A stretch of DNA of 64,000 bases from Bacteroidales bacterium (lineage in GTDB: Bacteria; Bacteroidota; Bacteroidia; Bacteroidales; P3), in contig JAFXAA010000027.1 of the NCBI GenBank assembly GCA_017522105.1, positions 50,096-114,095 of the forward strand. The letters run 5' to 3'. Position 1 is the first letter of the stretch. Every line of letters begins with the position of its first letter. The notes under the pieces were generated by a model. That model was not told where the DNA came from. It saw only the letters and a program-made list of their open reading frames with translations, and ran no database searches. The translations under genes were made by a program, and so were the position numbers. Positions 1 through 64,000 of the stretch are shown here, piece after piece.

Positions 1-1731
1 CCCGTAGGTCTTGCCCTGCGGGTTGCTGCGGTCCACGGCGTGCTGGTAGCTGTAGTTGAGCTGCATGCTTACGTTGCCCGCCTGCCCGTTGGCCGTGGCG
101 TCAATACCTATAATGTCGGCCTTGCCGATGTTCTGCATGCTCCAGAGGAACATGTTCTGTGTCGGTATGGCCAGTATCTTGTCCGTCACGCGGTTGTAGT
201 ACATGTCCAGCGTGCCGCCCCAATGCTCCGCCGTGTGCGTGATGCCCAGGTTGTGCTGTCGCGCACGTTCCGGGCGCAGGTCGCGCGGTATGGTGAAGAA
301 GTACAGCTCGCTGAAGTTGGGGGCGCGGAATGTCTCTTTGTAGAAGTAGCGCAGCGTGGTGCCCTGCCCGATAGTGTACATCAGGCTGGCGTAGGGCGAG
401 AAGCGGCTGTAGGTAGGCATGGTGTCGAGGTCGTCCACGCGGTCGCCGATGACGGTGGCCAGCAGCTGGCCCTGCGCCTCGACGGGGCCTTTGTGCAGGC
501 GCACCCTGGTAGTGGCCACGAGGCTGCTGCGCTGAACGGCGTAGCGTTGCTGCAGGTTGGAGTTGAGCCAGTTGACGGCGCCGTCGGCGGCGGCGTTCAC
601 GTCGAGCCATTCCGTGGCTCTCCACAGCGCGCTGCCGCTTGCATAGGCTTCGCGCTGCAGGTATTCGTTGTGCAGGTAATGGCTGCTGTTCGATGCGGCA
701 CTGTCCTCATACATGTCCCACGTCTCTTGCGCCTTGGCGAGCACCTGCCACTTCCACCGCTCCTTTTCCACACGCCAGCGCACCTGCGCGAATGCAACCT
801 CCTCGCGGGTGCTTTCGGCCGACGGCACCTGGTTGTACAACTGCACGGGCCCCGGCAGCTGGTGCATGCCGCGCATGTAGTGCAACTTGGCGGTCAGCGT
901 GTTGTCCTTGGCAATGGTGTAGAACAGCGACGCGTCGGCGGTCAGCATGCGCATGGCCGAGTGGCGGCGCCGCTCGCGGCTGGTCTTCCCCTGGCGGTCG
1001 GTGGTGTAGTAGAGGGTGAAGGGGTAGTCGCCGTCGCTCTTCAGGTAGTTGACCCACAGGCTGCTCTTCAGCCGTCGGCTCCACTTCTGCTCCCACAGCA
1101 CCTGCGGGCTCAGCATGCCGAAGGAGCCTGCCTCCATGCCCACCTTGAGGTTGGTGCGTTCGGCGAGGAAGAATGTCGGCTCCGCGCTCACCAGGCTCAG
1201 CACGTTGCCCGCCGCGTAGGCGCGCGCCGAGAGCAGGTCGTCCTGCTGCTGCCCCTGGCTGAAACTGACGTAGGCTGCGTTGCCCAGAAGGTAGCGCCCC
1301 AGGTCCACCTGGCCGTTCTGCGAGTTGTCCACTGCCACACCGTCAATGGTCAGCGTGGAGAACTGCGTGCCCAGGCCCCTCGCCGACACGGTCTTCATGC
1401 CGCCCACGCCGCCGTAGTCCTTCAGTGTGACGCCGGCCATGCGGCGCACGGCGTCGCTCAGCTGCATGGCTCCCTGGGCTTCTATCTTCTCCACGTCCAT
1501 CACCTGCGTGGGCGCCGCCGTGCGGTGGGTCGAGGGGGCCCGCTGTGTGCTCACCTCCACCTCGTCCAGCGTGCGCACGGTGTCCTGTGCCGTGGCGGCA
1601 ACAGGCTGCAGCGCAGCCGCAAAAAGCAAAGCCCTGAGGAGAGGACGTGATGCAAGCAGGGCCGGTGACGACCGCCGTGGCCGTCGGCAAACGATAAACG
1701 ATACTTTACAATATAGGCTTCCAATGCTCAT
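1..1731 (-). CDS. btuB: TonB-dependent outer-membrane receptor, BtuB-like (3' end outside window)
   Basis: Outer-membrane receptor that probably imports vitamin B12 or another corrinoid using TonB energy. About 577 residues are visible and the frame stays open to base 1, so the gene is partial. The start chosen is the ATG at 1729-1731, preceded by AAAGGA. A hydrophobic export segment lies near residues 31-49 and ends at ATAQD. A TonB-box-like stretch (TLDEVEVST) follows. The plug domain, near residues 70-190, contains the pattern VSARGLGTQFSTLTIDGVAV. Beta-barrel strands rich in alternating aromatic residues follow. The N-terminus before the signal core is long and basic, so the true start could be later. 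The assignment to corrinoids rests on the cobalamin riboswitch directly upstream; the receptor sequence alone shows only the family. Confidence 0.85.
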   Translation of the reverse strand, partial: MSIGSLYCKVSFIVCRRPRRSSPALLASRPLLRALLFAAALQPVAATAQDTVRTLDEVEVSTQRAPSTHRTAAPTQVMDVEKIEAQGAMQLSDAVRRMAGVTLKDYGGVGGMKTVSARGLGTQFSTLTIDGVAVDNSQNGQVDLGRYLLGNAAYVSFSQGQQQDDLLSARAYAAGNVLSLVSAEPTFFLAERTNLKVGMEAGSFGMLSPQVLWEQKWSRRLKSSLWVNYLKSDGDYPFTLYYTTDRQGKTSRERRRHSAMRMLTADASLFYTIAKDNTLTAKLHYMRGMHQLPGPVQLYNQVPSAESTREEVAFAQVRWRVEKERWKWQVLAKAQETWDMYEDSAASNSSHYLHNEYLQREAYASGSALWRATEWLDVNAAADGAVNWLNSNLQQRYAVQRSSLVATTRVRLHKGPVEAQGQLLATVIGDRVDDLDTMPTYSRFSPYASLMYTIGQGTTLRYFYKETFRAPNFSELYFFTIPRDLRPERARQHNLGITHTAEHWGGTLDMYYNRVTDKILAIPTQNMFLWSMQNIGKADIIGIDATANGQAGNVSMQLNYSYQHAVDRSNPQGKTYG

Positions 1732-1769
1732 TTCCGTCCTTTCCTCGAGGGCTTCATGTTTCTCTTGTC

Positions 1770-1940
1770 GGTTCCGGCAGGTCTTCTGGCTTGCCTCCGG
1801 CGCTCCGCCTTCCCGCGCGCCTGTGGCGGCGTGCAGTGGCTTGTGGAGTGCCTAACTCGTTGAGGCTCACAGCAGCGGGACTGCCCGGGATTTGCACCCG
1901 GTTCCCTATTATCGGCCCTCGCGGGCCGACCGAAACCGGC
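1770..1940 (-). promoter_or_regulatory. Cobalamin (AdoCbl) riboswitch
   Basis: Read on the minus strand, the stretch carries the classic B12-box elements in order: GGGAACCGGGTGCAAATCCC, a CCCGCTGCTGTGA segment, GCCACTG, GGGAAGGC, and the closing GCCAGAAGACCTGCC. It lies between a good promoter and the btuB-like start codon, about 40 nt upstream of the latter. By known family behaviour, bound cobalamin represses the downstream receptor. No U-rich terminator is obvious after it, so control at translation initiation is the better guess. Confidence 0.94.
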
Positions 1941-1942
1941 TG

Positions 1943-1972
1943 CAAAAGTACGAAGAAAATGCGACATGGCAA
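1943..1972 (-). promoter_or_regulatory. Bacteroidetes-type promoter for the riboswitch-btuB transcript
   Basis: On the minus strand TTG (1972-1970) and TACTTTTG (1950-1943) are separated by 19 nt, matching the Bacteroidetes -33/-7 consensus. It sits immediately before the riboswitch aptamer. Confidence 0.65.
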
Positions 1973-2010
1973 AAATTATTTGCATCGCCATCGCTCCCCC
2001 TACGGCCCCG

Positions 2011-2116
2011 GTACGGAGCCCCTACGGCATTTCTTCAGTAGTTCTTCAGTAGTTCTTCAGTCAAACACTGAAGAACTACTGAAGAAATGCCGTAGGGACT
2101 CCGTAGGGGCTCCGTA
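2011..2116. repeat. CCGTAGGGG/CTTCAGTAG palindromic element, copy A
   Basis: A long inverted repeat. The left arm holds the cap CGGAGCCCCTACGGCATTT and three CTTCAGTAGTT units. After a short CAAAC centre, the right arm holds two ACTACTGAAGA units and the complementary cap; a second cap-like GGGGCTCCGTAC follows. It lies about 40 bp upstream of the btuB promoter. Five other copies occur in the window. Confidence 0.85.
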
Positions 2117-2124
2117 CAAAACAG

Positions 2125-2160
2125 AAACCCGCGACGAAGACCTCTTCGTCGCGGGTTTTT
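2125..2160 (-). terminator. Intrinsic terminator after rimO (bidirectional hairpin)
   Basis: A perfect 16-bp stem (2125-2140 with 2143-2158) has a CC loop and is flanked by T-rich sequence on the plus strand. On the minus strand it is followed by TCTGTTTT. It is placed 20 nt downstream of the rimO stop. Confidence 0.85.
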
Positions 2161-2178
2161 GCTGTTTTGCGCTGTTGT

Positions 2179-3549
2179 TTAGTCGGTTATCTCACCGAAG
2201 AGGTCGTTCTCCATGGCGGAGGTGATGCGGACGTTGACGAAGTCGCCAGGGGATAGTGCGTGAATGCGTGAATGCGTCAATGTGTTGGTGGGGATTATCA
2301 CTTCGTCGTCGACTTCTGGGCTGTCGTATTCGGTGCGTGCCACAATACCATCTTCCTCGATGCGGTCCACGAGGCAGCGGAAGGTGCGGCCGACGCGTGC
2401 TTCGTTTTTCTCCAGCGATACCTCTTCCTGCACGGCCATCAGCTCGCTGACACGGCGTTCTTTCTCCTCTTGCGGCACGGGGTCGCCGAGGTGCTCGGCG
2501 GGGGTGCCCTCTTCGGGCGAGTAGGCGAAGCAGCCCATGCGGTCGAAACGCGCCTGGCGCACGAACTCCTTGAGCTCCTCGAAGTCTTCGTCGCTCTCGC
2601 CGGGGTAGCCGACGATGAGGGTGGTGCGGATGGCGGCGTCGGGCAGCCGCTGGCGGAATTTGGCCAGCAGCTGCAGAGTGCCCTCGCGGTCGATGCCACG
2701 CTGCATGGAGCCGAGGATGCGGCTGTTGATGTGCTGCAGGGGTATGTCGATATAGTTGCAGATGTTGGGGTGTCTGGCTATGGCGTCGATAGCGTCGTCG
2801 GGGAAGGAGGCGGGGTAGGTGTAGTGCAGCCTTATCCACTGGGCGCCGCTCTCGTCGGCCAGGCGGTCGAGCAGCTCGCCGAGGGCGCGGCGGTGGTAGA
2901 GGTCGAGGCCGTAGAAGGTGGTGTCCTGGCTGATGACTATCAGCTCTTTGACGCCTTTGGCCACGAGGGCTTTGGCTTCGGCCACAAGGTCGTCCATGGG
3001 TATGGATTTGTGGGCGCCGCGGATGAGGGGTATGGCGCAGTAGGAGCAGCTGCGGTTGCAGCCTTCGGCAATCTTGAGGTAGGCGTAGTGGGTGGGCGTG
3101 GACAGTGGGCGAGTGGTGGATTTAAGTGGAGAGTGGAGAGTGGAGAGTGTGGAATTATCCGGGTGCGGAATGGCCGCGTCAGCCGATTCTTCATTCTCTG
3201 TTCTTAATTCATCACTTATTTTGTCCCATTCGTGGACGCCGTACCAGGCGTCCACCTCCGGCATCTCCTTGGCGAGCTCTTCTCGATAGCGCTCCACGAG
3301 GCAGCCGCATACGATGAGGCGGCGCGCACGGCGGCCGCGGGTCTTGACGGCTACCTGTTGCAGTATGGTGTTGATGCTCTCCTCTTTGGCATCGCCGATG
3401 AAACCGCAGGTGTTGACGATGACGGCGTCGCAGTCGTTGCGTGCGCGGTCGAAGTGGACGGTATGTCCGTTTGCGACGAGGCTGGCGGCGAGTTTCTCGC
3501 TGTCGACGGTGTTCTTGCTGCAGCCGAGGGTGATGATGTTGATCTTCAA
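2179..3549 (-). CDS. rimO: Ribosomal protein S12 methylthiotransferase RimO
   Basis: Radical-SAM methylthiotransferase that modifies the conserved Asp of ribosomal protein S12 in the cytoplasm. Length is 456 residues. The N-terminal UPF0004 domain has cluster cysteines C10, C48 and C83. The radical-SAM CxxxCxxC motif is C164, C168 and C171 (EGCNRSCSYC). A C-terminal TRAM domain follows. The start MKINIITLGCSKN is family-typical. Two oddities are visible. A low-complexity insert (about residues 115-150) between the two domains is encoded by GTGGAGA tandem repeats. A second small insert in the TRAM domain (THSRIHA) is encoded by GCGTGAAT repeats. Both look like intergenic repeats that entered the gene. 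It is followed on the same strand by a terminator and preceded by ftsY 25 bp away. Confidence 0.95.
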   Translation of the reverse strand: MKINIITLGCSKNTVDSEKLAASLVANGHTVHFDRARNDCDAVIVNTCGFIGDAKEESINTILQQVAVKTRGRRARRLIVCGCLVERYREELAKEMPEVDAWYGVHEWDKISDELRTENEESADAAIPHPDNSTLSTLHSPLKSTTRPLSTPTHYAYLKIAEGCNRSCSYCAIPLIRGAHKSIPMDDLVAEAKALVAKGVKELIVISQDTTFYGLDLYHRRALGELLDRLADESGAQWIRLHYTYPASFPDDAIDAIARHPNICNYIDIPLQHINSRILGSMQRGIDREGTLQLLAKFRQRLPDAAIRTTLIVGYPGESDEDFEELKEFVRQARFDRMGCFAYSPEEGTPAEHLGDPVPQEEKERRVSELMAVQEEVSLEKNEARVGRTFRCLVDRIEEDGIVARTEYDSPEVDDEVIIPTNTLTHSRIHALSPGDFVNVRITSAMENDLFGEITD

Positions 3550-3574
3550 GTGTTCAGTGATTAGTGTTCAGTGT

Positions 3575-4528
3575 TTAGGCGAAGAGAGAGTCGACGAACT
3601 CGTCGGGGTTGAAGAGCTGGAGGTCTGTCATCTTTTCGCCGAGGCCTATGTAGCGCACAGGAACGTGGAACTGGTCGCTGATGCCTATGATGACGCCGCC
3701 TTTGGCAGTGCCGTCGAGTTTGGTGAGTGCAAGGGCGTTGACATCGGTGGCTGATGTGAACTGGCGGGCCTGCTCCACGGCGTTCTGGCCAGTGGAGGCA
3801 TCGAGGACGAGGAGCACTTCGTGTGGTGCGTCGGGCACGAGTTTCTGCATGACGCGGCGTATCTTGGTGAGCTCGTTCATGAGGCCCACTTTGTTGTGGA
3901 GGCGTCCGGCGGTGTCTATGATGACGACGTCGGCCTGATGGGCGATGGCGCTCTGGAGGGTGTCAAAGGCCACGGAGGCGGGGTCGGCGCCCATGCCCTG
4001 CTGCACGATGGGCACCCCGACGCGGTCGGCCCAGAGCATGAGCTGCTCCACGGCGGCGGCGCGGAAGGTGTCGGCGGCACCGAGGACGACGCTGCGCCCG
4101 GCCTGCTTGTAGCGGTAGGCGAGCTTGGCGATGGTGGTGGTCTTGCCGACGCCGTTGACGCCTACGACGAGTATGACGTAGGGGTGGCGGGGCAGGGGGG
4201 CGTCGAAGGCGGCCGGCATGTCGGTCTGCGGCTGCCGCAGGAGCTGTGCTATCTCGGCACGGAGGATGTCGTTGAGCTCGGAGGTGGAGATGTACTTGTC
4301 GCGGTGTATGCGCTCCTGTAGTTTGTCGATGACCTTGAGGGTGGTGTCCACGCCCACGTCTGAGGTGATGAGTGTCTCCTCGAGCTTGTCGAGCACATCG
4401 TCGTCGACAGTGCTTTTGCCGAGGATGCTGCGTGTCAGTTTGGCGAAGAAGCTCTCCTTGGTCTTGGCAAGGCCGTTGTCGAGGGTCTGTCGCTCTGCGC
4501 TTTTGTCTTTACGGCTGAATAATCCCAT
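3575..4528 (-). CDS. ftsY: Signal recognition particle receptor FtsY
   Basis: SRP-receptor GTPase that docks ribosome-nascent chain-SRP complexes at the inner membrane for co-translational membrane insertion. Length is 317 residues, short as in many Bacteroidetes because the acidic A domain is almost absent. Helical N domain about 25-105, then G domain with P-loop GVNGVGKTTT (about 123-132), DTAGR and TKLDG guanine-specificity motif. Ends in the usual hydrophobic tail (NPDEFVDSLFA). It is upstream of rimO and separated from it by a short AGTGTTCAGT direct-repeat tract. The gap upstream holds a larger inverted tandem-repeat array. Confidence 0.96.
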   Translation of the reverse strand: MGLFSRKDKSAERQTLDNGLAKTKESFFAKLTRSILGKSTVDDDVLDKLEETLITSDVGVDTTLKVIDKLQERIHRDKYISTSELNDILRAEIAQLLRQPQTDMPAAFDAPLPRHPYVILVVGVNGVGKTTTIAKLAYRYKQAGRSVVLGAADTFRAAAVEQLMLWADRVGVPIVQQGMGADPASVAFDTLQSAIAHQADVVIIDTAGRLHNKVGLMNELTKIRRVMQKLVPDAPHEVLLVLDASTGQNAVEQARQFTSATDVNALALTKLDGTAKGGVIIGISDQFHVPVRYIGLGEKMTDLQLFNPDEFVDSLFA

Positions 4529-4547
4529 GAGTGTGTAAGGTTTAATG

Positions 4548-4700
4548 TTTAAGAAGAAAGGGGGAGATAGGGGGAGATAGAGGGAGATAGAGGACGAATG
4601 CTTCCAGTATCTTCTTTTGTCTTCTTTTGTCTTCTTTTATCTCCGTTTGTCTCCGTTTGTCTTCCCGTGTTTTCCTTTATCTTCCCTTATCGCTGTTTGT
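4548..4700. repeat. Inverted array of short tandem repeats (GGGAGATA versus TCTCCGTTTGTC)
   Basis: The left arm (about 4553-4595) is a purine-rich GGGGGAGATA tandem repeat. The right arm (about 4610-4690) is a pyrimidine-rich CTTCTTTTGTC/TCTCCGTTTGTC repeat of roughly complementary sense. The right arm overlaps and encodes the last dozen residues (basic, K/R/G/T/N rich) of the next gene. Confidence 0.7.
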
Positions 4701-5236
4701 CCTTCAAGAGCTTCCTGTATGGTGGGGTATATCTCTTTGTCGAATATCTGCATGTATTTGTCGAAGGGGTATTTGGTGTTGTCGCCGGAGGCGAAGTACC
4801 AGAGGATTGCCGTGAAGTCCCTCGGTGCGTAGAAGCCAGGGACCACGGTGAGCAGGGTGCCGTCGGCGCGGAAGATGGCGAAGGACGGGAAGCCTATGCG
4901 TTGGCCGAGGGTGGATTGTGCGAAGACGTGCACCTTGTTGCGCCCGGCGGAGGCTGGCGGGTAGACGCGGCCGTTCCAGGTGACGGTCTCGTTGCCTTCG
5001 GCGTTGAACTTGACGGGGTAGTAGTATTTGTTCATAATCTTGGCCACCGTGGGGTCTGTGAAGGTCTGGCGGTCCATCTTCTTGCAGTAGCCGCACCAGT
5101 TGGTGTAGAAGTCCACGATGTAGAGGCGCGAGCCTATCTTGGCTTTGCCGGCATCGGCGATGGTGTGCCAGTTGACCTGGGCTGCGGCGCTGCCTGCGAG
5201 AAGGCAGAGGATGGTGATGATGAATGTCTTTTTCAT
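4637..5236 (-). CDS. Secreted thioredoxin-fold protein
   Basis: Periplasmic thioredoxin-like protein of about 199 residues, probably a disulfide reductase or isomerase for cell-envelope proteins. The ATG at 5234-5236 is chosen because it begins a clean signal peptide (MKKTFIITILCLLAGSAAAQ); longer frames run into the upstream gene. The active site is WCGYC (FYTNWCGYCKKMD) near residues 44-48. A cis-Pro-like IGFPSFAIF motif lies about 75 residues later. The C-terminal KGKHGKTNGDKRR tail is encoded by an intergenic-type tandem repeat and is unlikely to be conserved. It lies 22 bp after the SpoIID-like gene and so may be co-transcribed. The exact substrate is unknown. Confidence 0.8.
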   Translation of the reverse strand: MKKTFIITILCLLAGSAAAQVNWHTIADAGKAKIGSRLYIVDFYTNWCGYCKKMDRQTFTDPTVAKIMNKYYYPVKFNAEGNETVTWNGRVYPPASAGRNKVHVFAQSTLGQRIGFPSFAIFRADGTLLTVVPGFYAPRDFTAILWYFASGDNTKYPFDKYMQIFDKEIYPTIQEALEGQTAIREDKGKHGKTNGDKRR

Positions 5237-5258
5237 GGCTGTATGTTGTTTTTGTTTT

Positions 5259-6587
5259 TTACCATTCGTATTGCCAGTCTTGCTCGTTGTCCTGCTCTTC
5301 CTCGATGTATATCTCTTCGCGTTCCTCGCGGTCGCGGATGCGGAAGAGTCGTCCGAGCCAGTCGTCTTTCTTTGACCGTACCTGTGTGCTGCGCTGGCTG
5401 TCTTCTTCAATGATGCGTGCGAGCTGTGCAGTATAGTTCTCCACGTAGTTGAGGCTTGCGGAGGGGTTGTGGTGCAGGATGGCGCCGGTGTAATAGTGGC
5501 GCAGGATGGAGTCGTATGTGTATCCGAGCGATACCATGCGTATGGTGCCCTCCTGGCTGAGGCCGACGCCGTGGCCGTAGCCGTGGCCGGTGAGGATGAC
5601 GTTGTTGGTGGTGGAGTCTATCTCGGCGGAGAAGAATGTGGACTTGAGCTGCCAGTCGAGGCGCACGCGGGTGAGGGGCACGCCGAGGAGGCGGGCTTGG
5701 CGCACAGGCTGGCTGAAGTGGAGCAGGGAGTCGCGCACGGCGCTGTCTGCAGTGTTGAGGTGGTGGGTCTTGCTGAAGTAGTTGAGCCATCGGTCGGCGC
5801 TGATGGTTCGCACCCAGTCGCTTTGGCGCATGCCGAGGGAAAATGTGTCTTGCACAGAGCGGAGGTAGGGCAGGGCGGTGCGCCATACATCCTCGGAGTT
5901 GGCTGTCTGTCCGCCGCTGTTGGAGTGGAAGGGTGTCTCGATGAGTGCGCCGGTGCTGTCCACGAGGGTTTCTCCGCTGCTCTGGATGACGCCGAGCATG
6001 ATGTCGGGGCGGATGCAACGGTTGAGGTAGGCTTGGCAGTGCACGGCGTCGCAGAAGTTGTAGCCGTCGGCGCGGTGTTTGCCGATGTTGCGCAGTGCCC
6101 ACGTGCGGCTGATAATGGCCTGTATGCGGAAGATGTCGCTCTGCTGGCCGTAGATCTCGCTCTGCACCACGCCTGCTATGTAGGTCTCGAACTCCACATC
6201 GCCGACGAGGAGAAGTTTGCCGCCTGCTGACGGGGTGACCTCAAGGTTGCCCTCGTAGGTGCGTTGCTTGCATCCTTCGGGGTTGATGCAGAGGATGCAG
6301 GCGGTGTCTGTCGCCTCAAGGCGCACTTTGCCGAAGAGACCGTAGTCGTCGTCGTTGACGCTGACGTGCAGGCGTCCCGCTTCGGGGCGTATGAGTACCG
6401 AGCGCCCTTCTCCGACGAGGTCTTCGATGAGTGTGCCGTCGTCGCCGTAGAGGTTGTAGCTGCCCAGGTCGAAACTCACGTTGAGGGTGCTGACGCTATT
6501 GGTGGAGAAGAGGCGTACCCTTACATGGTCGGCCCGCGCCGGCATGACGGTGACGAACAGGACTATTATGAGCAGCAGTCTCTTCAT
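5259..6587 (-). CDS. SpoIID/LytB-domain protein (amidase-enhancer-like)
   Basis: Exported 442-residue protein with a signal peptide (MKRLLLIIVLFVTVMPARA). The SpoIID domain occupies about residues 120-360. Motifs typical of the family are VVQSEIYG followed by AIISRTWAL, then HSNSGGQT, and GHGYGHGVGLSQEG. SpoIID proteins are peptidoglycan transglycosylases or amidase enhancers; here a role in cell-wall remodelling is inferred. The C-terminal 60 residues are charged and low-complexity (EEREEIYIEEEQDNEQD). The gene overlaps the end of lpxB by 4 bp, so the two are translationally coupled. Confidence 0.85.
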   Translation of the reverse strand: MKRLLLIIVLFVTVMPARADHVRVRLFSTNSVSTLNVSFDLGSYNLYGDDGTLIEDLVGEGRSVLIRPEAGRLHVSVNDDDYGLFGKVRLEATDTACILCINPEGCKQRTYEGNLEVTPSAGGKLLLVGDVEFETYIAGVVQSEIYGQQSDIFRIQAIISRTWALRNIGKHRADGYNFCDAVHCQAYLNRCIRPDIMLGVIQSSGETLVDSTGALIETPFHSNSGGQTANSEDVWRTALPYLRSVQDTFSLGMRQSDWVRTISADRWLNYFSKTHHLNTADSAVRDSLLHFSQPVRQARLLGVPLTRVRLDWQLKSTFFSAEIDSTTNNVILTGHGYGHGVGLSQEGTIRMVSLGYTYDSILRHYYTGAILHHNPSASLNYVENYTAQLARIIEEDSQRSTQVRSKKDDWLGRLFRIRDREEREEIYIEEEQDNEQDWQYEW

Positions 6588-7690
6588 TTGACAGTGTCTA
6601 TGATTGTTTGGGCTGTGCGCTCGGAGGCGCCGCCGTTGCCGAGGAGGGCCCTCATGTCTGCATATTCGTTGAGCATGCGCTCGCGGTTGCCGTCGTCGTT
6701 GGCTATGAGCATGAACTCTCGCTCCAGTCGTTCGCTGTTGAAGTCGCCCTGTATCAGCTCTGTGACAATGGGGCTGTCTGCAATGAGGTTGACGAGGGAT
6801 ATGAAGCGTATGCGGCGGCTCACGACAGCGCGTGCTATTATGTATGATATCGGGTTGCCGCTGTAGCAGACCACCTGTGGCACGTCGAAGAGCGCGGCCT
6901 CAAGGGTGGCGGTGCCGGAGCAGACGATGGCAGCGTGGGCATGAGAGAGCAGGCTGTAGGTCTGGTCATAGACAACGTCAATGTTGCCGCCTGCCGGGAT
7001 GTACTTGTTGTAGGCGCTCTTGCCCAGCAGGCTCATGCCGGCCACCACAAAGCGGTATTCCGGATGTTGCTGCGCGAGATGCACCATGAGCGGCAGGCTG
7101 TTTTTCAGCTCCATCTGGCGGCTGCCCGGCAGCAGTGCGATGATGGGTGAGGAGGTGTTGACGTCAAGTGCGGTGAGTTTGGTGTTCTTTATGGCGTCAA
7201 GCAAAGGGTGCCCCACATATACTGCCTGCTGCATGTCGTTGTCGGCGAAGAATGTCTCCTCGAAGGGCAGGATGTAGCACAGGCGGTCGAGCGTGCGGCG
7301 CATGCCGTTGATGCGGCCTTTCTTCCAGGCCCACAGGTTGGGCGAAATGTAGTGTACGGTCTTGAAGCCATGCTTATGTGCCCATGCCTCTATCTTGAGG
7401 TTGAACCCCGGGTAGTCTATGCCGACAACCACGTCTGGCTTCCATTGGGCAATGTCTTGTTTGCAGAAGGCCATATTGCCAAGAACGGTGCGCAAGTGTG
7501 CCACCACTTCCACAAAGCCCATGATGGCCAGGTCGCGGATGTGGCGCACCGGCATGCCACCTATGGCCGACATGGCGTCGCCGCCCCAGAAGCGGAACTC
7601 CGCCTGCGGGTCTTTGTCCTGCAGCGCTCGCATGAGGTTGGCGCCGTGCAGGTCGCCCGAAGCTTCACCGGATATGATGTAGTATTTCAT
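6584..7690 (-). CDS. lpxB: Lipid-A-disaccharide synthase
   Basis: GT19 glycosyltransferase that joins UDP-2,3-diacylglucosamine and lipid X to form the lipid A disaccharide at the inner membrane. Length is 368 residues, normal for the family. The N-terminal signature GEASGDLHGANLMRAL (about 7-22), GIDYPGFNLK, and the LLPGSRQMEL nucleotide-sugar motif are all visible. It sits in a coupled run: the small membrane protein upstream overlaps it by 4 bp, and it overlaps the SpoIID-like gene by 4 bp. The lpxB-surE neighbourhood is common in Bacteroidetes. Confidence 0.96.
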   Translation of the reverse strand: MKYYIISGEASGDLHGANLMRALQDKDPQAEFRFWGGDAMSAIGGMPVRHIRDLAIMGFVEVVAHLRTVLGNMAFCKQDIAQWKPDVVVGIDYPGFNLKIEAWAHKHGFKTVHYISPNLWAWKKGRINGMRRTLDRLCYILPFEETFFADNDMQQAVYVGHPLLDAIKNTKLTALDVNTSSPIIALLPGSRQMELKNSLPLMVHLAQQHPEYRFVVAGMSLLGKSAYNKYIPAGGNIDVVYDQTYSLLSHAHAAIVCSGTATLEAALFDVPQVVCYSGNPISYIIARAVVSRRIRFISLVNLIADSPIVTELIQGDFNSERLEREFMLIANDDGNRERMLNEYADMRALLGNGGASERTAQTIIDTVK

Positions 7691-7980
7691 TGCAACACGA
7701 GGGCTTTGGTCTTGAGCAGGTATATCATGAATGCTATGAAGGTGACGAAAAAGACCACGATGAGGGTCTTGGTGACGCGCAGTTGTGTGCGCCCTTTGGC
7801 ATAGTGGTGCAACACGAGGATAAGAGGGAAGAACATGCCGGCAAACCAGCGCACATGCTCCATAATCGGTTCGCCGGCTATCAGCAACCCGATAGCCAGG
7901 GCCAGACAGAAGCCCAGCTCGCTGCCCAGCCCGGCCACGATGCCCACGATGGGCTTGTCTTGTGCAAAAAACTTCTTCAT
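7687..7980 (-). CDS. Small integral membrane protein of unknown function
   Basis: A 97-residue protein starting at the ATG at 7978-7980, which overlaps the surE stop (ATGA). It has three or four hydrophobic segments: about residues 12-34 (IVAGLGSELGFCLALAIGLL), 41-57 and 70-88. No enzymatic motif is visible. It lies between surE and lpxB with 4-bp overlaps on both sides, so it is translated with them and may serve envelope biogenesis, but this is only inferred from position. I do not recognise the family with certainty. Confidence 0.75.
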   Translation of the reverse strand: MKKFFAQDKPIVGIVAGLGSELGFCLALAIGLLIAGEPIMEHVRWFAGMFFPLILVLHHYAKGRTQLRVTKTLIVVFFVTFIAFMIYLLKTKALVLQ

Positions 7981-8747
7981 AGGCTGTCGGTTGTCATGGG
8001 CTTCAGGCTGTTGAATGCCTCGTAGCAAGTGAAGTCGGGATGTATGGGTACCACGCTGACGTAGCCGTTGTTCAACGCCCACTCGTCGCTTGTCTCGTCG
8101 GGGTTGTCGCAGATAAACTTGCCAGTCAGCCACCAGTATGGGCGCCCTTGGGGGTCTATACGTTTCTCGAAGCTGTCGCGCCATTGGGCTTTGGCCTCGT
8201 GGCATATCTTGATGCCTTTGATGGCGCCTGCGTCAAGCCGCGGTATGTTCACGTTGAGCGACACGTCGGTGGGCAGGCCATGCTTCAGCACGTAGCCTAT
8301 TATGTGGCGCACAGATGGCAGGCAGCCCGAGAAGTCGGCTTCGGGGTTGTGGTTGAGCAAGGAGAAACCTATGCTGTCAAGGCCGAGAGTCGTAGCCTCG
8401 ATGACGGCACCCATGGTGCCGCTGTAGAGCACGTTGATGGAGCTGTTGCTGCCGTGGTTGATACCTGAAAGCACAAGGGCTGGCTGGCGGGGGCAGAAGT
8501 ACTCCACGGCCAGCTTCACGCAATCCACTGGGGTACCGTCGCAGGCATATATGCTGCGGTACTCTTCCTTCTTGACCTCGTGCACTCGCAACGGGCGTGT
8601 GGTGGTCAGGCTGTGGCTCTGGCCCGAGGCGTTGGCTGTCGGAGCCATGACAACCACATCGCCAAACTCCATGGCCACCTCCACAAGAGCCCTCAGGCCT
8701 TTGGCGGCGACGCCGTCGTCATTGGTTATCAGTATCAGGGGCTTCAT
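7977..8747 (-). CDS. surE: 5'/3'-nucleotidase SurE
   Basis: Metal-dependent nucleoside monophosphatase of the survival protein E family, 256 residues. The N-terminal metal site NDDG (ILITNDDGVAAKGL, about 6-19), the MAPTANASGQSHSLT segment (about 35-49) and the SGINHGSNSSINVLYSGTMG motif (about 95-114) match the family. It is 4 bp from the DUF4340 gene upstream and overlaps the small membrane protein downstream. Its exact role in Bacteroidetes is not settled; stationary-phase nucleotide turnover is the known family role. Confidence 0.95.
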   Translation of the reverse strand: MKPLILITNDDGVAAKGLRALVEVAMEFGDVVVMAPTANASGQSHSLTTTRPLRVHEVKKEEYRSIYACDGTPVDCVKLAVEYFCPRQPALVLSGINHGSNSSINVLYSGTMGAVIEATTLGLDSIGFSLLNHNPEADFSGCLPSVRHIIGYVLKHGLPTDVSLNVNIPRLDAGAIKGIKICHEAKAQWRDSFEKRIDPQGRPYWWLTGKFICDNPDETSDEWALNNGYVSVVPIHPDFTCYEAFNSLKPMTTDSL

Positions 8748-9811
8748 TCTATGTCAAGTTTGGTGTCAGCCCCGAGGAAATAGCTGGCGGGCTGAAGTAT
8801 GTTGTCGAAGACATGGTACTGGATTAGCACCGTGTCTGTCTTGTCCAGAATGGCATAGAGGCGGTTCACGTCGAAGGTCTCGTACATGTCGGCGTCGGGT
8901 ATCGTCTCCAGGTCGTCCGGGTTCACATATTTGATGTATGTGTACAGTTCGCGGGTTGTGCCTGCCGTATCGGTGATGTGCAGTATGGTGCGCGGGGTAC
9001 CTGCCAGGCTGCTGTCCCTGCTGTTGGGCACTATGGTGGCGAACTCGTCGAAGTTCAGCCATGTGAACGACGCTATCAGTGCCGCCACCCTCAAGGTGTC
9101 GAAGGCCGGCACCTTGCTGCCGCCCACTATCAGGTCAAAGTCCTCGCCGTTGTTCACCACGGCGAACGACTCGCTTTCGTTGGCCGGAATCTCCAGCTCT
9201 ATGCGTGCTATTGCTTTGGGGTCAAGGTCTACGATGGTGTGGCTGCGCCATTTCAGCGGGTCGGTGACGAAGCGCGGAGTCAGGAATCCGCGGAAGCCGG
9301 GTATGTGTATCACGCACGGCGCCTTGTCGCCCTCGCGGAACATGTAGCTGCCAAGCATGTCCTTGGTCTCACGGCCTACAAAGTAGGTGGCGGTGAGCTT
9401 CTCGTGCGGGAACAGCTGCAGGCGTCCGCCGAACCAGTTGATCCTTGGCACGCGCTGGTACACCTCAACCTTTATGGCACGGGCTGAGAGATTCTTGATG
9501 ACCGTGGGCACGGCATTACGGTTCACCTGCTGCCTGATGCGCATGGTGTGCAGCGTTTCAAGGAAGAGGTCAACCATGGGCTGGTTGGCCGGATACTTGC
9601 CGTCCACCACCCAGGCCGAGTCGCCGGTGCGCGTCAGCAGCACCTCATTCTCCTGCTTGTCGGCAAGGAATATGCGTGTGATGGTACTCACATCCTCAAT
9701 GTGGTAGTCCTGCTTAAAGGTGGCCTTGCGCGATCCCGTGATAGCCACCACCACGGCCGCGATGCCTATTGCCGCCACTGCGGCGATGATTATTATGTTC
9801 TTATTTTTCAT
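8744..9811 (-). CDS. DUF4340 domain protein, partner of the GldFG ABC unit
   Basis: Membrane-anchored 355-residue protein. One N-terminal transmembrane helix (NIIIIAAVAAIGIAAVVVAI, about 4-23) is followed by an extracytoplasmic region with the DUF4340 pattern (SAWVVDGKYPANQPMVDLFL, then GKP-like glycine/aromatic strands FVGRETKDMLGSYM). DUF4340 genes normally sit beside ABC permease/GldG genes, as here: the GldFG fusion ends 31 bp upstream. The job of DUF4340 is unknown; a periplasmic component of the ABC system is inferred. The end overlaps surE by 4 bp. Confidence 0.8.
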   Translation of the reverse strand: MKNKNIIIIAAVAAIGIAAVVVAITGSRKATFKQDYHIEDVSTITRIFLADKQENEVLLTRTGDSAWVVDGKYPANQPMVDLFLETLHTMRIRQQVNRNAVPTVIKNLSARAIKVEVYQRVPRINWFGGRLQLFPHEKLTATYFVGRETKDMLGSYMFREGDKAPCVIHIPGFRGFLTPRFVTDPLKWRSHTIVDLDPKAIARIELEIPANESESFAVVNNGEDFDLIVGGSKVPAFDTLRVAALIASFTWLNFDEFATIVPNSRDSSLAGTPRTILHITDTAGTTRELYTYIKYVNPDDLETIPDADMYETFDVNRLYAILDKTDTVLIQYHVFDNILQPASYFLGADTKLDIE

Positions 9812-9841
9812 ATTCTTAAGCTGATCACTTGTCGCTAAACC

Positions 9842-12310
9842 CTACTTGCGGTACTTCTTTCTCCTTGCTATGGCTATGGCGCCGCCTGCCAGCGCCAGCA
9901 GGGCCACAGGCAGCGCAATGTTGAGTATCTGGTATTTGCTGCGCTCTTCCTTGACTTTCATCACGTCAAGCTTGCGCAGTTTTATGTTGCGCGAGCGCGA
10001 TGCCATAAGCCCCTCGTCGCCCACCAGATAGTTCACTGCATTGAGCAGCAGGTCTTTGTTGGCATACTGCGTCTGGGTGTAGAAGTCGTAGCCCATGGGC
10101 AGCACAGCACCCTCGGCGGCGATGAAGCGGTTGCGCACCACGTCGCCGTCCGATATTACAATCATCTTTGTCTCCTCGCTCTCGCTGCGGAAGCCCATAG
10201 CCTCCTGCGCCATGAAGTCGGGCGACAGGCGGTTGCGCCACGCCGAGCGGAATGTGCCCTCCAGCAGCACCGCTATGGGTAGCGAGCTGCGGTTGTAGAG
10301 GCGCCGGTCGGGCTCTGCCTGTGCGTCGGCCAGGTCTACCATCACCGGCGCGTTCTTCACCCTTGTGTATTCCGACGTGGTCAGCAGCACAGTCTTCTTC
10401 ACATCGTTGTCAATGAGGTCTATGGTACTCACAAAGTCGGTCTTTATCAGGTCGAGGTTCCTCACTATCGGATGCTCGCTCAGCGGCACTATCTCGGGGA
10501 AGTAATACCACGGGCGGAACTCAAACTGAGGCTTCTCGCCCACCATGCCCACCTGTATCGGTATCGGGCGGCAGCGTATGTCCATCACCAGGTCGGGGTT
10601 GACGCGCACGCCGTAGGTGAACAGCATCTCGTCTATGCCCAGCGGCAGCCGTGTGGCTATATACTGCCCGCGCGACGCCAGGCTGTCGATGTCGGCGTCG
10701 GTGGCGTCGAGCAGCCACAGCACCTTGCCGCCATACATGATGTACTGGTCCAGTATGTACTGGTCCTGCTCGCTGAAAGGCTGCGTGGGCTTGGCCACAA
10801 TGAGCAGGTCGTAGAGGTTGTAGAAGCGGTAGCTGGAGTCCTTCTCGCTCATGCGGTGGGCCGTCAGGCTCTGTATCTGGCCGTCAATGGTCACATACTC
10901 CAGGCTGTAGAACTCCTGCAGCGCCCGCTGGAAGTCGTAGAGCACAGGCCCCGTCAGCTCGCCGTGACCCTGCAGGAAGCCTATGCTGCGCTTCTCGCCG
11001 CGCGCCAGGGCGCGTATGGCGCTGCTGAGGTTGTACTCCAGGTTCTGTATACTGTTGTTCAGCAGGTCGGCGTCGCTCACGTATTTTTGGTTCTGTATCA
11101 GCTGCACCGTGGTCTCGCGTCCTTTGTAGTACACGTCGGCCGCCGGTATCAGTATCTGCTGCGTCACCCCGTTCTCGCCCTTCACCTGTATCTGCGTGGG
11201 CTGAATGCCTTTCTGCGCCAGCTTCTGGTAGAACATCTGCTGCTCTTCGTTGTTCGCGAAGTTGTTGGGGTTGAAGAACTCGTAGTCTATGTTGCTGTTG
11301 TAGGCGCGGAACTGGTTGAGCATCTCCTTGGTCTCGCTCTGCAGGCGCTTGAAGTCCGCCGGGAACTCGCCCTCCAGGTACACGCGGAAGAGCACGGGCT
11401 CGTCAATGCTCTTGAGCATCGCCTTGGTGTGCTTCGACAGGGTGTAGCGCTTCTCCGCCGTCAGGTCGGCGCGCAGGAAGAGGTAGTTGCCTATGACGCT
11501 CACGGCAACCACTATGGCCACCGTGGCGCCCATCTCCAGCCAGTGGCTGCGGCGCAGGCTCTTGCGTCCTTTCCATCCGCCCCACATGCGGCTCTGCAGC
11601 ACCATGCGTGTGGCCATCAGGAACAGCGCCCCCACGCCGACGAAGTACAGCACGTCGCGCGTGTCCACCACGCCGCGGCTCATGCTCTCGTAGTGGTAGG
11701 CCGCGCCGAGCTTGCGCACGAAAAGCCCCGCGCCGCCCTGCACACCCATGTTGTACACCGACTCGAAGCCCAGGTAGATGGCCACGCACAGCACCGCCGC
11801 GGTGATGAATGCCACAATCTGGTTCTGCGTCAGCGACGAGCAGAAGATGCCTATGGCCGCGAAGGCCCCGCCGAGCAGCAGCAGCCCTATGTATGAGCCA
11901 GCCACGCTGCCGGTGTCCACGTTGCCCACGGGGTCGCCAAGGGCGTAGACGCTGAAGTAGGCCACCAGCGTCGGCAGCAGCGAGATGAACACCAGCGTCC
12001 ATGCCGCCAGAAACTTGGCCCACACTATCGTCCAGTCGCCCAGCGGCCGCGTCATGAGCATCTCCATGGTGCCCCCGCGGCGCTCCTCGGCCAGCGACCG
12101 CATGGTGATGGCCGGGATGAGGAAGAGGTAGAGGAAGGGCCCCGTCAGGAACAGTCCGTCAAGCCCTGCGTAGCCGTAGTCGAGTATGTTGTAGTCGCTC
12201 TTGAAGACCCACAGCGTCAAGCCTGTCAGCACCAGGAAGACGCCTATGGTCAGGTAGCCTATAATAGAGGAGAAGAATGCCCTCAGCTCTTTCTTGTACA
12301 AAGTCCACAT
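9842..12310 (-). CDS. Fused GldF-GldG-type ABC transporter membrane protein
   Basis: An 822-residue fusion of an ABC-2 permease and a GldG-like extracytoplasmic domain. Residues 1-240 are the GldF part: six hydrophobic segments and the ABC-2 pattern (MRSLAEERRGGTMEMLMTRPL, about 66-86). Residues about 270-800 are the GldG part with an N-terminal helix (VAIVVAVSVIGNYLFL), an IFT52-like domain (HGELTGPVLYDFQ; VLWLLDATDADID) and a C-terminal transmembrane helix followed by a basic tail. In Flavobacterium GldA, GldF and GldG are required for gliding; in Bacteroidales the function is unclear. No GldA ATPase is in the window, so it must be supplied elsewhere or lost. Confidence 0.85.
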   Translation of the reverse strand: MWTLYKKELRAFFSSIIGYLTIGVFLVLTGLTLWVFKSDYNILDYGYAGLDGLFLTGPFLYLFLIPAITMRSLAEERRGGTMEMLMTRPLGDWTIVWAKFLAAWTLVFISLLPTLVAYFSVYALGDPVGNVDTGSVAGSYIGLLLLGGAFAAIGIFCSSLTQNQIVAFITAAVLCVAIYLGFESVYNMGVQGGAGLFVRKLGAAYHYESMSRGVVDTRDVLYFVGVGALFLMATRMVLQSRMWGGWKGRKSLRRSHWLEMGATVAIVVAVSVIGNYLFLRADLTAEKRYTLSKHTKAMLKSIDEPVLFRVYLEGEFPADFKRLQSETKEMLNQFRAYNSNIDYEFFNPNNFANNEEQQMFYQKLAQKGIQPTQIQVKGENGVTQQILIPAADVYYKGRETTVQLIQNQKYVSDADLLNNSIQNLEYNLSSAIRALARGEKRSIGFLQGHGELTGPVLYDFQRALQEFYSLEYVTIDGQIQSLTAHRMSEKDSSYRFYNLYDLLIVAKPTQPFSEQDQYILDQYIMYGGKVLWLLDATDADIDSLASRGQYIATRLPLGIDEMLFTYGVRVNPDLVMDIRCRPIPIQVGMVGEKPQFEFRPWYYFPEIVPLSEHPIVRNLDLIKTDFVSTIDLIDNDVKKTVLLTTSEYTRVKNAPVMVDLADAQAEPDRRLYNRSSLPIAVLLEGTFRSAWRNRLSPDFMAQEAMGFRSESEETKMIVISDGDVVRNRFIAAEGAVLPMGYDFYTQTQYANKDLLLNAVNYLVGDEGLMASRSRNIKLRKLDVMKVKEERSKYQILNIALPVALLALAGGAIAIARRKKYRK

Positions 12311-12373
12311 TTGCAGTTAATCCGTTGTTGCGTTGATACGTTTGTCTGGTTGGTGCTTTGGCGCATGCCAACT

Positions 12374-12420
12374 GTCAATAGCCTTTAATCAATAACCAAT
12401 AACCTATAACCCATAACCAT
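12374..12420. repeat. Short direct-repeat tract (AATAACC units)
   Basis: Five or six degenerate copies of an AATAACC/TATAACC heptamer fill the end of the gap between the M28-like gene and the gldFG fusion. Confidence 0.6.
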
Positions 12421-13925
12421 TACTTAATCCACCTGCGGTCGCGGCCCTGGTAGAGGCCTTCGCCCAGCTCCGCCACGGTCTCCGTCAGCAGTTGGGAGCA
12501 GATGGTCAGTATGCGCCGGTCTATGTTCTCCCACACATCGGTGGTGGTGTGGTTGTGGTGCATGCCGCGTGTGGTGGTGATGACCACCGACGGTATCTTG
12601 GCCGCGTCGAAGGCGCGTGCGTCGCCGCGCAGTCCCTTGGGCTCGCCGCCGCGCACCGCGTTGAGGCGTCCGGCCACGGTGTCGCGGTCAAGCACCAGGG
12701 CCTCCAGCGACGGGTACTTGAGCCCGCCCATCACCGCCACGCTGTCGCCATAGCCTATGTTCTGCACGTTGACGAAGGCTTCGGCGCGCTTCAGCTGCGG
12801 ATAGAGTTCCACGAAAGCTCGCGACCCTGCGTACTGCTGCTCGCTGCCGCTGAAGATGACGAAGAGCACGCTGCGCCGCGGACGGTAGTCGGCCTGCGAC
12901 AGCAGGCGCGCTGTCTCCAGCACCGCCGCCACGCCGCTGGCGTTGATGTCGGCACCCGGGAAGAGGCATGTCTCGCCCTGCATGCCCGAGCCGTCCATGC
13001 TCGCGCCGACCACCACATATTCCTTGGCCAGGTGCCTGTCGCTGCCGCGCAGCAGGCCCACCACGTTGGCTGTGCGCGCGGCGGGGTTGTAGCGGGCGTT
13101 GACGTCGATCTCGGCCTTCTTCACCAGTGAGAAGCTCTGCACCGTGCGCTCCCGCTCAATGCGCGCCATGGCGCTGTCGAGCGGCGTGACCTGGTCGGCC
13201 ATGATCTCTCGGGCGCAGTCCAGCGTCAGCTGCAGGATGGGGAACGTGGCCATGTGCGGCAGCTCGCCGCACCATGTACGGGCCTGCACCTCGTAGGAAG
13301 GGCAGCTCGGGCTGACGTTCACCGCCAGCATGCCTATGGCGCCGTGCTTCTCCGCCGTGCGCGCCTTGTCGCGCAGCGTGGTGTAGTGGCTCGCCACGCT
13401 CTGCGGCAGCCCCAGCCCTTCGGGCACTCCGGTGAGCACGATGGCTATCTTGCCTTTGACGTCCACATGCTTGTACTCGTTGAAACGCTTGTCGTCCACG
13501 CCGTAGCCGCAGAAGACCATCTGCGCGTCCACGTAGCCGCGGCCCGTCACGCCGGCACAGCAGAACTCGTTGCCCAGCGAGAAGATGCGCCGCTCCTTGT
13601 CGCCCGGACGGTAGACGTTGAACTTGGCGTTCTCCACCTCGTTGCACTCCACCATGAACGGTATCTCCTCAAGCTGCTCCACGCCGTAGCGTCTCAGCAC
13701 GCGCTGCACGTAGCGCACCGCGCGGTCGTAGCCCTCGGTGCCCGCCAGGCGCCCACGGTAGGTGTCCGACGAAAGCTCCATCACGTGCTTCACCAGCGTG
13801 TCCTGGTGCACCGTCGGCATCGGCACCTCGTCGCGCTTCACCTGCTGACCCTCGTTCTGGGCCGACAGCAGCCCAACGCCCAAAAACAGCGCCGAGGCAA
13901 TGGTCAAGAAGTGTTTTTTACCCAT
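12420..13925 (-). CDS. Peptidase M28-like secreted protein with degraded active site
   Basis: Exported 501-residue protein (signal peptide MGKKHFLTIASALFLGVGLLSAQ). A PA-domain-like insert precedes an M28 zinc-aminopeptidase fold (about 290-490) with GADINASGVAAVLETARLL and a C-terminal HHNHTTTDVWENID. Key residues differ from the family: the usual AHYD metal-ligand motif reads ASMD, GADDDASG reads GADINASG, and the catalytic EE pair reads SE (FSGSEQQYAGS). The protein may therefore be inactive or bind metal differently. A TATCTTTG -7-like box on the minus strand (14010-14003) suggests its promoter, about 80 bp upstream of the ATG. A copy of the palindromic element separates it from the divergent wzz gene. 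Confidence 0.85.
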   Translation of the reverse strand: MGKKHFLTIASALFLGVGLLSAQNEGQQVKRDEVPMPTVHQDTLVKHVMELSSDTYRGRLAGTEGYDRAVRYVQRVLRRYGVEQLEEIPFMVECNEVENAKFNVYRPGDKERRIFSLGNEFCCAGVTGRGYVDAQMVFCGYGVDDKRFNEYKHVDVKGKIAIVLTGVPEGLGLPQSVASHYTTLRDKARTAEKHGAIGMLAVNVSPSCPSYEVQARTWCGELPHMATFPILQLTLDCAREIMADQVTPLDSAMARIERERTVQSFSLVKKAEIDVNARYNPAARTANVVGLLRGSDRHLAKEYVVVGASMDGSGMQGETCLFPGADINASGVAAVLETARLLSQADYRPRRSVLFVIFSGSEQQYAGSRAFVELYPQLKRAEAFVNVQNIGYGDSVAVMGGLKYPSLEALVLDRDTVAGRLNAVRGGEPKGLRGDARAFDAAKIPSVVITTTRGMHHNHTTTDVWENIDRRILTICSQLLTETVAELGEGLYQGRDRRWIK

Positions 13926-14249
13926 ATTTATATCTTTATATTATATTTATCGCATTGACATTTTGCCCGTTAGGCGCTCCGTGCGCCGCCGGGCCATCTG
14001 CACAAAGATACAAAATATTTTCCATGCGCCGAAAAAAAAGTGAAAAACCTCCGCCGCATCGCTCTTTTCGCTTTTTCCTCCCTTCCTTTGCCTCGACCAC
14101 ACTCTGCTTGCGTACCCCGTAGCGCTATCCGCCAAACGCCCCTCCGCCCGCGCCGATGCCCCGTGGCGGCTCCATCTTAATAGCCAATGTTTTGGATTAA
14201 AATAAATCAGAACCCTGTAAGGTGTCCATTGTCCCCCGTCCTCCATCGC

Positions 14250-14450
14250 ACCCCCTACGGAGCCCCCACGGCCAGGGTTCGTAGTTGCGTCGTCATTCCT
14301 CCGACGCCCCTACGGCCAGGGTGCGTAGTTGCGTCGTCGTTCCTCCGACGCCCCTACGGCATTTCTTCAGTAGTTCTTCAGTAGTTCTTCAGTGTTTGAC
14401 TGAAGAACTACTGAAGAAATGCCGTAGGGGCTCCGTTGCAACTCCGTGCC
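14250..14450. repeat. CCGTAGGGG/CTTCAGTAG palindromic element, copy B, with 44-bp tandem units
   Basis: The core palindrome (about 14352-14437) has CTTCAGTAG units and GTTTGA at the centre, the reverse orientation to copy A. On its left are two copies of a 44-bp unit (starting near 14268 and 14312); the first bases of a third copy (14356) form the start of the palindrome. Lies in the divergent gap between the M28-like gene and wzz. Confidence 0.85.
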
Positions 14451-14554
14451 GACAGGGTGGCGGCCCGCCCCCTCGCCCGGAATGGCGGCGTACATCCTCG
14501 GCAGCACGTCCGCCAGGCTGTGTGGGCAAAAAAATATCAGTGGAGTGCAATAAA

Positions 14555-14616
14555 ACACAATGTGTGCCGTTATTGGTAAGTGTTTTGTGCCTGTATGGGC
14601 TGAAACACATTGTGTT
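14555..14616. promoter_or_regulatory. Pair of CACAnTGTG dyads upstream of wzz
   Basis: ACACAATGTGT (14555-14565) and AACACATTGTGTT (14604-14616) are odd-centre palindromes that are reverse complements of each other at the core. Their centres are 50 bp apart, close to five helical turns, and 78 and 28 bp before the wzz start. This looks like a two-site operator, but no cognate regulator was identified. Confidence 0.5.
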
Positions 14617-14637
14617 GTAATCAATAAATAAAAGATA

Positions 14638-15522
14638 ATGGATCAAGAGAGTAACAAGAAAAAAGTGTCAACGTTTGACGCGCAGTCGGTGACCTCCGCC
14701 ACGGTGGCGTTCTTCAAACGGTGGTGGAAGCTGCTGACCATAGTGTTTGTGGCGGCGGCGATTATCTCCGCCGTGGTGTCGATGTTCATCAAGCCCATGT
14801 ATCTGTCCTATGGCATCATGATTCCCACCAACAGCAACCGCCTGTCGAAGGCCATCCTGGACTATGACTACAGCATGGACTTCATGGACTACGGCGCCGA
14901 GCGCGACTGCGAGTATGCACTGCAGGTTCTCACGTCGAAGCAGATGGAGCTGGCGGTGAGCAAGCGTTTCAACCTGGAACAGCGCTACAACATCAAGCCG
15001 TCGTCGCCGCACAAGCAATACGACATCGGCAAGAAGTACAACCGCTACCTGACCATCAAGCGCACCGACTTCATGGGCATCGAGGTGGCTATCATTGACC
15101 GTGACCCGCAGACGGCTGCCGACATCGTGAACTACATCATGGACAAGTATGACACGCTGTGCCACGAGATACACCGCGACCGTGCCGTCGACGCCGCCGT
15201 GGTGATGGATGCCGTGTGCGCCACCGCCGAGGACGAGCTTGATTCGGTGGCGGCAAGCGCCAAGGCCGACCCGTGGAAGGACTACCTGGTGAGGCGCAAG
15301 TGCAAAGAGCTGGCCCATCTGCAGGCGCGTGCCGTGCAGACCAACGTGGACAAGGACAAGCAGGTGCACTACCGCTACGTGGTGGACCGTGCCGTACCGG
15401 CCGACAAGAAAGACCGCCCGAAGCGCGCCCTCATAGTGCTGGGATGCAGCGTTGGAGCGTTGGTGGTGTGCATCTTCGGCCTTCTGCTGTTTGTGCCGCG
15501 CAAGGATGAGGATGAGGAATAG
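14638..15522 (+). CDS. Wzz-type polysaccharide chain-length determinant
   Basis: Inner-membrane protein of 294 residues with the Wzz/PCP layout: N-terminal helix (LLTIVFVAAAIISAVVSMFI, about 32-51), a periplasmic mixed domain, a coiled region, and a C-terminal helix (ALIVLGCSVGALVVCIFGLLLFV, about 264-286) followed by an acidic tail. It would set O-antigen or exopolysaccharide length. No kinase domain is present. The O-antigen ligase/polymerase gene starts 22 bp after its stop, which supports a surface-polysaccharide job. The region upstream carries two operator-like dyads. Confidence 0.8.
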   Translation: MDQESNKKKVSTFDAQSVTSATVAFFKRWWKLLTIVFVAAAIISAVVSMFIKPMYLSYGIMIPTNSNRLSKAILDYDYSMDFMDYGAERDCEYALQVLTSKQMELAVSKRFNLEQRYNIKPSSPHKQYDIGKKYNRYLTIKRTDFMGIEVAIIDRDPQTAADIVNYIMDKYDTLCHEIHRDRAVDAAVVMDAVCATAEDELDSVAASAKADPWKDYLVRRKCKELAHLQARAVQTNVDKDKQVHYRYVVDRAVPADKKDRPKRALIVLGCSVGALVVCIFGLLLFVPRKDEDEE

Positions 15523-15543
15523 CAGGTAGTCGCGTCTCAGTAA

Positions 15544-17031
15544 ATGAAGAAGTTGCTGGCCAATAAGGGTGTGGTGCTGGCGCTGTTGCTCACGGCGTTG
15601 TTCCTCGGAGTGTGTATGCACTTTGTGTTTGACGAGAACTATACCGTGCTGCTCCTGCCCGCCGCCCTGCTGATGATGTGGCTCTTCATGCTCTACCGCG
15701 ACGAGAGCCTGGCCTTGATGGCTCTCTTCACACCTTTTGCCGTCGACTTCGCCCTCATAGGCAACATGAGCCTGTCGATGCCGGTGGAGCCCATGATGAT
15801 AGTCTTCACCGTGGTGTTTCTTTTCCAGGAGACGCTCATGCACAGCTATGATAGCCGCGTGCTGCGACACCCGGTGAGCATCCTCATCATGCTGTCGCTG
15901 GTGTGGATGGTCTTCACGTCCATCGTGTCGCTGAAGCCGGTGGAGAGTTTCAAGTATACGGCGGTGCGCCTGTGGTTCATCATACCTTTCTTCTACGCCA
16001 CGGCGCAGAGCTTCCAGCGCGTGAAGCACATCAAGCTGTTCTATTGGGCCTATGCGCTGTCGCTGGCAGTGGTGGTGGCCATCACCACCGTCAAGACCAT
16101 GCAGAGCTATGGCGAGCTGCAGATGCTGCACCGCGTGATGCGTCCCTTCTACAACGACCACACGGCCTACGGCTGCATCATAGCCCTCATGCTGCCGGGG
16201 GCGGCGTACTTTGCCTTTGAGAGCAAGGCCAAAACGTGGCAGCGTGTTGTGTCGGTTGCGCTGTTTGCACTGTTGATCGTTGGCTTGTGGCTCAGCTACT
16301 GCCGCGCGGCGTGGCTCAGCGTGGTGGCAGCACTGTTTCTTTATGTGCTCATACGCCTGGGGGTGCGCATCAAGTGGATGCTCGCCGGCCTGGCGGTGCT
16401 CGTGGGGCTGTTCTTCGCCTTCAAGGGCGACATCATGTACCAGATGAGCAAGAACAAGCAGGACTCGTCGTTCGCCCTCGCCGACCAGGTGAAGTCGATA
16501 TCCAATATCTCCACCGACGCCAGCAACCTGGAGCGCATCAACCGCTGGGATGCGGCGTTCAGCATGTGGAAGGAGCAGCCCCTGACGGGCATCGGCCCGG
16601 GGGCCTACCAGTTCATCTACGGCCCTTACCAGAAGCCGGAACTGATGACCATCATCAGCACCAACGACGGCGACATGGGCAACGCTCACAGCGAGTACAT
16701 AGGCCCCCTGACGGAACAGGGCGTGCCGGGGGCGCTGCTGATGCTGGCTATCTTTGTGGTGACGTTCCTCACCGGCGAGCGCGTGTACCGCACGGCCGTG
16801 GACCGTCGTCTGGGCAACCTGGCATTGGTGCTGGCGGTGAGCCTCTTCACCTATTATGTGCATGGCATCCTCAACAACTTCCTCGACACCGACAAGCTCT
16901 CCGTGCCCTTCTGGGCTTTCACGGCGGCTGTGGTGGCGCTGGACATTGTCACGGAGAAGAAGCCTAAAGAGAAACGGGTGAGGAAGGGCACTTCGGCAAA
17001 CGCCGTTGAGGCAACGCCCGCAACTGTCTGA
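15544..17031 (+). CDS. O-antigen ligase/polymerase family membrane protein
   Basis: Polytopic protein of 495 residues with about 12 hydrophobic segments and the Wzy_C (O-antigen ligase, PF04932-like) core. The family region includes the CRAAWLSVV motif (about residues 253-261), a long periplasmic loop, and GIGPGAYQFIY...NAHSEYIGPLTEQGVPG (about 350-400). It would ligate polysaccharide to lipid A-core or polymerise repeat units; sequence alone does not decide between the two. It follows wzz directly. No other glycan genes are adjacent, so this is a detached pair rather than a full locus. The C-terminal tail is basic and disordered. Confidence 0.85.
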   Translation: MKKLLANKGVVLALLLTALFLGVCMHFVFDENYTVLLLPAALLMMWLFMLYRDESLALMALFTPFAVDFALIGNMSLSMPVEPMMIVFTVVFLFQETLMHSYDSRVLRHPVSILIMLSLVWMVFTSIVSLKPVESFKYTAVRLWFIIPFFYATAQSFQRVKHIKLFYWAYALSLAVVVAITTVKTMQSYGELQMLHRVMRPFYNDHTAYGCIIALMLPGAAYFAFESKAKTWQRVVSVALFALLIVGLWLSYCRAAWLSVVAALFLYVLIRLGVRIKWMLAGLAVLVGLFFAFKGDIMYQMSKNKQDSSFALADQVKSISNISTDASNLERINRWDAAFSMWKEQPLTGIGPGAYQFIYGPYQKPELMTIISTNDGDMGNAHSEYIGPLTEQGVPGALLMLAIFVVTFLTGERVYRTAVDRRLGNLALVLAVSLFTYYVHGILNNFLDTDKLSVPFWAFTAAVVALDIVTEKKPKEKRVRKGTSANAVEATPATV

Positions 17032-17132
17032 CCGTCGGGTTGTGGCGCTGGTGGTGACGGCGTAATGCCATTCTGGCCGATGCCGAATGTTTCAGTAATC
17101 CTGTATTTTTGGTAACAAACAACCAATAGCCG

Positions 17133-18929
17133 CTATTCTTCGCTGGTGTCGCTGATGAAGCGGCGATAAGCAGAGAATGTGTTGGCGCGCGAGAGGAAGC
17201 CGAGGTAGTTGTCGCTGTCGTCGACGACGACGAGGTTGTAGCGGTTGCCTACACGGAACTTCTCCACCACGTCGGTGAGGCTGTCGCTGCTGCGCACCAA
17301 GTCGCCCTCGCTCATGGGGTGCATGAGGTCGTCTACGCTCACAGTGTCGTAGAGCTCCGCGCGGAACATTATCTTGCGGACATCGTCGAGGACGATGACG
17401 CCGAGGAACTTGTCGTCGTCGCTGAGCACAGGGAAGATGTTGCGGCGCGAGTTCTGGATGGCGTCGACGAGGTCGCGCAGGCGGTCGCCGGTGCGCACTA
17501 TGACGAAGTTGGTCTCTATGAGGCTGCCCATGTCGAGGAGATGCCATGCCGAGGCGTCCTTGTCGTGGGTGAGCAGGTCGCCGTGTTTGGCCAGCTTGCG
17601 GGCGTAGATGGAGTGGCTCTCGAAGGGTGTCACGCAGAGGTAGGTGACGGCGGCGGTGGCCAGCAGTGGCACGAGGAGGCCGTAGCCGCCCGTGATGTCG
17701 GCTATGAGGAAGGTGGCCATGAAGGGGGCGTGCATGACACCCGTCATGACGGCTGCCATGCCCACGAGGGCGAAGTTGGCGGTGTCCTGCGGAGGCAGGC
17801 CCATGGTGTTGCCGAGGGTGGCTATTAAGTAGCCCGAGAGGCCTCCGAGAACCAGCGAGGGGCCGAAGGTGCCGCCCACGCCGCCGGAGCCTATGGTGGT
17901 GGCTGTGGCCACGGCTTTGAGCACAATCAGTGCGAAAAGTATACCGATGAGCGCCCATACGTTGCCGTCCAGCGTGCTGTAGGGGGTGCCGGTAAAGATG
18001 ACGCCGGGGTTGCCGTTGAGCAGGGCGGTGAGGGTGGAGTAGCCTTCGCCGTAGAGCGGCGGGAAGAGCACCACCAGAACGCCGAGGACGAGGCCGCCGA
18101 CGATGAGCTTGAGCCACGGGCTTTTGCGCCGTGCAAACCATCCCTCCACGCGGTCGGTGACGCGCAGGAAGTAGAGCGACACCAAGGCGCAGAAGACGCC
18201 GAGGATGGCGTAGAAGGGGAGCTGCGAGAGGGTGAACGGCTGCTCTACGGTGAAGCTGAACTGCACGCCGGTACCCATGAGGAAGTAGGCCACCGTGGCG
18301 GCGGTGAGCGAGGAGAGCAACAGGGGCAGCGCTGTGGTGGCTGTGAGGTCGAAGAGGAACACCTCGACGACGAAGAGGATGGCCGCAAAGGGTGCTTTGA
18401 AGATGCCAGCAATAGCGCCGGCGGCACCGCAACCCAGCAGCAGGCGCACATTCTTGGGACTCAGGCGGAACCACCGCCCTATGTTGCTGCCGATGGCTGA
18501 CCCGGTGGAGGCTATGGGAGCTTCAAGGCCAACGCTGCCGCCGAAGGCCACAGTGATGGTGGAGGCCACCAGCGAGGTCCACATGTTCTTGGCGGGCAGC
18601 TCGGAACGGTTGCGGCTGATGGCCAGCAGCACCAAGGGCAGGCCGTGGCCTATGTCGCCACGCACCACGTATTTGACGAAGAGCACGGTGAGCAGGATGC
18701 CGGTGACTGGCAGCAGGAAGATGACGAGGGAGTTGAATGTGGAGAGGGGGGTGTGGAGCGTGGAGAACTGTGTCACAATGCGGCTGCTGTAGTATACCAG
18801 GGTCTTGAGGCCCACGGCGGCGAGGCCGCTGAACAGCCCCACTACGACGGCAAGCAGCCCCACGAGAACATTCTCGTTCATGTGGCGCAGACGCCAGCGG
18901 TATATCTTCCTGTTGATAGGCACAGCCAT
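17133..18929 (-). CDS. ClC-family chloride channel/antiporter with CBS pair
   Basis: Inner-membrane Cl- channel or H+/Cl- antiporter of 598 residues. The ClC domain (about 20-430) shows GSVGLEAPIASTGSAIG, retaining the gating glutamate, and GGTFGPSLVLGG. A tandem CBS domain fills about 450-590. The usual GSGIP filter motif reads GHGLP. A short insert between the first two helices (STLHTPLSTFNS) is encoded by the same CTCCACRCTCCAC repeat type that interrupts rimO. It is convergent with the O-antigen ligase gene and divergent from ompA. A TATCTTTG box on the minus strand (18959-18952) may be its promoter. Confidence 0.92.
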   Translation of the reverse strand: MAVPINRKIYRWRLRHMNENVLVGLLAVVVGLFSGLAAVGLKTLVYYSSRIVTQFSTLHTPLSTFNSLVIFLLPVTGILLTVLFVKYVVRGDIGHGLPLVLLAISRNRSELPAKNMWTSLVASTITVAFGGSVGLEAPIASTGSAIGSNIGRWFRLSPKNVRLLLGCGAAGAIAGIFKAPFAAILFVVEVFLFDLTATTALPLLLSSLTAATVAYFLMGTGVQFSFTVEQPFTLSQLPFYAILGVFCALVSLYFLRVTDRVEGWFARRKSPWLKLIVGGLVLGVLVVLFPPLYGEGYSTLTALLNGNPGVIFTGTPYSTLDGNVWALIGILFALIVLKAVATATTIGSGGVGGTFGPSLVLGGLSGYLIATLGNTMGLPPQDTANFALVGMAAVMTGVMHAPFMATFLIADITGGYGLLVPLLATAAVTYLCVTPFESHSIYARKLAKHGDLLTHDKDASAWHLLDMGSLIETNFVIVRTGDRLRDLVDAIQNSRRNIFPVLSDDDKFLGVIVLDDVRKIMFRAELYDTVSVDDLMHPMSEGDLVRSSDSLTDVVEKFRVGNRYNLVVVDDSDNYLGFLSRANTFSAYRRFISDTSEE

Positions 18930-19007
18930 TGTATGTGAAAAAAATCGGGTGCAAAGATACGAAAAATTATCATACGGCGTTATTTATTTTCAGAAAAAAG
19001 CAAAAAC

Positions 19008-20027
19008 ATGTATATGAAGAGAGTTTTTTTATTGGGCACTGTCGCTGCTATCGCACTGACATCGTGCGTCTCGCTGAGCGAGATGGAGGCCTTGCAGGCC
19101 AAGTATGACCAGACCTCGAAACAGTATAATCTCAAGCAGCAGGAGCTGCTGGAACTCAAAGAGGAGAACGCCGAACTGACGCGCGTGAACCAGTCGCTCA
19201 GCTCCGAAATGACCGATATGGCGGTGTCGAAGGCCAACGCCGAAGCACGTGCCGACAGTCTCAACCGCCGTCTGGAACAGATGCACCACCACTACGACAC
19301 CACCATGGAAAACTATGTGCAGGAGGTGGCCGGCAAGAGCCGCGACCTGACGCGTGCGCAGAACCTCCTCACCGCACGTACAAAGGAGCTCAATGACAAG
19401 GAGCGCGAACTTCAGGCCAAGGAACTTCAGCTCGCCGAGCAGCAGGAGAGCTTCCAGCTGCAGAAGAGCGAACTTATTGCCAAGCAGAAGGAGCTTGAGG
19501 CAGAAGAAGCCGCCACGCGCAACAAGCTTCGCGCCAAAGAGCGTGAGCTGGAGGCCGTGCGCAACTCGGTGACGCAGGCGCTCACGGGTTTTGCCGACAA
19601 AGGCTTGAGTGTGGAGACCAAGGACGGCAAGGTCTACATCATGATGGAGAACAAGCTGATGTTCCCCTCGGCCAGCTGGACGGTGTCCAAGGACGGCGCC
19701 GCCGCCATCAAGGAGCTGGCAAAGGTGCTTGAGCAAGACTCGACGCTCAACATTATGGTTGAGGGCCACACCGACAATGACGCCTATCGCGGCTCCACCG
19801 CCGTCAAGGACAACTGGGACCTCAGCGTCATGCGCGCCACAGCTATCGTCAAGCTCCTCCTCCAGAATGGCAAGGGCATAAATCCCGCCCGCATAGAGGC
19901 TTGTGGTCATGGCGAGTATGCCCCCAAGGTTGCCAATGACAGCCCCGAGCACAAAGCCATGAACCGCCGCACCGAGATTATCATCACACCCAACCTCGAC
20001 GCACTGCTCAAGGAGATGAGCAACTGA
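19008..20027 (+). CDS. OmpA-family peptidoglycan-binding lipoprotein
   Basis: Envelope protein of 339 residues that probably tethers the outer membrane to peptidoglycan. Two in-frame ATGs (19008 and 19014) precede a lipoprotein signal with lipobox LTSC. Residues about 25-185 are a long coiled coil rich in E, K, L and Q. The C-terminal OmpA domain (about 205-335) contains the diaminopimelate-binding pattern VEGHTDNDAYRG...NWDLSVMRATAIV. A strong terminator follows 28 bp after the stop, so it is probably monocistronic. Confidence 0.92.
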   Translation: MYMKRVFLLGTVAAIALTSCVSLSEMEALQAKYDQTSKQYNLKQQELLELKEENAELTRVNQSLSSEMTDMAVSKANAEARADSLNRRLEQMHHHYDTTMENYVQEVAGKSRDLTRAQNLLTARTKELNDKERELQAKELQLAEQQESFQLQKSELIAKQKELEAEEAATRNKLRAKERELEAVRNSVTQALTGFADKGLSVETKDGKVYIMMENKLMFPSASWTVSKDGAAAIKELAKVLEQDSTLNIMVEGHTDNDAYRGSTAVKDNWDLSVMRATAIVKLLLQNGKGINPARIEACGHGEYAPKVANDSPEHKAMNRRTEIIITPNLDALLKEMSN

Positions 20028-20052
20028 TAAGAAATATATTCTATATTAAATA

Positions 20053-20086
20053 TTCGGCGGAGCAGCTTTGCTCCGCCGTTTTTTTT
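20053..20086 (+). terminator. Intrinsic terminator of the ompA-like gene
   Basis: A 10-bp GC-rich stem (20055-20064 with 20069-20078), GCTT loop, then eight T. Confidence 0.92.
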
Positions 20087-20139
20087 ATGCCTGTAGGAGG
20101 CCTCCTATAGTTAAATAATATTAATTTACAGCTTTTGTA

Positions 20140-20169
20140 TTGCTGATATGGATAATTGTTGTACCTTTG
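20140..20169 (+). promoter_or_regulatory. Bacteroidetes-type promoter of the outer-membrane barrel gene
   Basis: TTG (20140-20142), 19-nt spacer, TACCTTTG (20162-20169). The start codon is about 48 bp downstream. Confidence 0.7.
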
Positions 20170-20216
20170 CAGTGTATTAATTAACTAATACACTCGGACA
20201 ATAACCGTATAAAGCA

Positions 20217-22676
20217 ATGATAATAAGCTATATGAAAAGGAGTATGATGCTGGCGCTGCTGGCGCTGATTGGCATGCAGGTGCCTGTTTTCGGGCAGGGA
20301 GGACGTGTTTTTGGCAGTGTGAAAGACGGCGGAACGGGCGAAGTGATGCCGTTTGTCAACGTGGCCTTGATGAGGCCAGTGGACACCGTGTTCATGCGTG
20401 GTGCGACAACGGATGAGGACGGGCGTTTCGCCATAGAGGGTGTGGACACGGGCCGCTATCTGCTTCAGGCTACGTTTGTGGGCTATCAACCGTGGTATGC
20501 CGAGGTGGCGATTGCGAGCCCCGGCGATGTCAAACCGATGCAGATATTGCTGACGCGCGGCACCACGCTGGAGGCCGTGGAGATTGTGGCCGAGAAGCCC
20601 CTCTACGCCATGGACGGCGAGAAGAACATGTACAACACCAAGGAGGACCCCTCCATCCAGACCGGCACGGCCAGCGACGCCCTTCAGAACGCCCCAGGCG
20701 TTGAGGTGGATGCCGAGGGCAACATCACGCTCCGTGGGGTGAGCAGTGTGGAGATATGGATTAACGACCAGCCCTCGCACATGAACGAGGAGGCCCTGAA
20801 GCAATACATCAAGACCCTGCCGGCCAACGCCATCGAACGCATCGAGGTCATCACCAACCCCTCGGCGCGCTACAGCACCAACGGCGGCGTCATCAACATC
20901 GTCACCAACCAGGCTGTGAAGCGCAACGAGCTGCTCTGCGTGGGTGTGAGGGCCAACACCATGCCAAGCGTGTCGCCGTGGCTGAGCTATGTGTGGGCCA
21001 ACGAGAAGGTGGACTTCAACGTGTACCTCAACGGAAGCTACTCGCAGCACAACATGGAGAGCTCTGGCGGCAGCACCCTGCTGACCGACGGCGGTGACAC
21101 CATCCTCTACATGGGTGACACCAGCAAGACGCGCTCTTCCAACATCGGCGGCTACATGGGCTTCAACATGAACTGGAAGATAGACAGCATGACCAACCTC
21201 GCGGCCTGGATGGGGGTGTACCCCTACTGGAGCCGCAACAGCACGACAAGCATTCACGACTACCGTCGCCAACTGCCCATAGTGTCTGACTATGGCTACG
21301 CCGACACTGGCGCCAGCCATGGCTTCGGCGGAGGCGGCTACGGCGGCCTCTGGCTGGAACACCGCTTTGACACCACGGGGCGCAAACTCACCCTGCGGCT
21401 CAATGGCAACGTGTGGGGCAACGACGGCACCGACGACCAGCGCCGCGACTACTCGCTGGCCACGCTCACCGACTTCCGGCGCCGCAGCACGTCGCGCTAC
21501 TTCGGCCCCAGCGCCACACTCGGTGTGGATTATGTGCAACCGCTGAAGCACAACATGGAGATGGAGCTCGGCGCAGAACTCGGCTACAGCCACAACACCA
21601 ACGACCAGGGGCTTGACAGCCTCAACACCGCTGGCGCGTGGGCCGTCATGCACCTGCGCGGCCTCTACGCCAATCACACCGCTTGGCAGCCAGAGGCCTA
21701 CATCACCCTGCAGAAGCGCTGGGGCATGTTCACCGCCAAGCTCGGCTTGCGCGCCGAGAGCTCGTTCAGGCACGGCACCGTGGAGCACACCGACGTGGAC
21801 GACCGTATGGCTCTCGACACCGCTTTCTTCGGCCTCGTGCCCTCGATCCACCTGAGCTACCGCACCAAGACCTTCGCCAACTTCAGCCTCAGCTACACCC
21901 TCCGTCATTCCGACCCCGAGGACCTGCTCGACCTGCAGACCTTCCGCCTCTATGACGAGTACTCCTTCTGCACCGGCAACCCCGCCCTGCTGCGCACCTA
22001 CACGCACAACTTCGAGGCAGCGGCGAGCCAGTTTGTGCCTGGCTTCGGCATGGTGAGCCTCAACGCCTACGTGCGCGCCAACACCCAGGAGCAAGGCTCC
22101 ATGAACGCCGTCGGCACCGACCCCTACTACATACCCTTCCTCGGCACCGACACGGTCAACTACACTTACCCCGTCAACATCGGCTACAGCCACACCGAAG
22201 GGCTCGACGCCAACATCATGTACCGTCCCACGGGCTTCTTCAACGTCAGGCTCAACGCCTCGGTGTTCAACTACGGCTTCGACTATCAAGGCGACGTACA
22301 GAACAAGTGGTCGTGGAGCGCCCGTCTCAACGTATGGGCCAAGGTGTGGAACCGTCTGGAGATATTCGCCAACGCACACTACAGTTCTCCGAAGCTGGGC
22401 CTGTATAGTTTGAGTGTGCCCAACAAGGGGGTCGACTTCGGTTTGAGCAGCGACTTCTTCGACCGCCAGCTGAGTGTCTACTTCAACATCAACGACATCT
22501 TCGGCATGGCCGAGTGGGGCACCAACTACGACGCCCCGCAGTATCAGACCACCGGCAGCCAGCGTTTCGACTCGCGCTTCGTCAGCCTCGGCCTCACGTG
22601 GCGCATAGGCAAGATGGAGCTGGAGAGCAAGGCGCGCCAGGGCGCATCGGAGGGCGCCGGCATGCCGCAGATGTGA
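20217..22676 (+). CDS. Outer-membrane beta-barrel protein, TonB-receptor-like (OMP_b-brl_3 type)
   Basis: 819-residue exported protein. A second ATG at 20232 gives a tidier signal peptide (MKRSMMLALLALIGMQVPVFG). A carboxypeptidase-regulatory-like domain (about 28-115; GSVKDGGTGEVMPFVNVAL, then DEDGRFAIEGVDTG) is followed by a plug domain (about 130-235; LQNAPGVEVDAEGNITLRGV, GGVINIVTNQ) and a barrel of many short beta strands to the C-terminus. This architecture is common in Bacteroidetes for substrate or iron uptake, but it has no SusD partner here, so the ligand is unknown. It has its own promoter. The palindromic element C follows it. Confidence 0.88.
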   Translation: MIISYMKRSMMLALLALIGMQVPVFGQGGRVFGSVKDGGTGEVMPFVNVALMRPVDTVFMRGATTDEDGRFAIEGVDTGRYLLQATFVGYQPWYAEVAIASPGDVKPMQILLTRGTTLEAVEIVAEKPLYAMDGEKNMYNTKEDPSIQTGTASDALQNAPGVEVDAEGNITLRGVSSVEIWINDQPSHMNEEALKQYIKTLPANAIERIEVITNPSARYSTNGGVINIVTNQAVKRNELLCVGVRANTMPSVSPWLSYVWANEKVDFNVYLNGSYSQHNMESSGGSTLLTDGGDTILYMGDTSKTRSSNIGGYMGFNMNWKIDSMTNLAAWMGVYPYWSRNSTTSIHDYRRQLPIVSDYGYADTGASHGFGGGGYGGLWLEHRFDTTGRKLTLRLNGNVWGNDGTDDQRRDYSLATLTDFRRRSTSRYFGPSATLGVDYVQPLKHNMEMELGAELGYSHNTNDQGLDSLNTAGAWAVMHLRGLYANHTAWQPEAYITLQKRWGMFTAKLGLRAESSFRHGTVEHTDVDDRMALDTAFFGLVPSIHLSYRTKTFANFSLSYTLRHSDPEDLLDLQTFRLYDEYSFCTGNPALLRTYTHNFEAAASQFVPGFGMVSLNAYVRANTQEQGSMNAVGTDPYYIPFLGTDTVNYTYPVNIGYSHTEGLDANIMYRPTGFFNVRLNASVFNYGFDYQGDVQNKWSWSARLNVWAKVWNRLEIFANAHYSSPKLGLYSLSVPNKGVDFGLSSDFFDRQLSVYFNINDIFGMAEWGTNYDAPQYQTTGSQRFDSRFVSLGLTWRIGKMELESKARQGASEGAGMPQM

Positions 22677-22694
22677 CCTGCGGAGTCTCTGCGG

Positions 22695-22782
22695 CCCCTC
22701 CACGGCATCGCGACGGCCCCTCTACGGCCGTCCACTGAAGAACGGCCGTAGGGACTCCGTAGGGGCTCCGTCGGGGCACCGT
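22695..22782. repeat. CCGTAGGGG palindromic element, copy C (short form)
   Basis: Caps CTACGGCCGT and ACGGCCGTAG surround a single CACTGAAGA unit; a GGGACTCCGTAGGGGCTCCG tail follows. It is a minimal version of copies A, B, D and E and lies upstream of the YbjQ/ABC operon. Confidence 0.75.
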
Positions 22783-22886
22783 GTAAATGCAGAGCCAGTA
22801 AGGGATGCGCGAAAATCAGACCCCGCAACGTATTGGAATGATGATTGTTATATAATCGGTAATAATTATTAAAAAATATTAAAAAC

Positions 22887-23198
22887 ATGAAACTTGTAAC
22901 AGTAGAGACCCTTCAGGGGTGCAATTATGAGGAGCTCGGGGTGGTCACCGGCAGCACCATCAGGAGCAAGAATTTCGTGAGCGACTTCGGCCAGGGGCTG
23001 AAGAGCATCGTCGGCGGCGAGCTGAAGAGCTACACCGCCATGATGGAGAAGGCCCGCGCCCAGGCCACGCAGCGCATGGTCGACGAGGCGGTGCGCCTCG
23101 GCGCCGACGCCGTCATCGGCGTGCGCTACGCCACCAGCGCCATCATGGCGCAGGCCGCCGAGGTATTGGTTTATGGTACGGCAATAAAATATAGATAG
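22887..23198 (+). CDS. YbjQ/DUF74 family protein
   Basis: A 103-residue soluble protein of the YbjQ (UPF0145/DUF74) family, which forms small homopentamers of unknown function. The signature VTGSTIRSKNFVSDFGQGLK (about 16-35) followed by the GGELKSYTAMMEKAR stretch and ADAVIGVRYATS is clear, and length is normal. It lies only 4 bp before the ABC ATPase gene, so it is probably the first gene of the ABC operon. A link to metal or envelope stress is sometimes suggested for the family but is not shown here. Confidence 0.85.
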   Translation: MKLVTVETLQGCNYEELGVVTGSTIRSKNFVSDFGQGLKSIVGGELKSYTAMMEKARAQATQRMVDEAVRLGADAVIGVRYATSAIMAQAAEVLVYGTAIKYR

Positions 23199-23202
23199 AG
23201 CT

Positions 23203-24030
23203 ATGATAGAGATACGCAACCTTGACTTCAGCTACAGAAAGATGCCCGTCTTCAGCGGCATCAACCTCACATTCCCCGAGGGGAGCATCTACGGCCTGCT
23301 GGGCGAGAACGGGGTGGGCAAGACCACGCTGCTCAAGCTCATCTGCGGCCTGCAGCGCCCCACCGTGGGCACCTGCACTATCGACGGCCTGACGTGCCAC
23401 GACCGCCGGCCGGAGATGCTGCAGCGCATTGTGTTCCTGCCCGACGAGGTGCTGCTGCCCGACAACAGCACGCCGCGCAAGTATGTCGACGAGCTGGCGC
23501 CGTTCTACCCCAACTTCGCCATAGGCACCTTCCTGCACCTGATGCAGGAACTGGAGGTGGAGCCCGACCGCAAGTTCCGCGAGATGAGTTTCGGCCAGCA
23601 GAAGAAGAGCCTTATAGCCGCCAGCCTGTCGCTGGGCACCGACTATGTGCTCTTCGATGAGCCCACCAACGGCCTCGACATACCCAGCAAGGCGCAGTTC
23701 CGCGCCATCCTCAGCCGCCGCTTCGAGGAGCGCAACACCATCATCATCAGCACCCACCAGGTGAAGGACGTGGAGAACCTCATCGACCCCATCGTCATCC
23801 TGAGCCACAACGCCGTGCTGCTCGACGCCCCGGTGCAGAAGATCACCGAGAAGCTCTTCTTCGAGTACGGCGGCGAGAAGCGCGACGATGCCCTCTACAG
23901 CGAACTGCTGCCCGGCGGCTACATGAACGTGGTGGCAAACGAGAGAGGCGAGGAGAGCCAGCTCAACATCGAGGCCCTCTTCAACGCCGTGCTGCGCAAC
24001 AAAGAACGTATCAAAGAGTTGTTCGCATGA
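23203..24030 (+). CDS. ABC transporter ATP-binding protein
   Basis: Cytoplasmic ATPase subunit of 275 residues. Walker A GENGVGKTTLLK (about 34-45), signature SFGQQKKSL (about 129-137), Walker B YVLFDEPTNGLD (about 149-160) and H-loop STHQV are all intact. The best match in style is the YtrB/CcmA-like exporter family regulated by YtrA GntR proteins. The stop overlaps the next permease gene by 4 bp (ATGA). The gene is followed by two paralogous permeases, suggesting a heterodimeric membrane unit. Confidence 0.92.
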   Translation: MIEIRNLDFSYRKMPVFSGINLTFPEGSIYGLLGENGVGKTTLLKLICGLQRPTVGTCTIDGLTCHDRRPEMLQRIVFLPDEVLLPDNSTPRKYVDELAPFYPNFAIGTFLHLMQELEVEPDRKFREMSFGQQKKSLIAASLSLGTDYVLFDEPTNGLDIPSKAQFRAILSRRFEERNTIIISTHQVKDVENLIDPIVILSHNAVLLDAPVQKITEKLFFEYGGEKRDDALYSELLPGGYMNVVANERGEESQLNIEALFNAVLRNKERIKELFA

Positions 24031-24872
24031 GTCAGACTTTCGACATTAAACGCTTCGGCAAGGTGCTGGCTTACGATATCCGGAGGCTCAGCCCACGCAA
24101 TTTCCGCAGCGGCGAGCGCACAGGCAATATGGGGATTAACATCATCTCGTTTGCCTTCATGCCCGTGATCATCAGTCTTGTCGCCATACTGATGGGTGAA
24201 CAAGCCGCTGGTGTACCGGTATGGGTGCGGTGGTTCATGCTGCTCTTTACGGCTGTCATTATGGCCTGTCTGGTGCCAGAGGTGCACTATAACGCGGTCA
24301 ACCAGAAGAAGGGTGGCTCATACTACGCCATGCTGCCGGCCTCGAAGCTGGAGAAATACCTCTCCATGCTGCTGATGACCCTTGTTATATGCCCGCTGCT
24401 GACATTCTGTGGTGCCTTTGTGGTCGACACGCTGATTACATTTCTGCCGCTGCACGTCAACGAGGGTTACCTGTGGCAGATCGACAGCCTGCTGGGCCAC
24501 TTTGGTATCAACCCTTACGAGGGATTGCCGGCGATATACAGTGTGCGTGCCTATATGGTTGCCATCTTCGGCTACATCCTCTTCGCCATGGCCTTCGTCT
24601 TCGGCAACACGCTCTTCCGCAAGAGCAAGACCGCGCTGACCATGCTCTGCCTCTTCGGCATCGGCTTCGTGGTGAGCGTCGTCTCGGTTCTCGTTACTGC
24701 GTGGCTTGTCGCTGACTTGGGCATAGAGATTGACCTTGCCGACCGTGTAATGAATGTTGCTACTGGCTCCATCTATGGCTGGGTGAACAACATCGGCCTC
24801 GGCATGCAGGTGTTGCTCATCACCCTGCTCGTCTATTACAGTTGGAGAAGAATAAAGAGAATGGGTTATTAA
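24027..24872 (+). CDS. ABC transporter permease subunit 1
   Basis: Polytopic membrane protein of 281 residues with six hydrophobic segments. It is a paralogue of the next gene: both share FDxxRFxKVxxxD near the N-terminus, the YYAMLPASKxEK motif (about 107-118) and a C-terminal SWRRxxRMxY. This motif is typical of Bacteroidetes ABC-2-like permeases beside GntR/YtrA regulators. It is coupled to the ATPase by a 4-bp overlap. Substrate is unknown. Confidence 0.85.
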   Translation: MSQTFDIKRFGKVLAYDIRRLSPRNFRSGERTGNMGINIISFAFMPVIISLVAILMGEQAAGVPVWVRWFMLLFTAVIMACLVPEVHYNAVNQKKGGSYYAMLPASKLEKYLSMLLMTLVICPLLTFCGAFVVDTLITFLPLHVNEGYLWQIDSLLGHFGINPYEGLPAIYSVRAYMVAIFGYILFAMAFVFGNTLFRKSKTALTMLCLFGIGFVVSVVSVLVTAWLVADLGIEIDLADRVMNVATGSIYGWVNNIGLGMQVLLITLLVYYSWRRIKRMGY

Positions 24873-24884
24873 AACAATACAACA

Positions 24885-25733
24885 ATGAACAATACATTTG
24901 ACTGGAACCGTTTCTGTAAAGTCGTAGCGAAAGACTTTCGCAATATGTGGCCGATGTTCGGCACCACAATGATTATCCTGGCCGCCCTGCCGTTTGCCGT
25001 GTGGCTGATGATGTATGTCTTCGGCGGCGGCGACGTCCACATGCCGGCCGACATTCGCCTCGTCATGATAGAAGTCGTGGCCTATATCGCCGCCATCATG
25101 GCCCCCTCGCGCATGTACCGCACGTGGAACCTGCATGGCGAGGGCATCTACTACGCCATGCTCCCCGCCTCGAAGGCGGAGAAGTTCTGCTCGGCGCTGC
25201 TCTTCTCGCTCATCGTGTGCCCGCTGGCTGTCTACCTCGGCAGTCTGGTGCTCGATGTGTTCCTCACCGCCTTGCCCTTCGGCCCGTGGCAGGAGTGGCT
25301 CTGGCAGGGCGAGATGGGCTTCCCATTCACCTTCGACATGGCTGCTCTTAATGAAGTAACCCCAAGGTTTAGTGTTGATGCCAACGTCTTCATGCACTTC
25401 GGCACAATGTATAATGTGTGCTGCTGGATTGGCTATATTGCCACCGTGCTGATATTCGTCTTCACCAGCACCATCTTCAAACGCCACAAGGTGCTGCAGA
25501 CCATCCTTTGGCTCTATGTCATCAACTTCGTGCTCAGTATCGTGCTGGTGCCGGTGATGGTGGCCGTCTTCTCCGACAGCAGCTTCGTGGACTGGTTCAT
25601 GCAGCTGCCCGAGCGCATGAGTGGGGAGGCGATGGCCAACTGGCTCTTCGGCATCGCCCTGGGCTTCGACGTGCTGCTGGTGGCCCTCTTCGGCTGGCTC
25701 AGCTGGCGTCGCCTGAACAGGATGGCATATTGA
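24885..25733 (+). CDS. ABC transporter permease subunit 2 (paralogue)
   Basis: 282-residue membrane protein with six hydrophobic segments, starting 12 bp after permease 1. It shares with it the YYAMLPASKAEKF motif (about 88-100) and the closing SWRRLNRMAY. Tandem paralogy suggests gene duplication and assembly as a heterodimer with one ATPase. The gene is followed by a short AGTTAA repeat tract that reaches the next start codon. Confidence 0.85.
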   Translation: MNNTFDWNRFCKVVAKDFRNMWPMFGTTMIILAALPFAVWLMMYVFGGGDVHMPADIRLVMIEVVAYIAAIMAPSRMYRTWNLHGEGIYYAMLPASKAEKFCSALLFSLIVCPLAVYLGSLVLDVFLTALPFGPWQEWLWQGEMGFPFTFDMAALNEVTPRFSVDANVFMHFGTMYNVCCWIGYIATVLIFVFTSTIFKRHKVLQTILWLYVINFVLSIVLVPVMVAVFSDSSFVDWFMQLPERMSGEAMANWLFGIALGFDVLLVALFGWLSWRRLNRMAY

Positions 25734-25734
25734 A

Positions 25735-25768
25735 AGTTAAGAGTTAATAGTTAAAAGTTAAGAGTTAT
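25735..25768. repeat. Short direct-repeat tract (AGTTAAGAGTTA units)
   Basis: Four degenerate copies of GTTAAGA/GTTAATA occupy the gap between permease 2 and the next lipoprotein gene; the last copy runs into its ATG. Confidence 0.6.
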
Positions 25769-26480
25769 GAAGACACGTAGAATAATATTCGCCTTGATGG
25801 CAACGGTGCTGATGGTGGGCTGCGGTGTCAACACCCAGAAAGTCGGCTTTGAATATGATAACCCCGAGCGTTACCAGAGCGGTGATGCCACCTACGGACA
25901 GTCTATAAGCGATATAGACATTGACTGGTATGGCGGCGATATAGACATCGTCTATGGCGACGGACCGGAAGTGCGCCTCCGCGAGGAGTCGGTCGGGGAA
26001 TTGACCGATACGTTCCGTGTGCACCATTATGTCGATGAGGACGGATGTCTGCACATCAACGTATGCAAGAGTGGTAAGAACTACAGCGCGAAACGCCTCA
26101 AGGGGATGAGGAAACACCTCTTCATCGAGGTGCCGCGCGATATGCCGCTCAATGATATCGAGGTGGATGGTGTGGATACACGTCTGGTTATTGACCGTGT
26201 TAAGCACAACGAGCTGACCGTCGACGGAGTGAATGTGAACGTCAACGCCCTCTATACCGCCATGCCCGACGAGATAACCATGGACGGCGTCAGATGCCTG
26301 TTGGCCTTGCAGGTAGCACCCGATGCGGGCCTGACCATCGAGATGGACGGCGTGTTGAACCATCTGCGCTGCGATGTGCCTTCGGTGAAGAAGGACAAGA
26401 AAACCATCGTCGGCGACGGTAGCTGCCAGGTGACGGTGGATGGTGTGGACATGATAGTGGATGTCATTGAACTAATCTGA
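25767..26480 (+). CDS. Lipoprotein with DUF4097/DUF2807-like beta-strand repeats
   Basis: A 237-residue lipoprotein (signal MKTRRIIFALMATVLMVGC, lipobox cysteine about 19). The mature part consists of repeated short strands with the pattern DIxxDGVxxxL (DIDIDWYGGDIDIVYG, IEVDGVDTRLVID, ITMDGVRCLLAL, VTVDGVDMIVDV), the hallmark of right-handed beta-solenoid DUF4097/GIN-like domains. Such proteins accompany ABC/GntR operons in Bacteroidetes. Function is unknown; cell-surface or periplasmic sensing is only an inference. It is 12 bp before the GntR gene. Confidence 0.75.
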   Translation: MKTRRIIFALMATVLMVGCGVNTQKVGFEYDNPERYQSGDATYGQSISDIDIDWYGGDIDIVYGDGPEVRLREESVGELTDTFRVHHYVDEDGCLHINVCKSGKNYSAKRLKGMRKHLFIEVPRDMPLNDIEVDGVDTRLVIDRVKHNELTVDGVNVNVNALYTAMPDEITMDGVRCLLALQVAPDAGLTIEMDGVLNHLRCDVPSVKKDKKTIVGDGSCQVTVDGVDMIVDVIELI

Positions 26481-26491
26481 GGAAAACAGTT

Positions 26492-26842
26492 ATGGACTTC
26501 AGGAAACAGAAATCGATATACCAGCAGATTGCCGACCGGCTGATGGATCAGCTGGTGGCAGGCATGCCGGCGGCCGACGAGCGGATGCCGTCGGTGCGCG
26601 ATGTGGCGGTGGCCTATGGCGTAAACCCCAACACGGTGATGCGCTCGTTCGACTACCTGCAGCAGGAGGGCATCATATACAACCGCCGCGGCGTGGGCTA
26701 TTTCGCCAGCGCCGACGCCAAGGACAAGATACTCGCCATACAGCGGCGCGAGTTCCTCGAAGAAGACCTGCCGCTCATCCGCCAGCGGATGAAGCAGCTG
26801 GGCATCAGTATTGACGAACTGACATTAGACGATGTGATATGA
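26492..26842 (+). CDS. GntR-family regulator, YtrA type
   Basis: 116-residue DNA-binding protein. The N-terminal winged helix (about 1-72: IYQQIADRLMDQLVAG, MPSVRDVAVAYGVNPNTVMR, GVGYFAS) is complete. The short C-terminal helical extension (about 75-116) lacks a ligand-binding domain, as in YtrA. By family, it represses its own ABC operon and responds to envelope stress or cell-wall-active compounds. Being near the end of the operon, it probably exerts autogenous control. The last four bases overlap the next lipoprotein gene (ATGA). Confidence 0.88.
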   Translation: MDFRKQKSIYQQIADRLMDQLVAGMPAADERMPSVRDVAVAYGVNPNTVMRSFDYLQQEGIIYNRRGVGYFASADAKDKILAIQRREFLEEDLPLIRQRMKQLGISIDELTLDDVI

Positions 26843-27774
26843 AAACAGGTAAGTTCTTATTAGCCATGGCAGCAGTGGCTTTGCTTGCCGCAGGCTGCTG
26901 GAGGAGGGAGGTTGTAGACATCATGACCAGCTACCCTCTTACGCCGGAGAATGTGGCGCTGCGGGCCCGTATGCAGAACTGCGACGCCGCTCTTGTGGTC
27001 AGTATGGCCGACACGCAGTATGTGCTCCTCCGCGAGAAGTCGGCTTTCTCTATGCGCGACGGCGTGCGGCGTTGCTTTGCCACGCGGTATGTGATGAACG
27101 GCAAGCCGAGCGATTGGAGCAGCCGTGGGGGTGAGTTCCGCCTTGGAGGGCCGGAACAGCCCGTGACGCTGACGCGCGGTGCCGACAATGCCCTGACTAT
27201 GGTCGTGGACAGCGTCATTATCGCCGTTGCCGACATCGTTGAGGCCGACAGCGCCATCACCTTCCGCATCGGCGTCGAAGAGGCCGCCCGCCCGGCTGCG
27301 CTCTACTTCTACGGCAAAGAGGGCCGCCCGGAAGACCCCTTCGGCGAGACCACCATACAGCAGATGATAGGCCTTGCGTTGGCGCTGGACGGCATCATGT
27401 CCGAATGTGACGCTAACATCGACACCGGCTTTGCCGAAGCCGATGCCGCCCTGGAGGAGGCTTCGCTTGCGCTTGCAGCGGCAGATGGAGAGATGGTGGA
27501 GTCCGCTGACGCCATCAAGGCCTTCGACTGCTATGCCGAGTATTCGCGCATGGACAGCATCGCCTATGCGTTGGGCTTCACGGAGAAGGAAACTGTCGCC
27601 CATGGCGACAACCATCTCAAGTATGTGGCCAGTGGTGGCAAGGGTGGCGCCAAGGCGTGCCGGGAGCGCATGGAAGGCATGAAAAAGGCCGCCGCCGGAT
27701 GCCACTGCCGGCAGTACAAGATAGCCCACAACGGCTTCACACACCGCAAGTGCAGCTTCACCATAGAGTGGTGA
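26839..27774 (+). CDS. Lipoprotein of unknown function, last gene of the ABC operon
   Basis: 311 residues with a lipoprotein signal (MKTGKFLLAMAAVALLAAGC, cysteine about 20). The mature part begins with beta-rich sequence (ALVVSMADTQYVLLREKSAF; FRLGGPEQPVTLTRGADNAL), then an acidic Ala/Glu-rich helical section (about 195-235). The C-terminus has a cluster of cysteines and histidines (CHCRQYKIAHNGFTHRKC, about 288-305), which could bind metal. I do not recognise the family. It is translationally coupled to the GntR gene. Confidence 0.7.
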   Translation: MKTGKFLLAMAAVALLAAGCWRREVVDIMTSYPLTPENVALRARMQNCDAALVVSMADTQYVLLREKSAFSMRDGVRRCFATRYVMNGKPSDWSSRGGEFRLGGPEQPVTLTRGADNALTMVVDSVIIAVADIVEADSAITFRIGVEEAARPAALYFYGKEGRPEDPFGETTIQQMIGLALALDGIMSECDANIDTGFAEADAALEEASLALAAADGEMVESADAIKAFDCYAEYSRMDSIAYALGFTEKETVAHGDNHLKYVASGGKGGAKACRERMEGMKKAAAGCHCRQYKIAHNGFTHRKCSFTIEW

Positions 27775-27837
27775 GCCGCGGAAAAAAACACGTGCATGGA
27801 GTAATAATTCTTGCGGCGGCTCGTTTGTTATTATGCT

Positions 27838-29046
27838 ATGGAAACCATCAAGAAGATATACAAGATAGGCTACGGCCCGAGCAGCAGCCACACCATGGGG
27901 CCGCACAAGGCTGCCGAGATGTTCGCTGCACGCACCAAGGACAAGGCTGTGCGCTACCGTGTAACCCTCTACGGCTCGCTGGCCGCTACCGGCCGTGGGC
28001 ACCACACCGACATGGCCATCACCCGCGGCCTCGCCCCCAAGGAGGTGGAGATAGTGTGGCGGGCCGACATCGTCAAGCCCTTCCACACTAACGGCATGTT
28101 CTTCGAGGCCTTGGGCGCCGGGGACGAGGTGGTGGACTCGTGGCTGGTCTACAGCATCGGCGGCGGCTACCTGGCCACAGAGGACGGTGTGGTGCCACTG
28201 GGCATCACCCCTGAGGGGGAGGTGTATCCGCACAACACCATGAAGGACATCATGGAGTACATCGACAAGGAGGGCCTCAGCTTCTGGGAGTATGTGGAGC
28301 AGTGCGAGGACGGCTCGCTGTGGTTCTACCTGGAGGAGATGTGGCAGCAGATGCAGCAGACCATCGAGGAAGGCCTGCAGGACGACCGCGTCATCGCCGG
28401 AGGCCTGCACCTGCGCTCCAAGGCCCACCAGTACTTTGTGCGCGCCAGCGGCTTCAAGCCTTCGCTGCAGAGCCGAGCCCTTGTCATAGCCTATGCCTTG
28501 GCCACCAGCGAGCAGAACGCCTGCGGCGCCAAGATAGTCACCGCGCCCACCTGTGGCTCCAGCGGCGTGCTGCCGGCGGTGCTCTACCACCTGAAGAAAA
28601 ACCACGGCTTCGGCGACCGCGAGATACTGCGCGCCATGGCCACCGCCGGCCTCTTTGCCAATGTCATCAAGCACAACGCCACCATCAGCGGCGCCGAGGC
28701 CGGCTGCCAGGCCGAGGTGGGCAGTGCCTGCGTGATGGCCGCCGTGGCCAGCAACCAGCTCTTCGGCGGCAGCCCCAAGCAGATAGAGTACGCTGCCGAG
28801 ATGGCCATGGAGCACAACCTGGGCCTCACCTGCGACCCCCTCTGCGGCCTGGTGCAGATACCCTGCATCGAGCGCAACGCCATGGCCGCCCTCCGCGCCC
28901 TCGACATCAATATCTACGCCATGATGAGCGACGGCCGCCACATCATCAGCTTCGACAAGGTGGTGCGCACCATGAAGCTCACCGGCCACGACCTCCCCAG
29001 CCTCTACAAGGAGACGTCCCTCGGCGGCCTGGCCTTGAACGACTGA
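27838..29046 (+). CDS. sdaA: L-serine ammonia-lyase (single-chain, iron-sulfur)
   Basis: Deaminates L-serine to pyruvate and ammonia in the cytoplasm using a [4Fe-4S] cluster. 402 residues from [21 protein letters not shown], the usual N-terminus of the beta domain; an ATG 27 bp upstream in frame is less likely. The beta domain covers about 1-160 and the alpha domain about 170-400. Cluster-binding cysteines fit [15 protein letters not shown] and [14 protein letters not shown]. It has a strong terminator after it and is convergent with the next gene. Confidence 0.95.
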
Positions 29047-29062
29047 CGCTGGCCGTCATAAA

Positions 29063-29109
29063 ACGCAGGAGGGCGGAACCCATCGTTCCGCCCTCCTGTG
29101 TTTTGTTTT
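29063..29109. terminator. Bidirectional intrinsic terminator between sdaA and the lysozyme-like gene
   Basis: A 16-bp GC-rich stem (29064-29079 with 29085-29100), 5-nt loop, then TTTTGTTTT on the plus strand. Confidence 0.9.
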
Positions 29110-29118
29110 GCCATGACG

Positions 29119-30420
29119 TCACTGCGCCGTGTGCTCCAGCGGCGTCACCTTGCTGTGGTCTATGCCGAAGGCGTCGGGCACCGAGTCGTTGGCGCTCGCC
29201 GTGCTGTCCTTGCGGTATTCCAGCCCTTTCTCCGGACGGTTGCAGTCGCTCATGTTGTCCTGTATGCGGGCGATGTCCTCGGCGGTGAGGGGCTTGTTGT
29301 TCTGCGTGAAGCGCTGCTGGCGGAAGGGGAAGGCGTCTGCCAGCTCGCCGCTGTAGTAGAAGTCGAAGCCTATGCCGCCGAAGGTGTACATGCGGTCGCC
29401 CACCTCTATGTGGCTGCCTCCCGGCACTGGGTCGGGCTTGGGCACCGACTGCGAGAAGCCTACGTTGAAGAGCGTGAACAGCACGTCGGGCCTGTCGCTG
29501 ATGTCGTAGCCGGCGCGGCGCCACTGCAGCATCGTCTGGTGCAGTATGCAGCCCGTGTAGATATAACTGTAGAGGTGGTTGCGGTAGTCCACGAGGCGGT
29601 TGTAGCGCTCGGTGGCGTGGTCGTCGGTCTCAAAGTCCAGCAGGTGCTCGTAGGCTTTGCCCATATAGAACTCCGACGAAGGGTCTTGCAGGTGCTGCTC
29701 CACGGCCTCTGCCGTAAAGTCCTTGATGCCGTTGACGCCGTAGCTGAACTGGCTCTGCACGCTGAGCACCTTGACGGGGCCGAGGTACTTCTTGAACATC
29801 TCGCGCTTGCTGTTGAACAGGCGTATCTGCTCGCCAATGAGGCATCCCACTATCATGCGCGGCTCCACGCCCGTCAGGCGTCCGGCCTCGTTGATGAGGG
29901 CGCTGTCGCGCAGTATGGCCTCCTTCAGGGCAGGCCAGGCGGGCTCGGCCATCCACGGTATCAGGTTCTGGCGCTGCTGCTGCGGTGTCGAGGCCAGCAG
30001 GGCGCCGATGCGGTCGGCCAGCGCGTCGATGCTGTCGTTCTCCTCCATGTATATCTGTGCGGCAGCCACCATGCGGTTCACCACCAGCGGGTCGCCGCTG
30101 AACTGCGCCGCGCGCATTATCAGACGTGCGTTCTCGGGGTAGAAGCGTGCCAGCGCCGCCAGACGGCCGTACTGCAGAGCCCACTGCTCGTCGATCTGTG
30201 CCTGTGTCATCTTGGCGCCCTTGAGGTCTTCCATCTCGCTCACCGACATCAGGTAGCGGTAGTTCTTGTCCACGGCCCCCCGGTTGTTGGTGACGCCCAG
30301 CTGGTAGAGTCCCCAGGCACCTATTATGGCGGCGCCTGCCAGCGCGAATAGCACCAGCAGCACGTCGAACACCTTGCGCCACACAGGGCGCTGCTTGAAC
30401 TCAGTCCAAAGATGTCTCAT
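29119..30420 (-). CDS. Membrane-anchored protein with a lysozyme/transglycosylase-like region
   Basis: 433 residues with one N-terminal transmembrane helix (VLLVLFALAGAAIIGAWGLY, about 20-39). The middle (about 190-250) reads GVEPRMIVGCLIGEQIRLFN, then a gap of about 25, then SQFSYGVNGIKDFTAEA, which resembles the catalytic-Glu and GxMQ-type motifs of soluble lytic transglycosylases. The C-terminal part is aromatic- and Asp-rich. A peptidoglycan role is inferred, not proven. It is 44 bp downstream of nhaD; the gap is filled with TTTAAACC repeats. Confidence 0.6.
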   Translation of the reverse strand: MRHLWTEFKQRPVWRKVFDVLLVLFALAGAAIIGAWGLYQLGVTNNRGAVDKNYRYLMSVSEMEDLKGAKMTQAQIDEQWALQYGRLAALARFYPENARLIMRAAQFSGDPLVVNRMVAAAQIYMEENDSIDALADRIGALLASTPQQQRQNLIPWMAEPAWPALKEAILRDSALINEAGRLTGVEPRMIVGCLIGEQIRLFNSKREMFKKYLGPVKVLSVQSQFSYGVNGIKDFTAEAVEQHLQDPSSEFYMGKAYEHLLDFETDDHATERYNRLVDYRNHLYSYIYTGCILHQTMLQWRRAGYDISDRPDVLFTLFNVGFSQSVPKPDPVPGGSHIEVGDRMYTFGGIGFDFYYSGELADAFPFRQQRFTQNNKPLTAEDIARIQDNMSDCNRPEKGLEYRKDSTASANDSVPDAFGIDHSKVTPLEHTAQ

Positions 30421-30466
30421 CAGAATCTTTAAACCTTAAACTTTAAACCTTAAACCTTAAACCTTA
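30421..30466. repeat. Short direct-repeat tract (AACCTTAAACC units)
   Basis: Four to five tandem AAACCTT heptamers lie in the gap between nhaD and the lysozyme-like gene, running into the nhaD stop. Confidence 0.65.
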
Positions 30467-31837
30467 AACCATCTGGCTCCACCACTCGTATGGCTCGAAC
30501 ATCAGGTTCATGGCCACGAAGACCACGGCACCGGCGACGTAGCCAGCGAAGGCAAGCCATGAGATTTTCTTGAGGTACCAGATGAAGTCTATCTTCTCCA
30601 TGCCCATGACGGCCACGCCGGCTGCCGAGCCGATGATCAGCAGCGAGCCGCCCGTGCCGGCGCAGTAGGCCAGAAACTCCCAGAAGGGATGGTTGGCGAT
30701 GAAGCCTTCGGGCGACATCGGGTACATGCCCTGCACGGCGGCCACCAGCGGCACGTTGTCGACGATGGACGAGAGGATGCCGATGATGAAGTCGATGAGG
30801 AAGAAGCCGACCACTTCGCCGCCAGCCTCGATGCCGCGCATGGAGTCGAGCCCCTGTGCCAGGCTGCCGAGGATGCCGGCCACCTTCAGGCAGCTCACTG
30901 CCATCAGGATGCCGAGGAAGAAGAGGACGGTGGGCACGTCGACATGCTCCAGGGTGCTCACGGCTGTGGGCAGCTCGTGGCCTTCCTTGGAGTGGCGACG
31001 GCTCAGTATCTCGGTCGTCACCCACAGCACCGACAGGCTTATCAGCATGCCGAGGTAGGGGGGCAGGTGGGTGATGGTCTTGAAGACGGGCACGAAGATG
31101 AGGCCGCAGACACCCATGATAAGCACCAGGCGACGCATCCACGGTGCCACGTTGACGCCGTCGTCCTGCTGTTCGGGGCGCACGATGTCGCCCTTGAGCG
31201 TGGCGCTAAGCACCAGCACCGGCACCACCATGCACACGAGGCTCGGCAGGAGGGTCTTGACGATGATGTTGACCGTCGTCACCTGGCCTTTGATCCACAG
31301 CATGATGGTCGTCACGTCGCCTATGGGGCTCCAGGCACCGCCGGCGTTGGCGGCCAGGATGACCATGCCGGCGAAGAGCCAGCGTTCCTTTTTGTCGGCG
31401 ATGAGCTTGCGCAGCAGCGCCACCATGACGATGGCCGTGGTCATGTTGTCCAGCAGGGCCGACAGGAAGAACGTCAGTATGGATATGATCCACAGCAGCT
31501 TCTTCTTGTCGGTGGTCTTGATGAGGTCTGTGATAACTGTGAAGCCCTTGTAGTCCTCTATCAGGGTGACGATGGTCATGGCGCCCAGCAGGAAGAAGAC
31601 AATCTCCGCCGTCTCGCCGAGGTTTTCCACAAGGCTTGTGCTCACGAAGGAGCGGTAGCCTTCGAGGCCGCCGTAGCTGGCCAGCACCTCGGGGTTGTTT
31701 ACGTTGAACATGTTGAAGATCGCCCATATCAGGCAGCCCAGCAGCAGCGCCGAAGCCGTCTTGTTGATCTTCAGGGGGTGTTCGAGTGCTATGCACGCAT
31801 AGCCGAGTATAAAAATTGTTACTAATGTAACTACCAT
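30464..31837 (-). CDS. nhaD: Na+/H+ antiporter, NhaD type
   Basis: Inner-membrane sodium/proton antiporter of the ArsB/NhaD (IT) superfamily, 457 residues and about 12 helices. Family features include LIEDYKGFTVITDL, LLDNMTTAIVMVALLRKL (about 122-139), ANAGGAWSPIGDVTTIMLWI (about 160-179) and the later SIVDNVPLVAAVQGM. It would keep internal sodium low and pH stable. It lies 32 bp after the yidC stop and shares its strand. Confidence 0.92.
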   Translation of the reverse strand: MVVTLVTIFILGYACIALEHPLKINKTASALLLGCLIWAIFNMFNVNNPEVLASYGGLEGYRSFVSTSLVENLGETAEIVFFLLGAMTIVTLIEDYKGFTVITDLIKTTDKKKLLWIISILTFFLSALLDNMTTAIVMVALLRKLIADKKERWLFAGMVILAANAGGAWSPIGDVTTIMLWIKGQVTTVNIIVKTLLPSLVCMVVPVLVLSATLKGDIVRPEQQDDGVNVAPWMRRLVLIMGVCGLIFVPVFKTITHLPPYLGMLISLSVLWVTTEILSRRHSKEGHELPTAVSTLEHVDVPTVLFFLGILMAVSCLKVAGILGSLAQGLDSMRGIEAGGEVVGFFLIDFIIGILSSIVDNVPLVAAVQGMYPMSPEGFIANHPFWEFLAYCAGTGGSLLIIGSAAGVAVMGMEKIDFIWYLKKISWLAFAGYVAGAVVFVAMNLMFEPYEWWSQMV

Positions 31838-31869
31838 GATTGAGTTGTTTTTGGGTTTATATTGTTGTT

Positions 31870-33858
31870 TTATCGTCTGTTTTGCTGTTTCTGCATCTGC
31901 TCGGCCTGCTTCTGCAGCTCTTCGAGGCGGCGCTGGAAGTTGCTCTTCTTCTTGCCTTTGCCGCTGTCTTTGGCGTGCTTCTGGTCGTAGGCGGCCATGC
32001 GGGCGCGCACCTTCTTCTCGCTCGTGAAGCGGCGTATGAGCATCATCACCGTCATCGTGAAGGTCAGCGAGATGAGGTAGTACAGGTTAAGACCCGCGCT
32101 CTGGCTGTTGAAGATGAAGAGCATCATGAAGGGCATGAAGTACATCATGAACTTCATGCCGGGCATGCTCTGTGTGCCGGCCTGCTGGCGCATGGTGTAC
32201 CATGTGTAGAAGAACTGCATGCCGAACATCAGCAGACAGAACAGCGAGATGTGGTCGCCGTAGAGCGGTATGTTGAACCCGAAGTCGAGTATCGAGTCAT
32301 AGTTGGACAGGTCCGGGCACCAGAGGAACGGCTTCTGGCGCAGCTCGATGGCTATGGGGAAGAACATGAACATGGCCGTCAGGAAAGGCATCTGTATCAG
32401 CACCGGCAGGCAGCCAGCCATGGGGCTGTAGCCCGCCCGCTTCTGCAGGGCCATCATCTGCTGCTGCTTCTGCATGGCCTGCTCGGGCTGCGGATATTTC
32501 TTGTTGAGGGCGTCCATCTCGGGCTTCAGTATGCGCATGATGGCGCCGCCCTGGTAGCTCTTGTACACCAGCGGCAGCAGCACCAGACGGATGAGCAGCG
32601 TGAAGACGATGATGATGATGCCGTAGTTCCAGCCGAACTGCTCCAGGAAGTTGAACACCGGCACTATGAGGTAGCGGCTGACGCTCTTGGAGATGATCGT
32701 CCAGCCCAAGGGCAGCATGCGGTCGTAGCCGCGCCCCATGGCGCGCAGGTCGCGCAGCTTCGTGGGACCGTAGTAGAAGCCCATGTGCATCTGCGGAGCC
32801 TTCTCGTCATACTGCAGGCCTATCACGGCGCGCATGTCCGTCAGGTAGTTGCGTGCGGTGTCGCGGCTGTCGGTGCTGACCTCGATGTCGGCGTTCTCGA
32901 AGGGGATGCCGCCCTCGGCGGTCATGATGGCTGCAAAATACTGGTCTTTGAAGGCCACCCACTCAAGGTTGGTCTTCACCTGCTTCTGTTTGTCCTGGCC
33001 GAGGCTCAGGTTGTCGGGGTTCTTGTCCTTGGGGGTCTTGTAGTAGATGCTTGTGTAGTAGCGCTCGCGGTCGCTGTTGCGGTTGCTCTTGCCGCGGCTG
33101 CCGCTGTTCACCTTCTCCTGGCGCAGCATGCGGTTCTGCCACTGGAAGTCCATGTACGGTGTGTTGCGCACCACCTTGCCGAGGCCCACGAAGTCGATGT
33201 CGAAGCCCACCTCGTAGCTGTCGCCGCGCACCGTGTAGCGGAACTCAAGGTAGGGCGCTGTGGCCTGGAGGCTGCTGTCGCCCTCTATCTCGGCTCGGAA
33301 ACCCAGCACCACGGAGTCGTTCTCGCCGACTTCCAGCGTGCTGCCTGCCGTCTCAAGCTGGCGACCGTTCACGTAGGGCTTGAACACCAGGTCTTTGGTG
33401 TTCACCACTCGGTTGTCCTCGGTCGAGAAGACGAGGTTCATGTTGTCCTCGTTGGGGGTGATGAGCACCAGCTCGTTGCTGTCGTAGGTCTTGTAGTCGG
33501 CCAGCACCACACGGTCCACGCGGGCGCCGAGGGTGTTGAACTCCACGGTCATCAGGTGGCTGCTCACCGTCAGAGCCTGCTCGTTGCCCTGCGCGGCGGC
33601 GTTGAAGACGCCCATGTCCTGCACGCGGCGCTGCACGCCGGGCAGCACCGTGTCGCCTGCGGCGGCCAGACTGTCGAGCCGGGCCTTCTCGGCCAGGATG
33701 CTGTCCTCCACGCGCTTGGCCTCGACGTCGGCCAGCACCATGCTGTCGTATACGCGCTGCCGCTCCGCAATCTCCTCCTTCGACGGTGCCACCCAGAACA
33801 TATAGCCCACGAAGATGCCAAATATCAAAATCAGTCCGATTATCGACTTCTTATCCAT
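31870..33858 (-). CDS. yidC: Membrane protein insertase YidC
   Basis: Inserts and folds inner-membrane proteins, alone or with SecYEG. About 662 residues. The start is the ATG at 33856-33858 (MDKKSIIGLILIFGIFVGYM), which gives the first transmembrane helix; upstream frame extension runs through the promoter region. A large periplasmic beta-supersandwich domain (about 80-370) is followed by the conserved insertase core (about 380-600) with GWTIISKSVSRYLIVPVFNF and AGCLPVLIQMPFLTAMF. The tail is basic and Gln-rich. A TATCTTTG box (33945-33938, minus) may be the -7 element. Confidence 0.96.
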   Translation of the reverse strand: MDKKSIIGLILIFGIFVGYMFWVAPSKEEIAERQRVYDSMVLADVEAKRVEDSILAEKARLDSLAAAGDTVLPGVQRRVQDMGVFNAAAQGNEQALTVSSHLMTVEFNTLGARVDRVVLADYKTYDSNELVLITPNEDNMNLVFSTEDNRVVNTKDLVFKPYVNGRQLETAGSTLEVGENDSVVLGFRAEIEGDSSLQATAPYLEFRYTVRGDSYEVGFDIDFVGLGKVVRNTPYMDFQWQNRMLRQEKVNSGSRGKSNRNSDRERYYTSIYYKTPKDKNPDNLSLGQDKQKQVKTNLEWVAFKDQYFAAIMTAEGGIPFENADIEVSTDSRDTARNYLTDMRAVIGLQYDEKAPQMHMGFYYGPTKLRDLRAMGRGYDRMLPLGWTIISKSVSRYLIVPVFNFLEQFGWNYGIIIIVFTLLIRLVLLPLVYKSYQGGAIMRILKPEMDALNKKYPQPEQAMQKQQQMMALQKRAGYSPMAGCLPVLIQMPFLTAMFMFFPIAIELRQKPFLWCPDLSNYDSILDFGFNIPLYGDHISLFCLLMFGMQFFYTWYTMRQQAGTQSMPGMKFMMYFMPFMMLFIFNSQSAGLNLYYLISLTFTMTVMMLIRRFTSEKKVRARMAAYDQKHAKDSGKGKKKSNFQRRLEELQKQAEQMQKQQNRR

Positions 33859-34182
33859 CTTTTTTTGTTTGTCTGTTGTTGTTTGATACTCTGTTGTACA
33901 ATATAATACACTCCCCTCTGTGGGGAAATACGGTTTGCAAAGATACGCAAAATATTCAATATATGTTATATATTTTTTGTTTTCCCTCCAATTCGTCCCC
34001 GCCATCTCCAATTATGTCCTTTGTCGCCGCGTGTTGTGACCGTCGGCAGCGTCCACTCCTGTCGTTTGATGCCGGGGGAAGAATCGCCGTAGGCGTTTCG
34101 TGTTAATAGCCAGTCGTATACACATTCCTCTGTCTGAACCCCATCGGGGTTCCATTGCACTTGTACTTCTTTCGCAGCTTCC

Positions 34183-34302
34183 CCGGAGCCCCTACGGAGT
34201 CCCTACGGCATTTCTTCAGTAGTTCTTCAGTAGTTCTTCAGTGTTTGACTGAAGAACTACTGAAGAACTACTGAAGAAATGCCGTAGGGACTCCGTACCG
34301 GA
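34183..34302. repeat. CCGTAGGGG/CTTCAGTAG palindromic element, copy D
   Basis: Caps GGAGTCCCTACGGCATTT and AAATGCCGTAGGGACTCC enclose three CTTCAGTAG units on each side of a GTTTGACTG centre, the same orientation as copy B. It lies in the divergent gap between yidC and the LRR gene. Bases 33960-34180 hold no recognised gene. Confidence 0.88.
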
Positions 34303-34432
34303 TGCGTCTGGGATGGCGTTCTGCGGCGGGTGGTGCACGGCGGGGAGGCGGACAAATTTATTTTGCGTGCGGACACAATAATAAATGGCGCGCGACGTTA
34401 AAGGAAAGCGAAATGCAGAAACCGAGGTGCTG

Positions 34433-35815
34433 ATGAGACGTTGCAAGGTCTTGACAATGACTGCTGTGCTGCTGCTGTGCGCCGTGCGCGCCGTGGCTGC
34501 GGACTTCTCCGTGCCGCTGGCCGGGGGGCAGACGTTGTACTTCAACGTGGTGAGTGGCGGTGTGGAGGTGGTCTATCCGCGTGACACACAGGTGCCTGCC
34601 CAGGGCTGGAACGGCTATGTGCGCCCCACGGGGGCGCTGGTCATCCCCTCGACGGTGGAGCATGCCGGGCAGGTGTACAGCGTCGTGGCGGTGAGCAACC
34701 ACGCTTTCTACAACTGCGCGGGACTGACGTCGGTGACCCTCGGCGAGGGCATTGCCGAGGTGCGCTCCAACGGCTTCGGCCTCTGCTCCGGACTGACGGC
34801 CATCGACCTGCCTACCACGCTCGACAGCCTTGGACAGTCGGCCTTCTTCGGCTGCAATGCTTTGGCCACCTGCACCGTGCGTGCCGCCGTGCCGCCACGG
34901 TGCCACAGCGCCGCTTTCTACAACGTGCCCCTTCAGCAGGCTGTGCTGCGCGTGCCCTGTGGATGCGTCGCGGCCTATGGAGCCTCCGCGCCGTGGAGTT
35001 CGTTCGGCACGGTGAGCGACGAGGGCTGCTCGGTGACGGTGGGCACGGGCGTCAACAACCTGCAGCGCGGCAGCGTCAGTGGCGGCGGCGATTATGCCGA
35101 GGGCACCGCGGTGACACTCACGGCGACGCCAGCCGTGGGCTGCTTCTTCGCCTGCTGGGGCGACGGCGACACCCTTAACCCGCGCGTGGTCACCGCCACG
35201 GCAGGGGCTCGCTATGTGGCCTATTTCTTCCCTTATGTGCATGACACCCTGCTCGTTGTGCTGAGGGATACCATAGAGGTCCACGACACGGTGCGCATCT
35301 ATAGCGGTGGCACCGACACGCTGTATGTGGTGCTGCACGACACCGTACGCCTCACCGACACCGTGCATCCCACGCTCGTCACCCTCACGCTTGCCAGCAG
35401 CGACCCGTGGCGCGGCATCGTGGTGGGCAACGCCACGGTGCCGGTGGGCACTGAGATCGAGGCTGTGGCCATACCGATGGACGGCGACGCCTTCTACGGC
35501 TGGAGCGATGGCTCCTACGACAACCCGCGCCGCATCAGCGTCGACGGCGACATGGTGCTGACGGCCTTCTTCGGCGAGTACGAGGGCATCGACGCCGCGG
35601 GCGGCGACGGCGCGGCCTGGTCGGCCACGGTGAGCGGACGCACGCTGACGGTGCGCTGCGGGGTGGGGGAGACGGTGCGCCTCTTCGACATGCAGGGACG
35701 CTGCCTGCTGAGCGTCAACGCTTCAAGCGAGGCCACCACGGTGGTGGTGCCGGCGGCGGGGGCTTACCTCGTCAGCGTGGGCACGGGGCCGGCAAAACGG
35801 ATAATGGTAAAATGA
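34433..35815 (+). CDS. Secreted BspA-like LRR protein with InlB-type repeats and T9SS-like tail
   Basis: About 460 residues. The ATG at 34433 is preferred because it starts a signal peptide (MRRCKVLTMTAVLLLCAVRAVAA); an in-frame ATG at 34385 adds 16 polar residues. LRR_5-type repeats lie at about 60-150 (IPSTVEHAGQVYSVVAV, AFYNCAGLTSVTLGEG, FGLCSGLTAIDLP). Two InlB/Listeria-like beta repeats follow (FACWGDGDTLNPRVVTATAG; FYGWSDGSYDNPRRISVDGD). The C-terminus (VRLFDMQGRCLLSV...GAYLVSVGTGPAKRIMVK) resembles a type IX secretion sorting domain. It is probably cell-surface or secreted; the partner is unknown. Confidence 0.8.
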   Translation: MRRCKVLTMTAVLLLCAVRAVAADFSVPLAGGQTLYFNVVSGGVEVVYPRDTQVPAQGWNGYVRPTGALVIPSTVEHAGQVYSVVAVSNHAFYNCAGLTSVTLGEGIAEVRSNGFGLCSGLTAIDLPTTLDSLGQSAFFGCNALATCTVRAAVPPRCHSAAFYNVPLQQAVLRVPCGCVAAYGASAPWSSFGTVSDEGCSVTVGTGVNNLQRGSVSGGGDYAEGTAVTLTATPAVGCFFACWGDGDTLNPRVVTATAGARYVAYFFPYVHDTLLVVLRDTIEVHDTVRIYSGGTDTLYVVLHDTVRLTDTVHPTLVTLTLASSDPWRGIVVGNATVPVGTEIEAVAIPMDGDAFYGWSDGSYDNPRRISVDGDMVLTAFFGEYEGIDAAGGDGAAWSATVSGRTLTVRCGVGETVRLFDMQGRCLLSVNASSEATTVVVPAAGAYLVSVGTGPAKRIMVK

Positions 35816-35825
35816 TATGAATAAA

Positions 35826-35945
35826 TATGTAGTTCAAGGAGTTCTTGTAGTTCAAGGAGTTCAGGACGATGGTTCCGGCATGGGTTCCGCTGCAGGCGGT
35901 GTCGTCATGAACTCCCTGAACTCCCTGAACTCCCTGAACTGCCTT
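35826..35945. repeat. Inverted array of short tandem repeats (GTTCAAGGA / TCCCTGAAC)
   Basis: The left arm (35829-35864) has three GTTCAAGGA-type units and the right arm (35906-35941) has four TCCCTGAACT units of opposite sense; about 40 bp separates them. It fills the gap between the LRR gene and the beta-CASP nuclease gene. Confidence 0.7.
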
Positions 35946-35959
35946 AAAATACACGGATA

Positions 35960-37360
35960 ATGAAACTGCAATTCATGGGGGCCACCCGCGAGGTGACCGG
36001 CAGCAAACACCTGATAACCACCAAGCACGGCGTGAAGATACTGCTCGACTGCGGCATGTACCAGGGCAAGGGTCTGGAGACCGACGCCATGAACCGCGAC
36101 CTGGGCTTCGACCCGCAGGAGATAGACTACCTGATACTCAGCCATGCGCACATTGACCACAGCGGCCTGATACCCTTCATCTACAAGAACGGCTTCCGCG
36201 GCACGGTGCTCTGCACTCCCGCCACGCGCGACCTCTGCGCCATCATGCTGGCCGACGCCGGCCGCATACAGGAGCAGGACACGCAGACCTTCAACAAGAA
36301 ACGCAAGGCCCAGGGGCTGGAGCCCGTGGAACCCATCTACGATGAGCAGGACGCCCAGGCCTGCATGAGCTGCTTCATCAGCGTGCCTTACCACAAGAAG
36401 TTCAACATAGAGGGCGAGGTGACGGTGGAGTTCTTCGACGCCGGACACATACTCGGGTCGGCGCTCGTATACCTCGAGATCAAGGACGGACGCCGCAAGA
36501 TACGCCTCGGCTTCACGGGCGACATAGGGCGCTACGACAAGCAGATACTCAAGGACCCGGAGCCTTTCCCGCAGGTGGACTATCTCATCATGGAGAGCAC
36601 CTACGGCGACCGCCTGCACGAGAGCATGGAGAGCGCCGAGCAGGAGCTGCTGATGGCTGTGCTCGACACCTGCACCAAGAAGAAGGGCAAGCTCATCATA
36701 CCCAGCTTCGCCATCGGGCGCGCCCAGGAGATCATCTATGCCCTCGACCGTCTGGAGCACAGCAAGCTGCTGCCGGACATCGACGTGTTCGTCGACAGCC
36801 CCCTCTCCATCTCGGCCACGGACATCATGCGGCTGCACACCGAGTGCTTCAACGACGCCATCGCCGAGTACTGCCAGACAGACCCCGACCCCTTCGGGTT
36901 CAACCGCCTGCACTATATTCACACCGTCATGGAGAGCAAGCAGCTCAACGTGCGCCACAAGCCTTGCGTCATCATCGCCGCCAGCGGCATGATGGAGGCC
37001 GGCCGCGTGAAGCACCATCTGGCCAACCACATCGACAACCCCGCCACGACGGTGCTGTGCGTGGGCTACTGCGAGCCGAGCACGCTGGGCGCCAAGATTA
37101 TGCGTGGCGACGAGGAGGTCAGCATCTTCGGCCAGCGCCACAAGGTGCGCGCCGAGCTGCGCCGCATAGACTCCCTCTCCGGCCACGGCGACTATCGCGA
37201 GATGATGCGCTACATCTCCTGCCAGGACAAGAAGAAGGTGAAGCGCATCTTCCTCGTCCACGGCGAAGAGGAGACGCAGCAGCACTTCGCCGAGACACTC
37301 GGCAAGGACGGCTGGAAGAACATCAGCATACCGCAGTTCCGCGAGGAGGTGGAGCTGTGA
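35960..37360 (+). CDS. MBL-fold/beta-CASP RNA exonuclease (YsgF/CPSF-like)
   Basis: Cytoplasmic metallo-beta-lactamase-fold ribonuclease of 466 residues. The zinc motif HAHIDHSG lies near residues 67-74, followed by DAGHILGSA (about 161-169), FTGDIGR (about 184-190), a beta-CASP domain with SFAIGRAQEI and IIAASGMMEAGR, and SLSGHGDY near the C-terminus. All predicted ligands are present, so the enzyme should be active. It probably processes or degrades RNA. It stands alone between repeat tracts. Confidence 0.9.
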   Translation: MKLQFMGATREVTGSKHLITTKHGVKILLDCGMYQGKGLETDAMNRDLGFDPQEIDYLILSHAHIDHSGLIPFIYKNGFRGTVLCTPATRDLCAIMLADAGRIQEQDTQTFNKKRKAQGLEPVEPIYDEQDAQACMSCFISVPYHKKFNIEGEVTVEFFDAGHILGSALVYLEIKDGRRKIRLGFTGDIGRYDKQILKDPEPFPQVDYLIMESTYGDRLHESMESAEQELLMAVLDTCTKKKGKLIIPSFAIGRAQEIIYALDRLEHSKLLPDIDVFVDSPLSISATDIMRLHTECFNDAIAEYCQTDPDPFGFNRLHYIHTVMESKQLNVRHKPCVIIAASGMMEAGRVKHHLANHIDNPATTVLCVGYCEPSTLGAKIMRGDEEVSIFGQRHKVRAELRRIDSLSGHGDYREMMRYISCQDKKKVKRIFLVHGEEETQQHFAETLGKDGWKNISIPQFREEVEL

Positions 37361-37430
37361 GAGTTAGGAGTTATGAGCTATGAGTTTTAAGTTTTGAGTT
37401 TTAAGTTTTGAGTTTTAAGTTAGGAGTGGG
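37361..37430. repeat. Direct-repeat tract (GAGTTTTAAGTTTT units)
   Basis: Degenerate GAGTTATGA/GAGTTTTAAGTTTT repeats directly after the nuclease stop codon. Confidence 0.6.
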
Positions 37431-37454
37431 TAGATGGTAATTTCAATATTCAAT

Positions 37455-37747
37455 AACCCTGTAGGGGTTTCTTCATAATGGCAAACGAAAGAATCTCCAA
37501 TTAACAACCCCGTAGGGGTTTCATATCAATAGTAAACACCCGATAATCCGTATCACCCCAAACCCCGTAGGGGTTTCATATCAATAGTAAACACCCGATA
37601 ATCCGCATCGCCCAAACCCCGTAGGGGTTTCATATCAATAGTAAACACCCGATAATCCGCATCACCCCAAAACCCCGTAGGGGTTTCATATAAATAGTAA
37701 ACACCCGATAATCCACACCACCCAAACCCCGTAGGGGTTTCATATAA
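37455..37747. repeat. Tandem array of 54-56-bp units centred on ACCCCGTAGGGGTT
   Basis: Six palindromic cores ACCCCGTAGGGGT are centred near 37462, 37513, 37568, 37622, 37678 and 37732. Between them lies a nearly constant CATATCAATAGTAAACACCC-type spacer; only the first spacer differs. The array ends 20 bp before the pspC start. Confidence 0.9.
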
Positions 37748-37764
37748 ATCAGATTAATAAAACA

Positions 37765-37974
37765 ATGGAAAACAACGGCAACTATAAGCGCTTGACGCGC
37801 AGCACCACCGACCGCCGCATCGCCGGCGTCTGCGGCGGCCTGGCCAAATACCTCAACGTGGACCCCACGGTGGTCCGCATACTCTTCCTCGTGGCCCTGC
37901 TCTTCGGCAGCCTCGGCTTCTGGGCCTACCTCATCGTCTGGCTCGCCGCCCCCGAGGACAACAGGATAGAATAA
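37765..37974 (+). CDS. PspC-domain small membrane protein
   Basis: 69 residues forming one PspC domain: a basic N-terminus, RRIAGVCGGLAKYLNVDPTV (about 17-36), then a hydrophobic helix (VRILFLVALLFGSLGFWAYLIVWL, about 37-60) and an acidic end. PspC domains act in phage-shock and envelope-stress signalling. No pspA is near. The start follows the tandem array, so transcription must cross the array or begin within it. Confidence 0.88.
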   Translation: MENNGNYKRLTRSTTDRRIAGVCGGLAKYLNVDPTVVRILFLVALLFGSLGFWAYLIVWLAAPEDNRIE

Positions 37975-38085
37975 AGGCGACTATTCTCGCGGCAAAGGAA
38001 TGTTCGTGTAACGAAATTACAATAGACATGTAAGGAAAAGAAAAAATAGACAATAACATAATCAGCGATTGTGCTTATAATGTGC

Positions 38086-38216
38086 GGCTCGAATTCTGGA
38101 CAAATTCTTGCACTATTCAGCAGAAAGCAGATCTCTCACGGCATCCGTGAGCTTTCTTGTTTGAATAGTAGGTAGTCCAGAACCTCGAGCCCGACAAAAA
38201 GCTCGCGGTTTTTTTT
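38086..38216 (+). ncRNA. Structured RNA candidate, copy 1, ending in a U-run next to the HTH start codon
   Basis: The fold seen by eye is a rod. Closing stem 38086-38092 with 38185-38191; second stem TTCTGGAC (38094-38101) with GTCCAGAA (38175-38182); internal loop (AAATTCTTGCA opposite TAGGTA); stem CTATTCA (38113-38119) with TGAATAG (38162-38168); GAAAG with CTTTC; and a terminal hairpin CTCACGG-CATC... closing at 38151. A GC-rich hairpin (38183-38208) followed by eight T overlaps the closing stem, so the two are mutually exclusive. TATAAT at 38076-38081 may be promoter-like. The same stem-loop plan recurs at 43871-44025. I see no match to a named Rfam family that I can defend. Confidence 0.5.
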
Positions 38217-38453
38217 ATGCAAATACATATCGGACAGACAATCAGGGAGGAACTACGGCGGCAGGGCCACACCAACGAGTGGCTGGCCGACCGCATCCAT
38301 GTGCATCCGCGTACCGTGCAGAAGATTTTCGCCAAGCCCACCATCGACACCCGGCAGCTGCTGGCCATAAGCCTGGCTATGGGAGTGGACTTCTTCGGCC
38401 TGTACTCACAGTGTCTGAAAGACAATCAGTGTCTGTCGGAAAGGCCACAGTAG
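38217..38453 (+). CDS. Small helix-turn-helix (XRE-like) protein
   Basis: 78-residue putative DNA-binding protein. The HTH core (about 4-60: IGQTIREELRRQGHTNEWLADRIHVHPRTVQKIFAKPTIDTRQLL) resembles XRE/Cro folds of small autonomous regulators. The ATG immediately follows the eight-T run of the structured RNA, leaving no room for a separate ribosome-binding site. Its expression is therefore likely to depend on read-through of that RNA. The targets are unknown. It is followed by a long perfect hairpin (38476-38510). Confidence 0.7.
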   Translation: MQIHIGQTIREELRRQGHTNEWLADRIHVHPRTVQKIFAKPTIDTRQLLAISLAMGVDFFGLYSQCLKDNQCLSERPQ

Positions 38454-38475
38454 ATGATAGCGAGAATAATGCGGG

Positions 38476-38510
38476 ACGCCCGATGTGGGCATGGCGCCCA
38501 TATCGGGCGT
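38476..38510. other. Long GC-rich hairpin after the HTH gene
   Basis: ACGCCCGATGTGGGC pairs with GCCCATATCGGGCGT across a 5-nt loop (one G-T pair). No T-run follows. It could stabilise the mRNA end or be an operator. Confidence 0.6.
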
Positions 38511-38616
38511 GGAAAGTATGGGTGGGTAACAGTATCTTTGCACCGTGATACGGCACTCACAGGAGAGGTGCTAAAGGCATGGAAATATAGATGATAAAGA
38601 TTAACCCCTAAATAAA

Positions 38617-40332
38617 ATGTTTATGAAAAAGAAGTACTTGTTAGAAAATCTTGTTTTTGCTGTAGCCATGATGCTGCAGTTGAACGCCCACGCACAGAGC
38701 TATGATTTCTCTGCTGTCGCCCCATCGGGCCAGACGCTTTATTACGCCATCTATGACGAGAGCAGTGTCTTGGTTGTTGGGCAAACCGACGTTGAGCTCG
38801 GGGATAACTACTCCCCGGCTTACAGTGTCTCTCAAATGGCTGGCAACCTAATCATCCCATCAACCGTGTCCTACGGTGGAAACACGTATACTGTTATCGC
38901 AATTTGGACACGAGCCTTCTCTAATTGCACCGGACTTACTTCTGTATCGATACCCAGTTCGATTCGACTTATTGGTCCTTATGCCTTTTATTCCTGTGAT
39001 GGTCTATCCGGCACCCTCACCATACCTGCCAACGAAACTTATTATATGAGCATTTATAAGGGTGCTTTTGCCTCTTGTATGGGGTTGACATCCCTCGTCA
39101 TCAGTGAGGATGCCTACTGCACCATTGAAGAAAATGCATTTCAGTATTGCACTAATCTTGCCTCCGTTACCATCCCGGCTTCTGTTACGCAGATTGGAAA
39201 TGGTGCCTTCTACTATTGTAATCAATTGAATGCGGTCTACTACACAGGCAGTCTGGAGCAGTGGTGCGGGATTACATTTGCAGACAGATGGGCGAATCCT
39301 TTATACTACGCGAATAATCTATACATCAACAATACTCTTCTCACCGACTTGGTTATTCCCAACAGTGTGACTCAGATTGGCGACTACATTTTTGCTGGTG
39401 CCGAATGTCTGACATCGTTGACAATGCACAATGCTGTCACCTCTGTTGGAGAATCTGCTTTCTATAGTTGCACGGGACTTACGTCATTGTCCATCCCCAA
39501 TTCTGTCACCTCAATTGGGAGTTCTGCCTTCAGCGGATGCACAGGGTTGTGTTATGTCACAATACCCTCCTCTGTCAGGTTCGTAGGCTTATTCTCATTT
39601 TATGGAGTGAAGCTTGTTGTGGATAATAGTGGAGCAGCAGGGAGTAGTTGTGGGGCAGATATGATATCATATGGCGACGCATATATTGACGACTATTTAA
39701 TTTATGAGGATGCTACTATGTCCAGTCTTATTGGTTGCTGTAAATCGGCTGAAGGTGAAATTGTCATACCATCAACAGTTAATTCAATATCTGAAAAATG
39801 CTTTGTGGACTGCAATGGAATAACTTCTGTCACAATCCCCAACACTGTTACTCGTATAGAAAATGAAACCTTTAAAGGCTGTTCAAACCTCTCCTCTGTC
39901 ACAATAGGAAGATCTGTCTCTATCATCGGAGATGATGCCTTCCGGTTATGCTTTAATTTGGCTGAAATACATTCGTTGAACCCTGTAGCACCCACTTTGG
40001 GGACGAATGTTTTCAATGGTGTTCACGATACAATCCCTGTGTATATTCCCTGTGGCAGTTCAATGGTTTATTATGGACGTTGGCAGTATTTCTACAACTT
40101 CATAGAGGATTGCAATGGCATAGACGATGTCAATATGGATGGCGTGAAGGTGTACGTGCGTGGTGGAGAGATTGTGGTCGAGGGTTGCAATGGAGAAGAT
40201 GTGAAGGTGTTTGACATGAAGGGGCGCGAAGTGTACTGTGGGCACGCAGAGGGGGCGATACATGTGAGCGACTTGGGCGTGTATATGGTGAAGGTGGGCG
40301 ACAGACCCGCGCATAAGGTTGTGGTGATGTAG
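38617..40332 (+). CDS. BspA-like leucine-rich repeat surface protein
   Basis: 571 residues with a signal peptide (MKKKYLLENLVFAVAMMLQL...AQS; the second ATG at 38623 is equally possible). At least seven LRR_5 units follow, such as AFSNCTGLTSVSIPSSIRLI, AFYSCTGLTSLSIPNSVTSI and AFSGCTGLCYVTIPSSV. The C-terminal tail (KVFDMKGREVYCGHAEGAIH...GVYMVKVGDRPAHKVVVM) resembles the T9SS sorting domain and that of the gene at 34433. BspA-like proteins mediate adhesion and host or co-aggregation interactions. Codons and base content are clearly more AT-rich than in the flanking genes, suggesting relaxed composition or transfer. A TATCTTTG box lies at 38533-38540. Confidence 0.85.
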   Translation: MFMKKKYLLENLVFAVAMMLQLNAHAQSYDFSAVAPSGQTLYYAIYDESSVLVVGQTDVELGDNYSPAYSVSQMAGNLIIPSTVSYGGNTYTVIAIWTRAFSNCTGLTSVSIPSSIRLIGPYAFYSCDGLSGTLTIPANETYYMSIYKGAFASCMGLTSLVISEDAYCTIEENAFQYCTNLASVTIPASVTQIGNGAFYYCNQLNAVYYTGSLEQWCGITFADRWANPLYYANNLYINNTLLTDLVIPNSVTQIGDYIFAGAECLTSLTMHNAVTSVGESAFYSCTGLTSLSIPNSVTSIGSSAFSGCTGLCYVTIPSSVRFVGLFSFYGVKLVVDNSGAAGSSCGADMISYGDAYIDDYLIYEDATMSSLIGCCKSAEGEIVIPSTVNSISEKCFVDCNGITSVTIPNTVTRIENETFKGCSNLSSVTIGRSVSIIGDDAFRLCFNLAEIHSLNPVAPTLGTNVFNGVHDTIPVYIPCGSSMVYYGRWQYFYNFIEDCNGIDDVNMDGVKVYVRGGEIVVEGCNGEDVKVFDMKGREVYCGHAEGAIHVSDLGVYMVKVGDRPAHKVVVM

Positions 40333-40431
40333 AATTCACGTGCCTTTTATATGGCTCAGTACAGCGGTGGGCCCTTTGTGGCCCGCCGCTTGTTGTATAC
40401 ATGGCATGGTAGTGTGAAGCAACAATAAATT

Positions 40432-40461
40432 TTGCCGTGTCGGGAAAAAGTTGTACTTTTG
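40432..40461 (+). promoter_or_regulatory. Bacteroidetes-type promoter of cstA
   Basis: TTG (40432-40434), 19-nt spacer, TACTTTTG (40454-40461), then ATG at 40484. Confidence 0.75.
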
Positions 40462-40483
40462 CAGCCCGAAAAACGGCAAAGTT

Positions 40484-41926
40484 ATGATTACTTTTATCAT
40501 CTCGGTTGTGTTGCTGGTACTGGGCTACTGGCTTTACTCTAAGGTTATTGAACGTGTTATCGGCGTGGACCCCAAGCGCGTGACGCCCGCCGTGGCGCAT
40601 CCCGACGGGGTGGACTATGTGCCCATGAAGCCGTGGCGCGTGTTCCTCATCCAGTTCCTCAACATCGCAGGCGTGGGGCCCATCTGCGGCGCCATCATGG
40701 GTGCCCAGTTCGGCACCGCCTCGTTCCTGTGGATTGTCTTCGGCTGCATCTTCGCCGGTGCGGTGCACGACTTCATCAGCGGCTTCATCTCCATCCGTAT
40801 GGACGGCGCCTCGCTGCCCGAGATACACGGCAAGTACCTCGGCAACGGCATGAAACAGTTCATGCGCGGCTTCACGGTGCTGCTGATGATCCTGGTGGGT
40901 GCCGTCTTCGTGAACACGCCCGCCGTGCTGCTCAACCAGAACTTCACGCCCGACTGGAACATCTTTATCTGGGTGGGCATCATCTTCGCCTACTATCTGC
41001 TGGCCACCCTGCTGCCTATCGACAAGGTGATCGGCAAGATATACCCCATCTTCGGCATCCTGCTGCTGGCTATGGCCGTGGCCATCGTTGTGGCCTTTGT
41101 GGTCTACCGGGTGCCGGTGCCAGAGGTGTGGGACGGCCTGGAAAACCGCCACCCCAAGGCCGCCAGCAACCCCATCTTCCCCATGATGTTCATCAGCATC
41201 GCTTGCGGCGCCATCAGCGGCTTTCACGCCACGCAGAGCCCCCTCATGGCGCGCTGCATGGTCAACGAGAAGCAGGCCCGCCCTATCTTCTACGGCGCCA
41301 TGATCACCGAAGGCGTCGTGGCCCTCATCTGGGCGGCTGCCGCCACCTACTTCTTCCACGACAAGCCTGAGCTCTGCATCGGCAAGAGCGGCAACGACAT
41401 GGTGGGCGTCATCGCCAACGAGTGGTTTCCCAAGGTCATCGCCGTCATCTGCATCCTCGGCGTCATCAGCGCCGCCGTTACCAGCGGCGACACCGCCCTG
41501 CGGTCGGCACGCCTCATCGTGGCCGACTTCATGCATGTGGACCAGAAGCCCATACCCAAGCGTCTGCTGGTGGCCCTGCCGGTCTTCGTGCTGGCCGCCT
41601 CACTGCTCATCTTCTCGCTGGCCGACGCCGATGGCTTCCAGGTCATCTGGCGCTACTTCTCGTGGGCCAACCAGTTCCTGTCGATGGTCACACTGTGGGC
41701 CATCACGGTGTTCCTTTCAAGGCATCTGCCCGGCAAGGGGTGGTATTGGATTACCCTTATCCCCGCACTCTTCATGAGCATGGTGACCATCAGCTTCCTG
41801 CTGGTGGCCGAAAAGGAGGGCCTCGGCAGCGTCCTGCCCCGCACCGCCGGCTACTGCATCGCCGCCGTCATCACCGCCGCCCTCGGTGTGCTGTTCTTCG
41901 TCAAAAGAAAGAAGACAGAACAATAA
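40484..41926 (+). CDS. cstA: Carbon starvation CstA-family transporter
   Basis: Polytopic inner-membrane protein of 480 residues, family known for peptide or pyruvate uptake under starvation. The start at 40484 (MITFIISVVLLVLGYWLY) is chosen because an earlier in-frame ATG overlaps the -7 box. Family features include AGVGPICGAIMGAQFG (about 60-75), the HDFISGFISIRMDG motif, FHATQSPLMARCMVNEKQ and AAVTSGDTALRSARL. The length is shorter than E. coli CstA (about 700) but normal for the short Bacteroidetes form. It has its own promoter. Confidence 0.93.
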   Translation: MITFIISVVLLVLGYWLYSKVIERVIGVDPKRVTPAVAHPDGVDYVPMKPWRVFLIQFLNIAGVGPICGAIMGAQFGTASFLWIVFGCIFAGAVHDFISGFISIRMDGASLPEIHGKYLGNGMKQFMRGFTVLLMILVGAVFVNTPAVLLNQNFTPDWNIFIWVGIIFAYYLLATLLPIDKVIGKIYPIFGILLLAMAVAIVVAFVVYRVPVPEVWDGLENRHPKAASNPIFPMMFISIACGAISGFHATQSPLMARCMVNEKQARPIFYGAMITEGVVALIWAAAATYFFHDKPELCIGKSGNDMVGVIANEWFPKVIAVICILGVISAAVTSGDTALRSARLIVADFMHVDQKPIPKRLLVALPVFVLAASLLIFSLADADGFQVIWRYFSWANQFLSMVTLWAITVFLSRHLPGKGWYWITLIPALFMSMVTISFLLVAEKEGLGSVLPRTAGYCIAAVITAALGVLFFVKRKKTEQ

Positions 41927-41963
41927 ATCAACCAGTTCGACAATATATCTACGTTAATAGAAA

Positions 41964-42296
41964 ATGCACAACGATAAACATATCTGCCCCGTGTGCGGAT
42001 TCGACGGGTTAACGGAGGAGCCTCACGATAGTTACGGATGCACCAGTTTTGAAATATGCCCCTGCTGCGGATTTGAATTTGGATACGACGATGAAGACGG
42101 CGGATGGAGCTATGAAGAGTGGCGCAAGGCATGGATTGCCGCAGGATTTCCTTGGATGTACCATGACAACGATAAACCCGCCACATGGAACCGCGACACA
42201 ATGATGAAGCAGGCGGAAAATATACGGCTCACCACCGATAAACCACGCTACGTAGCGGATTCAAAAAAGCCCCGTTCTTTTGTACCGAAACAATAA
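41964..42296 (+). CDS. Cysteine-rich CPCC-family protein
   Basis: 110-residue cytoplasmic protein with ICPVCGFDGL (about 7-16) and the diagnostic CPCCGFEFGYDDE (about 33-45), i.e. two CxxC knuckles that should bind zinc. The pattern WRKAWIAAGFPWMY is conserved in the CPCC family (PF14206-like). Such small proteins are common accessory genes, often in toxin- or immunity-like contexts, but no function is established. It lies 37 bp after cstA. Confidence 0.8.
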   Translation: MHNDKHICPVCGFDGLTEEPHDSYGCTSFEICPCCGFEFGYDDEDGGWSYEEWRKAWIAAGFPWMYHDNDKPATWNRDTMMKQAENIRLTTDKPRYVADSKKPRSFVPKQ

Positions 42297-42312
42297 AATA
42301 ATAAAAAACACG

Positions 42313-42341
42313 TTGCTATTACAGAAAAAGTTGTATCTTTG
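42313..42341 (+). promoter_or_regulatory. Promoter before the YD-repeat-like gene
   Basis: TTG (42313-42315), 18-nt spacer, TATCTTTG (42334-42341), then ATG at 42355 or 42364. Confidence 0.65.
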
Positions 42342-42363
42342 CACTTTGAAAACAATGACAGAA

Positions 42364-43191
42364 ATGAAGAAAAATATCGCTCTCATTTTCGCCCTGCTCG
42401 TTGTGGGCACGGCATTTGCAGGCCCCAAGCCCCGCAAGAACTCGCGTACCGAAATGGGCATCCACGGCAACGCAATCTATGTGATTGAGTACACCTACAA
42501 CCTCCGTGGTGGTCGCGACGGTGGCCGTCAGTTGATATGCATCGACAGCATCACCTTCGACAAGCGCGGCAACTTCGCCGACAAGTTCCGCACCAAGGCC
42601 GACGACTACACGTGGTACTCGTATTTCTTCGACGTCAACGGCTACAGCCTCGGCTGGAACGAATACAATCGCGAGAAGATGCTCACCGGCCGCACCGCCT
42701 ACCTCAACGACCGCGACGGCAACCGCATAGAGCGCACGGTGTTCCTCGGCAACCAGATGACCAAGAAGGAGAGCAGCACCTTCAAGAACGGCCTCAAGGT
42801 CGAGGAGCAGAGCTTCGATGAGACTGGCGAGATGACCGAGAAGCGCACCTACAAGTACGACCAGAAGGGCAACTGCACTGAGATGGAGTTCTACAACCGT
42901 GACGGCGACCTCATGCAGCACTACCTCTACAAATACGATGCCCGCGGCAACCGCATCGAGTGGCGCTTCTACGACGCCGACGAGTTCCTCTCGGCCCTCA
43001 CCACCTACTACTACGACGACCACGACAACCTGATTGAGGTCAGCTCGTTCAACTACGACGAGCACCTCAACTGGAAGCACAGCTACGTCTACGAGTACGA
43101 CGAAGACGACAACTGGGTCCGCCAGACCATCTACCGCAACAACGTACCCTACCAGGTCATCGAGCGCGAGATCGCCTTTCCGGCGAACTGA
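42364..43191 (+). CDS. Secreted YD-repeat-like protein
   Basis: Exported protein of about 275 residues starting MKKNIALIFALLVVGTAFAG. The mature part has tandem beta-hairpin units of about 21 residues such as YKYDQKGNCTEMEFYNRDG, YKYDARGNRIEWRFYDADE and YEYDEDDNWVRQTIYRNN, the hallmark of RHS/YD-type repeats. It lacks the toxin core seen in true RHS proteins. It probably sits in the periplasm or on the surface. Its function is unknown. It has its own promoter. Confidence 0.75.
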   Translation: MKKNIALIFALLVVGTAFAGPKPRKNSRTEMGIHGNAIYVIEYTYNLRGGRDGGRQLICIDSITFDKRGNFADKFRTKADDYTWYSYFFDVNGYSLGWNEYNREKMLTGRTAYLNDRDGNRIERTVFLGNQMTKKESSTFKNGLKVEEQSFDETGEMTEKRTYKYDQKGNCTEMEFYNRDGDLMQHYLYKYDARGNRIEWRFYDADEFLSALTTYYYDDHDNLIEVSSFNYDEHLNWKHSYVYEYDEDDNWVRQTIYRNNVPYQVIEREIAFPAN

Positions 43192-43203
43192 TAATTGAAT
43201 ATC

Positions 43204-43467
43204 ATGCCGCAAATAAGCGACTTCTACGGGATAGTCATTTTCATGAACTTTAGCGACCATATGCCGCCGCATTTTCATGCATGGTACAATCACGGAGAAT
43301 ATAAAATATCTGTAGATATCAAGAGCGGCCTGGTCAAAGGAAGGATGCCGGGACGTGCTGTACGAATGATACTTGAGTGGCTCGATTTACATCGTGACGA
43401 ATTGCTTGCCTGCTGGGAGCAAACCAAGAACAAACAGCATCCAGACAAGATAGCTCCGTTACAGTAA
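43204..43467 (+). CDS. DUF4160 family protein
   Basis: 87-residue protein beginning MPQISDFYGIVIFMNFSDH. The DUF4160 signature HMPPHFHAWYNHGEYKISVD lies near residues 19-38, followed by GRAVRMILEWLDLHRDELLACW. It is 3 bp before the DUF2442 gene. DUF4160-DUF2442 pairs recur in bacteria and are suspected to be toxin-antitoxin-like; no proof is visible here. Confidence 0.85.
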   Translation: MPQISDFYGIVIFMNFSDHMPPHFHAWYNHGEYKISVDIKSGLVKGRMPGRAVRMILEWLDLHRDELLACWEQTKNKQHPDKIAPLQ

Positions 43468-43470
43468 AAG

Positions 43471-43776
43471 ATGGATGACTTTTTAGAAATAACAAAGGCC
43501 GAATATCTCGGCGACTATCGCCTCCGCCTGTGGTTCAATAATGGTGAGGTGCGAGAAGCCGACCTTGCCGACAAATTGGACGGTGAGGCATTCCTGCCTT
43601 TGCATGACAAGGAGTTTTTCCAGCGCTTTAGCATTCCCTTCAACACCATCGAATGGGGGAATGGCGCTGATTTTGCCCCCGAATATCTATACGAACACAG
43701 CATCCGTCCTTACGACACCGACGAAGAAACATCTCTACCCTCCGCAGCTGAAGAACCTGCGGAGTATGGAAAATAA
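43471..43776 (+). CDS. DUF2442 family protein
   Basis: 101-residue protein. The DUF2442 core (about 1-78) shows YLGDYRLRLWFNNGEVREADLA, then FFQRFSIPFNTIEWGNGADFAPEYLYE. The C-terminal 20 residues are acidic and probably disordered. It is the second member of the DUF4160-DUF2442 pair, with only 3 bp between genes, so they are co-transcribed. Role unproven; the pair is typical of accessory regions. Confidence 0.85.
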   Translation: MDDFLEITKAEYLGDYRLRLWFNNGEVREADLADKLDGEAFLPLHDKEFFQRFSIPFNTIEWGNGADFAPEYLYEHSIRPYDTDEETSLPSAAEEPAEYGK

Positions 43777-43870
43777 TAAACCCATGTTTAACCAAATATG
43801 ATGCCAATGAAGCATAGCGCATAGATTAATATGCACGTCATAGAATAGGAAAAAGCGAAGTAGCTTATCT

Positions 43871-44025
43871 GGTATTCCTGAACTTCGACAACTCATGAAT
43901 ACATACCTAGATAAAAGCGACCGAGCCGCGCATTCAGCGTGGAATTGTTCGTAATAGTTGGGTATGTATAGGTAGTCGAAGACCTGGGAATACCAATGAA
44001 AGCGAAGGCTCCACGCTCTTTTTAT
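43871..44025 (+). ncRNA. Structured RNA candidate, copy 2
   Basis: The same plan as the RNA at 38086. Closing stem GGTATTCC (43871-43878) with GGAATACC (43987-43994); second stem CTTCGAC (43883-43889) with GTCGAAG (43975-43981); internal loop (AACTCATGA opposite AGGTA); a 9-bp stem ATACATACC (43899-43907) with GGTATGTAT (43961-43969); and a terminal hairpin CCGCGC-ATTCA-GCGTGG (43926-43942). A weak hairpin and TTTTT (about 44018-44023) end it. Shared with copy 1: the UAGGUAGUC strand of the loop, the AAnUC opposite strand, and a T-run followed by ATGTGCA/ATGCA. Confidence 0.5.
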
Positions 44026-44109
44026 GTGCATTCTTCATCGGAGCCGCAATATCATGTTATTAAAAACAAAACCGATGGGCCGATGGTATATAACGGGCAA
44101 CAAATAAAA

Positions 44110-44490
44110 ATGAAAAAAATAATGATTGTTTTAGGTATTGTGGCAGCATTTTTAACAGTAACTGCATTTATCATCCCGGAGAAGACAAATGACACACCTC
44201 AACCGGGTGGTTCCTGCAAAACTGTAGGAAATTGTACTGTTGAATTACTCAGAGTCAAAGATGGTTATTATGCAGTACATACACTAAATAGAAATTCTTA
44301 CCCTGTTACAGTATCATGGAAAGCCTATGGTTATGTCAGCGACCGACCAGGCCGAATATTGGTGGGAAGCGGTCAAATTTATTCTTCTCCGGCAAAAGGT
44401 AGTGGAAATACACCAACAGGTAAGGCACACTTTTCTACTACAGCAACAAATGTGCATTTAGATGAAGTTAATGTTTCACGGTGTGAATAA
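44110..44490 (+). CDS. Small exported protein of unknown function
   Basis: 126 residues from the ATG at 44110, which starts a hydrophobic signal or anchor (MKKIMIVLGIVAAFLTVTAFII). The mature part (GSCKTVGNCTVELLRVKDGY, YPVTVSWKAYGYVSDRPGRI) looks like a small all-beta domain with two or three cysteines. I do not recognise it. An open frame upstream covers the structured RNA but has no credible start. AT-rich compared with neighbours. Followed by a strong symmetric terminator. Confidence 0.65.
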   Translation: MKKIMIVLGIVAAFLTVTAFIIPEKTNDTPQPGGSCKTVGNCTVELLRVKDGYYAVHTLNRNSYPVTVSWKAYGYVSDRPGRILVGSGQIYSSPAKGSGNTPTGKAHFSTTATNVHLDEVNVSRCE

Positions 44491-44508
44491 AACGTACATT
44501 TATTTTAA

Positions 44509-44543
44509 AAGAAAGGAGGTCTTTAACAAAGACCTCCTTTCTT
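44509..44543. terminator. Bidirectional terminator hairpin in a convergent gap
   Basis: A perfect 16-bp stem (44509-44524 with 44528-44543) with a 3-nt loop. The right arm includes the first two bases of the minus-strand gene's stop codon. Confidence 0.85.
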
Positions 44544-45255
44544 AAAACAGCGACATCTGCCTGACGCCCTGGGCGCAGTAGTGCTGGTAGGGGCAGGCGT
44601 AGGGGGTGAGGCAGTGCTGGCCTGTGGGGGTGTCGGGCTCGGCGGTGGCGCGGACGATGGTCTTCATCCCGGCGATGTTGGCGGCGATGCGGTCGCCCTC
44701 GGCGGCGAGGTCAAGGGTGAGGTCGACGATGACGAAGGGCCCATCCTGCCCACCCTGCCCATTAGCCCCATTAACCCCATCCAACCCATTATAAACAATA
44801 GAGAAACTGTTCACCCTGCGGCAGTGCGAGATGACGTAGTGCTGCAGGGCGGCGTCGCGGCGGTAGGTGTCGCTAAGGGTGGTGCCGGACTTCACTTCGT
44901 AGATGTCGAGGCTGCCGTCGTCGCGCTGGCATACGACGTCGGCGAGCACCAGCACGTCGTCGTACTGGAAGCCGGCCTCGAAGAGGACAGTCTTTGCGGC
45001 CGAGCACGGCCGCAAATCGAGCAGCTGCGCGGTGCGCGCGGGGTAGAGGTCGACGTTGCGCCCCAGCTCGGCGCTGAGGTCGATGCCGTCGGGGAACTGG
45101 GCCTTGAAGGCGTACTCGAAGTCGCGGCCGCGGTCGAAGCGGCGCATCTGCTCGGCGGTGTAGCGCGCCAGGCGCGGCTCGTGGACGTCGAGCCACAGCG
45201 CCCGCTCGCACTGCAGGCCCCGGATGTATTTGCTCTTGCTCAGCAGATGGGTCAT
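44542..45255 (-). CDS. Cas4-like PD-(D/E)XK nuclease domain protein (DUF2779 N-terminal-like)
   Basis: 237 residues from MTHLLSKSKYIRGLQCERALWL, the hallmark N-terminus of the DUF2779/Cas4-like nuclease family. Nuclease residues are DVVCQRDDGSLDIYEVKSGT (about 105-125). The C-terminal cysteine motif CLTPYACPYQHYC fits an iron-sulfur site with the early Cys. Family members usually continue with a second half of 250 or more residues, absent here, so this is a stand-alone or truncated form. A run of NGLDGVNGANGQGGQDG (about 157-173) just before a core strand is encoded by TAATGGG repeats. No cas genes are near. Confidence 0.7.
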   Translation of the reverse strand: MTHLLSKSKYIRGLQCERALWLDVHEPRLARYTAEQMRRFDRGRDFEYAFKAQFPDGIDLSAELGRNVDLYPARTAQLLDLRPCSAAKTVLFEAGFQYDDVLVLADVVCQRDDGSLDIYEVKSGTTLSDTYRRDAALQHYVISHCRRVNSFSIVYNGLDGVNGANGQGGQDGPFVIVDLTLDLAAEGDRIAANIAGMKTIVRATAEPDTPTGQHCLTPYACPYQHYCAQGVRQMSLF

Positions 45256-45274
45256 GTTTCCGCAGATTTTATTT

Positions 45275-45351
45275 CTCAATCAGATTGTAAAAGATTTTAA
45301 AAGAATATTCCTGTCCCACTTTCTTTTCTAATCTTTTAAAATCCGATTGAG
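45275..45351. repeat. Inverted repeat of AGATTTTAAAAGA units
   Basis: A 30-bp left arm (45275-45304) pairs with a right arm (45322-45351) with about four mismatches. The right arm contains the last codons of the LOG-family gene. Confidence 0.75.
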
Positions 45352-45867
45352 CTTTAAAAATATCTCTTCCACTGAATCTGCTGAGACCAGCCCCGCGGCG
45401 CTGCGGAGGAGGCCTTCGGCGCGCATGGCGTCGAGCTGGGCGAGGAAGGGGTTGTAGTAGCCGCCGAGGTTGAGGAGTATCATCGGCTTGCCGAGGTGGT
45501 GCAGCTGGTTGGCCACCATGACCTCGAGCACCTCGTCGAGGGTGCCGATGCCGCCGGGGAGGGCCACGAAGGCGTCGCTGTGGGCGATGAGGTATTCCTT
45601 GCGCTCGGCGAGGGTGCGGACGCGGACGAGCTCGCTGACGGGCTGCGAGTGGATGATGTCGTCGCTGAAGAAGGTGGGGATGACGCCCACCACGCGGCCG
45701 CCCTCTTGCAGGGCCGCACCGCTCATGGCGCCCATCAGCCCCAGATTGCTGCCGCCGTAGAGCAGCGTGTGGCCGCCGCGGGCGATGGCGCGGCCGAGCT
45801 GCCGCGCGGCCTCTGTGATTTGTTCGCTGCGCGGGAGCGACGCCCCGCAGAAGACTGCTATGTGCAT
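45328..45867 (-). CDS. LOG-family (TIGR00730) Rossmann protein
   Basis: 179 residues starting at the ATG at 45865-45867 (MHIAVFCGASLPRSEQITEA). The motif PGGIGTLDEVLEVM (about 104-117), typical of the LOG family, is present, as is GGSNLGLMGAMSGAAL (about 38-53). LOG proteins release cytokinin bases from nucleotide monophosphates in plants; in bacteria they act as nucleotide 5'-monophosphate phosphoribohydrolases. The start is just 2 bp beyond the stop of the upstream small gene. The C-terminal residues come from an inverted-repeat arm. Confidence 0.9.
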   Translation of the reverse strand: MHIAVFCGASLPRSEQITEAARQLGRAIARGGHTLLYGGSNLGLMGAMSGAALQEGGRVVGVIPTFFSDDIIHSQPVSELVRVRTLAERKEYLIAHSDAFVALPGGIGTLDEVLEVMVANQLHHLGKPMILLNLGGYYNPFLAQLDAMRAEGLLRSAAGLVSADSVEEIFLKLNRILKD

Positions 45868-45869
45868 GT

Positions 45870-46148
45870 TCAAAATATATAGTAGGATGCAAGACCTTTC
45901 GAGCCTCCTTCTATCGTGTTATATACGAGTAAGTGATTACCAATACAAATAATGGGGATGTATGTTGCTTTGCCCTTATGGCTTCTGTAGGAGAATAGAC
46001 CCTCATAACATTCGGGATAAAGGAAATCATATACGCCGTCCCCTCCTGAGTTTTTCCAAGAGTTGTTTTTCATGTGCATTATCTGCAATGCCTCGATTCC
46101 AACGGCGAGGGCGAGGAGGGCAGCGCATAGGAGCAATATCTTTTTCAT
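45870..46148 (-). CDS. Small exported protein of unknown function
   Basis: 92 residues with a signal peptide (MKKILLLCAALLALAVGIEA). The mature part (KNNSWKNSGGDGVYDFLYPE, GKATYIPIICIGNHLLVYN) is short and has no recognised motif. It ends 2 bp before the LOG gene, suggesting co-transcription. The 41-bp palindromic iterons lie about 55 bp before its start. Confidence 0.55.
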   Translation of the reverse strand: MKKILLLCAALLALAVGIEALQIMHMKNNSWKNSGGDGVYDFLYPECYEGLFSYRSHKGKATYIPIICIGNHLLVYNTIEGGSKGLASYYIF

Positions 46149-46200
46149 TGTCTGTATTTATTGTTTGACTTCGATTTGTTGTTTCATCCGGTCAGTTTCA

Positions 46201-46385
46201 CCGCGCTCATGAGCGGGGTGTTGTTTCGGTGCGAAAGTCGGCCGCGCTCATGAGCGGAGGGAACTTTTCGAGTGAAAATCGGCCGCGCTCGTGAGCGGAG
46301 GGCACTTTCGGGCTGAAAATCGACCGCGCTCGTGAGCGTGGTGCGTTTTCCGGCCTCGTCCGTGGTCGCGCTCATGAGCGCGGTG
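46201..46385. repeat. Five 41-bp iterons carrying the palindrome CGCTCATGAGCG
   Basis: Palindromes CGCTC(A/G)TGAGCG start at 46204, 46245, 46286, 46327 and 46369, spaced 41, 41, 41 and 42 bp. The spacers also resemble one another (GGAGGG...CTTTC...TGAAAATCGGC). It fills the gap after the DUF6261 gene and before a small exported-protein gene. Confidence 0.9.
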
Positions 46386-46390
46386 TGTTT

Positions 46391-47170
46391 TCACGCCTCC
46401 GTCGGCTCGTCGCCCGGTGTCGCGGGCTCGGCGTCGGGCTCGGGCGTCTTCTTGTCGCGGTGCGAGGGCGCCATGGCGTGCTTGCGGAAGTATTCGAGGT
46501 CCTCGCTGACGAGGGCGACGAGTTTCTGCGCCTCGGCGCGGTCGGGGTTGAGGAGGGCGTAGGCGTTGGTGAGGCGCACGAGGGTGAGGTAGGCGCGGTC
46601 GGTGGCCTCGCGGGCGGCCTTGAGTTCGCCCATAATCTGCGCCGAACGCTGGTCGTTGCGCTCGGCGAGGAGCTGGCGCACGCGGTCGTTGGCGGCCTTG
46701 AGGCGGTCGGCGATGATTTCGAGGCCGAGGCGGCGCAGCTGGGTGCGGTACTGGAAGAGGTCCTGCAGCATGTTGTCGACGAGGCCGCTCTCCTTCATGT
46801 AGTTCTCCGTGGTCTTGATTTTGTAGTTGCGGACGACGCGCAGCAGGGGCTCGGCGTGCTGGGCGGTCTCGGCGATGGGGAACTTGGCGTAGGCCTTGAC
46901 GGTGTCGCGCAGCGAGGCGTAGAGCTTGTCGCGCTCCTCGTCGGCGGCCTTGAGCGGGTCGGTGAGCTCGCTGTCGCGGTAGCGCTTGAAGGCTTCGTCT
47001 TCGGCCCGGAAGGCGGTGTCGAACTCGTCCTTGCCCTTGCGCCAGAGCTCGTGGTCGACGGGCAGCTCGGCGGTGCGCTTGCCGAAGGTGGTCATGTACT
47101 CGTAGTGGGGCGCGTTGGCCGCGCGGCCGACGGTGACGTCGGGGATTTGATTGGTTAAGTCCATATACAT
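46391..47170 (-). CDS. DUF6261-like helical protein
   Basis: 259 residues (or 257 from a second ATG 6 bp later), almost wholly helical. Repeated heptad-like stretches (KDEFDTAFRAEDEAFKRY, LKAADEERDKLYASLRDTV, RLKAANDRVRQLLAERNDQ) and a Pro/Glu-rich end match DUF6261, a Bacteroidales family of unknown function. No enzyme motif is visible. The closest neighbours are small lipoprotein genes, so no operon role is evident. The 41-bp iterons start within 10 bp of its stop. Confidence 0.65.
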   Translation of the reverse strand: MYMDLTNQIPDVTVGRAANAPHYEYMTTFGKRTAELPVDHELWRKGKDEFDTAFRAEDEAFKRYRDSELTDPLKAADEERDKLYASLRDTVKAYAKFPIAETAQHAEPLLRVVRNYKIKTTENYMKESGLVDNMLQDLFQYRTQLRRLGLEIIADRLKAANDRVRQLLAERNDQRSAQIMGELKAAREATDRAYLTLVRLTNAYALLNPDRAEAQKLVALVSEDLEYFRKHAMAPSHRDKKTPEPDAEPATPGDEPTEA

Positions 47171-47197
47171 TATATTTATAGATGAAACATAAAGTGA

Positions 47198-47659
47198 CTA
47201 TTTTGGTTGATAAGAGGTGATAAGAGCAAATGGACCGCATTCCGTCTTCACCGTGTCGTTATAGCGATACTCAGCGTAGTCCCGCCACACCTGAATGGTT
47301 ACGCATACCGTGAACGGGACTTCTTCTTCAGGAAAAGACATATCTATTTTTTCATCCAAGGGTATGTAGTACTGCTTGCCGCAGTAATCGAAATCGACAG
47401 CAGTGCATCCCCATTTCCCGGCGTAAACGGGAGCGTCATTGTCAAAGTCGTACCTTCCTCCGCCATTAACCACTATTGTCATATCCTTGATGAAAGCAAT
47501 GCCTTCATCATCGTATTGCAAGCCGTCAAACAGCGATGCGCATTCGGGCACTGTGTCGGTTGCAATGGTGTCGTTTGTTGCTGTGCCGCTCTTGCATCCG
47601 ACCATCAGTCCGATGCCGCACAGCACCGCGAGGGTTAAAAATGCTTTCTTCATATACAT
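47198..47659 (-). CDS. Small lipoprotein of unknown function
   Basis: 153 residues with a lipoprotein signal (MKKAFLTLAVLCGIGLMVGC, cysteine about 22 from the first ATG; two in-frame ATGs lie 6 bp apart). The mature part is acidic and beta-rich (DFDNDAPVYAGKWGCTAVDF, FTVCVTIQVWRDYAEYRYND). No family is recognised. It is 27 bp upstream of the DUF6261 gene on the same strand. Confidence 0.6.
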   Translation of the reverse strand: MYMKKAFLTLAVLCGIGLMVGCKSGTATNDTIATDTVPECASLFDGLQYDDEGIAFIKDMTIVVNGGGRYDFDNDAPVYAGKWGCTAVDFDYCGKQYYIPLDEKIDMSFPEEEVPFTVCVTIQVWRDYAEYRYNDTVKTECGPFALITSYQPK

Positions 47660-47700
47660 TATATATTATTGGTTAAACTTCGTTTTCGCGCCGTGGTTTG

Positions 47701-47733
47701 TTGAGGCCCCGCGCCGGAGGCGCGGGGCCTCAA
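47701..47733. other. Perfect 15-bp GC-rich hairpin between small genes
   Basis: TTGAGGCCCCGCGCC pairs perfectly with GGCGCGGGGCCTCAA across a 3-nt loop. It follows the zinc-ribbon gene (14 bp) and lacks a T-run, but it probably acts as a barrier or terminator. Confidence 0.65.
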
Positions 47734-47746
47734 CGTCCACCGCAGG

Positions 47747-48019
47747 CTACTCTTTGCGCCAGCGCTTGAGCGTGGGGAAGTACTGCCGCAGACCCTCGCG
47801 GTACTCGTCGGCGGTGAGGTGCTGGCCGGTGTTCTTGTTGAACTCGTCGAGGAACTGCACGCAGACCTCTATCATCTCGTCCATCGTGCAGTCCTGTGTG
47901 AAGCGGCCGTCGGCGAAGCAGTACTTGCAGTAGTCAGGGTTGTCGCTCACGACCTCGTCGCTGAGCGGCATGCCACAGCTCTGGCAGAAGTGTTGGATTT
48001 CAGGGAAGGGATTATCCAT
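47747..48019 (-). CDS. Small zinc-ribbon protein
   Basis: 90 residues. The N-terminal half has paired CxxC knuckles (FCQSCGMPL about 11-19; YCKYCFADG about 30-38), the putative zinc ribbon domain (PF12674-like). The C-terminal half is helical (MDEMIEVCVQFLDEFNKNTG). Cytoplasmic. In this family the zinc ribbon may act in regulation, but no target is seen. Flanked by a hairpin on one side and the inverted repeat near 48.1 kb on the other. Confidence 0.85.
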   Translation of the reverse strand: MDNPFPEIQHFCQSCGMPLSDEVVSDNPDYCKYCFADGRFTQDCTMDEMIEVCVQFLDEFNKNTGQHLTADEYREGLRQYFPTLKRWRKE

Positions 48020-48049
48020 AGTTTTCTTTCTGTTAATCTATTTATTCTC

Positions 48050-48166
48050 CTGCCCGCTACGCTCGCGAGATCTTGTGGATCTTGTAGATTATCTGCTGAC
48101 GCAGCAACAATCCGCGCAAGCGAGAATAATCTACAAGATCTACGAGATCTCTGCCGCGCAGCGGCA
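48050..48166. repeat. Composite inverted repeat e (GATCTTGTAGATTAT arms)
   Basis: A 25-bp left arm (48068-48092) pairs with 48126-48150 with two mismatches. The outer flanks are GC hairpin pieces (CCCGCTACGCTCGCGAG and CTGCCGCGCAGCGGCAAGG). The element at 51170-51288 has the same layout and shares flank and centre sequence with this one. Confidence 0.8.
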
Positions 48167-48173
48167 AGGCGAT

Positions 48174-49127
48174 TTATTTGCGTTTCAGCACCGCGTGTAC
48201 CTTCTCGACGATGTCGGCGGCGCGGAGGTGGTAGTTGGTGAGCATCTCGTCGGGCGTGCCGCTCTCGCCAAACTTGTCGTCCACGGCCACATACTCCATG
48301 GGCGTGGGGCAGTGCAGGGCGAGGATCTGGGCCACGCTGTCGCCCAGGCCGCCGTTGAAGAGGTGCTCCTCGCAGGTCACCACGGCGCGGGTCTTGCGGG
48401 CGCTGGCCACGATGGCCTCCACGTCGAGCGGCTTGATGGTGTGGATGTTGATGACTTCGGCGCTGATGCCTTCCTTCTCAAGGGCTTCGGCGGCCTGCAG
48501 GGCTTCCCACACCAGGTGGCCGCAGGCGAAGAGGGTCACGTCCTTGCCCTCGCTCAGCAGCTGGGCTTTGCCGATTTGGAACTTCTCGCCCTCCGGCAGG
48601 AAGCAGGGCATCTTGCTGCGGCCCAGACGCAGGTAGACGGGACCGACGTGCTCGGCGGCGGCCAGCGTGGCGGCCTTGGCCTGGTTGAAGTCGGCTGGCA
48701 CCAGCACGGTCATGTTGGGCAGGGCCTTCATCAGGGCGATGTCCTCCATGGTCTGGTGCGTGGCGCCGTCCTCGCCGAGCGAGATGCCGGCGTGCGAGCC
48801 GCAGATCTTCACGTTCTTGTTGCTGTAGGCCACGACCTGGCGGATCTGGTCGTAGACGCGTCCGGTGACGAACTCGGCGAAGCCCCCGATGAAGGGCACC
48901 TTGCCGCAGAGGCTCAGACCGGCGGCGATGCCGACCATATTGGCCTCGGCAATGCCGCACTGGATGAAGCGCTCGGGGAACTCCTTGGCGAAGCCGTCCA
49001 TCTTGACGCTGCCTTTCACGTCGGCGCTCAGCGCGACGACATTCTCATTGCGCTTGCCGGCTTCCACAAGGCCTTCGCCCATACCGGCGCGCAGTTCTTT
49101 CATTGATTGTTTTTCGTAGTGGGTCAT
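48174..49127 (-). CDS. Transketolase, C-terminal subunit (split form)
   Basis: 317 residues forming the pyrimidine-binding and C-terminal domains of a split transketolase, which transfers two-carbon ketol units in the pentose-phosphate pathway. Family features include FIQCGIAEANMVGIAAGLSL (about 53-72), ICGSHAGISLGEDGATHQTMED and the C-terminal NGGLGDSVAQILA. Together with the N-terminal half at 51286 it makes a complete enzyme. The two halves are normally adjacent; here two unrelated genes separate them. The inverted repeat e follows its stop by 8 bp. Confidence 0.92.
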   Translation of the reverse strand: MTHYEKQSMKELRAGMGEGLVEAGKRNENVVALSADVKGSVKMDGFAKEFPERFIQCGIAEANMVGIAAGLSLCGKVPFIGGFAEFVTGRVYDQIRQVVAYSNKNVKICGSHAGISLGEDGATHQTMEDIALMKALPNMTVLVPADFNQAKAATLAAAEHVGPVYLRLGRSKMPCFLPEGEKFQIGKAQLLSEGKDVTLFACGHLVWEALQAAEALEKEGISAEVINIHTIKPLDVEAIVASARKTRAVVTCEEHLFNGGLGDSVAQILALHCPTPMEYVAVDDKFGESGTPDEMLTNYHLRAADIVEKVHAVLKRK

Positions 49128-49156
49128 AATATTTTTGTTTTTATTGTTTGTTTATC

Positions 49157-49250
49157 TTTATTATGGGGGTAATGGGTTTTATGGGTTTAATGGGCAATAA
49201 GATTATCCTTGCCCATTAGACCCATTCTGCCCATTAAACCCATTATTATC
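49157..49250. repeat. Inverted array of TAATGGG repeats
   Basis: The left side (49161-49199) has about four (T)AATGGG(TTT) units and the right side (49206-49250) has five CCCATTA units. The right side is also the coding sequence for the Asn/Gly-rich tail of the four-helix gene. Confidence 0.75.
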
Positions 49251-49781
49251 TCTGTAGGCTTTCCTCGCCCTGTACATCTCCTCTTTTATTCCTCCGTTCT
49301 CTAGGAAGTTCTTCTTCTGCCATTCTATCAGACCACGTATGAGCACATCGCACTGATGTATCAGCGTGATGGCGATATTGGCGATGGTCTCGTCGGAGCG
49401 GTCTTTTATCTTCTCTCTATACACCGCCGAGTCCAGATGCTTCTTGCAGAAGGCACGCGTCTGTACACAGCGCGGATCGTCGTAAGGCCACTGTTCCAAG
49501 CCACGCACCCGCAGGTAGTCCTCGTAGTCAAGCAGCAGCTCGTGCAGCGAGGCCCGGTTGACGTTGGTCAGTTTTATCTCCATCTCCTTCGAGGTCACCC
49601 CGTCGATGTTGCCCTCTGCCAGATTCTGCTTGCCGCTCCGCATCTGGTCTATCGTGCGGTCGCCCTTACTCAAGAACTTGTTGGCAAAATAATACGTCAC
49701 GTCGTAGACGCACTCCGCTTTCTGGAACGCCTTCAACGTGCGATAGTTGTTGTCTTGCCGTATATAGTCCTTGTTGTCCAT
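49203..49781 (-). CDS. Four-helix-bundle (suffix-domain, S23-related) protein
   Basis: 192 residues. The N-terminal half (about 18-90) matches the four-helix-bundle S23/IVP-type fold (KAFQKAECVYDVTYYFANKF, GDRTIDQMRSGKQNLAEGN). A helical suffix follows (about 95-178). Similar proteins occur as free-standing genes in Bacteroidales with unknown roles. The C-terminal NNGFNGQNGSNGQG is encoded by TAATGGG repeats and may be a repeat intrusion. It starts 4 bp after the VWA gene's stop, so the two form an operon inserted between the transketolase halves. Confidence 0.8.
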   Translation of the reverse strand: MDNKDYIRQDNNYRTLKAFQKAECVYDVTYYFANKFLSKGDRTIDQMRSGKQNLAEGNIDGVTSKEMEIKLTNVNRASLHELLLDYEDYLRVRGLEQWPYDDPRCVQTRAFCKKHLDSAVYREKIKDRSDETIANIAITLIHQCDVLIRGLIEWQKKNFLENGGIKEEMYRARKAYRDNNGFNGQNGSNGQG

Positions 49782-49784
49782 GTT

Positions 49785-51134
49785 TCAAAACTGTATCTTC
49801 GTGGTCTGGCTGCTTTCGATGACAAACCGTTTGGTCTGGACTTTGTCGTATTTGGTGGCGTTTTGAGGGTGGAGGACCACCTCGTACTGGCCGGGCTGGA
49901 GCAGGAGGCGCTCGCCGGCGGTGCTGGGGTTGATGTCGGTGGCGAAGTCGACCTGGCCGTCGCGGAGGCGGAAGATGGCGCCGGTGGTGATGCCCTTGGG
50001 CTTGCTGAGGACCAGCATGCCGGGCATGGGCACGGAGAGCTCGGTGGCGGCGTTGCCGCGCACTTCGACGCCGCGCAGGGTGGTAACGGGCAGGGTCTGC
50101 ACCTCGACGTCGTAGCGTCCAGCAAGGTATTGGCCAGTCTCGCCCACGGCTTGCGCCGCCACGCGCTCGCCACTGCCGGCGCGCCGCACCACGACGTCAA
50201 CGGCGGTCTGTTGCCACTGGGGCCGCTGGCCGGAGTACTGCACCTTGAGGGTGCCCTCGCTGACGGTGATGTCGATATTGTTCGGGCGGTCAATGCTGAA
50301 CTGCATGGCCTCGCGCCGCAGCGGCGGATGGGTGAAGACGGACATGTCGTAGGTCACCAGCGGGTCGAGCAAGAGCGTGTCGGGCTTCAGCTTGCCGTCA
50401 ACGCTGTAGATGGTGCTATGGCGTATGACGCCCGTGCGGTGGTCGTAGAAAGCCACGGGGTGCTCCGTCTCGTAGAGCTCGCCGCCGCCGTCCACCATGT
50501 TCAGCACCACCTTGGCCTTGTGTCCGCTGAGGCGGAAGATGTCGTAGAGCGTCTTGGCGAACTCCTCCTCATGTGCCACCGGGAAGACGCTGCCGGCACA
50601 CGAGGCGTGGGCCGAAATGTTGCCCCCGATGCAGAGCACGAAAGTCTGCACCACCACGCCGCTCAGCTGCACCTGCCGCGCCACGTCGCATATCTCGGCC
50701 TCGCAGTCGTCCATGCCGTCGGTGATGATGAGTATCAGGTTGCGGCTGGAGCCCGTGGCGGGGAAGTCGCTCAGCGCGTCGGTCAGCGCCGCCGCCGCCG
50801 TGCAGCCACCTTGCGGCACGAGGGTCTTGATTTTGCTCTGCAGCCGGTAGATGTTGTCGCTGCCGAAGGGCACCTCGAGGCGCGTGCCGAACTGCTCCTT
50901 GTTGAGGTGGCCGAAGACACGCAGCGCCACGTCGACATCGTGCTGATGCGACACCGAGTCGAGGAACGACAGCAGCACCTGCTGCGTCACCTTGATTTTG
51001 GCATTGCTCTGCCAGTGGTCCCACATGGAGTTGGAGCAGTCCATGATGAGCAGCAGACGTGTCTTGTCGGGCTGCTGCGCCTGTGCGGCGATGCCTGCAA
51101 GCAATAGCAACGCCACCAATAATACTCTACGCAT
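49785..51134 (-). CDS. Exported von Willebrand factor A domain protein
   Basis: 449 residues with a signal peptide (MRRVLLVALLLLAGIAAQAQ). The VWA domain (about 25-215) has an intact MIDAS start DCSNSM (DxSxS; about 32-37), then PQGGCTAAAALTDAL and IITDGMDD. C-terminal beta-sandwich segments repeat every about 80 residues. Suggests a periplasmic or surface metal-dependent binding protein. Partner unknown. It is coupled with the four-helix gene (3-bp gap). Confidence 0.85.
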   Translation of the reverse strand: MRRVLLVALLLLAGIAAQAQQPDKTRLLLIMDCSNSMWDHWQSNAKIKVTQQVLLSFLDSVSHQHDVDVALRVFGHLNKEQFGTRLEVPFGSDNIYRLQSKIKTLVPQGGCTAAAALTDALSDFPATGSSRNLILIITDGMDDCEAEICDVARQVQLSGVVVQTFVLCIGGNISAHASCAGSVFPVAHEEEFAKTLYDIFRLSGHKAKVVLNMVDGGGELYETEHPVAFYDHRTGVIRHSTIYSVDGKLKPDTLLLDPLVTYDMSVFTHPPLRREAMQFSIDRPNNIDITVSEGTLKVQYSGQRPQWQQTAVDVVVRRAGSGERVAAQAVGETGQYLAGRYDVEVQTLPVTTLRGVEVRGNAATELSVPMPGMLVLSKPKGITTGAIFRLRDGQVDFATDINPSTAGERLLLQPGQYEVVLHPQNATKYDKVQTKRFVIESSQTTKIQF

Positions 51135-51169
51135 ATCTGTATATCTTTAGGCTTTGTTCTCCTTGCCCT

Positions 51170-51288
51170 GCGGGCAGAAATCTATAAATCTTATAAATTT
51201 TTTCGCCTACGGCGGGATGTTTCAATCCGCGTAGCGCAATAATCTATAAGATTTATAGATTTCGCGAGCGTAGCGAGCAGGAGGATTA
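51170..51288. repeat. Composite inverted repeat d (AATCTATAAATCTTATA arms)
   Basis: A 22-bp left arm (51178-51199) pairs with 51241-51262 with one mismatch. Flanks CCTTGCCCTGCGGGCAG and CGCGAGCGTAGCGAGCAGG are related to those of repeat e at 48.1 kb. A GCCTACGGCG hairpin and CCGCGTAGCGC lie in the centre. Confidence 0.8.
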
Positions 51289-52134
51289 AAAGTCGCCGAG
51301 GGTCTCGGGCAGCTGGCTGAGGGCCTTGGGCAGGTCGTCGGCGCTGAGCACCGAGCCGTGGTACTTGTTGGTGTCCTGCATGAAGTCGACGCCGTAGCCC
51401 ATCTTGGTCTTCAGCAGCACGCACACCGGGCTGCCCTGGCAGGTCAGAGCCTTGGCCTTGGCCATGCCGTCGAGCACCTGCTGCATGTCGTTGCCGTTCT
51501 CGATGACCACGACCTTCCACATAAATGCCTCGAACTTGGCCTTCAGGTCGCCGAGGCTCATCACCTCGTCCACCGTGGCGTCGATCTGCTGGTTGTTGTA
51601 GTCGACGGTGGCGATGAGGTTGTCCACGTGCTTGGCGCCGGCGAACATGGCGGCCTCCCATATCTGGCCCTCTTCGAGCTCGCCGTCGCCGTGCATGGTG
51701 TAGACCAGGTGCTTGTCGCCCGTCATCTTCTTGCCCAGTGCGGCGCCGACGCCGACGCTCATGCCCTGGCCCAGCGAGCCGCTGGCCATGCGGATGCCCG
51801 GCAGGCCGTGCTCGGTGCTGGGGTGGCCCTGCAGACGGGTACCGAAGAGGCGGAAGGTCTTGAGCTCGTCGACGGGGAAGTAGCCGCGGCGGGCCATGGT
51901 GCTGTAGATCACCGGCGTGATGTGGCCCTGGCTGACGAAGAGCATGTCCTCGCCCTCGCCGCTCATGGTGAAGTTCTTGGGCTCGAAGTCCATAATGTTG
52001 AAGTTCATGGCCACAAACCAGTCGGCTGTGCCGAGCGAGCCGCCCGGGTGGCCGCTCTTGGCGTTGGTGGTCATACGGAGAATGTCGCGGCGCACCTGCG
52101 TCGCAATCTGCTGAAGTTCCTGTGTTGTTTTCAT
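51286..52134 (-). CDS. Transketolase, N-terminal (TPP-binding) subunit
   Basis: 282 residues forming the thiamine-diphosphate-binding half of the split transketolase. The N-terminal SGHPGGSLGTADWFVAMNF (about 27-45), MASGSLGQGMSVGVGAALGK (about 116-135) and the GDGELEEGQIWEAAMFAGAKHVDNLIATVDYNN region (about 149-181) give the GDG...NN thiamine motif. Its C-terminal partner lies 2.2 kb downstream at 48174. Transcription proceeds from this gene through the inserted VWA and four-helix genes to the partner. Confidence 0.93.
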   Translation of the reverse strand: MKTTQELQQIATQVRRDILRMTTNAKSGHPGGSLGTADWFVAMNFNIMDFEPKNFTMSGEGEDMLFVSQGHITPVIYSTMARRGYFPVDELKTFRLFGTRLQGHPSTEHGLPGIRMASGSLGQGMSVGVGAALGKKMTGDKHLVYTMHGDGELEEGQIWEAAMFAGAKHVDNLIATVDYNNQQIDATVDEVMSLGDLKAKFEAFMWKVVVIENGNDMQQVLDGMAKAKALTCQGSPVCVLLKTKMGYGVDFMQDTNKYHGSVLSADDLPKALSQLPETLGDF

Positions 52135-52164
52135 TGTTATTGTATGTTTATTATTTTGTCGATT

Positions 52165-52270
52165 GTAGCGTCTCTTCGAGACGCAGAGATTCTATTTGTC
52201 TTTCCTTCCCCCACACGGCGGTGTGGGGTTAATCACGCTATGCGTGGTGGCGTGCCTTCGGCACGCGTCT
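52165..52270. other. Cluster of four short hairpins in a 140-bp gap
   Basis: GCGTCTC-TTC-GAGACGC (52168-52184), CCCCACAC-GGCG-GTGTGGGG (about 52209-52228), a small CACGC-TAT-GCGTG hairpin (about 52234-52246) and GCGTGCC-TTC-GGCACGC (52250-52266). All are compact with UUCG-like or short loops. It follows the lipoprotein gene on the minus strand; probably a termination/processing zone. Confidence 0.65.
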
Positions 52271-52276
52271 ACTCTT

Positions 52277-52768
52277 TTACTTGTTCTTCAGTTTGAAGAC
52301 GTATTGGCGTGAGTTCTGATCGACGGCGTAGAGTTCGTCGCCGTGGCGGGTGACGCTGACGGCCCATGTGTTCTCGCCCTCGTCGTGCACGGTGCCTGTG
52401 CCGCGGTCGCCCTTCATGGTGACGTGGCCCCATACGCGCCCGCGGGCGCCCTCGGCCTCCACGTAGATGGTCTCGGCCTTGCCTTTCTGGCGTGCCGTTG
52501 CGGTTGTTGCGGCGCCTGCCTGTGTGGCGGCAGCGGACTTGGCCTGTGTGGTGCCGCCGCTCTTGGCCTTGCGGTCGAAGTAGCTCTCGCGCTGTGCTTT
52601 GTCGGGCTTGACGAGGTCAAGCTTCACGGTGTCCTTGAAGCCGGCGAACGTCACTTCAACGGCTTCTTGCAGCTGTGTGTCCGCATTTTTTGCGGGGTCG
52701 GGACTTTGCTTGCAGGCTGCCAGCAGTGCCACTGCCAGCATCGGAATCATGATGTGTCTTATTTTCAT
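52277..52768 (-). CDS. Lipoprotein of unknown function
   Basis: 163 residues with a lipoprotein signal (MKIRHIMIPMLAVALLAAC, cysteine about 19). A Thr/Ala-rich linker (about 70-95) precedes a small beta domain (about 98-160: ETIYVEAEGARGRVWGHVTM, NTWAVSVTRHGDELYAVDQN). No known family. It begins 18 bp after the nuclease gene's stop, so it may be co-transcribed with it and could be an inhibitor or partner; this is only positional inference. Confidence 0.6.
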   Translation of the reverse strand: MKIRHIMIPMLAVALLAACKQSPDPAKNADTQLQEAVEVTFAGFKDTVKLDLVKPDKAQRESYFDRKAKSGGTTQAKSAAATQAGAATTATARQKGKAETIYVEAEGARGRVWGHVTMKGDRGTGTVHDEGENTWAVSVTRHGDELYAVDQNSRQYVFKLKNK

Positions 52769-52786
52769 ATTGTTGCTGTTTGTCGT

Positions 52787-53581
52787 TTATCGGTTCCAGT
52801 ATTGCCAGTCGAAGGCCTGCTCGGTCTCTTCGGGCAGGGTGGGGAAGAGGTCGGTGGCCACGCCGCGGCTGGCTGCGACGAGGGCTTCGACGCTGTCCAC
52901 GCTGACGGCGTAGTGGCGCGGCCCGAAGGTCTGCCGGTTGTTCTCCACCACGAAGGCCACGGTCTGCCACCCGTCGGAGGTGTTGACGGCCAAGGCTTTG
53001 TAGAAGCGGTCGGGCACGTGGACGCAGGCCTTCCCAATGTGGCGGCGCTCCGCGGAGTCGTAGATGGGGCCGCAGACCACGTAGACGGCGCCGTAGTGCT
53101 GCGCCAGCCGCCGTGTGAGCTCCTCGATTTTGCGCCATGCCTGCGCGTTCATCACCTTGTCCTGTGGGCAGATGTTGGTGAAGTAGTCGCTTTCGGTCAG
53201 TGCCTGGAGGCTCCACTTCATGTCGGCGTGCGGAGCCATGTGCCCCTTGTCCCAGCCGCTGCGGCTGTAGTCCTCGCGGCTTGCCTTGGGGAAACTCACG
53301 TCGGGGTCGCGGCTGAAGAGGCGCTGCTGCTCGTGGCTGCCGCGCGTCTCGTCGGCGGTGAGTTCCCACGCCACCCAGTCGGGGCAGAGCGTGGTGTGGT
53401 TGTAGGAGGCCGTGTAGCCGGTGTGGCGCACTATGTCCTCGTCTTCGCCGATGGCCGGCAGTTCGGTGCCCGGGACCGCCGGCATCTGGGCAACGACATC
53501 GCCAGACCGTGTGTAGCCACAGGCTACACACAGCGCTACTGCCGTCATCATCAGTGCAGTACGTGCTGTCTTGTGTTGCAT
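52787..53581 (-). CDS. Exported DNA/RNA non-specific endonuclease
   Basis: NUC1-family nuclease of about 264 residues. The start at the ATG 53579-53581 gives a lipoprotein-like signal (MQHKTARTALMMTAVALCVACG). The catalytic DRGH-type motif reads DKGHMAPHAD (about 124-133), with the metal-binding Asn in YFTNICPQ about 25 residues on. VYVVCGPIYDS (about 183-193) completes the fold. It should degrade DNA and RNA outside the cytoplasm, for nutrition or defence. Promoter and palindromic element lie upstream. Confidence 0.9.
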   Translation of the reverse strand: MQHKTARTALMMTAVALCVACGYTRSGDVVAQMPAVPGTELPAIGEDEDIVRHTGYTASYNHTTLCPDWVAWELTADETRGSHEQQRLFSRDPDVSFPKASREDYSRSGWDKGHMAPHADMKWSLQALTESDYFTNICPQDKVMNAQAWRKIEELTRRLAQHYGAVYVVCGPIYDSAERRHIGKACVHVPDRFYKALAVNTSDGWQTVAFVVENNRQTFGPRHYAVSVDSVEALVAASRGVATDLFPTLPEETEQAFDWQYWNR

Positions 53582-53602
53582 TTTTATATTTATATCTGTC
53601 TG

Positions 53603-53633
53603 CAAAGGTACAAAATGTTTTCCATCCCGCCAA
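53603..53633 (-). promoter_or_regulatory. Promoter of the endonuclease gene
   Basis: On the minus strand TTG (53633-53631), a 20-nt spacer and TACCTTTG (53610-53603); start codon 22 bp further. Confidence 0.65.
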
Positions 53634-53679
53634 AAATATTTATCCACCGTGCTGTGCAAACGTGTCCGCTACGCCTCCC

Positions 53680-53888
53680 CGTCGCCTCCGCGACGGCACT
53701 TCTTCCGCCGAGGGGCGTAGTTCCGTTGCCTCCGCGACGGCCGTTCTTCCGCCGAGTGGCGTAGTTCCGTCGCCTCCGCAACGGCACTTCTTCAGTAGTT
53801 CTTCAGTAGTTCTTCAGTCAAACACTGAAGAACTACTGAAGAACTACTGAAGAAATGCCGTAGGGGCTCCGTAGGGACTCCGTGGAGG
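53680..53888. repeat. CCGTAGGGG/CTTCAGTAG palindromic element, copy E, with 44-bp tandem units
   Basis: The core palindrome (about 53786-53880) has three CTTCAGTAG units, centre CAAACACTG, three ACTACTGAAGA units, and the GGGGCTCCGTAGGGACTCCG end. On its left are three copies of a 44-bp unit (starting 53681, 53725, 53769) carrying GCCTCCGCGACGG and GCGTAGTTCCG; copy B has 44-bp units too. Divergent gap between the endonuclease and pfk genes. Confidence 0.87.
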
Positions 53889-53978
53889 CAGGGTTGGGGA
53901 GCTGGAGCGGGATTGGCTTGTGGTGCAGTGGTTTACACTGAAATTCGGTGAGGGCGGCAAAAAAAGATTGTAAAATTT

Positions 53979-54010
53979 TTGCTGCGGATGCGGAAAAAAT
54001 CTTATCTTTG
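53979..54010 (+). promoter_or_regulatory. Promoter of the phosphofructokinase gene
   Basis: TTG (53979-53981), 21-nt spacer, TATCTTTG (54003-54010), start codon about 75 bp downstream. Confidence 0.6.
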
Positions 54011-54084
54011 TATGTTGCGGCATTGTGTCGCCGTTGCGACATGCCGCTGAAAATCATATTGATGAACTGTAAAAAGACAGATAT

Positions 54085-55185
54085 ATGGCATTGAAAAGAG
54101 TGATGGTTCTGACCGGTGGCGGCGACTGCCCCGGGTTGAACGCCGTGATCCGCGGCGTGGTGAAGCGTGCCGCGCAGGCCGGCGACTGGGAGGTCGTGGG
54201 CTGCGTGGAGTCGTTCAACGGCGTGCTGCGTGAGCCGACGGAGATTGTGATGCTCGACGAAAAGACTGTCGAGGGTCTTCAAATTCAGGGTGGTACGATA
54301 CTCGGCACCACCAACAAGGGCGGCCCCTTTGCGTGGCCTGTGAAGCAGGCCGACGGCACATGGACCACCGTGGACCGCAGCGACGAGATGCTGCGCAAGC
54401 TGCAGTATATGGGTGTCGATGCGGTGATCAACATCGGCGGCGACGGCAGCCAGCGCATCAGCCTGGGGCTGAGCAAGAAGGGCCTGAACATAGTGGGTGT
54501 GCCGAAGACTATCGACAACGACCTTTCGCTGACGGACTACACCTTCGGCTTCCAGACGGCCGTGCAGATATGCACCGACGCCATCGACAAGCTGGTGACC
54601 ACGGCGGCGAGCCACAACCGTGTGTTCATACTGGAAGTCATGGGCCGCGATGCGGGCTGGATAGCGCTGCACTCGGCCATTGCCGGTGGCGCCGACGTGT
54701 GCCTGATACCCGAGATACCGTACGACATAGAGAAGGTGAAGCAGAAGATAGAGCAGCGCTACAACAAGCGCCACGGCTACTGCATCATCGTGGTGGCCGA
54801 GGGGGCGATGCCCAAGGGCGGCACGGTGACGGGCACGGAGACCGGCGAGGTGGGCTACCAGCATGTGAAGCTGGGCGGCGTGGGCGAGCAGCTGGCCGCC
54901 GACCTCAAGAAGGCCGGCGTGGAGCATGACATACGCTACACCATCCTCGGCCACCTGCAGCGCGGCGGCACGCCGATAGCCTTCGACCGTGTGCTGGCCA
55001 CCGAGTTCGGCGTGCGCGCCATGGAGTTCGTCATGGAGGGACGCTTCGGCCAGATGGTGGCCTACCACCACCCCGACATTGTGGGCATACCCCTCGAGGA
55101 GGCTGTGCGCGAGCAGAACCTCGTATGCCCCGACAGCCGTCTGGTGCACACCGCCAAGGGCGTGGGCATTGAGTTCGGCGACTGA
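54085..55185 (+). CDS. pfkA: 6-phosphofructokinase
   Basis: Phosphorylates fructose 6-phosphate in glycolysis; 366 residues. Active-site regions are GGGDCPGLNAVIRG (about 11-24), GGDGS (118-122), PKTIDND (140-146) and MGRDAGWIAL. The Gly of GGDGS is the ATP-type residue, whereas the Lys of PKTIDND is the PPi-type one; this mix is known in group III, ATP- or PPi-using enzymes. Donor specificity is therefore open. It has its own promoter and precedes an alcohol dehydrogenase gene. Confidence 0.94.
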   Translation: MALKRVMVLTGGGDCPGLNAVIRGVVKRAAQAGDWEVVGCVESFNGVLREPTEIVMLDEKTVEGLQIQGGTILGTTNKGGPFAWPVKQADGTWTTVDRSDEMLRKLQYMGVDAVINIGGDGSQRISLGLSKKGLNIVGVPKTIDNDLSLTDYTFGFQTAVQICTDAIDKLVTTAASHNRVFILEVMGRDAGWIALHSAIAGGADVCLIPEIPYDIEKVKQKIEQRYNKRHGYCIIVVAEGAMPKGGTVTGTETGEVGYQHVKLGGVGEQLAADLKKAGVEHDIRYTILGHLQRGGTPIAFDRVLATEFGVRAMEFVMEGRFGQMVAYHHPDIVGIPLEEAVREQNLVCPDSRLVHTAKGVGIEFGD

Positions 55186-55236
55186 AGGAAAACGGAAAAT
55201 GAGAAACGAGAAATGAAAAATAGAGACTTTTAAGAT

Positions 55237-56436
55237 ATGCAAGGCAATTTCATGTACCATAATCCCACCAAGCTGTACTTCGGCGAGGAGGCCATGGGCC
55301 ACCTGGTGGGCGAACTGAAGAACTACGGTGCCACCGTGATGCTCAGCTACGGCGGCGGCTCGATCAAGCGCAACGGCATCTACGACGCCGTCATGGCCGC
55401 CCTCAAGGAGGCCGGCAAGACGGTGGTGGAGGATGCCGGCGTGATGCCCAACCCCACCTACGAGAAGGTCATGGAGGGTTGCGCGCGTGTGAGGGACAAC
55501 AAGGTGGACCTCATACTTGCCGTGGGCGGCGGTTCCACCATCGACTATGCCAAAGCCGTGAGCGCCAGCGCCTACTGCGAGGAGGATGCCTGGCAGAAGT
55601 ACTGGGTGGGGCAGGGCTGGCCGTCGTGCCGCACCGTGCCCGTGGGCGCCGTGCTCACCATGGTGGGCACCGGCTCTGAGATGAATGGCGGCAGCGTGAT
55701 CACCAACCGTCAAGTGACGGAACGCGAAGGAAGCGAGCGAACCGTCACTGGCTTCAAGCTCGGCAAGGTGTTCGGACCGGAGCTGTATCCGAAGTTCACC
55801 ATCCTCAATCCGCGGTTCACCATGACTGTGCCGCAGTACCAGATGGTGGCGGGGTTCTTCGACATCATGAGCCACCTGATGGAGCAGTATTTCGCCGGCA
55901 AGGCCGACTGCACGACAGACTACCTCATCGAGGGCCTCATGCGTTCGTTGGTGCACAGCAGCCGCATTGCCGCCAAGAACCCTCAGGACTATGAGGCGAG
56001 GGCCAACATCATGTGGACGGCCACGTGGGCGCTGAACACCTTGCTCAAGATGGGCAAGGGCGGCGACTGGGAGGTGCACCAGATAGGCCACGCCATAGGC
56101 CTCGTCACCGATGCCACCCACGGCATGACCCTTGCCTGCGTCAGCCTGCCCTACTACCGCCACGTGATGCACGACGGCCTGCACCAGTTCCGCCGCTTCG
56201 CCGTCAACGTGTGGGGTGTGCGCCCCGAAGGCAAGAGCGACGAGCAGGTGGCCACCGAGGGCCTCGCCTGTCTGGAGCAGTGGATGAGGGAGATAGGCCT
56301 CGTCATGCACAGCGGCGAGCTGGGCGTCACTGAGGATAACCTGCAGCAGGTGGCCGATGCCGTGCTCATCCTGCCCGTGGGCTACCGCACCCTGACGCGC
56401 GACGAGGTGGTGCAGATACTGAAGGAGAGCATGTAA
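55237..56436 (+). CDS. Iron-containing alcohol dehydrogenase (BdhA-like)
   Basis: NAD(P)H-dependent alcohol dehydrogenase, probably butanol/aldehyde reductase, 399 residues. The GGGSTIDYAKA motif (about 92-102) binds the cofactor. Metal ligands come from DIMSHLMEQYF (Asp, His) and HQIGHAIGLVTDATHG (two His). A dozen-residue insert (VTEREGSERTVTG, about 166-178) after NGGSVITN is encoded by an internal hairpin AGTGACGG...CCGTCACT, not seen in typical relatives. It follows pfkA and precedes a thioesterase gene, so it may serve fermentation. Confidence 0.92.
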   Translation: MQGNFMYHNPTKLYFGEEAMGHLVGELKNYGATVMLSYGGGSIKRNGIYDAVMAALKEAGKTVVEDAGVMPNPTYEKVMEGCARVRDNKVDLILAVGGGSTIDYAKAVSASAYCEEDAWQKYWVGQGWPSCRTVPVGAVLTMVGTGSEMNGGSVITNRQVTEREGSERTVTGFKLGKVFGPELYPKFTILNPRFTMTVPQYQMVAGFFDIMSHLMEQYFAGKADCTTDYLIEGLMRSLVHSSRIAAKNPQDYEARANIMWTATWALNTLLKMGKGGDWEVHQIGHAIGLVTDATHGMTLACVSLPYYRHVMHDGLHQFRRFAVNVWGVRPEGKSDEQVATEGLACLEQWMREIGLVMHSGELGVTEDNLQQVADAVLILPVGYRTLTRDEVVQILKESM

Positions 56437-56451
56437 CAGAAAGGGAGGACT

Positions 56452-56859
56452 ATGGATGTCAGACCCTATCGCCACGAGGTGAAATACTACGAGTGCGACC
56501 GCATGGGCATCACGCACCACAGCAACTATGTGCGCTTCATGGAGGAGGCTCGCGTGGACTGGATGGACCAGCTGGGCTACGGCTTCGACCGCATGGAGGC
56601 CGAGGGGGTTGTGTCGCCCGTGGTGGCCGTGGACTGCCGCTACCGCCATCCCTCCACCTTCAAGGATGTCATAGAGATAGCGGTGGCTGTGGCCGAGACC
56701 ACGCCGCTGAAGATAAGCTTTGCCTACACCATGAGGGTGGGGGAGCGCACCGTGTGCACCGCCACCAGCACTCACTGCTTCCTTGAAAACGGTCGCCCGG
56801 TGTCGCTGGAGGCCCGCTTCCCGGAACTCTATGCTCGTGTGCTGGAACTCAGGGGATAA
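56452..56859 (+). CDS. Acyl-CoA thioesterase (YbgC/FadM, 4HBT fold)
   Basis: 135-residue hotdog-fold thioesterase. The catalytic motif YECDRMGITHHSNYVRFMEEAR (within about 13-34) is intact with Asp and Tyr positions as in YbgC. It would hydrolyse short acyl-CoA or acyl-ACP esters in the cytoplasm. It begins 15 bp after the alcohol dehydrogenase and is probably co-transcribed. A promoter for purH follows the gene. Confidence 0.9.
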   Translation: MDVRPYRHEVKYYECDRMGITHHSNYVRFMEEARVDWMDQLGYGFDRMEAEGVVSPVVAVDCRYRHPSTFKDVIEIAVAVAETTPLKISFAYTMRVGERTVCTATSTHCFLENGRPVSLEARFPELYARVLELRG

Positions 56860-56892
56860 GCCCCCGGTGTGGAAATTGTTGATAAATTGTTT

Positions 56893-56922
56893 TTGGCTTT
56901 TCCCAAAAACAATGTATTTTTG
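56893..56922 (+). promoter_or_regulatory. Bacteroidetes-type promoter of purH-mreB
   Basis: TTG (56893-56895), 19-nt spacer, TATTTTTG (56915-56922). The leader to purH is about 80 nt. Confidence 0.72.
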
Positions 56923-57008
56923 CAATGCGTGACTTCTGTGCACAATGTCTGTGAAATGGCATAGTGACAGGGAGTTATAGCGGTATGCAATAGAATAAAA
57001 ACAACGTT

Positions 57009-58538
57009 ATGGAACCCAAACGCATAAAATCAGCCCTCATATCGGTCTTCTACAAAGACGGTCTTGAGGACATCGTACGTGCACTCGACGCCCGCGGTGT
57101 GACAATCTACAGCACCGGCGGCACACAGAAATTCATCCAAGGCCTCGGCATCGAGCCTGTTGCCGTGGAGAGCCTCACCGGCTATCCGAGCATCCTCGGC
57201 GGCCGCGTGAAGACGCTTCACCCCAAGGTGTTCGGCGGCATATTGGCCCGTCGCGACATGTTTAGCGACGGCGAGCAGCTGGCCGAATACGAGATTCCGG
57301 AGATTGATCTGGTGATTGTGGACCTCTATCCCTTTGAGCAGACCGTGGCCAGCGGCGCGTCGGAGCAGGACATCATTGAGAAGATTGACATCGGAGGCAT
57401 CAGCCTCATCCGCGCCGCGGCAAAGAACTTCGCCGACGTGGTCATTGTGCCGGCCGTGGACTACTACAAGGAGTTCCTGCAGCTGTACACCGAGCAGGAC
57501 GGCTGCACCACCCTGGAGCAGCGCCACCGCTTCGCCGCCTATGCGTTCAATGTCAGCAGCCACTACGACACGGCTATCTTCAACCACTTCAACGAGAGCG
57601 AAGGGATGCCGGTGTTCAAGAAAAGCTGCCGCCACGGCGAGGTGCTGCGTTACGGCGAGAACCCCCACCAGAAGGGTGTCTTCTATGGCGACCTGGAGAG
57701 CTGCTTCGACAAGCTTAACGGCAAGGAGATAAGCTACAACAACCTGGGCGACATTGACGCTGCCTGCGCGCTAATTGACGATTTCAAGGGGCAGACGGCC
57801 TTCGCCATACTGAAGCACAACAACGCCTGCGGCATGGCTGTGCGCAAGAGCCTGCTGGAAGCCTGGAAGGATGCGCTGGCAGGCGACCCAGTCAGCGCCT
57901 TTGGCGGTGTGCTTATCACCAACCAGAAGGTGACAAAGGAGGTGGCCGACGAGATGCACAAGATATTCTTCGAGGTGTGCATCGCTCCCGACTACGACGA
58001 TGATGCATTGGCCGTCCTCAAAGGCAAGAAGAACCGCATCATCCTGCGTCGCAAGTCTTTCAAGATGGCCGACCCGATGTTCCGCTCGGTGCTCAACGGC
58101 GTCCTGGTGCAGGACCGCGACACCGTGGTGCCCGTAGCCAAGGATATGGAGAAGAGCGTCACCAGCACCAAGATCACCAAGCAGCAGGCCGAGGACTTGG
58201 GTTTCGCCACCATCCTCGTGAAGCACACCAAGAGTAACGCCATAGTGCTGGCCAAGGGCAAGCAGCTCTATGCCAGCGGAACGGGCCAGACCAGTCGTGT
58301 GGATGCCCTGCGCCAGGCCATCGCCAAAGCGCAGTCGTTTGGCTTTGACCTCAAGGGTGCCGTCATGGCGTCCGATGCCTTCTTCCCCTTCCCCGACTGT
58401 GTGGAGATAGCCCACGAGGCCGGCATAGCCGCTGTGGCCCATCCCGGTGGCTCCATACACGACCAGGACAGCATTGACTACTGCGAGAAGAATAAGATGG
58501 GCATGGCTATAACTGGTAAGCGCCATTTCAAGCACTAA
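57009..58538 (+). CDS. purH: Bifunctional AICAR transformylase/IMP cyclohydrolase
   Basis: Catalyses the last two steps of IMP synthesis in the purine pathway; 509 residues, normal length. The N-terminal MGS-like cyclohydrolase domain (about 1-145) includes [30 protein letters not shown] and [14 protein letters not shown]. The AICARFT domain (about 165-509) has [27 protein letters not shown] and the C-terminal [20 protein letters not shown]. It is 41 bp before mreB, likely co-transcribed. Confidence 0.97.
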
Positions 58539-58579
58539 CGCATCAATTAGCACATTAACGCATTTACGCATTCAAGGAT

Positions 58580-59605
58580 ATGGGATTACTTTCGTTCTTT
58601 AACCGCGAAGTGGCAATGGACCTTGGCACCGCCAACTCCATTGTGATATACAACGACCAGGTGGTCATCGACGAGCCGAGTATCGTGGCCTATGACCGCA
58701 ACAACAACAAGATTATAGCTGTCGGCAAGGAGGCTCAGCGCATGGATGGCCGCACCGACAACAAGAACATAGAGACGGTGCGCCCGCTGCGTGGCGGCGT
58801 CATCGCCGACTTCGAGATGGCGCAGCACCTCATCCGTGAGCTCATAGGAATGACCAACGTCAACCGTTCGTTCCTGCCGCCGTCGCTCCGCATGGTCATC
58901 TGCATCCCAAGCGGTATCACCAACGTCGAGGAGCGTGCTGTGCGCGAGAGTGCCGAGCAGGCCGGCGCCAAGGAGATACGCATGATTCACGAACCCATGG
59001 CTGCGGCCATAGGTATCGGCATCGATGTGCTGCAGCCCGAAGGCCACATGGTGGTGGACATCGGAGGCGGTACGGCCGAGATCGCCGTCATCTCCCTCGG
59101 CGGCATCGTCTGCAACAACTCAATCCGTGTGGCAGGCGACGTGTTCAACGACAACGTCGTGGACTATATGAAGCGCCAGCACAACATGATTATCGGTGTG
59201 CGTATGGCCGAGAAGGTGAAGATTGCTGTCGGTGCCGCCGTCAGTGAGCTCGCCGACCCCCCCGAGGACTTCCACACCCTCGGTCGCGACCTCCTCACTG
59301 GTCTGCCCAAAGAAATTAGCGTCAACTACAAGGAGATAGCCAATGCCCTCGACCGTTCCATCTCACAGATAGAGCAGGCCATTCTCGACACCCTGGCTGC
59401 CACACCTCCGGAGCTTGCCGCCGATATCTACAAGACAGGTATCTATCTGGCCGGTGGCGGTGCGCTGCTGCGTGGCCTCGACCAGCGCGTCAGCAGCAAG
59501 ACCAAGCTGCAGGTGCACATTGCCGAAGACCCGCTGCGCGCCGTGGCACGCGGCACAGGCATAGCCCTCAAGAACTTCAACAAGTTCTCCTTCCTTATCA
59601 GGTAG
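58580..59605 (+). CDS. mreB: Rod-shape-determining protein MreB
   Basis: Bacterial actin homologue, 341 residues, directing lateral cell-wall growth at the inner membrane. MDLGTANSIVIYNDQVVIDE (about 13-32), DIGGGTAEIAVISLGG (about 160-175) and GGGALLRGLDQRV (about 290-302) are the nucleotide-binding segments. In many Bacteroidales mreC, mreD, mrdA and rodA follow, but here a terminator and a convergent gene follow. Gap to purH is 41 bp, containing GCATTAACGCATTT repeats. Confidence 0.96.
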   Translation: MGLLSFFNREVAMDLGTANSIVIYNDQVVIDEPSIVAYDRNNNKIIAVGKEAQRMDGRTDNKNIETVRPLRGGVIADFEMAQHLIRELIGMTNVNRSFLPPSLRMVICIPSGITNVEERAVRESAEQAGAKEIRMIHEPMAAAIGIGIDVLQPEGHMVVDIGGGTAEIAVISLGGIVCNNSIRVAGDVFNDNVVDYMKRQHNMIIGVRMAEKVKIAVGAAVSELADPPEDFHTLGRDLLTGLPKEISVNYKEIANALDRSISQIEQAILDTLAATPPELAADIYKTGIYLAGGGALLRGLDQRVSSKTKLQVHIAEDPLRAVARGTGIALKNFNKFSFLIR

Positions 59606-59624
59606 GTGCGGAGTTGCATAAGAC

Positions 59625-59660
59625 AAGGGGTTAGGCGACACCGCGCTTAACCCCTTTTTT
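59625..59660. terminator. Bidirectional terminator between mreB and dacB
   Basis: AAGGGGTTA pairs with TAACCCCTT around a small inner GCG/CGC stem, then TTTTTT on the plus strand. Confidence 0.87.
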
Positions 59661-59683
59661 AGTGTTTGACAAGCCTGCTCTGC

Positions 59684-61144
59684 CTAATATAGCGTCGCTA
59701 TCTTGTACAGTATCTTGTTCAGCTTGGTGCTAACTTCCTGCGCCGAGCCGTCGTGTCCGTTGCTCACTATGGCGAAGGTCAGCGTCTGGCCGTGCGGTGT
59801 GATGACGTAGCCTGCGTACGCCTTCACGCCCTCCATGGTGCCGGTCTTCACATGCACGGTGATGCCCGTCGGCAGTCCCGGCAGCAGGTTCTTCGCCGTA
59901 CCGCTCTCGCCTGCCTTAGCTATAGACTGCAGAAACTCGTCGTAGTAGCGTTCGCGGGTCATGGAGGCGAGGTAGCGGCACATGAAGTCGGTGGTGATGG
60001 TGTTCAGCCGCGACAGGCCGCTTCCGTCAACCACACGCACCCCCGATGCTGGGATATTCCTGTCTTTCAGGAAGTCTTCCACGGCTCTGGCTCCGTTGCT
60101 GAACGACCCTATGCCGTATTGTGCGTAGCCGAGGTATTTGAAGATGCTCTCGGCGTAGATGTTGTTGCTCGTGAGGTTGGTGTACTGGGCTATGGTGTAG
60201 TACGACGTGCTGCGGTAGTCAAGCACTGCGCGCAGGCTGTCCGGGGCCGTGTACACCTGCATGGAGTTCGACGACACGCCGATGCCGTGAGTGCGCAGGT
60301 AGGACGAGAAGAGGTCGGCGCAGGTCTTTGCCGGAGTGGGCATGGCGGCGCGCACGGCAAAGTCGTTATGCCCCAGGGGCACGGTGCCGCGGTAGAGGCG
60401 CTCCTTGCCCGTCGGGCTGCCGTAGACCACCACTTGGTCGCCGGTGTTCTCGCCGGCGGTGGTTACCTCGCATGTGCCGTGGATGTCTATGTTCTTCGGC
60501 ACCGTGCGCACTGCTGTGGCGGGGTAGCCGATTTTCTTGCCTGCGTTGAAGTAGACGAAATACATGTTCTCGTGGAAGTTCAGGCCGCTGACGCCGGCGG
60601 CGTAATAGTTGCCCACGTCGCCCCACTGCCAGCTGTCGTGCAACGGCTGCTCGTCGAACACGGTGACGTTGTAGCACACACGGCCGTCCACGCGGCGTAT
60701 GCCCTTCCTGTGCAGAGCCTTAGTCCAGCTCTCGAACAGCGTGTCGGGCGTGGTCTGCCTGTAGCGGTAGGAGCCCAGCAGGGGGTCGCCGCCGCCGGTG
60801 AGGTAGATGTTGCCGTGCAGCACCCCGTCGCGGTCTATGTTGCCGCGCACGGCGAGCTTGGTGGTGAAGCGGAAGTCGCTGCCCAGGCGGGCAAAGCCCA
60901 CCCCCGTGGTCAGCAGTTTCTGCACCGATGCCGGCGTCACCGACTGCTCGGCGTTGTGGGCGTAGACCTGCTTGCCGGTGGTGGCGTTGTAGACGCACAC
61001 CGACAGCGTGCCGTGCTTCATGCCCTCCTCTCGGCGGGTCTGGTTCACCAGCTTCTCCAGTTCTGCCGTCCCTTGGGCGGCGGCTGTGCCGGCGGTCAAT
61101 GCCATTAATGACAGCAGCATTGCTGCGTGCAGTGTTATCTTCAT
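59684..61144 (-). CDS. dacB: D-alanyl-D-alanine carboxypeptidase/endopeptidase (PBP4, DacB)
   Basis: Exported low-molecular-mass penicillin-binding protein, 486 residues, trimming or cutting peptidoglycan peptides. Signal peptide to about 24 (MKITLHAAMLLSLMALTAGT...AAAQ). Catalytic motifs are SxxK (SVQK, about 73-76), SNN (TSNNIYAESIF, about 330) and KTG (VKTGTMEG, about 435). Class C type insertion lies between. The length is normal for PBP4. engB starts upstream at 61747, with only 1 bp between its stop and this start, so the pair is coupled. Confidence 0.94.
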   Translation of the reverse strand: MKITLHAAMLLSLMALTAGTAAAQGTAELEKLVNQTRREEGMKHGTLSVCVYNATTGKQVYAHNAEQSVTPASVQKLLTTGVGFARLGSDFRFTTKLAVRGNIDRDGVLHGNIYLTGGGDPLLGSYRYRQTTPDTLFESWTKALHRKGIRRVDGRVCYNVTVFDEQPLHDSWQWGDVGNYYAAGVSGLNFHENMYFVYFNAGKKIGYPATAVRTVPKNIDIHGTCEVTTAGENTGDQVVVYGSPTGKERLYRGTVPLGHNDFAVRAAMPTPAKTCADLFSSYLRTHGIGVSSNSMQVYTAPDSLRAVLDYRSTSYYTIAQYTNLTSNNIYAESIFKYLGYAQYGIGSFSNGARAVEDFLKDRNIPASGVRVVDGSGLSRLNTITTDFMCRYLASMTRERYYDEFLQSIAKAGESGTAKNLLPGLPTGITVHVKTGTMEGVKAYAGYVITPHGQTLTFAIVSNGHDGSAQEVSTKLNKILYKIATLY

Positions 61145-61747
61145 TTATCTCTGTATGCTTTGGTTTATCGTTTCTATATGGTCCAGCAGTGCGTCGCGTC
61201 CGTAGCCCGTGGCCGACGAGGTGAGCAGCATCGGCGGCAGCTCCTCCCACATCTCGCCCAGAGCCTCCTTCATCAGCTTTATGTTGCCCATCACCTCGCG
61301 CTGCTTCTCCTTGTCGGTCTTGGTGAAGACCACCGTCAGCGGCACTCCGTTCTGGCCGAGGAAGGCGATGAACTCCAGGTCTATGCGCTGCGGTTGCAGA
61401 CGGCTGTCCACCAGCACGTAGGTGTTCGTCAGCTCCTCGCGGTGCAGAAAATAGTCCCTTATCATTGTACCCCAAGCCTCGCGGCTGCTCTTGCTGGTGC
61501 GCGCGTAGCCGTAGCCCGGCAGGTCAACCAGGTACCACTCGTTGTTGATGAGGAAGTGGTTTATCAGCTGCGTCTTGCCGGGGCGTCCGCTGGTCTTGGC
61601 AAGCCCTTTGACGCCGGTGAGCATGTTTATCAGCGACGACTTGCCCACGTTGCTCCGCCCTATGAAGGCATACTCCGGGCGCCCGTCCTGCGGGCACTTG
61701 CGCCAGTTGGGGCTGCTGATGCTGAATGTGGCGCTGCTAATCTTCAT
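61145..61747 (-). CDS. engB: Ribosome-biogenesis GTPase EngB (YsxC/YihA)
   Basis: Essential cytoplasmic GTPase for 50S assembly; 200 residues. Motifs: G1 GRSNVGKSSLIN (about 30-41), G2 SGRPGKTQLIN (about 55-65), G3 DLPGYGYA (about 75-82), G4 TKTDKEK (about 141-147), G5 SSATGYG (about 176-182). Its start overlaps the end of the glsB-like gene by 11 bp, and it is directly followed by dacB. The engB-dacB-glsB order suggests an envelope-growth operon. Confidence 0.96.
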   Translation of the reverse strand: MKISSATFSISSPNWRKCPQDGRPEYAFIGRSNVGKSSLINMLTGVKGLAKTSGRPGKTQLINHFLINNEWYLVDLPGYGYARTSKSSREAWGTMIRDYFLHREELTNTYVLVDSRLQPQRIDLEFIAFLGQNGVPLTVVFTKTDKEKQREVMGNIKLMKEALGEMWEELPPMLLTSSATGYGRDALLDHIETINQSIQR

Positions 61748-62906
61748 CTGGATTGTCTTTTCTCAGTCTGCGTCGCACCTTCTTGAGGTTTTTCAACTCC
61801 AATTTGAGCTCCTTCTGCTTATCGCGCAGCTCTTCGCGCAGGCGCTGGCGGTCCTTCAGGATGCTCAGTTCGTGCAGCGTCTGCGTCTCCTCCTCACTGT
61901 TCTTGCGCCACCACGGCAGCCGCTTCATGTCAATGTGGAACAGGCGCTTGCTGTCGAACTTCGGGTTGCGGCGGCTGAAGGTCTCCATGTGGCGGCTGCG
62001 CTTGTCGTCGTTGATGTCGCGTATGGTGACCAGGATGCCTATGTCGCTCGTGTACGGCAGGCCGTGGTCGCGGCAGGCGCCGAAGTAGCGCATGGACGAC
62101 GAGAGGTTCATGTAGGCGCTCACAAGCGGCGGCACCGTGCACCCGCGTGCGCGCACGGCGTGCTGCAGCGTCTGGTAGTCCTCCTTGTAGTTGCGCCCGT
62201 TGAAGGTGCTCACCAGCAGATTGTAGTCGCTCTCAATCTTTATCGGCTCGAAGGGCCATATCAGCCCGTCGCGGTCGGGAAAATACTTCTGGTAGAAGTA
62301 CAGTATCATGTCGCGTGCAAGGATGTCCATGTCGTTGTATATCGACACCTTGCCGAGGAAGTACAGCGTCTCCGGTATCTCCAGCGCCAGCACCCCCAGG
62401 CCGTCCCACAGGTTGTCCAGCGAGTAAAGCCCCTTGCTGAAGTTCTGGCTCGGCTGGTAGGCGGGCTGCACAAAGGCGCGCCCCAGCTCCACGGTGTAGG
62501 GCAGGAAGTCCTCGGTGAACTGCTCGCTGAGGTGGTAGTGCTGCGTCGTGGGGCTGGCGTAGCTCCCGTCGGCGCGCCGCATTATGTTGCTACCGTGGAT
62601 GAACCTGTAGCCGCCCACAATCTCCTCGTCCTCGGGGCTCCACACGAAGAGTTGCTTGAAGCAGTGGGGCTCCGGCAGCAGGTCGTACTCGTCCACGTCG
62701 CAATCGTTGCCCGAGCCGCCGCCGTCGATGGCGAAGCTCAGCTCGCGCAGCCGCCCGATCTCGCGCATGATGTTGGGCGACAGGTGCGCCGTTGTGATGT
62801 ATATCTCCTTGTTGCCGCGGTTCGTCTTGCGCAGAAAATGCTTCTGCTTGAGCTCCTTCTTGATGAGCTCGCGGTCCACCGGCGGTATTATGTATGAAGT
62901 GTCCAT
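61737..62906 (-). CDS. glsB: GNAT-type amino-acid N-acyltransferase GlsB (OlsB-like)
   Basis: 389 residues. The OlsB/hemolysin-like GNAT core (about 35-300) has FAIDGGGSGNDCDVDEYD, HCFKQLFVWSPEDEEIVGGYRFIHG (about 81-105), the ELGRAFVQPAYQPSQNFSKG region, and ends in a basic helical tail rich in K and R. In Bacteroides GlsB attaches a fatty acid to glycine as the first step of glycine-lipid synthesis and GlsA adds the second acyl chain. The GlsA-like gene lies 66 bp upstream, supporting the call. It overlaps engB by 11 bp. Confidence 0.82.
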   Translation of the reverse strand: MDTSYIIPPVDRELIKKELKQKHFLRKTNRGNKEIYITTAHLSPNIMREIGRLRELSFAIDGGGSGNDCDVDEYDLLPEPHCFKQLFVWSPEDEEIVGGYRFIHGSNIMRRADGSYASPTTQHYHLSEQFTEDFLPYTVELGRAFVQPAYQPSQNFSKGLYSLDNLWDGLGVLALEIPETLYFLGKVSIYNDMDILARDMILYFYQKYFPDRDGLIWPFEPIKIESDYNLLVSTFNGRNYKEDYQTLQHAVRARGCTVPPLVSAYMNLSSSMRYFGACRDHGLPYTSDIGILVTIRDINDDKRSRHMETFSRRNPKFDSKRLFHIDMKRLPWWRKNSEEETQTLHELSILKDRQRLREELRDKQKELKLELKNLKKVRRRLRKDNPDED

Positions 62907-62972
62907 TTTTCTCGGTGTTCAGTGTCCAGTGTTCAGTTGATTCATAAACTCCCAACTCCTGACTCAAAACTC

Positions 62973-63839
62973 TTATCTCGCGCAAAACTCGGCGTCCGGC
63001 TCCTCCTTCAGCCTGTACACGTGCTCCTTCATCATCCGTGCCCACTCCGCAGCCGTGTGCCTGCCGTCGAAGGTCTGCCACGGTATGGGCCGCCCGAAGG
63101 TTATCGTCAGCGTCTTGCCCCTCTGGGCGAACATCTCCGCCGGCAGCAGCGCCATCTCGAAGTTGAACTTGATGCCCAGCCGCTTGCGCAGGTTCGCTAT
63201 GCGGTAGAACCTGTCGCGGTTGCGCGCCTCGGTGTAGGCCGGCACCACGTCGCGGTGGTACTGCACGCACTTCTTGATGAACGTCGCCTTCCACTCGGGG
63301 TCGGCAATACGCCCGTCGGTCATGCGCGAGCACATGCCGGCGGGGTAGTACAGCAGCATGTTATCCGACGCAAAAGCGTCCTCCAGTTGCGCCAGCGCAC
63401 GCGTCTTGTTCACCTTGTCGATGGGCACGAAGAGCTCCTTCAGTCCGGGGATGTAGCACAGGAAGTCGTTGACCGGGAACTTGATGTCATGCCTCACGCG
63501 CCCAACCGCCGTCATCAGCGCCACCCCGTCGGGGCCCCCCAGCGGGTGGTTGCCCACCACCATCTGGTTCCCCTCTTGCGGCAGGTTCTCCATGCCGTGC
63601 GTCACCAGCGTGATGCCCAGGTTGTGGGGCTCCTTGCCCTCGATGAACTTCTGCGCGAAAGGTATGCCGTGCAGCTCGCGGTTCTCATAGATGCCCGCGT
63701 TCAGCTCCTTCACGTGCAGCAACCGGCCCATCCAGCGGCGCACCAGACCCGGCACCTTCACCCCCTTGGCGGCGAGAATGCGCTCAAGGTCAATGTAATC
63801 CGGCTTTATGTCTTCTGGCTTGTATTCTGTTGTTTCCAC
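62973..63839 (-). CDS. glsA: 1-acylglycerol-3-phosphate-type O-acyltransferase GlsA
   Basis: About 288 residues of the PlsC-like O-acyltransferase family. The catalytic HX5D motif is NHPLGGPD (about 98-105), with the second motif YPAGMCSRM (about 166-174). GTG at 63839-63837 (VETTEYKPEDI) is taken as start: the only earlier candidate (TTG at 63866) lies inside the -7 promoter box and upstream of the expected transcription start. It acts with GlsB to form glycine lipids in the inner membrane. The two genes are separated by 66 bp of GTTCAGTGT-type repeat. Confidence 0.8.
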   Translation of the reverse strand: METTEYKPEDIKPDYIDLERILAAKGVKVPGLVRRWMGRLLHVKELNAGIYENRELHGIPFAQKFIEGKEPHNLGITLVTHGMENLPQEGNQMVVGNHPLGGPDGVALMTAVGRVRHDIKFPVNDFLCYIPGLKELFVPIDKVNKTRALAQLEDAFASDNMLLYYPAGMCSRMTDGRIADPEWKATFIKKCVQYHRDVVPAYTEARNRDRFYRIANLRKRLGIKFNFEMALLPAEMFAQRGKTLTITFGRPIPWQTFDGRHTAAEWARMMKEHVYRLKEEPDAEFCAR

Positions 63840-63863
63840 AGTCAGTCTGTTTTTTTCAAACTG

Positions 63864-63871
63864 CAAAGATA
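63864..63871 (-). promoter_or_regulatory. -7 box of the glsA-glsB-engB-dacB promoter
   Basis: TATCTTTG on the minus strand (63871-63864), 25 bp upstream of the proposed GTG start. No clear TTG -33 box is seen. Confidence 0.5.
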
Positions 63872-63947
63872 CGAAAATTTTTCCAATCCCTTCATTATTT
63901 ATATTTACTTTTTTTCAACATCCACCCCGAATTTCGCCGTATCCCCA

Positions 63948-64000
63948 CCGGAGCCCCTACGGCCGTTCTTCAGTAGTTCTTCAGTAGTTCTTCAGTCAAA
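63948..64000. repeat. CCGTAGGGG/CTTCAGTAG palindromic element, copy F (cut by window end)
   Basis: GGAGCCCCTACGGCCGTTC followed by three CTTCAGTAG-type units and TCAAA; the right arm must lie beyond base 64000. Same orientation as copies A and E. Confidence 0.85.

Follow-up and report, generated by a model that had tools for sequence, protein, structure and literature searches.

A family of leader RNAs with two competing folds, putative transcription attenuators, in gut and environmental Bacteroidia

Two structured RNAs, here termed RNA1 and RNA2, in a 64,000-nucleotide stretch of a Bacteroidales genome (the window) belong to a large and apparently unnamed family of leader RNAs in gut and environmental Bacteroidia. 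Judged from sequence comparison, the element is quite probably a bistable transcription attenuator acting in cis as a 5′ leader, and the family probably switches many genes of exported proteins and other accessory genes on and off. Both of its competing structures can be read from covariation, which makes the family a clean natural case.

Both RNAs were found on the forward strand where the earlier note had placed them (38086-38216 and 43871-44025), and both fold into a rod. Relative to dinucleotide shuffles the folding z-scores were −5.85 for RNA1 and −5.29 for RNA2, with none of 200 shuffles equally good in either case. The letters common to the two, used as a pattern that was derived from these same RNAs, had exactly two matches in the window (shuffled expectation 0.00). 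In an unfiltered search of the 64 kb with the covariance model, only RNA1 and RNA2 scored well (128.7 and 64.6 bits), which is by construction since both are rows of that model, and the next-best match was on the opposite strand (E = 0.45). The places originally given stand, but their extent does not: the element is longer, with a strand or hairpin U added upstream and a strand T before the U-run, and is listed here as 38081-38216 for RNA1 and 43869-44024 for RNA2.

Covariance models detected 21 copies in the 2.3 Mb genome of origin (E 0.01), and the term paralogous was thus a fair one. Matches were also present in 57 of the 59 genomes of the genus, the genome of origin included. Of 151 genera sampled from the order, 60 had hits, and further orders of the class had them as well. 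In an alignment of 76 sequences, two-sided changes occurred at 30 of 31 rod pairs, and 96.9% of the cells were paired as compared with 33-48% when the strands were slid, a level reached in 0 of 500 shuffles. Stems diverge with compensation across the family, and at paired positions G-U (n = 350) by far outnumbered A-C (n = 25). The many further copies and the strong covariation bear out the proposal that this is a genuine RNA family whose stem changes are compensatory. Searches of Rfam with RNA1 and RNA2 at E 1 gave no family match save a sub-threshold chance hit to mir-208 on the other strand of RNA1. The DUF805 RNA (RF03081), considered as the same element, was matched beside it in 2 of 20 loci and was rejected because these matches fall outside the element bounds.

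The second fold is mutually exclusive with the rod. The 3′ strand of the apical hairpin, A3, pairs with T immediately before the U-run, as in an intrinsic terminator, and the 5′ strand, A5, pairs with U. For each element the pairing of a strand with its own partner was compared with its pairing to partners from other copies (150/151 elements), and the own partner was favoured by −5.72 kcal/mol for A3:T (p = 2.5e-26) and by −3.70 kcal/mol for U:A5 (p = 7.7e-24), these p-values being inflated by kinship among the sequences. With foreign partners restricted to the eight nearest relatives, the likewise inflated values were 1.7e-15 for A3:T and 5.8e-12 for U:A5, and U:A3 and A5:T were again null. 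In the full comparison no own-partner preference was seen for U:A3, A5:T, A5:D, U:D or A3:D, where D is a strand downstream of the U-run (150/151 elements). The control U:A3 showed a small effect against shuffled partners (−0.74, p = 7e-5). The T:D helix was weak overall (p = 3.8e-4 with foreign partners, 9.6e-4 with nearest relatives) and distinct in certain copies, RNA2 being one. A closing stem U:T (AAAAAGCG/CGCTTTTT), discernible by eye in some subtypes, had no own-partner preference and is kept outside the main model.

Two mini-hairpins, M5 and M3, belong to the same alternative state. M3 hardly varies between copies, and its own partner was accordingly not preferred. The conserved UAGGUA loop of the first description persists in part: GGU is invariant within that side, but its role as a loop gives way to pairing, since AGGU is one side of the M3 hairpin (AGGU/ACCU). 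The opposite side, AAnUCnUGnA, was not recovered as a family motif, and the family consensus there is CAAUUUC. The left half folds at −19.0 kcal/mol and the right half at −26.6 kcal/mol, against −13.6 and −15.5 kcal/mol for mononucleotide shuffles, and a U-run is present in 143 of 151 elements. The whole element is about 15.6 kcal/mol more stable than the two halves together, and the terminator state would therefore need to be held kinetically or aided.

In RNA1 the rod (38086-38191), defined by shuffle folding, the covariance model and family pair counts, consists of P1 (38086-38092/38185-38191), P2 (38094-38101/38175-38182), P3 (38113-38119/38162-38168) and the apical hairpin with A5 at 38120-38141 and A3 at 38145-38161. 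M5 (38091-38107) is GAATT and AATTC around the loop CTGGACA, the 5′ strand of P2, and M3 (38170-38185) is AGGT and ACCT around AGTCCAGA, the 3′ strand of P2. The alternative terminator (38145-38216) pairs A3 with T (38193-38208; −20.5 kcal/mol) and ends in eight T (38209-38216). Adjoining this U-run is the ATG of a gene for a 78-amino-acid helix-turn-helix protein (HTH_3; 38217-38453), so that the AUG of the AUG(U)GCA motif formerly placed after the U-run is here a start codon. The upstream strand U, the AGCGATTGTGCT region (38060-38085), would pair with A5 in the alternative state; this pairing is weak in RNA1, beating only 45% of foreign partners. As the promoter-like box TAnnTTTG described below is also lacking, RNA1 may be decaying or may be read from another promoter. 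An ATGTAA is found upstream at 38028-38033.

In RNA2 the strand U (AAAAAGCGAAGTAGCTTATC) is located at 43850-43869 and the rod, defined by shuffle folding and the covariance model, at 43870-43995, with P1 (43870-43878/43987-43995), P2 (43883-43889/43975-43981), P3 (43900-43907/43961-43968) and an apical hairpin of A5 (43908-43931) and A3 (43937-43960). The alternative terminator (43936-44023) pairs AGCGTGGA (43936-43943) with TCCACGCT (44010-44017), followed by CTTTTT (44018-44023), and its A3:T duplex has −24.4 kcal/mol. T has a third partner here (44007-44045), GGCTCC at 44007-44012 pairing with the D strand GGAGCC at 44040-44045. The AUGUGCA of RNA2 faces, by eye, an upstream TGCACGT. RNA2 precedes a gene (44110-44490) for a 126-amino-acid protein without a Pfam match, which by inspection of its hydrophobic N-terminal stretch appears to be exported, and a possible five-codon mini-ORF ATGAAGCATAGCGCATAG lies before it at 43807-43824.

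Of the 151 elements, 119 had 500 nt on both sides and could be placed relative to genes. An ORF of at least 80 amino acids followed on the same strand within 400 nt in 110 of these, with a median spacing of 62 nt, and 49 had a divergent ORF no more than 400 nt upstream. Chance alone can place a small same-strand ORF behind an element. The box TAnnTTTG, of the Bacteroidetes promoter type, occurred upstream of 97 of 148 elements, where 8.2 were expected and a control stretch gave 14 of 136, and between element and gene in 7 of 129 (7.2 expected); none was found near RNA1 or RNA2 with one mismatch allowed. Family members thus sit on the same strand between a promoter box and a gene as an attenuator should, RNA1 and RNA2 being without the box, and sequence and covariation support the terminator with its U-run as well as the mutually exclusive antiterminator. 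A small RNA that stands alone, of 6S-like or antisense type and with a merely incidental gene beside it, would account for the element's own promoter box, terminator and very stable rod; this is very unlikely given the close same-strand ORF, the absence of a second promoter box above chance and the lack of a 6S match in Rfam.

Downstream products were of exported type in 72 of 127 cases, as compared with 94 of 431 for a crude background set, and fell into 66 Pfam families among 120 products, with no common metabolism seen in the 25 of these families that were listed. This diversity tends to speak against a riboswitch, in which a small-molecule ligand, bound at the internal loops or by the left half, would operate the same terminator/antiterminator switch. 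Such a reading would suit the leader position, the terminator and the conserved internal-loop letters, but pairing within M5 and M3 can account for these letters, and we regard the riboswitch as unlikely. Mini-ORFs of at most one codon between start and stop were enriched (65 of 145 against 31.5 expected), and the first ATG past the promoter box opened an ORF of at most three codons in 40/57 cases (20.2/60.6 expected), as ribosome-coupled attenuation through an AUG, 0-3 codons and a stop near the transcript start would have it. Attractive by eye, leader-peptide control is not a general rule because 44 of 101 boxed elements have no ATG there, including 9 of 10 copies from outside the order; a leader ORF was not found throughout the family, and the explanation is extremely improbable.

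The preferred attenuator may be depicted as follows. A leader RNA of about 170-190 nt would be transcribed in the same sense as the gene that follows. Its left half (U-P1-M5-P3-A5) would fold alone through U:A5, and its right half (A3-P3′-M3-P1′-T) through A3:T, forming with the U-run an intrinsic terminator. The same strands could instead zip into the long rod of P1, P2, P3 and A5:A3, an antiterminator because it removes A3 from T. The loops of M5 and M3, being the two strands of P2, could kiss and nucleate the conversion of the two halves into the rod, and a trigger on the left half (protein, ligand or polymerase speed) would hold the halves apart. The rod, A3:T, U:A5, the leader position, the sense strand and the U-run are each shown by comparison among the copies; that termination occurs at the U-run is what we infer, and the rod, that is read-through, would be the default state with somewhat less than an even chance, since the apical hairpin can form first.

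Leaders of 90-97% identity were found before unrelated genes, which indicates that the module moves or recombines. In several pairs the similarity stops close to U at one end and to the U-run at the other. Three contigs from a single genome begin shortly before copies and share the upstream text, and some subtypes have ends, AAAAAGCG/CGCTTTTT, that are by eye inverted repeats. A mobile or recombining DNA module of MITE or REP type, with hairpins serving DNA mobility and RNA structure secondary, would produce all of this, but the excess of G-U over A-C, the fixed gene orientation and the compensated divergence of stems render it highly improbable. Integron attC sites, suggested by the diverse gene set, were set aside because the copies are scattered and their letters differ. 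A wider proposal, which we hold to be possible though doubtful, is a class-wide modular switch whose two mutually complementary, self-folding halves meet by kissing loops, and which spreads or recombines among unrelated genes as an on/off cassette, placing some twenty accessory proteins of a bacterium, often exported ones, under one common signal.

Among abstracts and article passages no description of an equivalent family was found, those on the GUCCY-hairpin (PMC2864571) included. That RNA is likewise from Bacteroidetes, as are the palindromic candidates HMP_4078 and HMP2_4205 of 109 and 132 bp (PMC8040213); both comparisons are by description, and the family may overlap with these RNAs. The leaders of the LoaP and UpxY systems (PMC12691694), UpxY being encoded by Bacteroidetes, also have a hairpin and an intrinsic terminator. 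The LoaP RNA, however, is a UNCG hairpin, and the Pfam tally downstream of our family gives no sign of polyketide or polysaccharide operons, with at least one sugar transferase in 120.

If the attenuator reading is true, Rfam lacks a model for a class of regulatory RNA that has about 21 copies in a single 2.3 Mb genome, and the class would define a regulon, in gut and environmental Bacteroidia, whose members are exported and accessory proteins, SusC-type receptors among them. One copy is on a Bacteroides ovatus plasmid record, where it precedes a gene of the dihydrofolate-reductase family, and the element is therefore testable in a tractable organism.

The likeness to 6S RNA (RF00013) and 6S-flavo (RF01685), the nearest class named in the earlier note, lies in the long rod. 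None of 40 family loci, RNA2 among them, matched either model at gathering score or E 0.1, and the suggestion was abandoned: the 21 matches in the genome of origin and the leader position with a terminator-like U-run do not describe a few-copy stand-alone gene, and the large central bubble of 6S RNA is missing. The CTnDOT tetQ leader of Bacteroides is attenuated through a short leader peptide and a hairpin, an arrangement echoed in some family members, but the mini-ORF here is not universal. Also close are the terminator/antiterminator attenuators, exemplified by eut/ANTAR and riboswitch leaders, which share the 5′ leader position, the mutually exclusive structures and the U-run. The family differs from these in having no visible common downstream pathway or known trigger, in a terminator whose 5′ arm lies hidden within the apical part of a long rod, and in two halves that are complementary over most of their length.

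RNA1 (38081-38216) and RNA2 (43869-44024), the window's two copies of a family of leader RNAs, both fold into the rod proposed in the earlier note (helices P1, P2 and P3 and an apical hairpin A5:A3), with z-scores of -5.85 and -5.29, respectively, each against 200 dinucleotide shuffles. RNAalifold gave 31 pairs on a first alignment of 29 copies, RNA1 and RNA2 among them, with two-sided changes in 23. In a 76-copy alignment, which was fitted to a covariance model and is thereby biased toward the rod structure, 96.9% of the cells of the stored rod were paired compared with 33-48% for slid control structures, and none of 500 shuffles attained any of five rod measures. The compensatory change claimed from the two copies was borne out, since 30 of the 31 rod pairs had changed on both sides in the 76 copies (659 two-sided cells).

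A second fold is predicted from complementarity, seen by eye, of the apical 3′ arm A3 with the strand T just 5′ of the U-run, which would make a terminator, and of the apical 5′ arm A5 with the strand U, 5′ of P1. An own-partner test compared the duplex energy of a strand and its own partner with that obtained with partners from other elements in 150 of the 151 elements; no columns are counted, and the model-fitted alignment serves for strand placement only. P1, P2, P3 and A5:A3 all preferred their own partner (p < 1e-24), as expected for known helices. The own partner was also better by 5.72 kcal/mol for A3:T (p = 2.5e-26) and by 3.70 kcal/mol for U:A5 (p = 7.7e-24), p-values that presuppose an independence which related copies lack. 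In these 150 elements no preference was detected for U:A3, A5:T, A5:D, U:D and A3:D (D is the strand downstream of the U-run), nor for U:T; against shuffled rather than foreign partners, U:A3 showed a small effect (-0.74, p = 7e-5). When foreign partners were restricted to the eight nearest relatives, A3:T (p = 1.7e-15) and U:A5 (p = 5.8e-12) persisted, and U:A3 and A5:T were null. A3:T and U:A5 are argued for more strongly by how they differ from the control pairings than by the p-values. The A3:T duplex reaches -20.5 kcal/mol in RNA1 and -24.4 kcal/mol in RNA2, beating 98% and 99% of foreign partners, respectively. For U:A5 the corresponding figures are 45% in RNA1, where the pairing is weak, and 82% in RNA2, where it is fair.

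The couples AGGU with ACCU and GAAAU with AUUUC, sited in or beside the internal loops of the rod, are each self-complementary around one P2 strand, and thus either half of the leader can present P2 in a hairpin loop (M5 in the left half, U to A5; M3, with AGGU/ACCU, in the right half, A3 to T). Folded alone, the right half gave A3:T with AGGU/ACCU inside in both RNA1 and RNA2, and the left half gave M5 in RNA1 and only three M5 pairs in RNA2. M5 had a modest own-partner preference (-0.31 kcal/mol, p = 5.8e-8). M3 had none among the 150 elements, because it is nearly invariant, yet it was better than shuffled partners. Its commonest sides were AGGTAG/AACCTC (68 of 151), and within the 40 commonest combinations there were the paired variants GGGTAT/TACCTC (8), GGGTTT/AACCTC (5), AGGTAT/TACCTC (4) and two more with GGC against GCC. 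M3 pairing is the best explanation that we can offer for the conserved UAGGUA loop of the earlier note. The mean folding energy was -61.1 kcal/mol for the whole leader, -19.0 for the left half and -26.6 for the right half; the whole is 15.6 kcal/mol more stable than the halves summed, so the terminator fold would be metastable and need kinetics or a factor. We lean to read-through as the default state, because the apical hairpin could nucleate as soon as A3 has been synthesised.

The strand and position of the elements agree with a leader. G-U outnumbered A-C by 350 to 25 at paired positions, a count favoured by alignment-making models that tolerate G-U more than A-C. A U-run followed T in 143 of 151 copies; a control stretch lying 40-80 nt beyond had one in 35 copies, a count listed without its total. 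The promoter box TAnnTTTG was found 25-130 nt 5′ of P1 in 97 of 148 elements, where mononucleotide shuffles predict 8.2; a control stretch had it in 14 of 136, and its reverse complement was seen in 10. Between element and gene it was at chance (7 of 129, 7.2 expected), and 85 of those 129 had the upstream box. RNA1 and RNA2 had no such box upstream with one mismatch allowed. An initial tally put the nearest downstream ORF on the element's strand for 64 of 68 elements, and the nearest upstream ORF for 43 of 65. Of the 119 of 151 elements with 500 nt on both sides, 110 had a same-strand ORF of at least 80 aa starting no more than 400 nt downstream, and 49 had a divergent one starting no more than 400 nt upstream. 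The gap from T-run to ATG had a median of 62 nt. In the leader of the RNA2 gene, ACCGATGGGCCGATGGTATATAACGGGCAACAA (44070-44100) stands right before the start codon, and by eye much the same text precedes the genes behind family loci L041 and L073; it is perhaps a second conserved leader motif. Similar protein starts were noted by eye in L173 and L265. Directly 5′ of RNA2, Pfam matches place DUF4160 and DUF2442 genes in tandem (43204-43776), an arrangement that we take to suggest a toxin-antitoxin-like pair.

A simple signal-peptide rule was positive for 72 of 127 downstream products, whereas the other ORFs in those loci gave 94 of 431. The odds ratio was 4.7 (p = 3.4e-13); this ratio is likely too high, as the crude background of any-frame ORFs of at least 200 aa includes some that are not genes. 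For downstream products of at least 200 aa the rule was positive in 49 of 83. Pfam gave 66 families on 120 of the 127 products, led by BspA-type LRR, TonB plug, carboxypeptidase-regulatory-like domain and Por_Secre_tail (7 each). Helix-turn-helix proteins follow RNA1 and, by inspection, other elements; a PLD/SNF2-helicase protein and MmeI-type methyltransferases also come after family elements. By inspection, of 10 copies fetched outside the order (L244-L251, L253, L254), 6 precede SusC-type-receptor-like products and one an ECF-like sigma factor.

With 38060-38460 (RNA1 and the helix-turn-helix gene behind it) as query, blastn gave matches in 30 of 61 genomes, the own 2.3-Mb genome counted, and several genomes had more than one; many matches covered the RNA part only and others the gene part only. 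The covariance-model search suggested in the earlier note returned many further members. The first model, R1, matched 57 of the 59 genus genomes, 58 of 198 genomes (49 of 151 genera) in an order sample and 21 of 296 in a phylum sample (the own genome, one from its order and 19 from its class), whose listed genomes all belong to the class, making this count uninformative on other classes. The wider R2, built from 102 copies, matched 72 of the 198 order genomes and 60 of the 151 genera at E 1e-4. At E 0.01 it found 21 places in the own genome, RNA1 and RNA2 being the only ones within the window; each of the 21 was accompanied on its own strand, within 500 nt, by an ORF of at least 75 aa, and many of these ORFs begin like lipoproteins or with a signal peptide (by inspection, without control). 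Named records among the matches listed include Candidatus Symbiothrix dinenymphae, Candidatus Azobacteroides sp., Dysgonomonas sp. 520, Paludibacter sp., uncultured Rikenella sp. and Prevotellaceae MAGs. A Bacteroidales-type element (L219) lies on a probably misbinned contig of a MAG labelled Lachnospiraceae.

Closely similar elements precede unrelated genes. Such pairs numbered 45 of 113 at 90% identity or more and, in another count, 53 of 105, both inflated by places fetched twice. In 21 pairs, picked from a similarity listing and by hand, similarity stopped in several at the T-run and near U. With the first figure counted from P1 and the second from the T-run, it spans -29 to +2 in L123/L172 (97% identity), -32 to +8 in L127/L169 (96%), -16 to +3 in L117/L158 (90%) and -26 to +5 in L062/L063 (91%). 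It extends beyond these limits in others, such as L213/L217 (-90 to +69) and L224/L226 (-242 to 0). RNA1 is 90% identical across the element to L042, whose gene encodes a putative lipoprotein. Such pairs could have arisen by replacement of the gene behind a leader that stayed in place, by gene conversion or by movement of the leader itself. In genome G137, L224, L225 and L226 share more than 100 nt 5′ of the promoter before different genes; this is a longer repeated module of that species, at which the three contigs begin. Paired same-strand elements lie close together in L089:1280-1639 (-) and L256:4462-4891 (+), and about 1.5 kb apart in L138:1056-2839 (+). Plasmid records of Bacteroides ovatus (52.0 bits) and Parabacteroides distasonis (37.3 bits) carry copies before a 'dihydrofolate reductase family protein' gene; there (L257, L258) the element adjoins primase, topoisomerase and RteC-domain genes, so that it probably travels on Bacteroides conjugative elements.

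The comparison with Rfam, likewise proposed in the earlier note, placed no model within RNA1, RNA2 or the element of 40 family loci, RNA2 among them. Rfam 15 matched neither RNA at gathering score; up to E 1, RNA2 had nothing and RNA1 only mir-208, on the opposite strand and below threshold, which is a chance hit. The sole window match at gathering score was a Cobalamin riboswitch (RF00174, 1759-1949 (-), 111.6 bits). Matches in family loci were DUF805 RNA and rteR, both outside the element. The match to rteR, an sRNA of Bacteroides conjugative elements, is close to one copy (L252:39-121 (+)) and, like the plasmid neighbours, points to probable travel on such elements. DUF805 RNA (RF03081) stands just 3′ of the element in 2 of 20 loci, L086:1774-1839 (+) and L099:1388-1456 (-), each of which has two structured leader RNAs in tandem. 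Searches of an open-access literature collection gave no description of the family. The unnamed Bacteroidetes palindromes (PMC8040213) and the GUCCY-hairpin (PMC2864571) could overlap with it.
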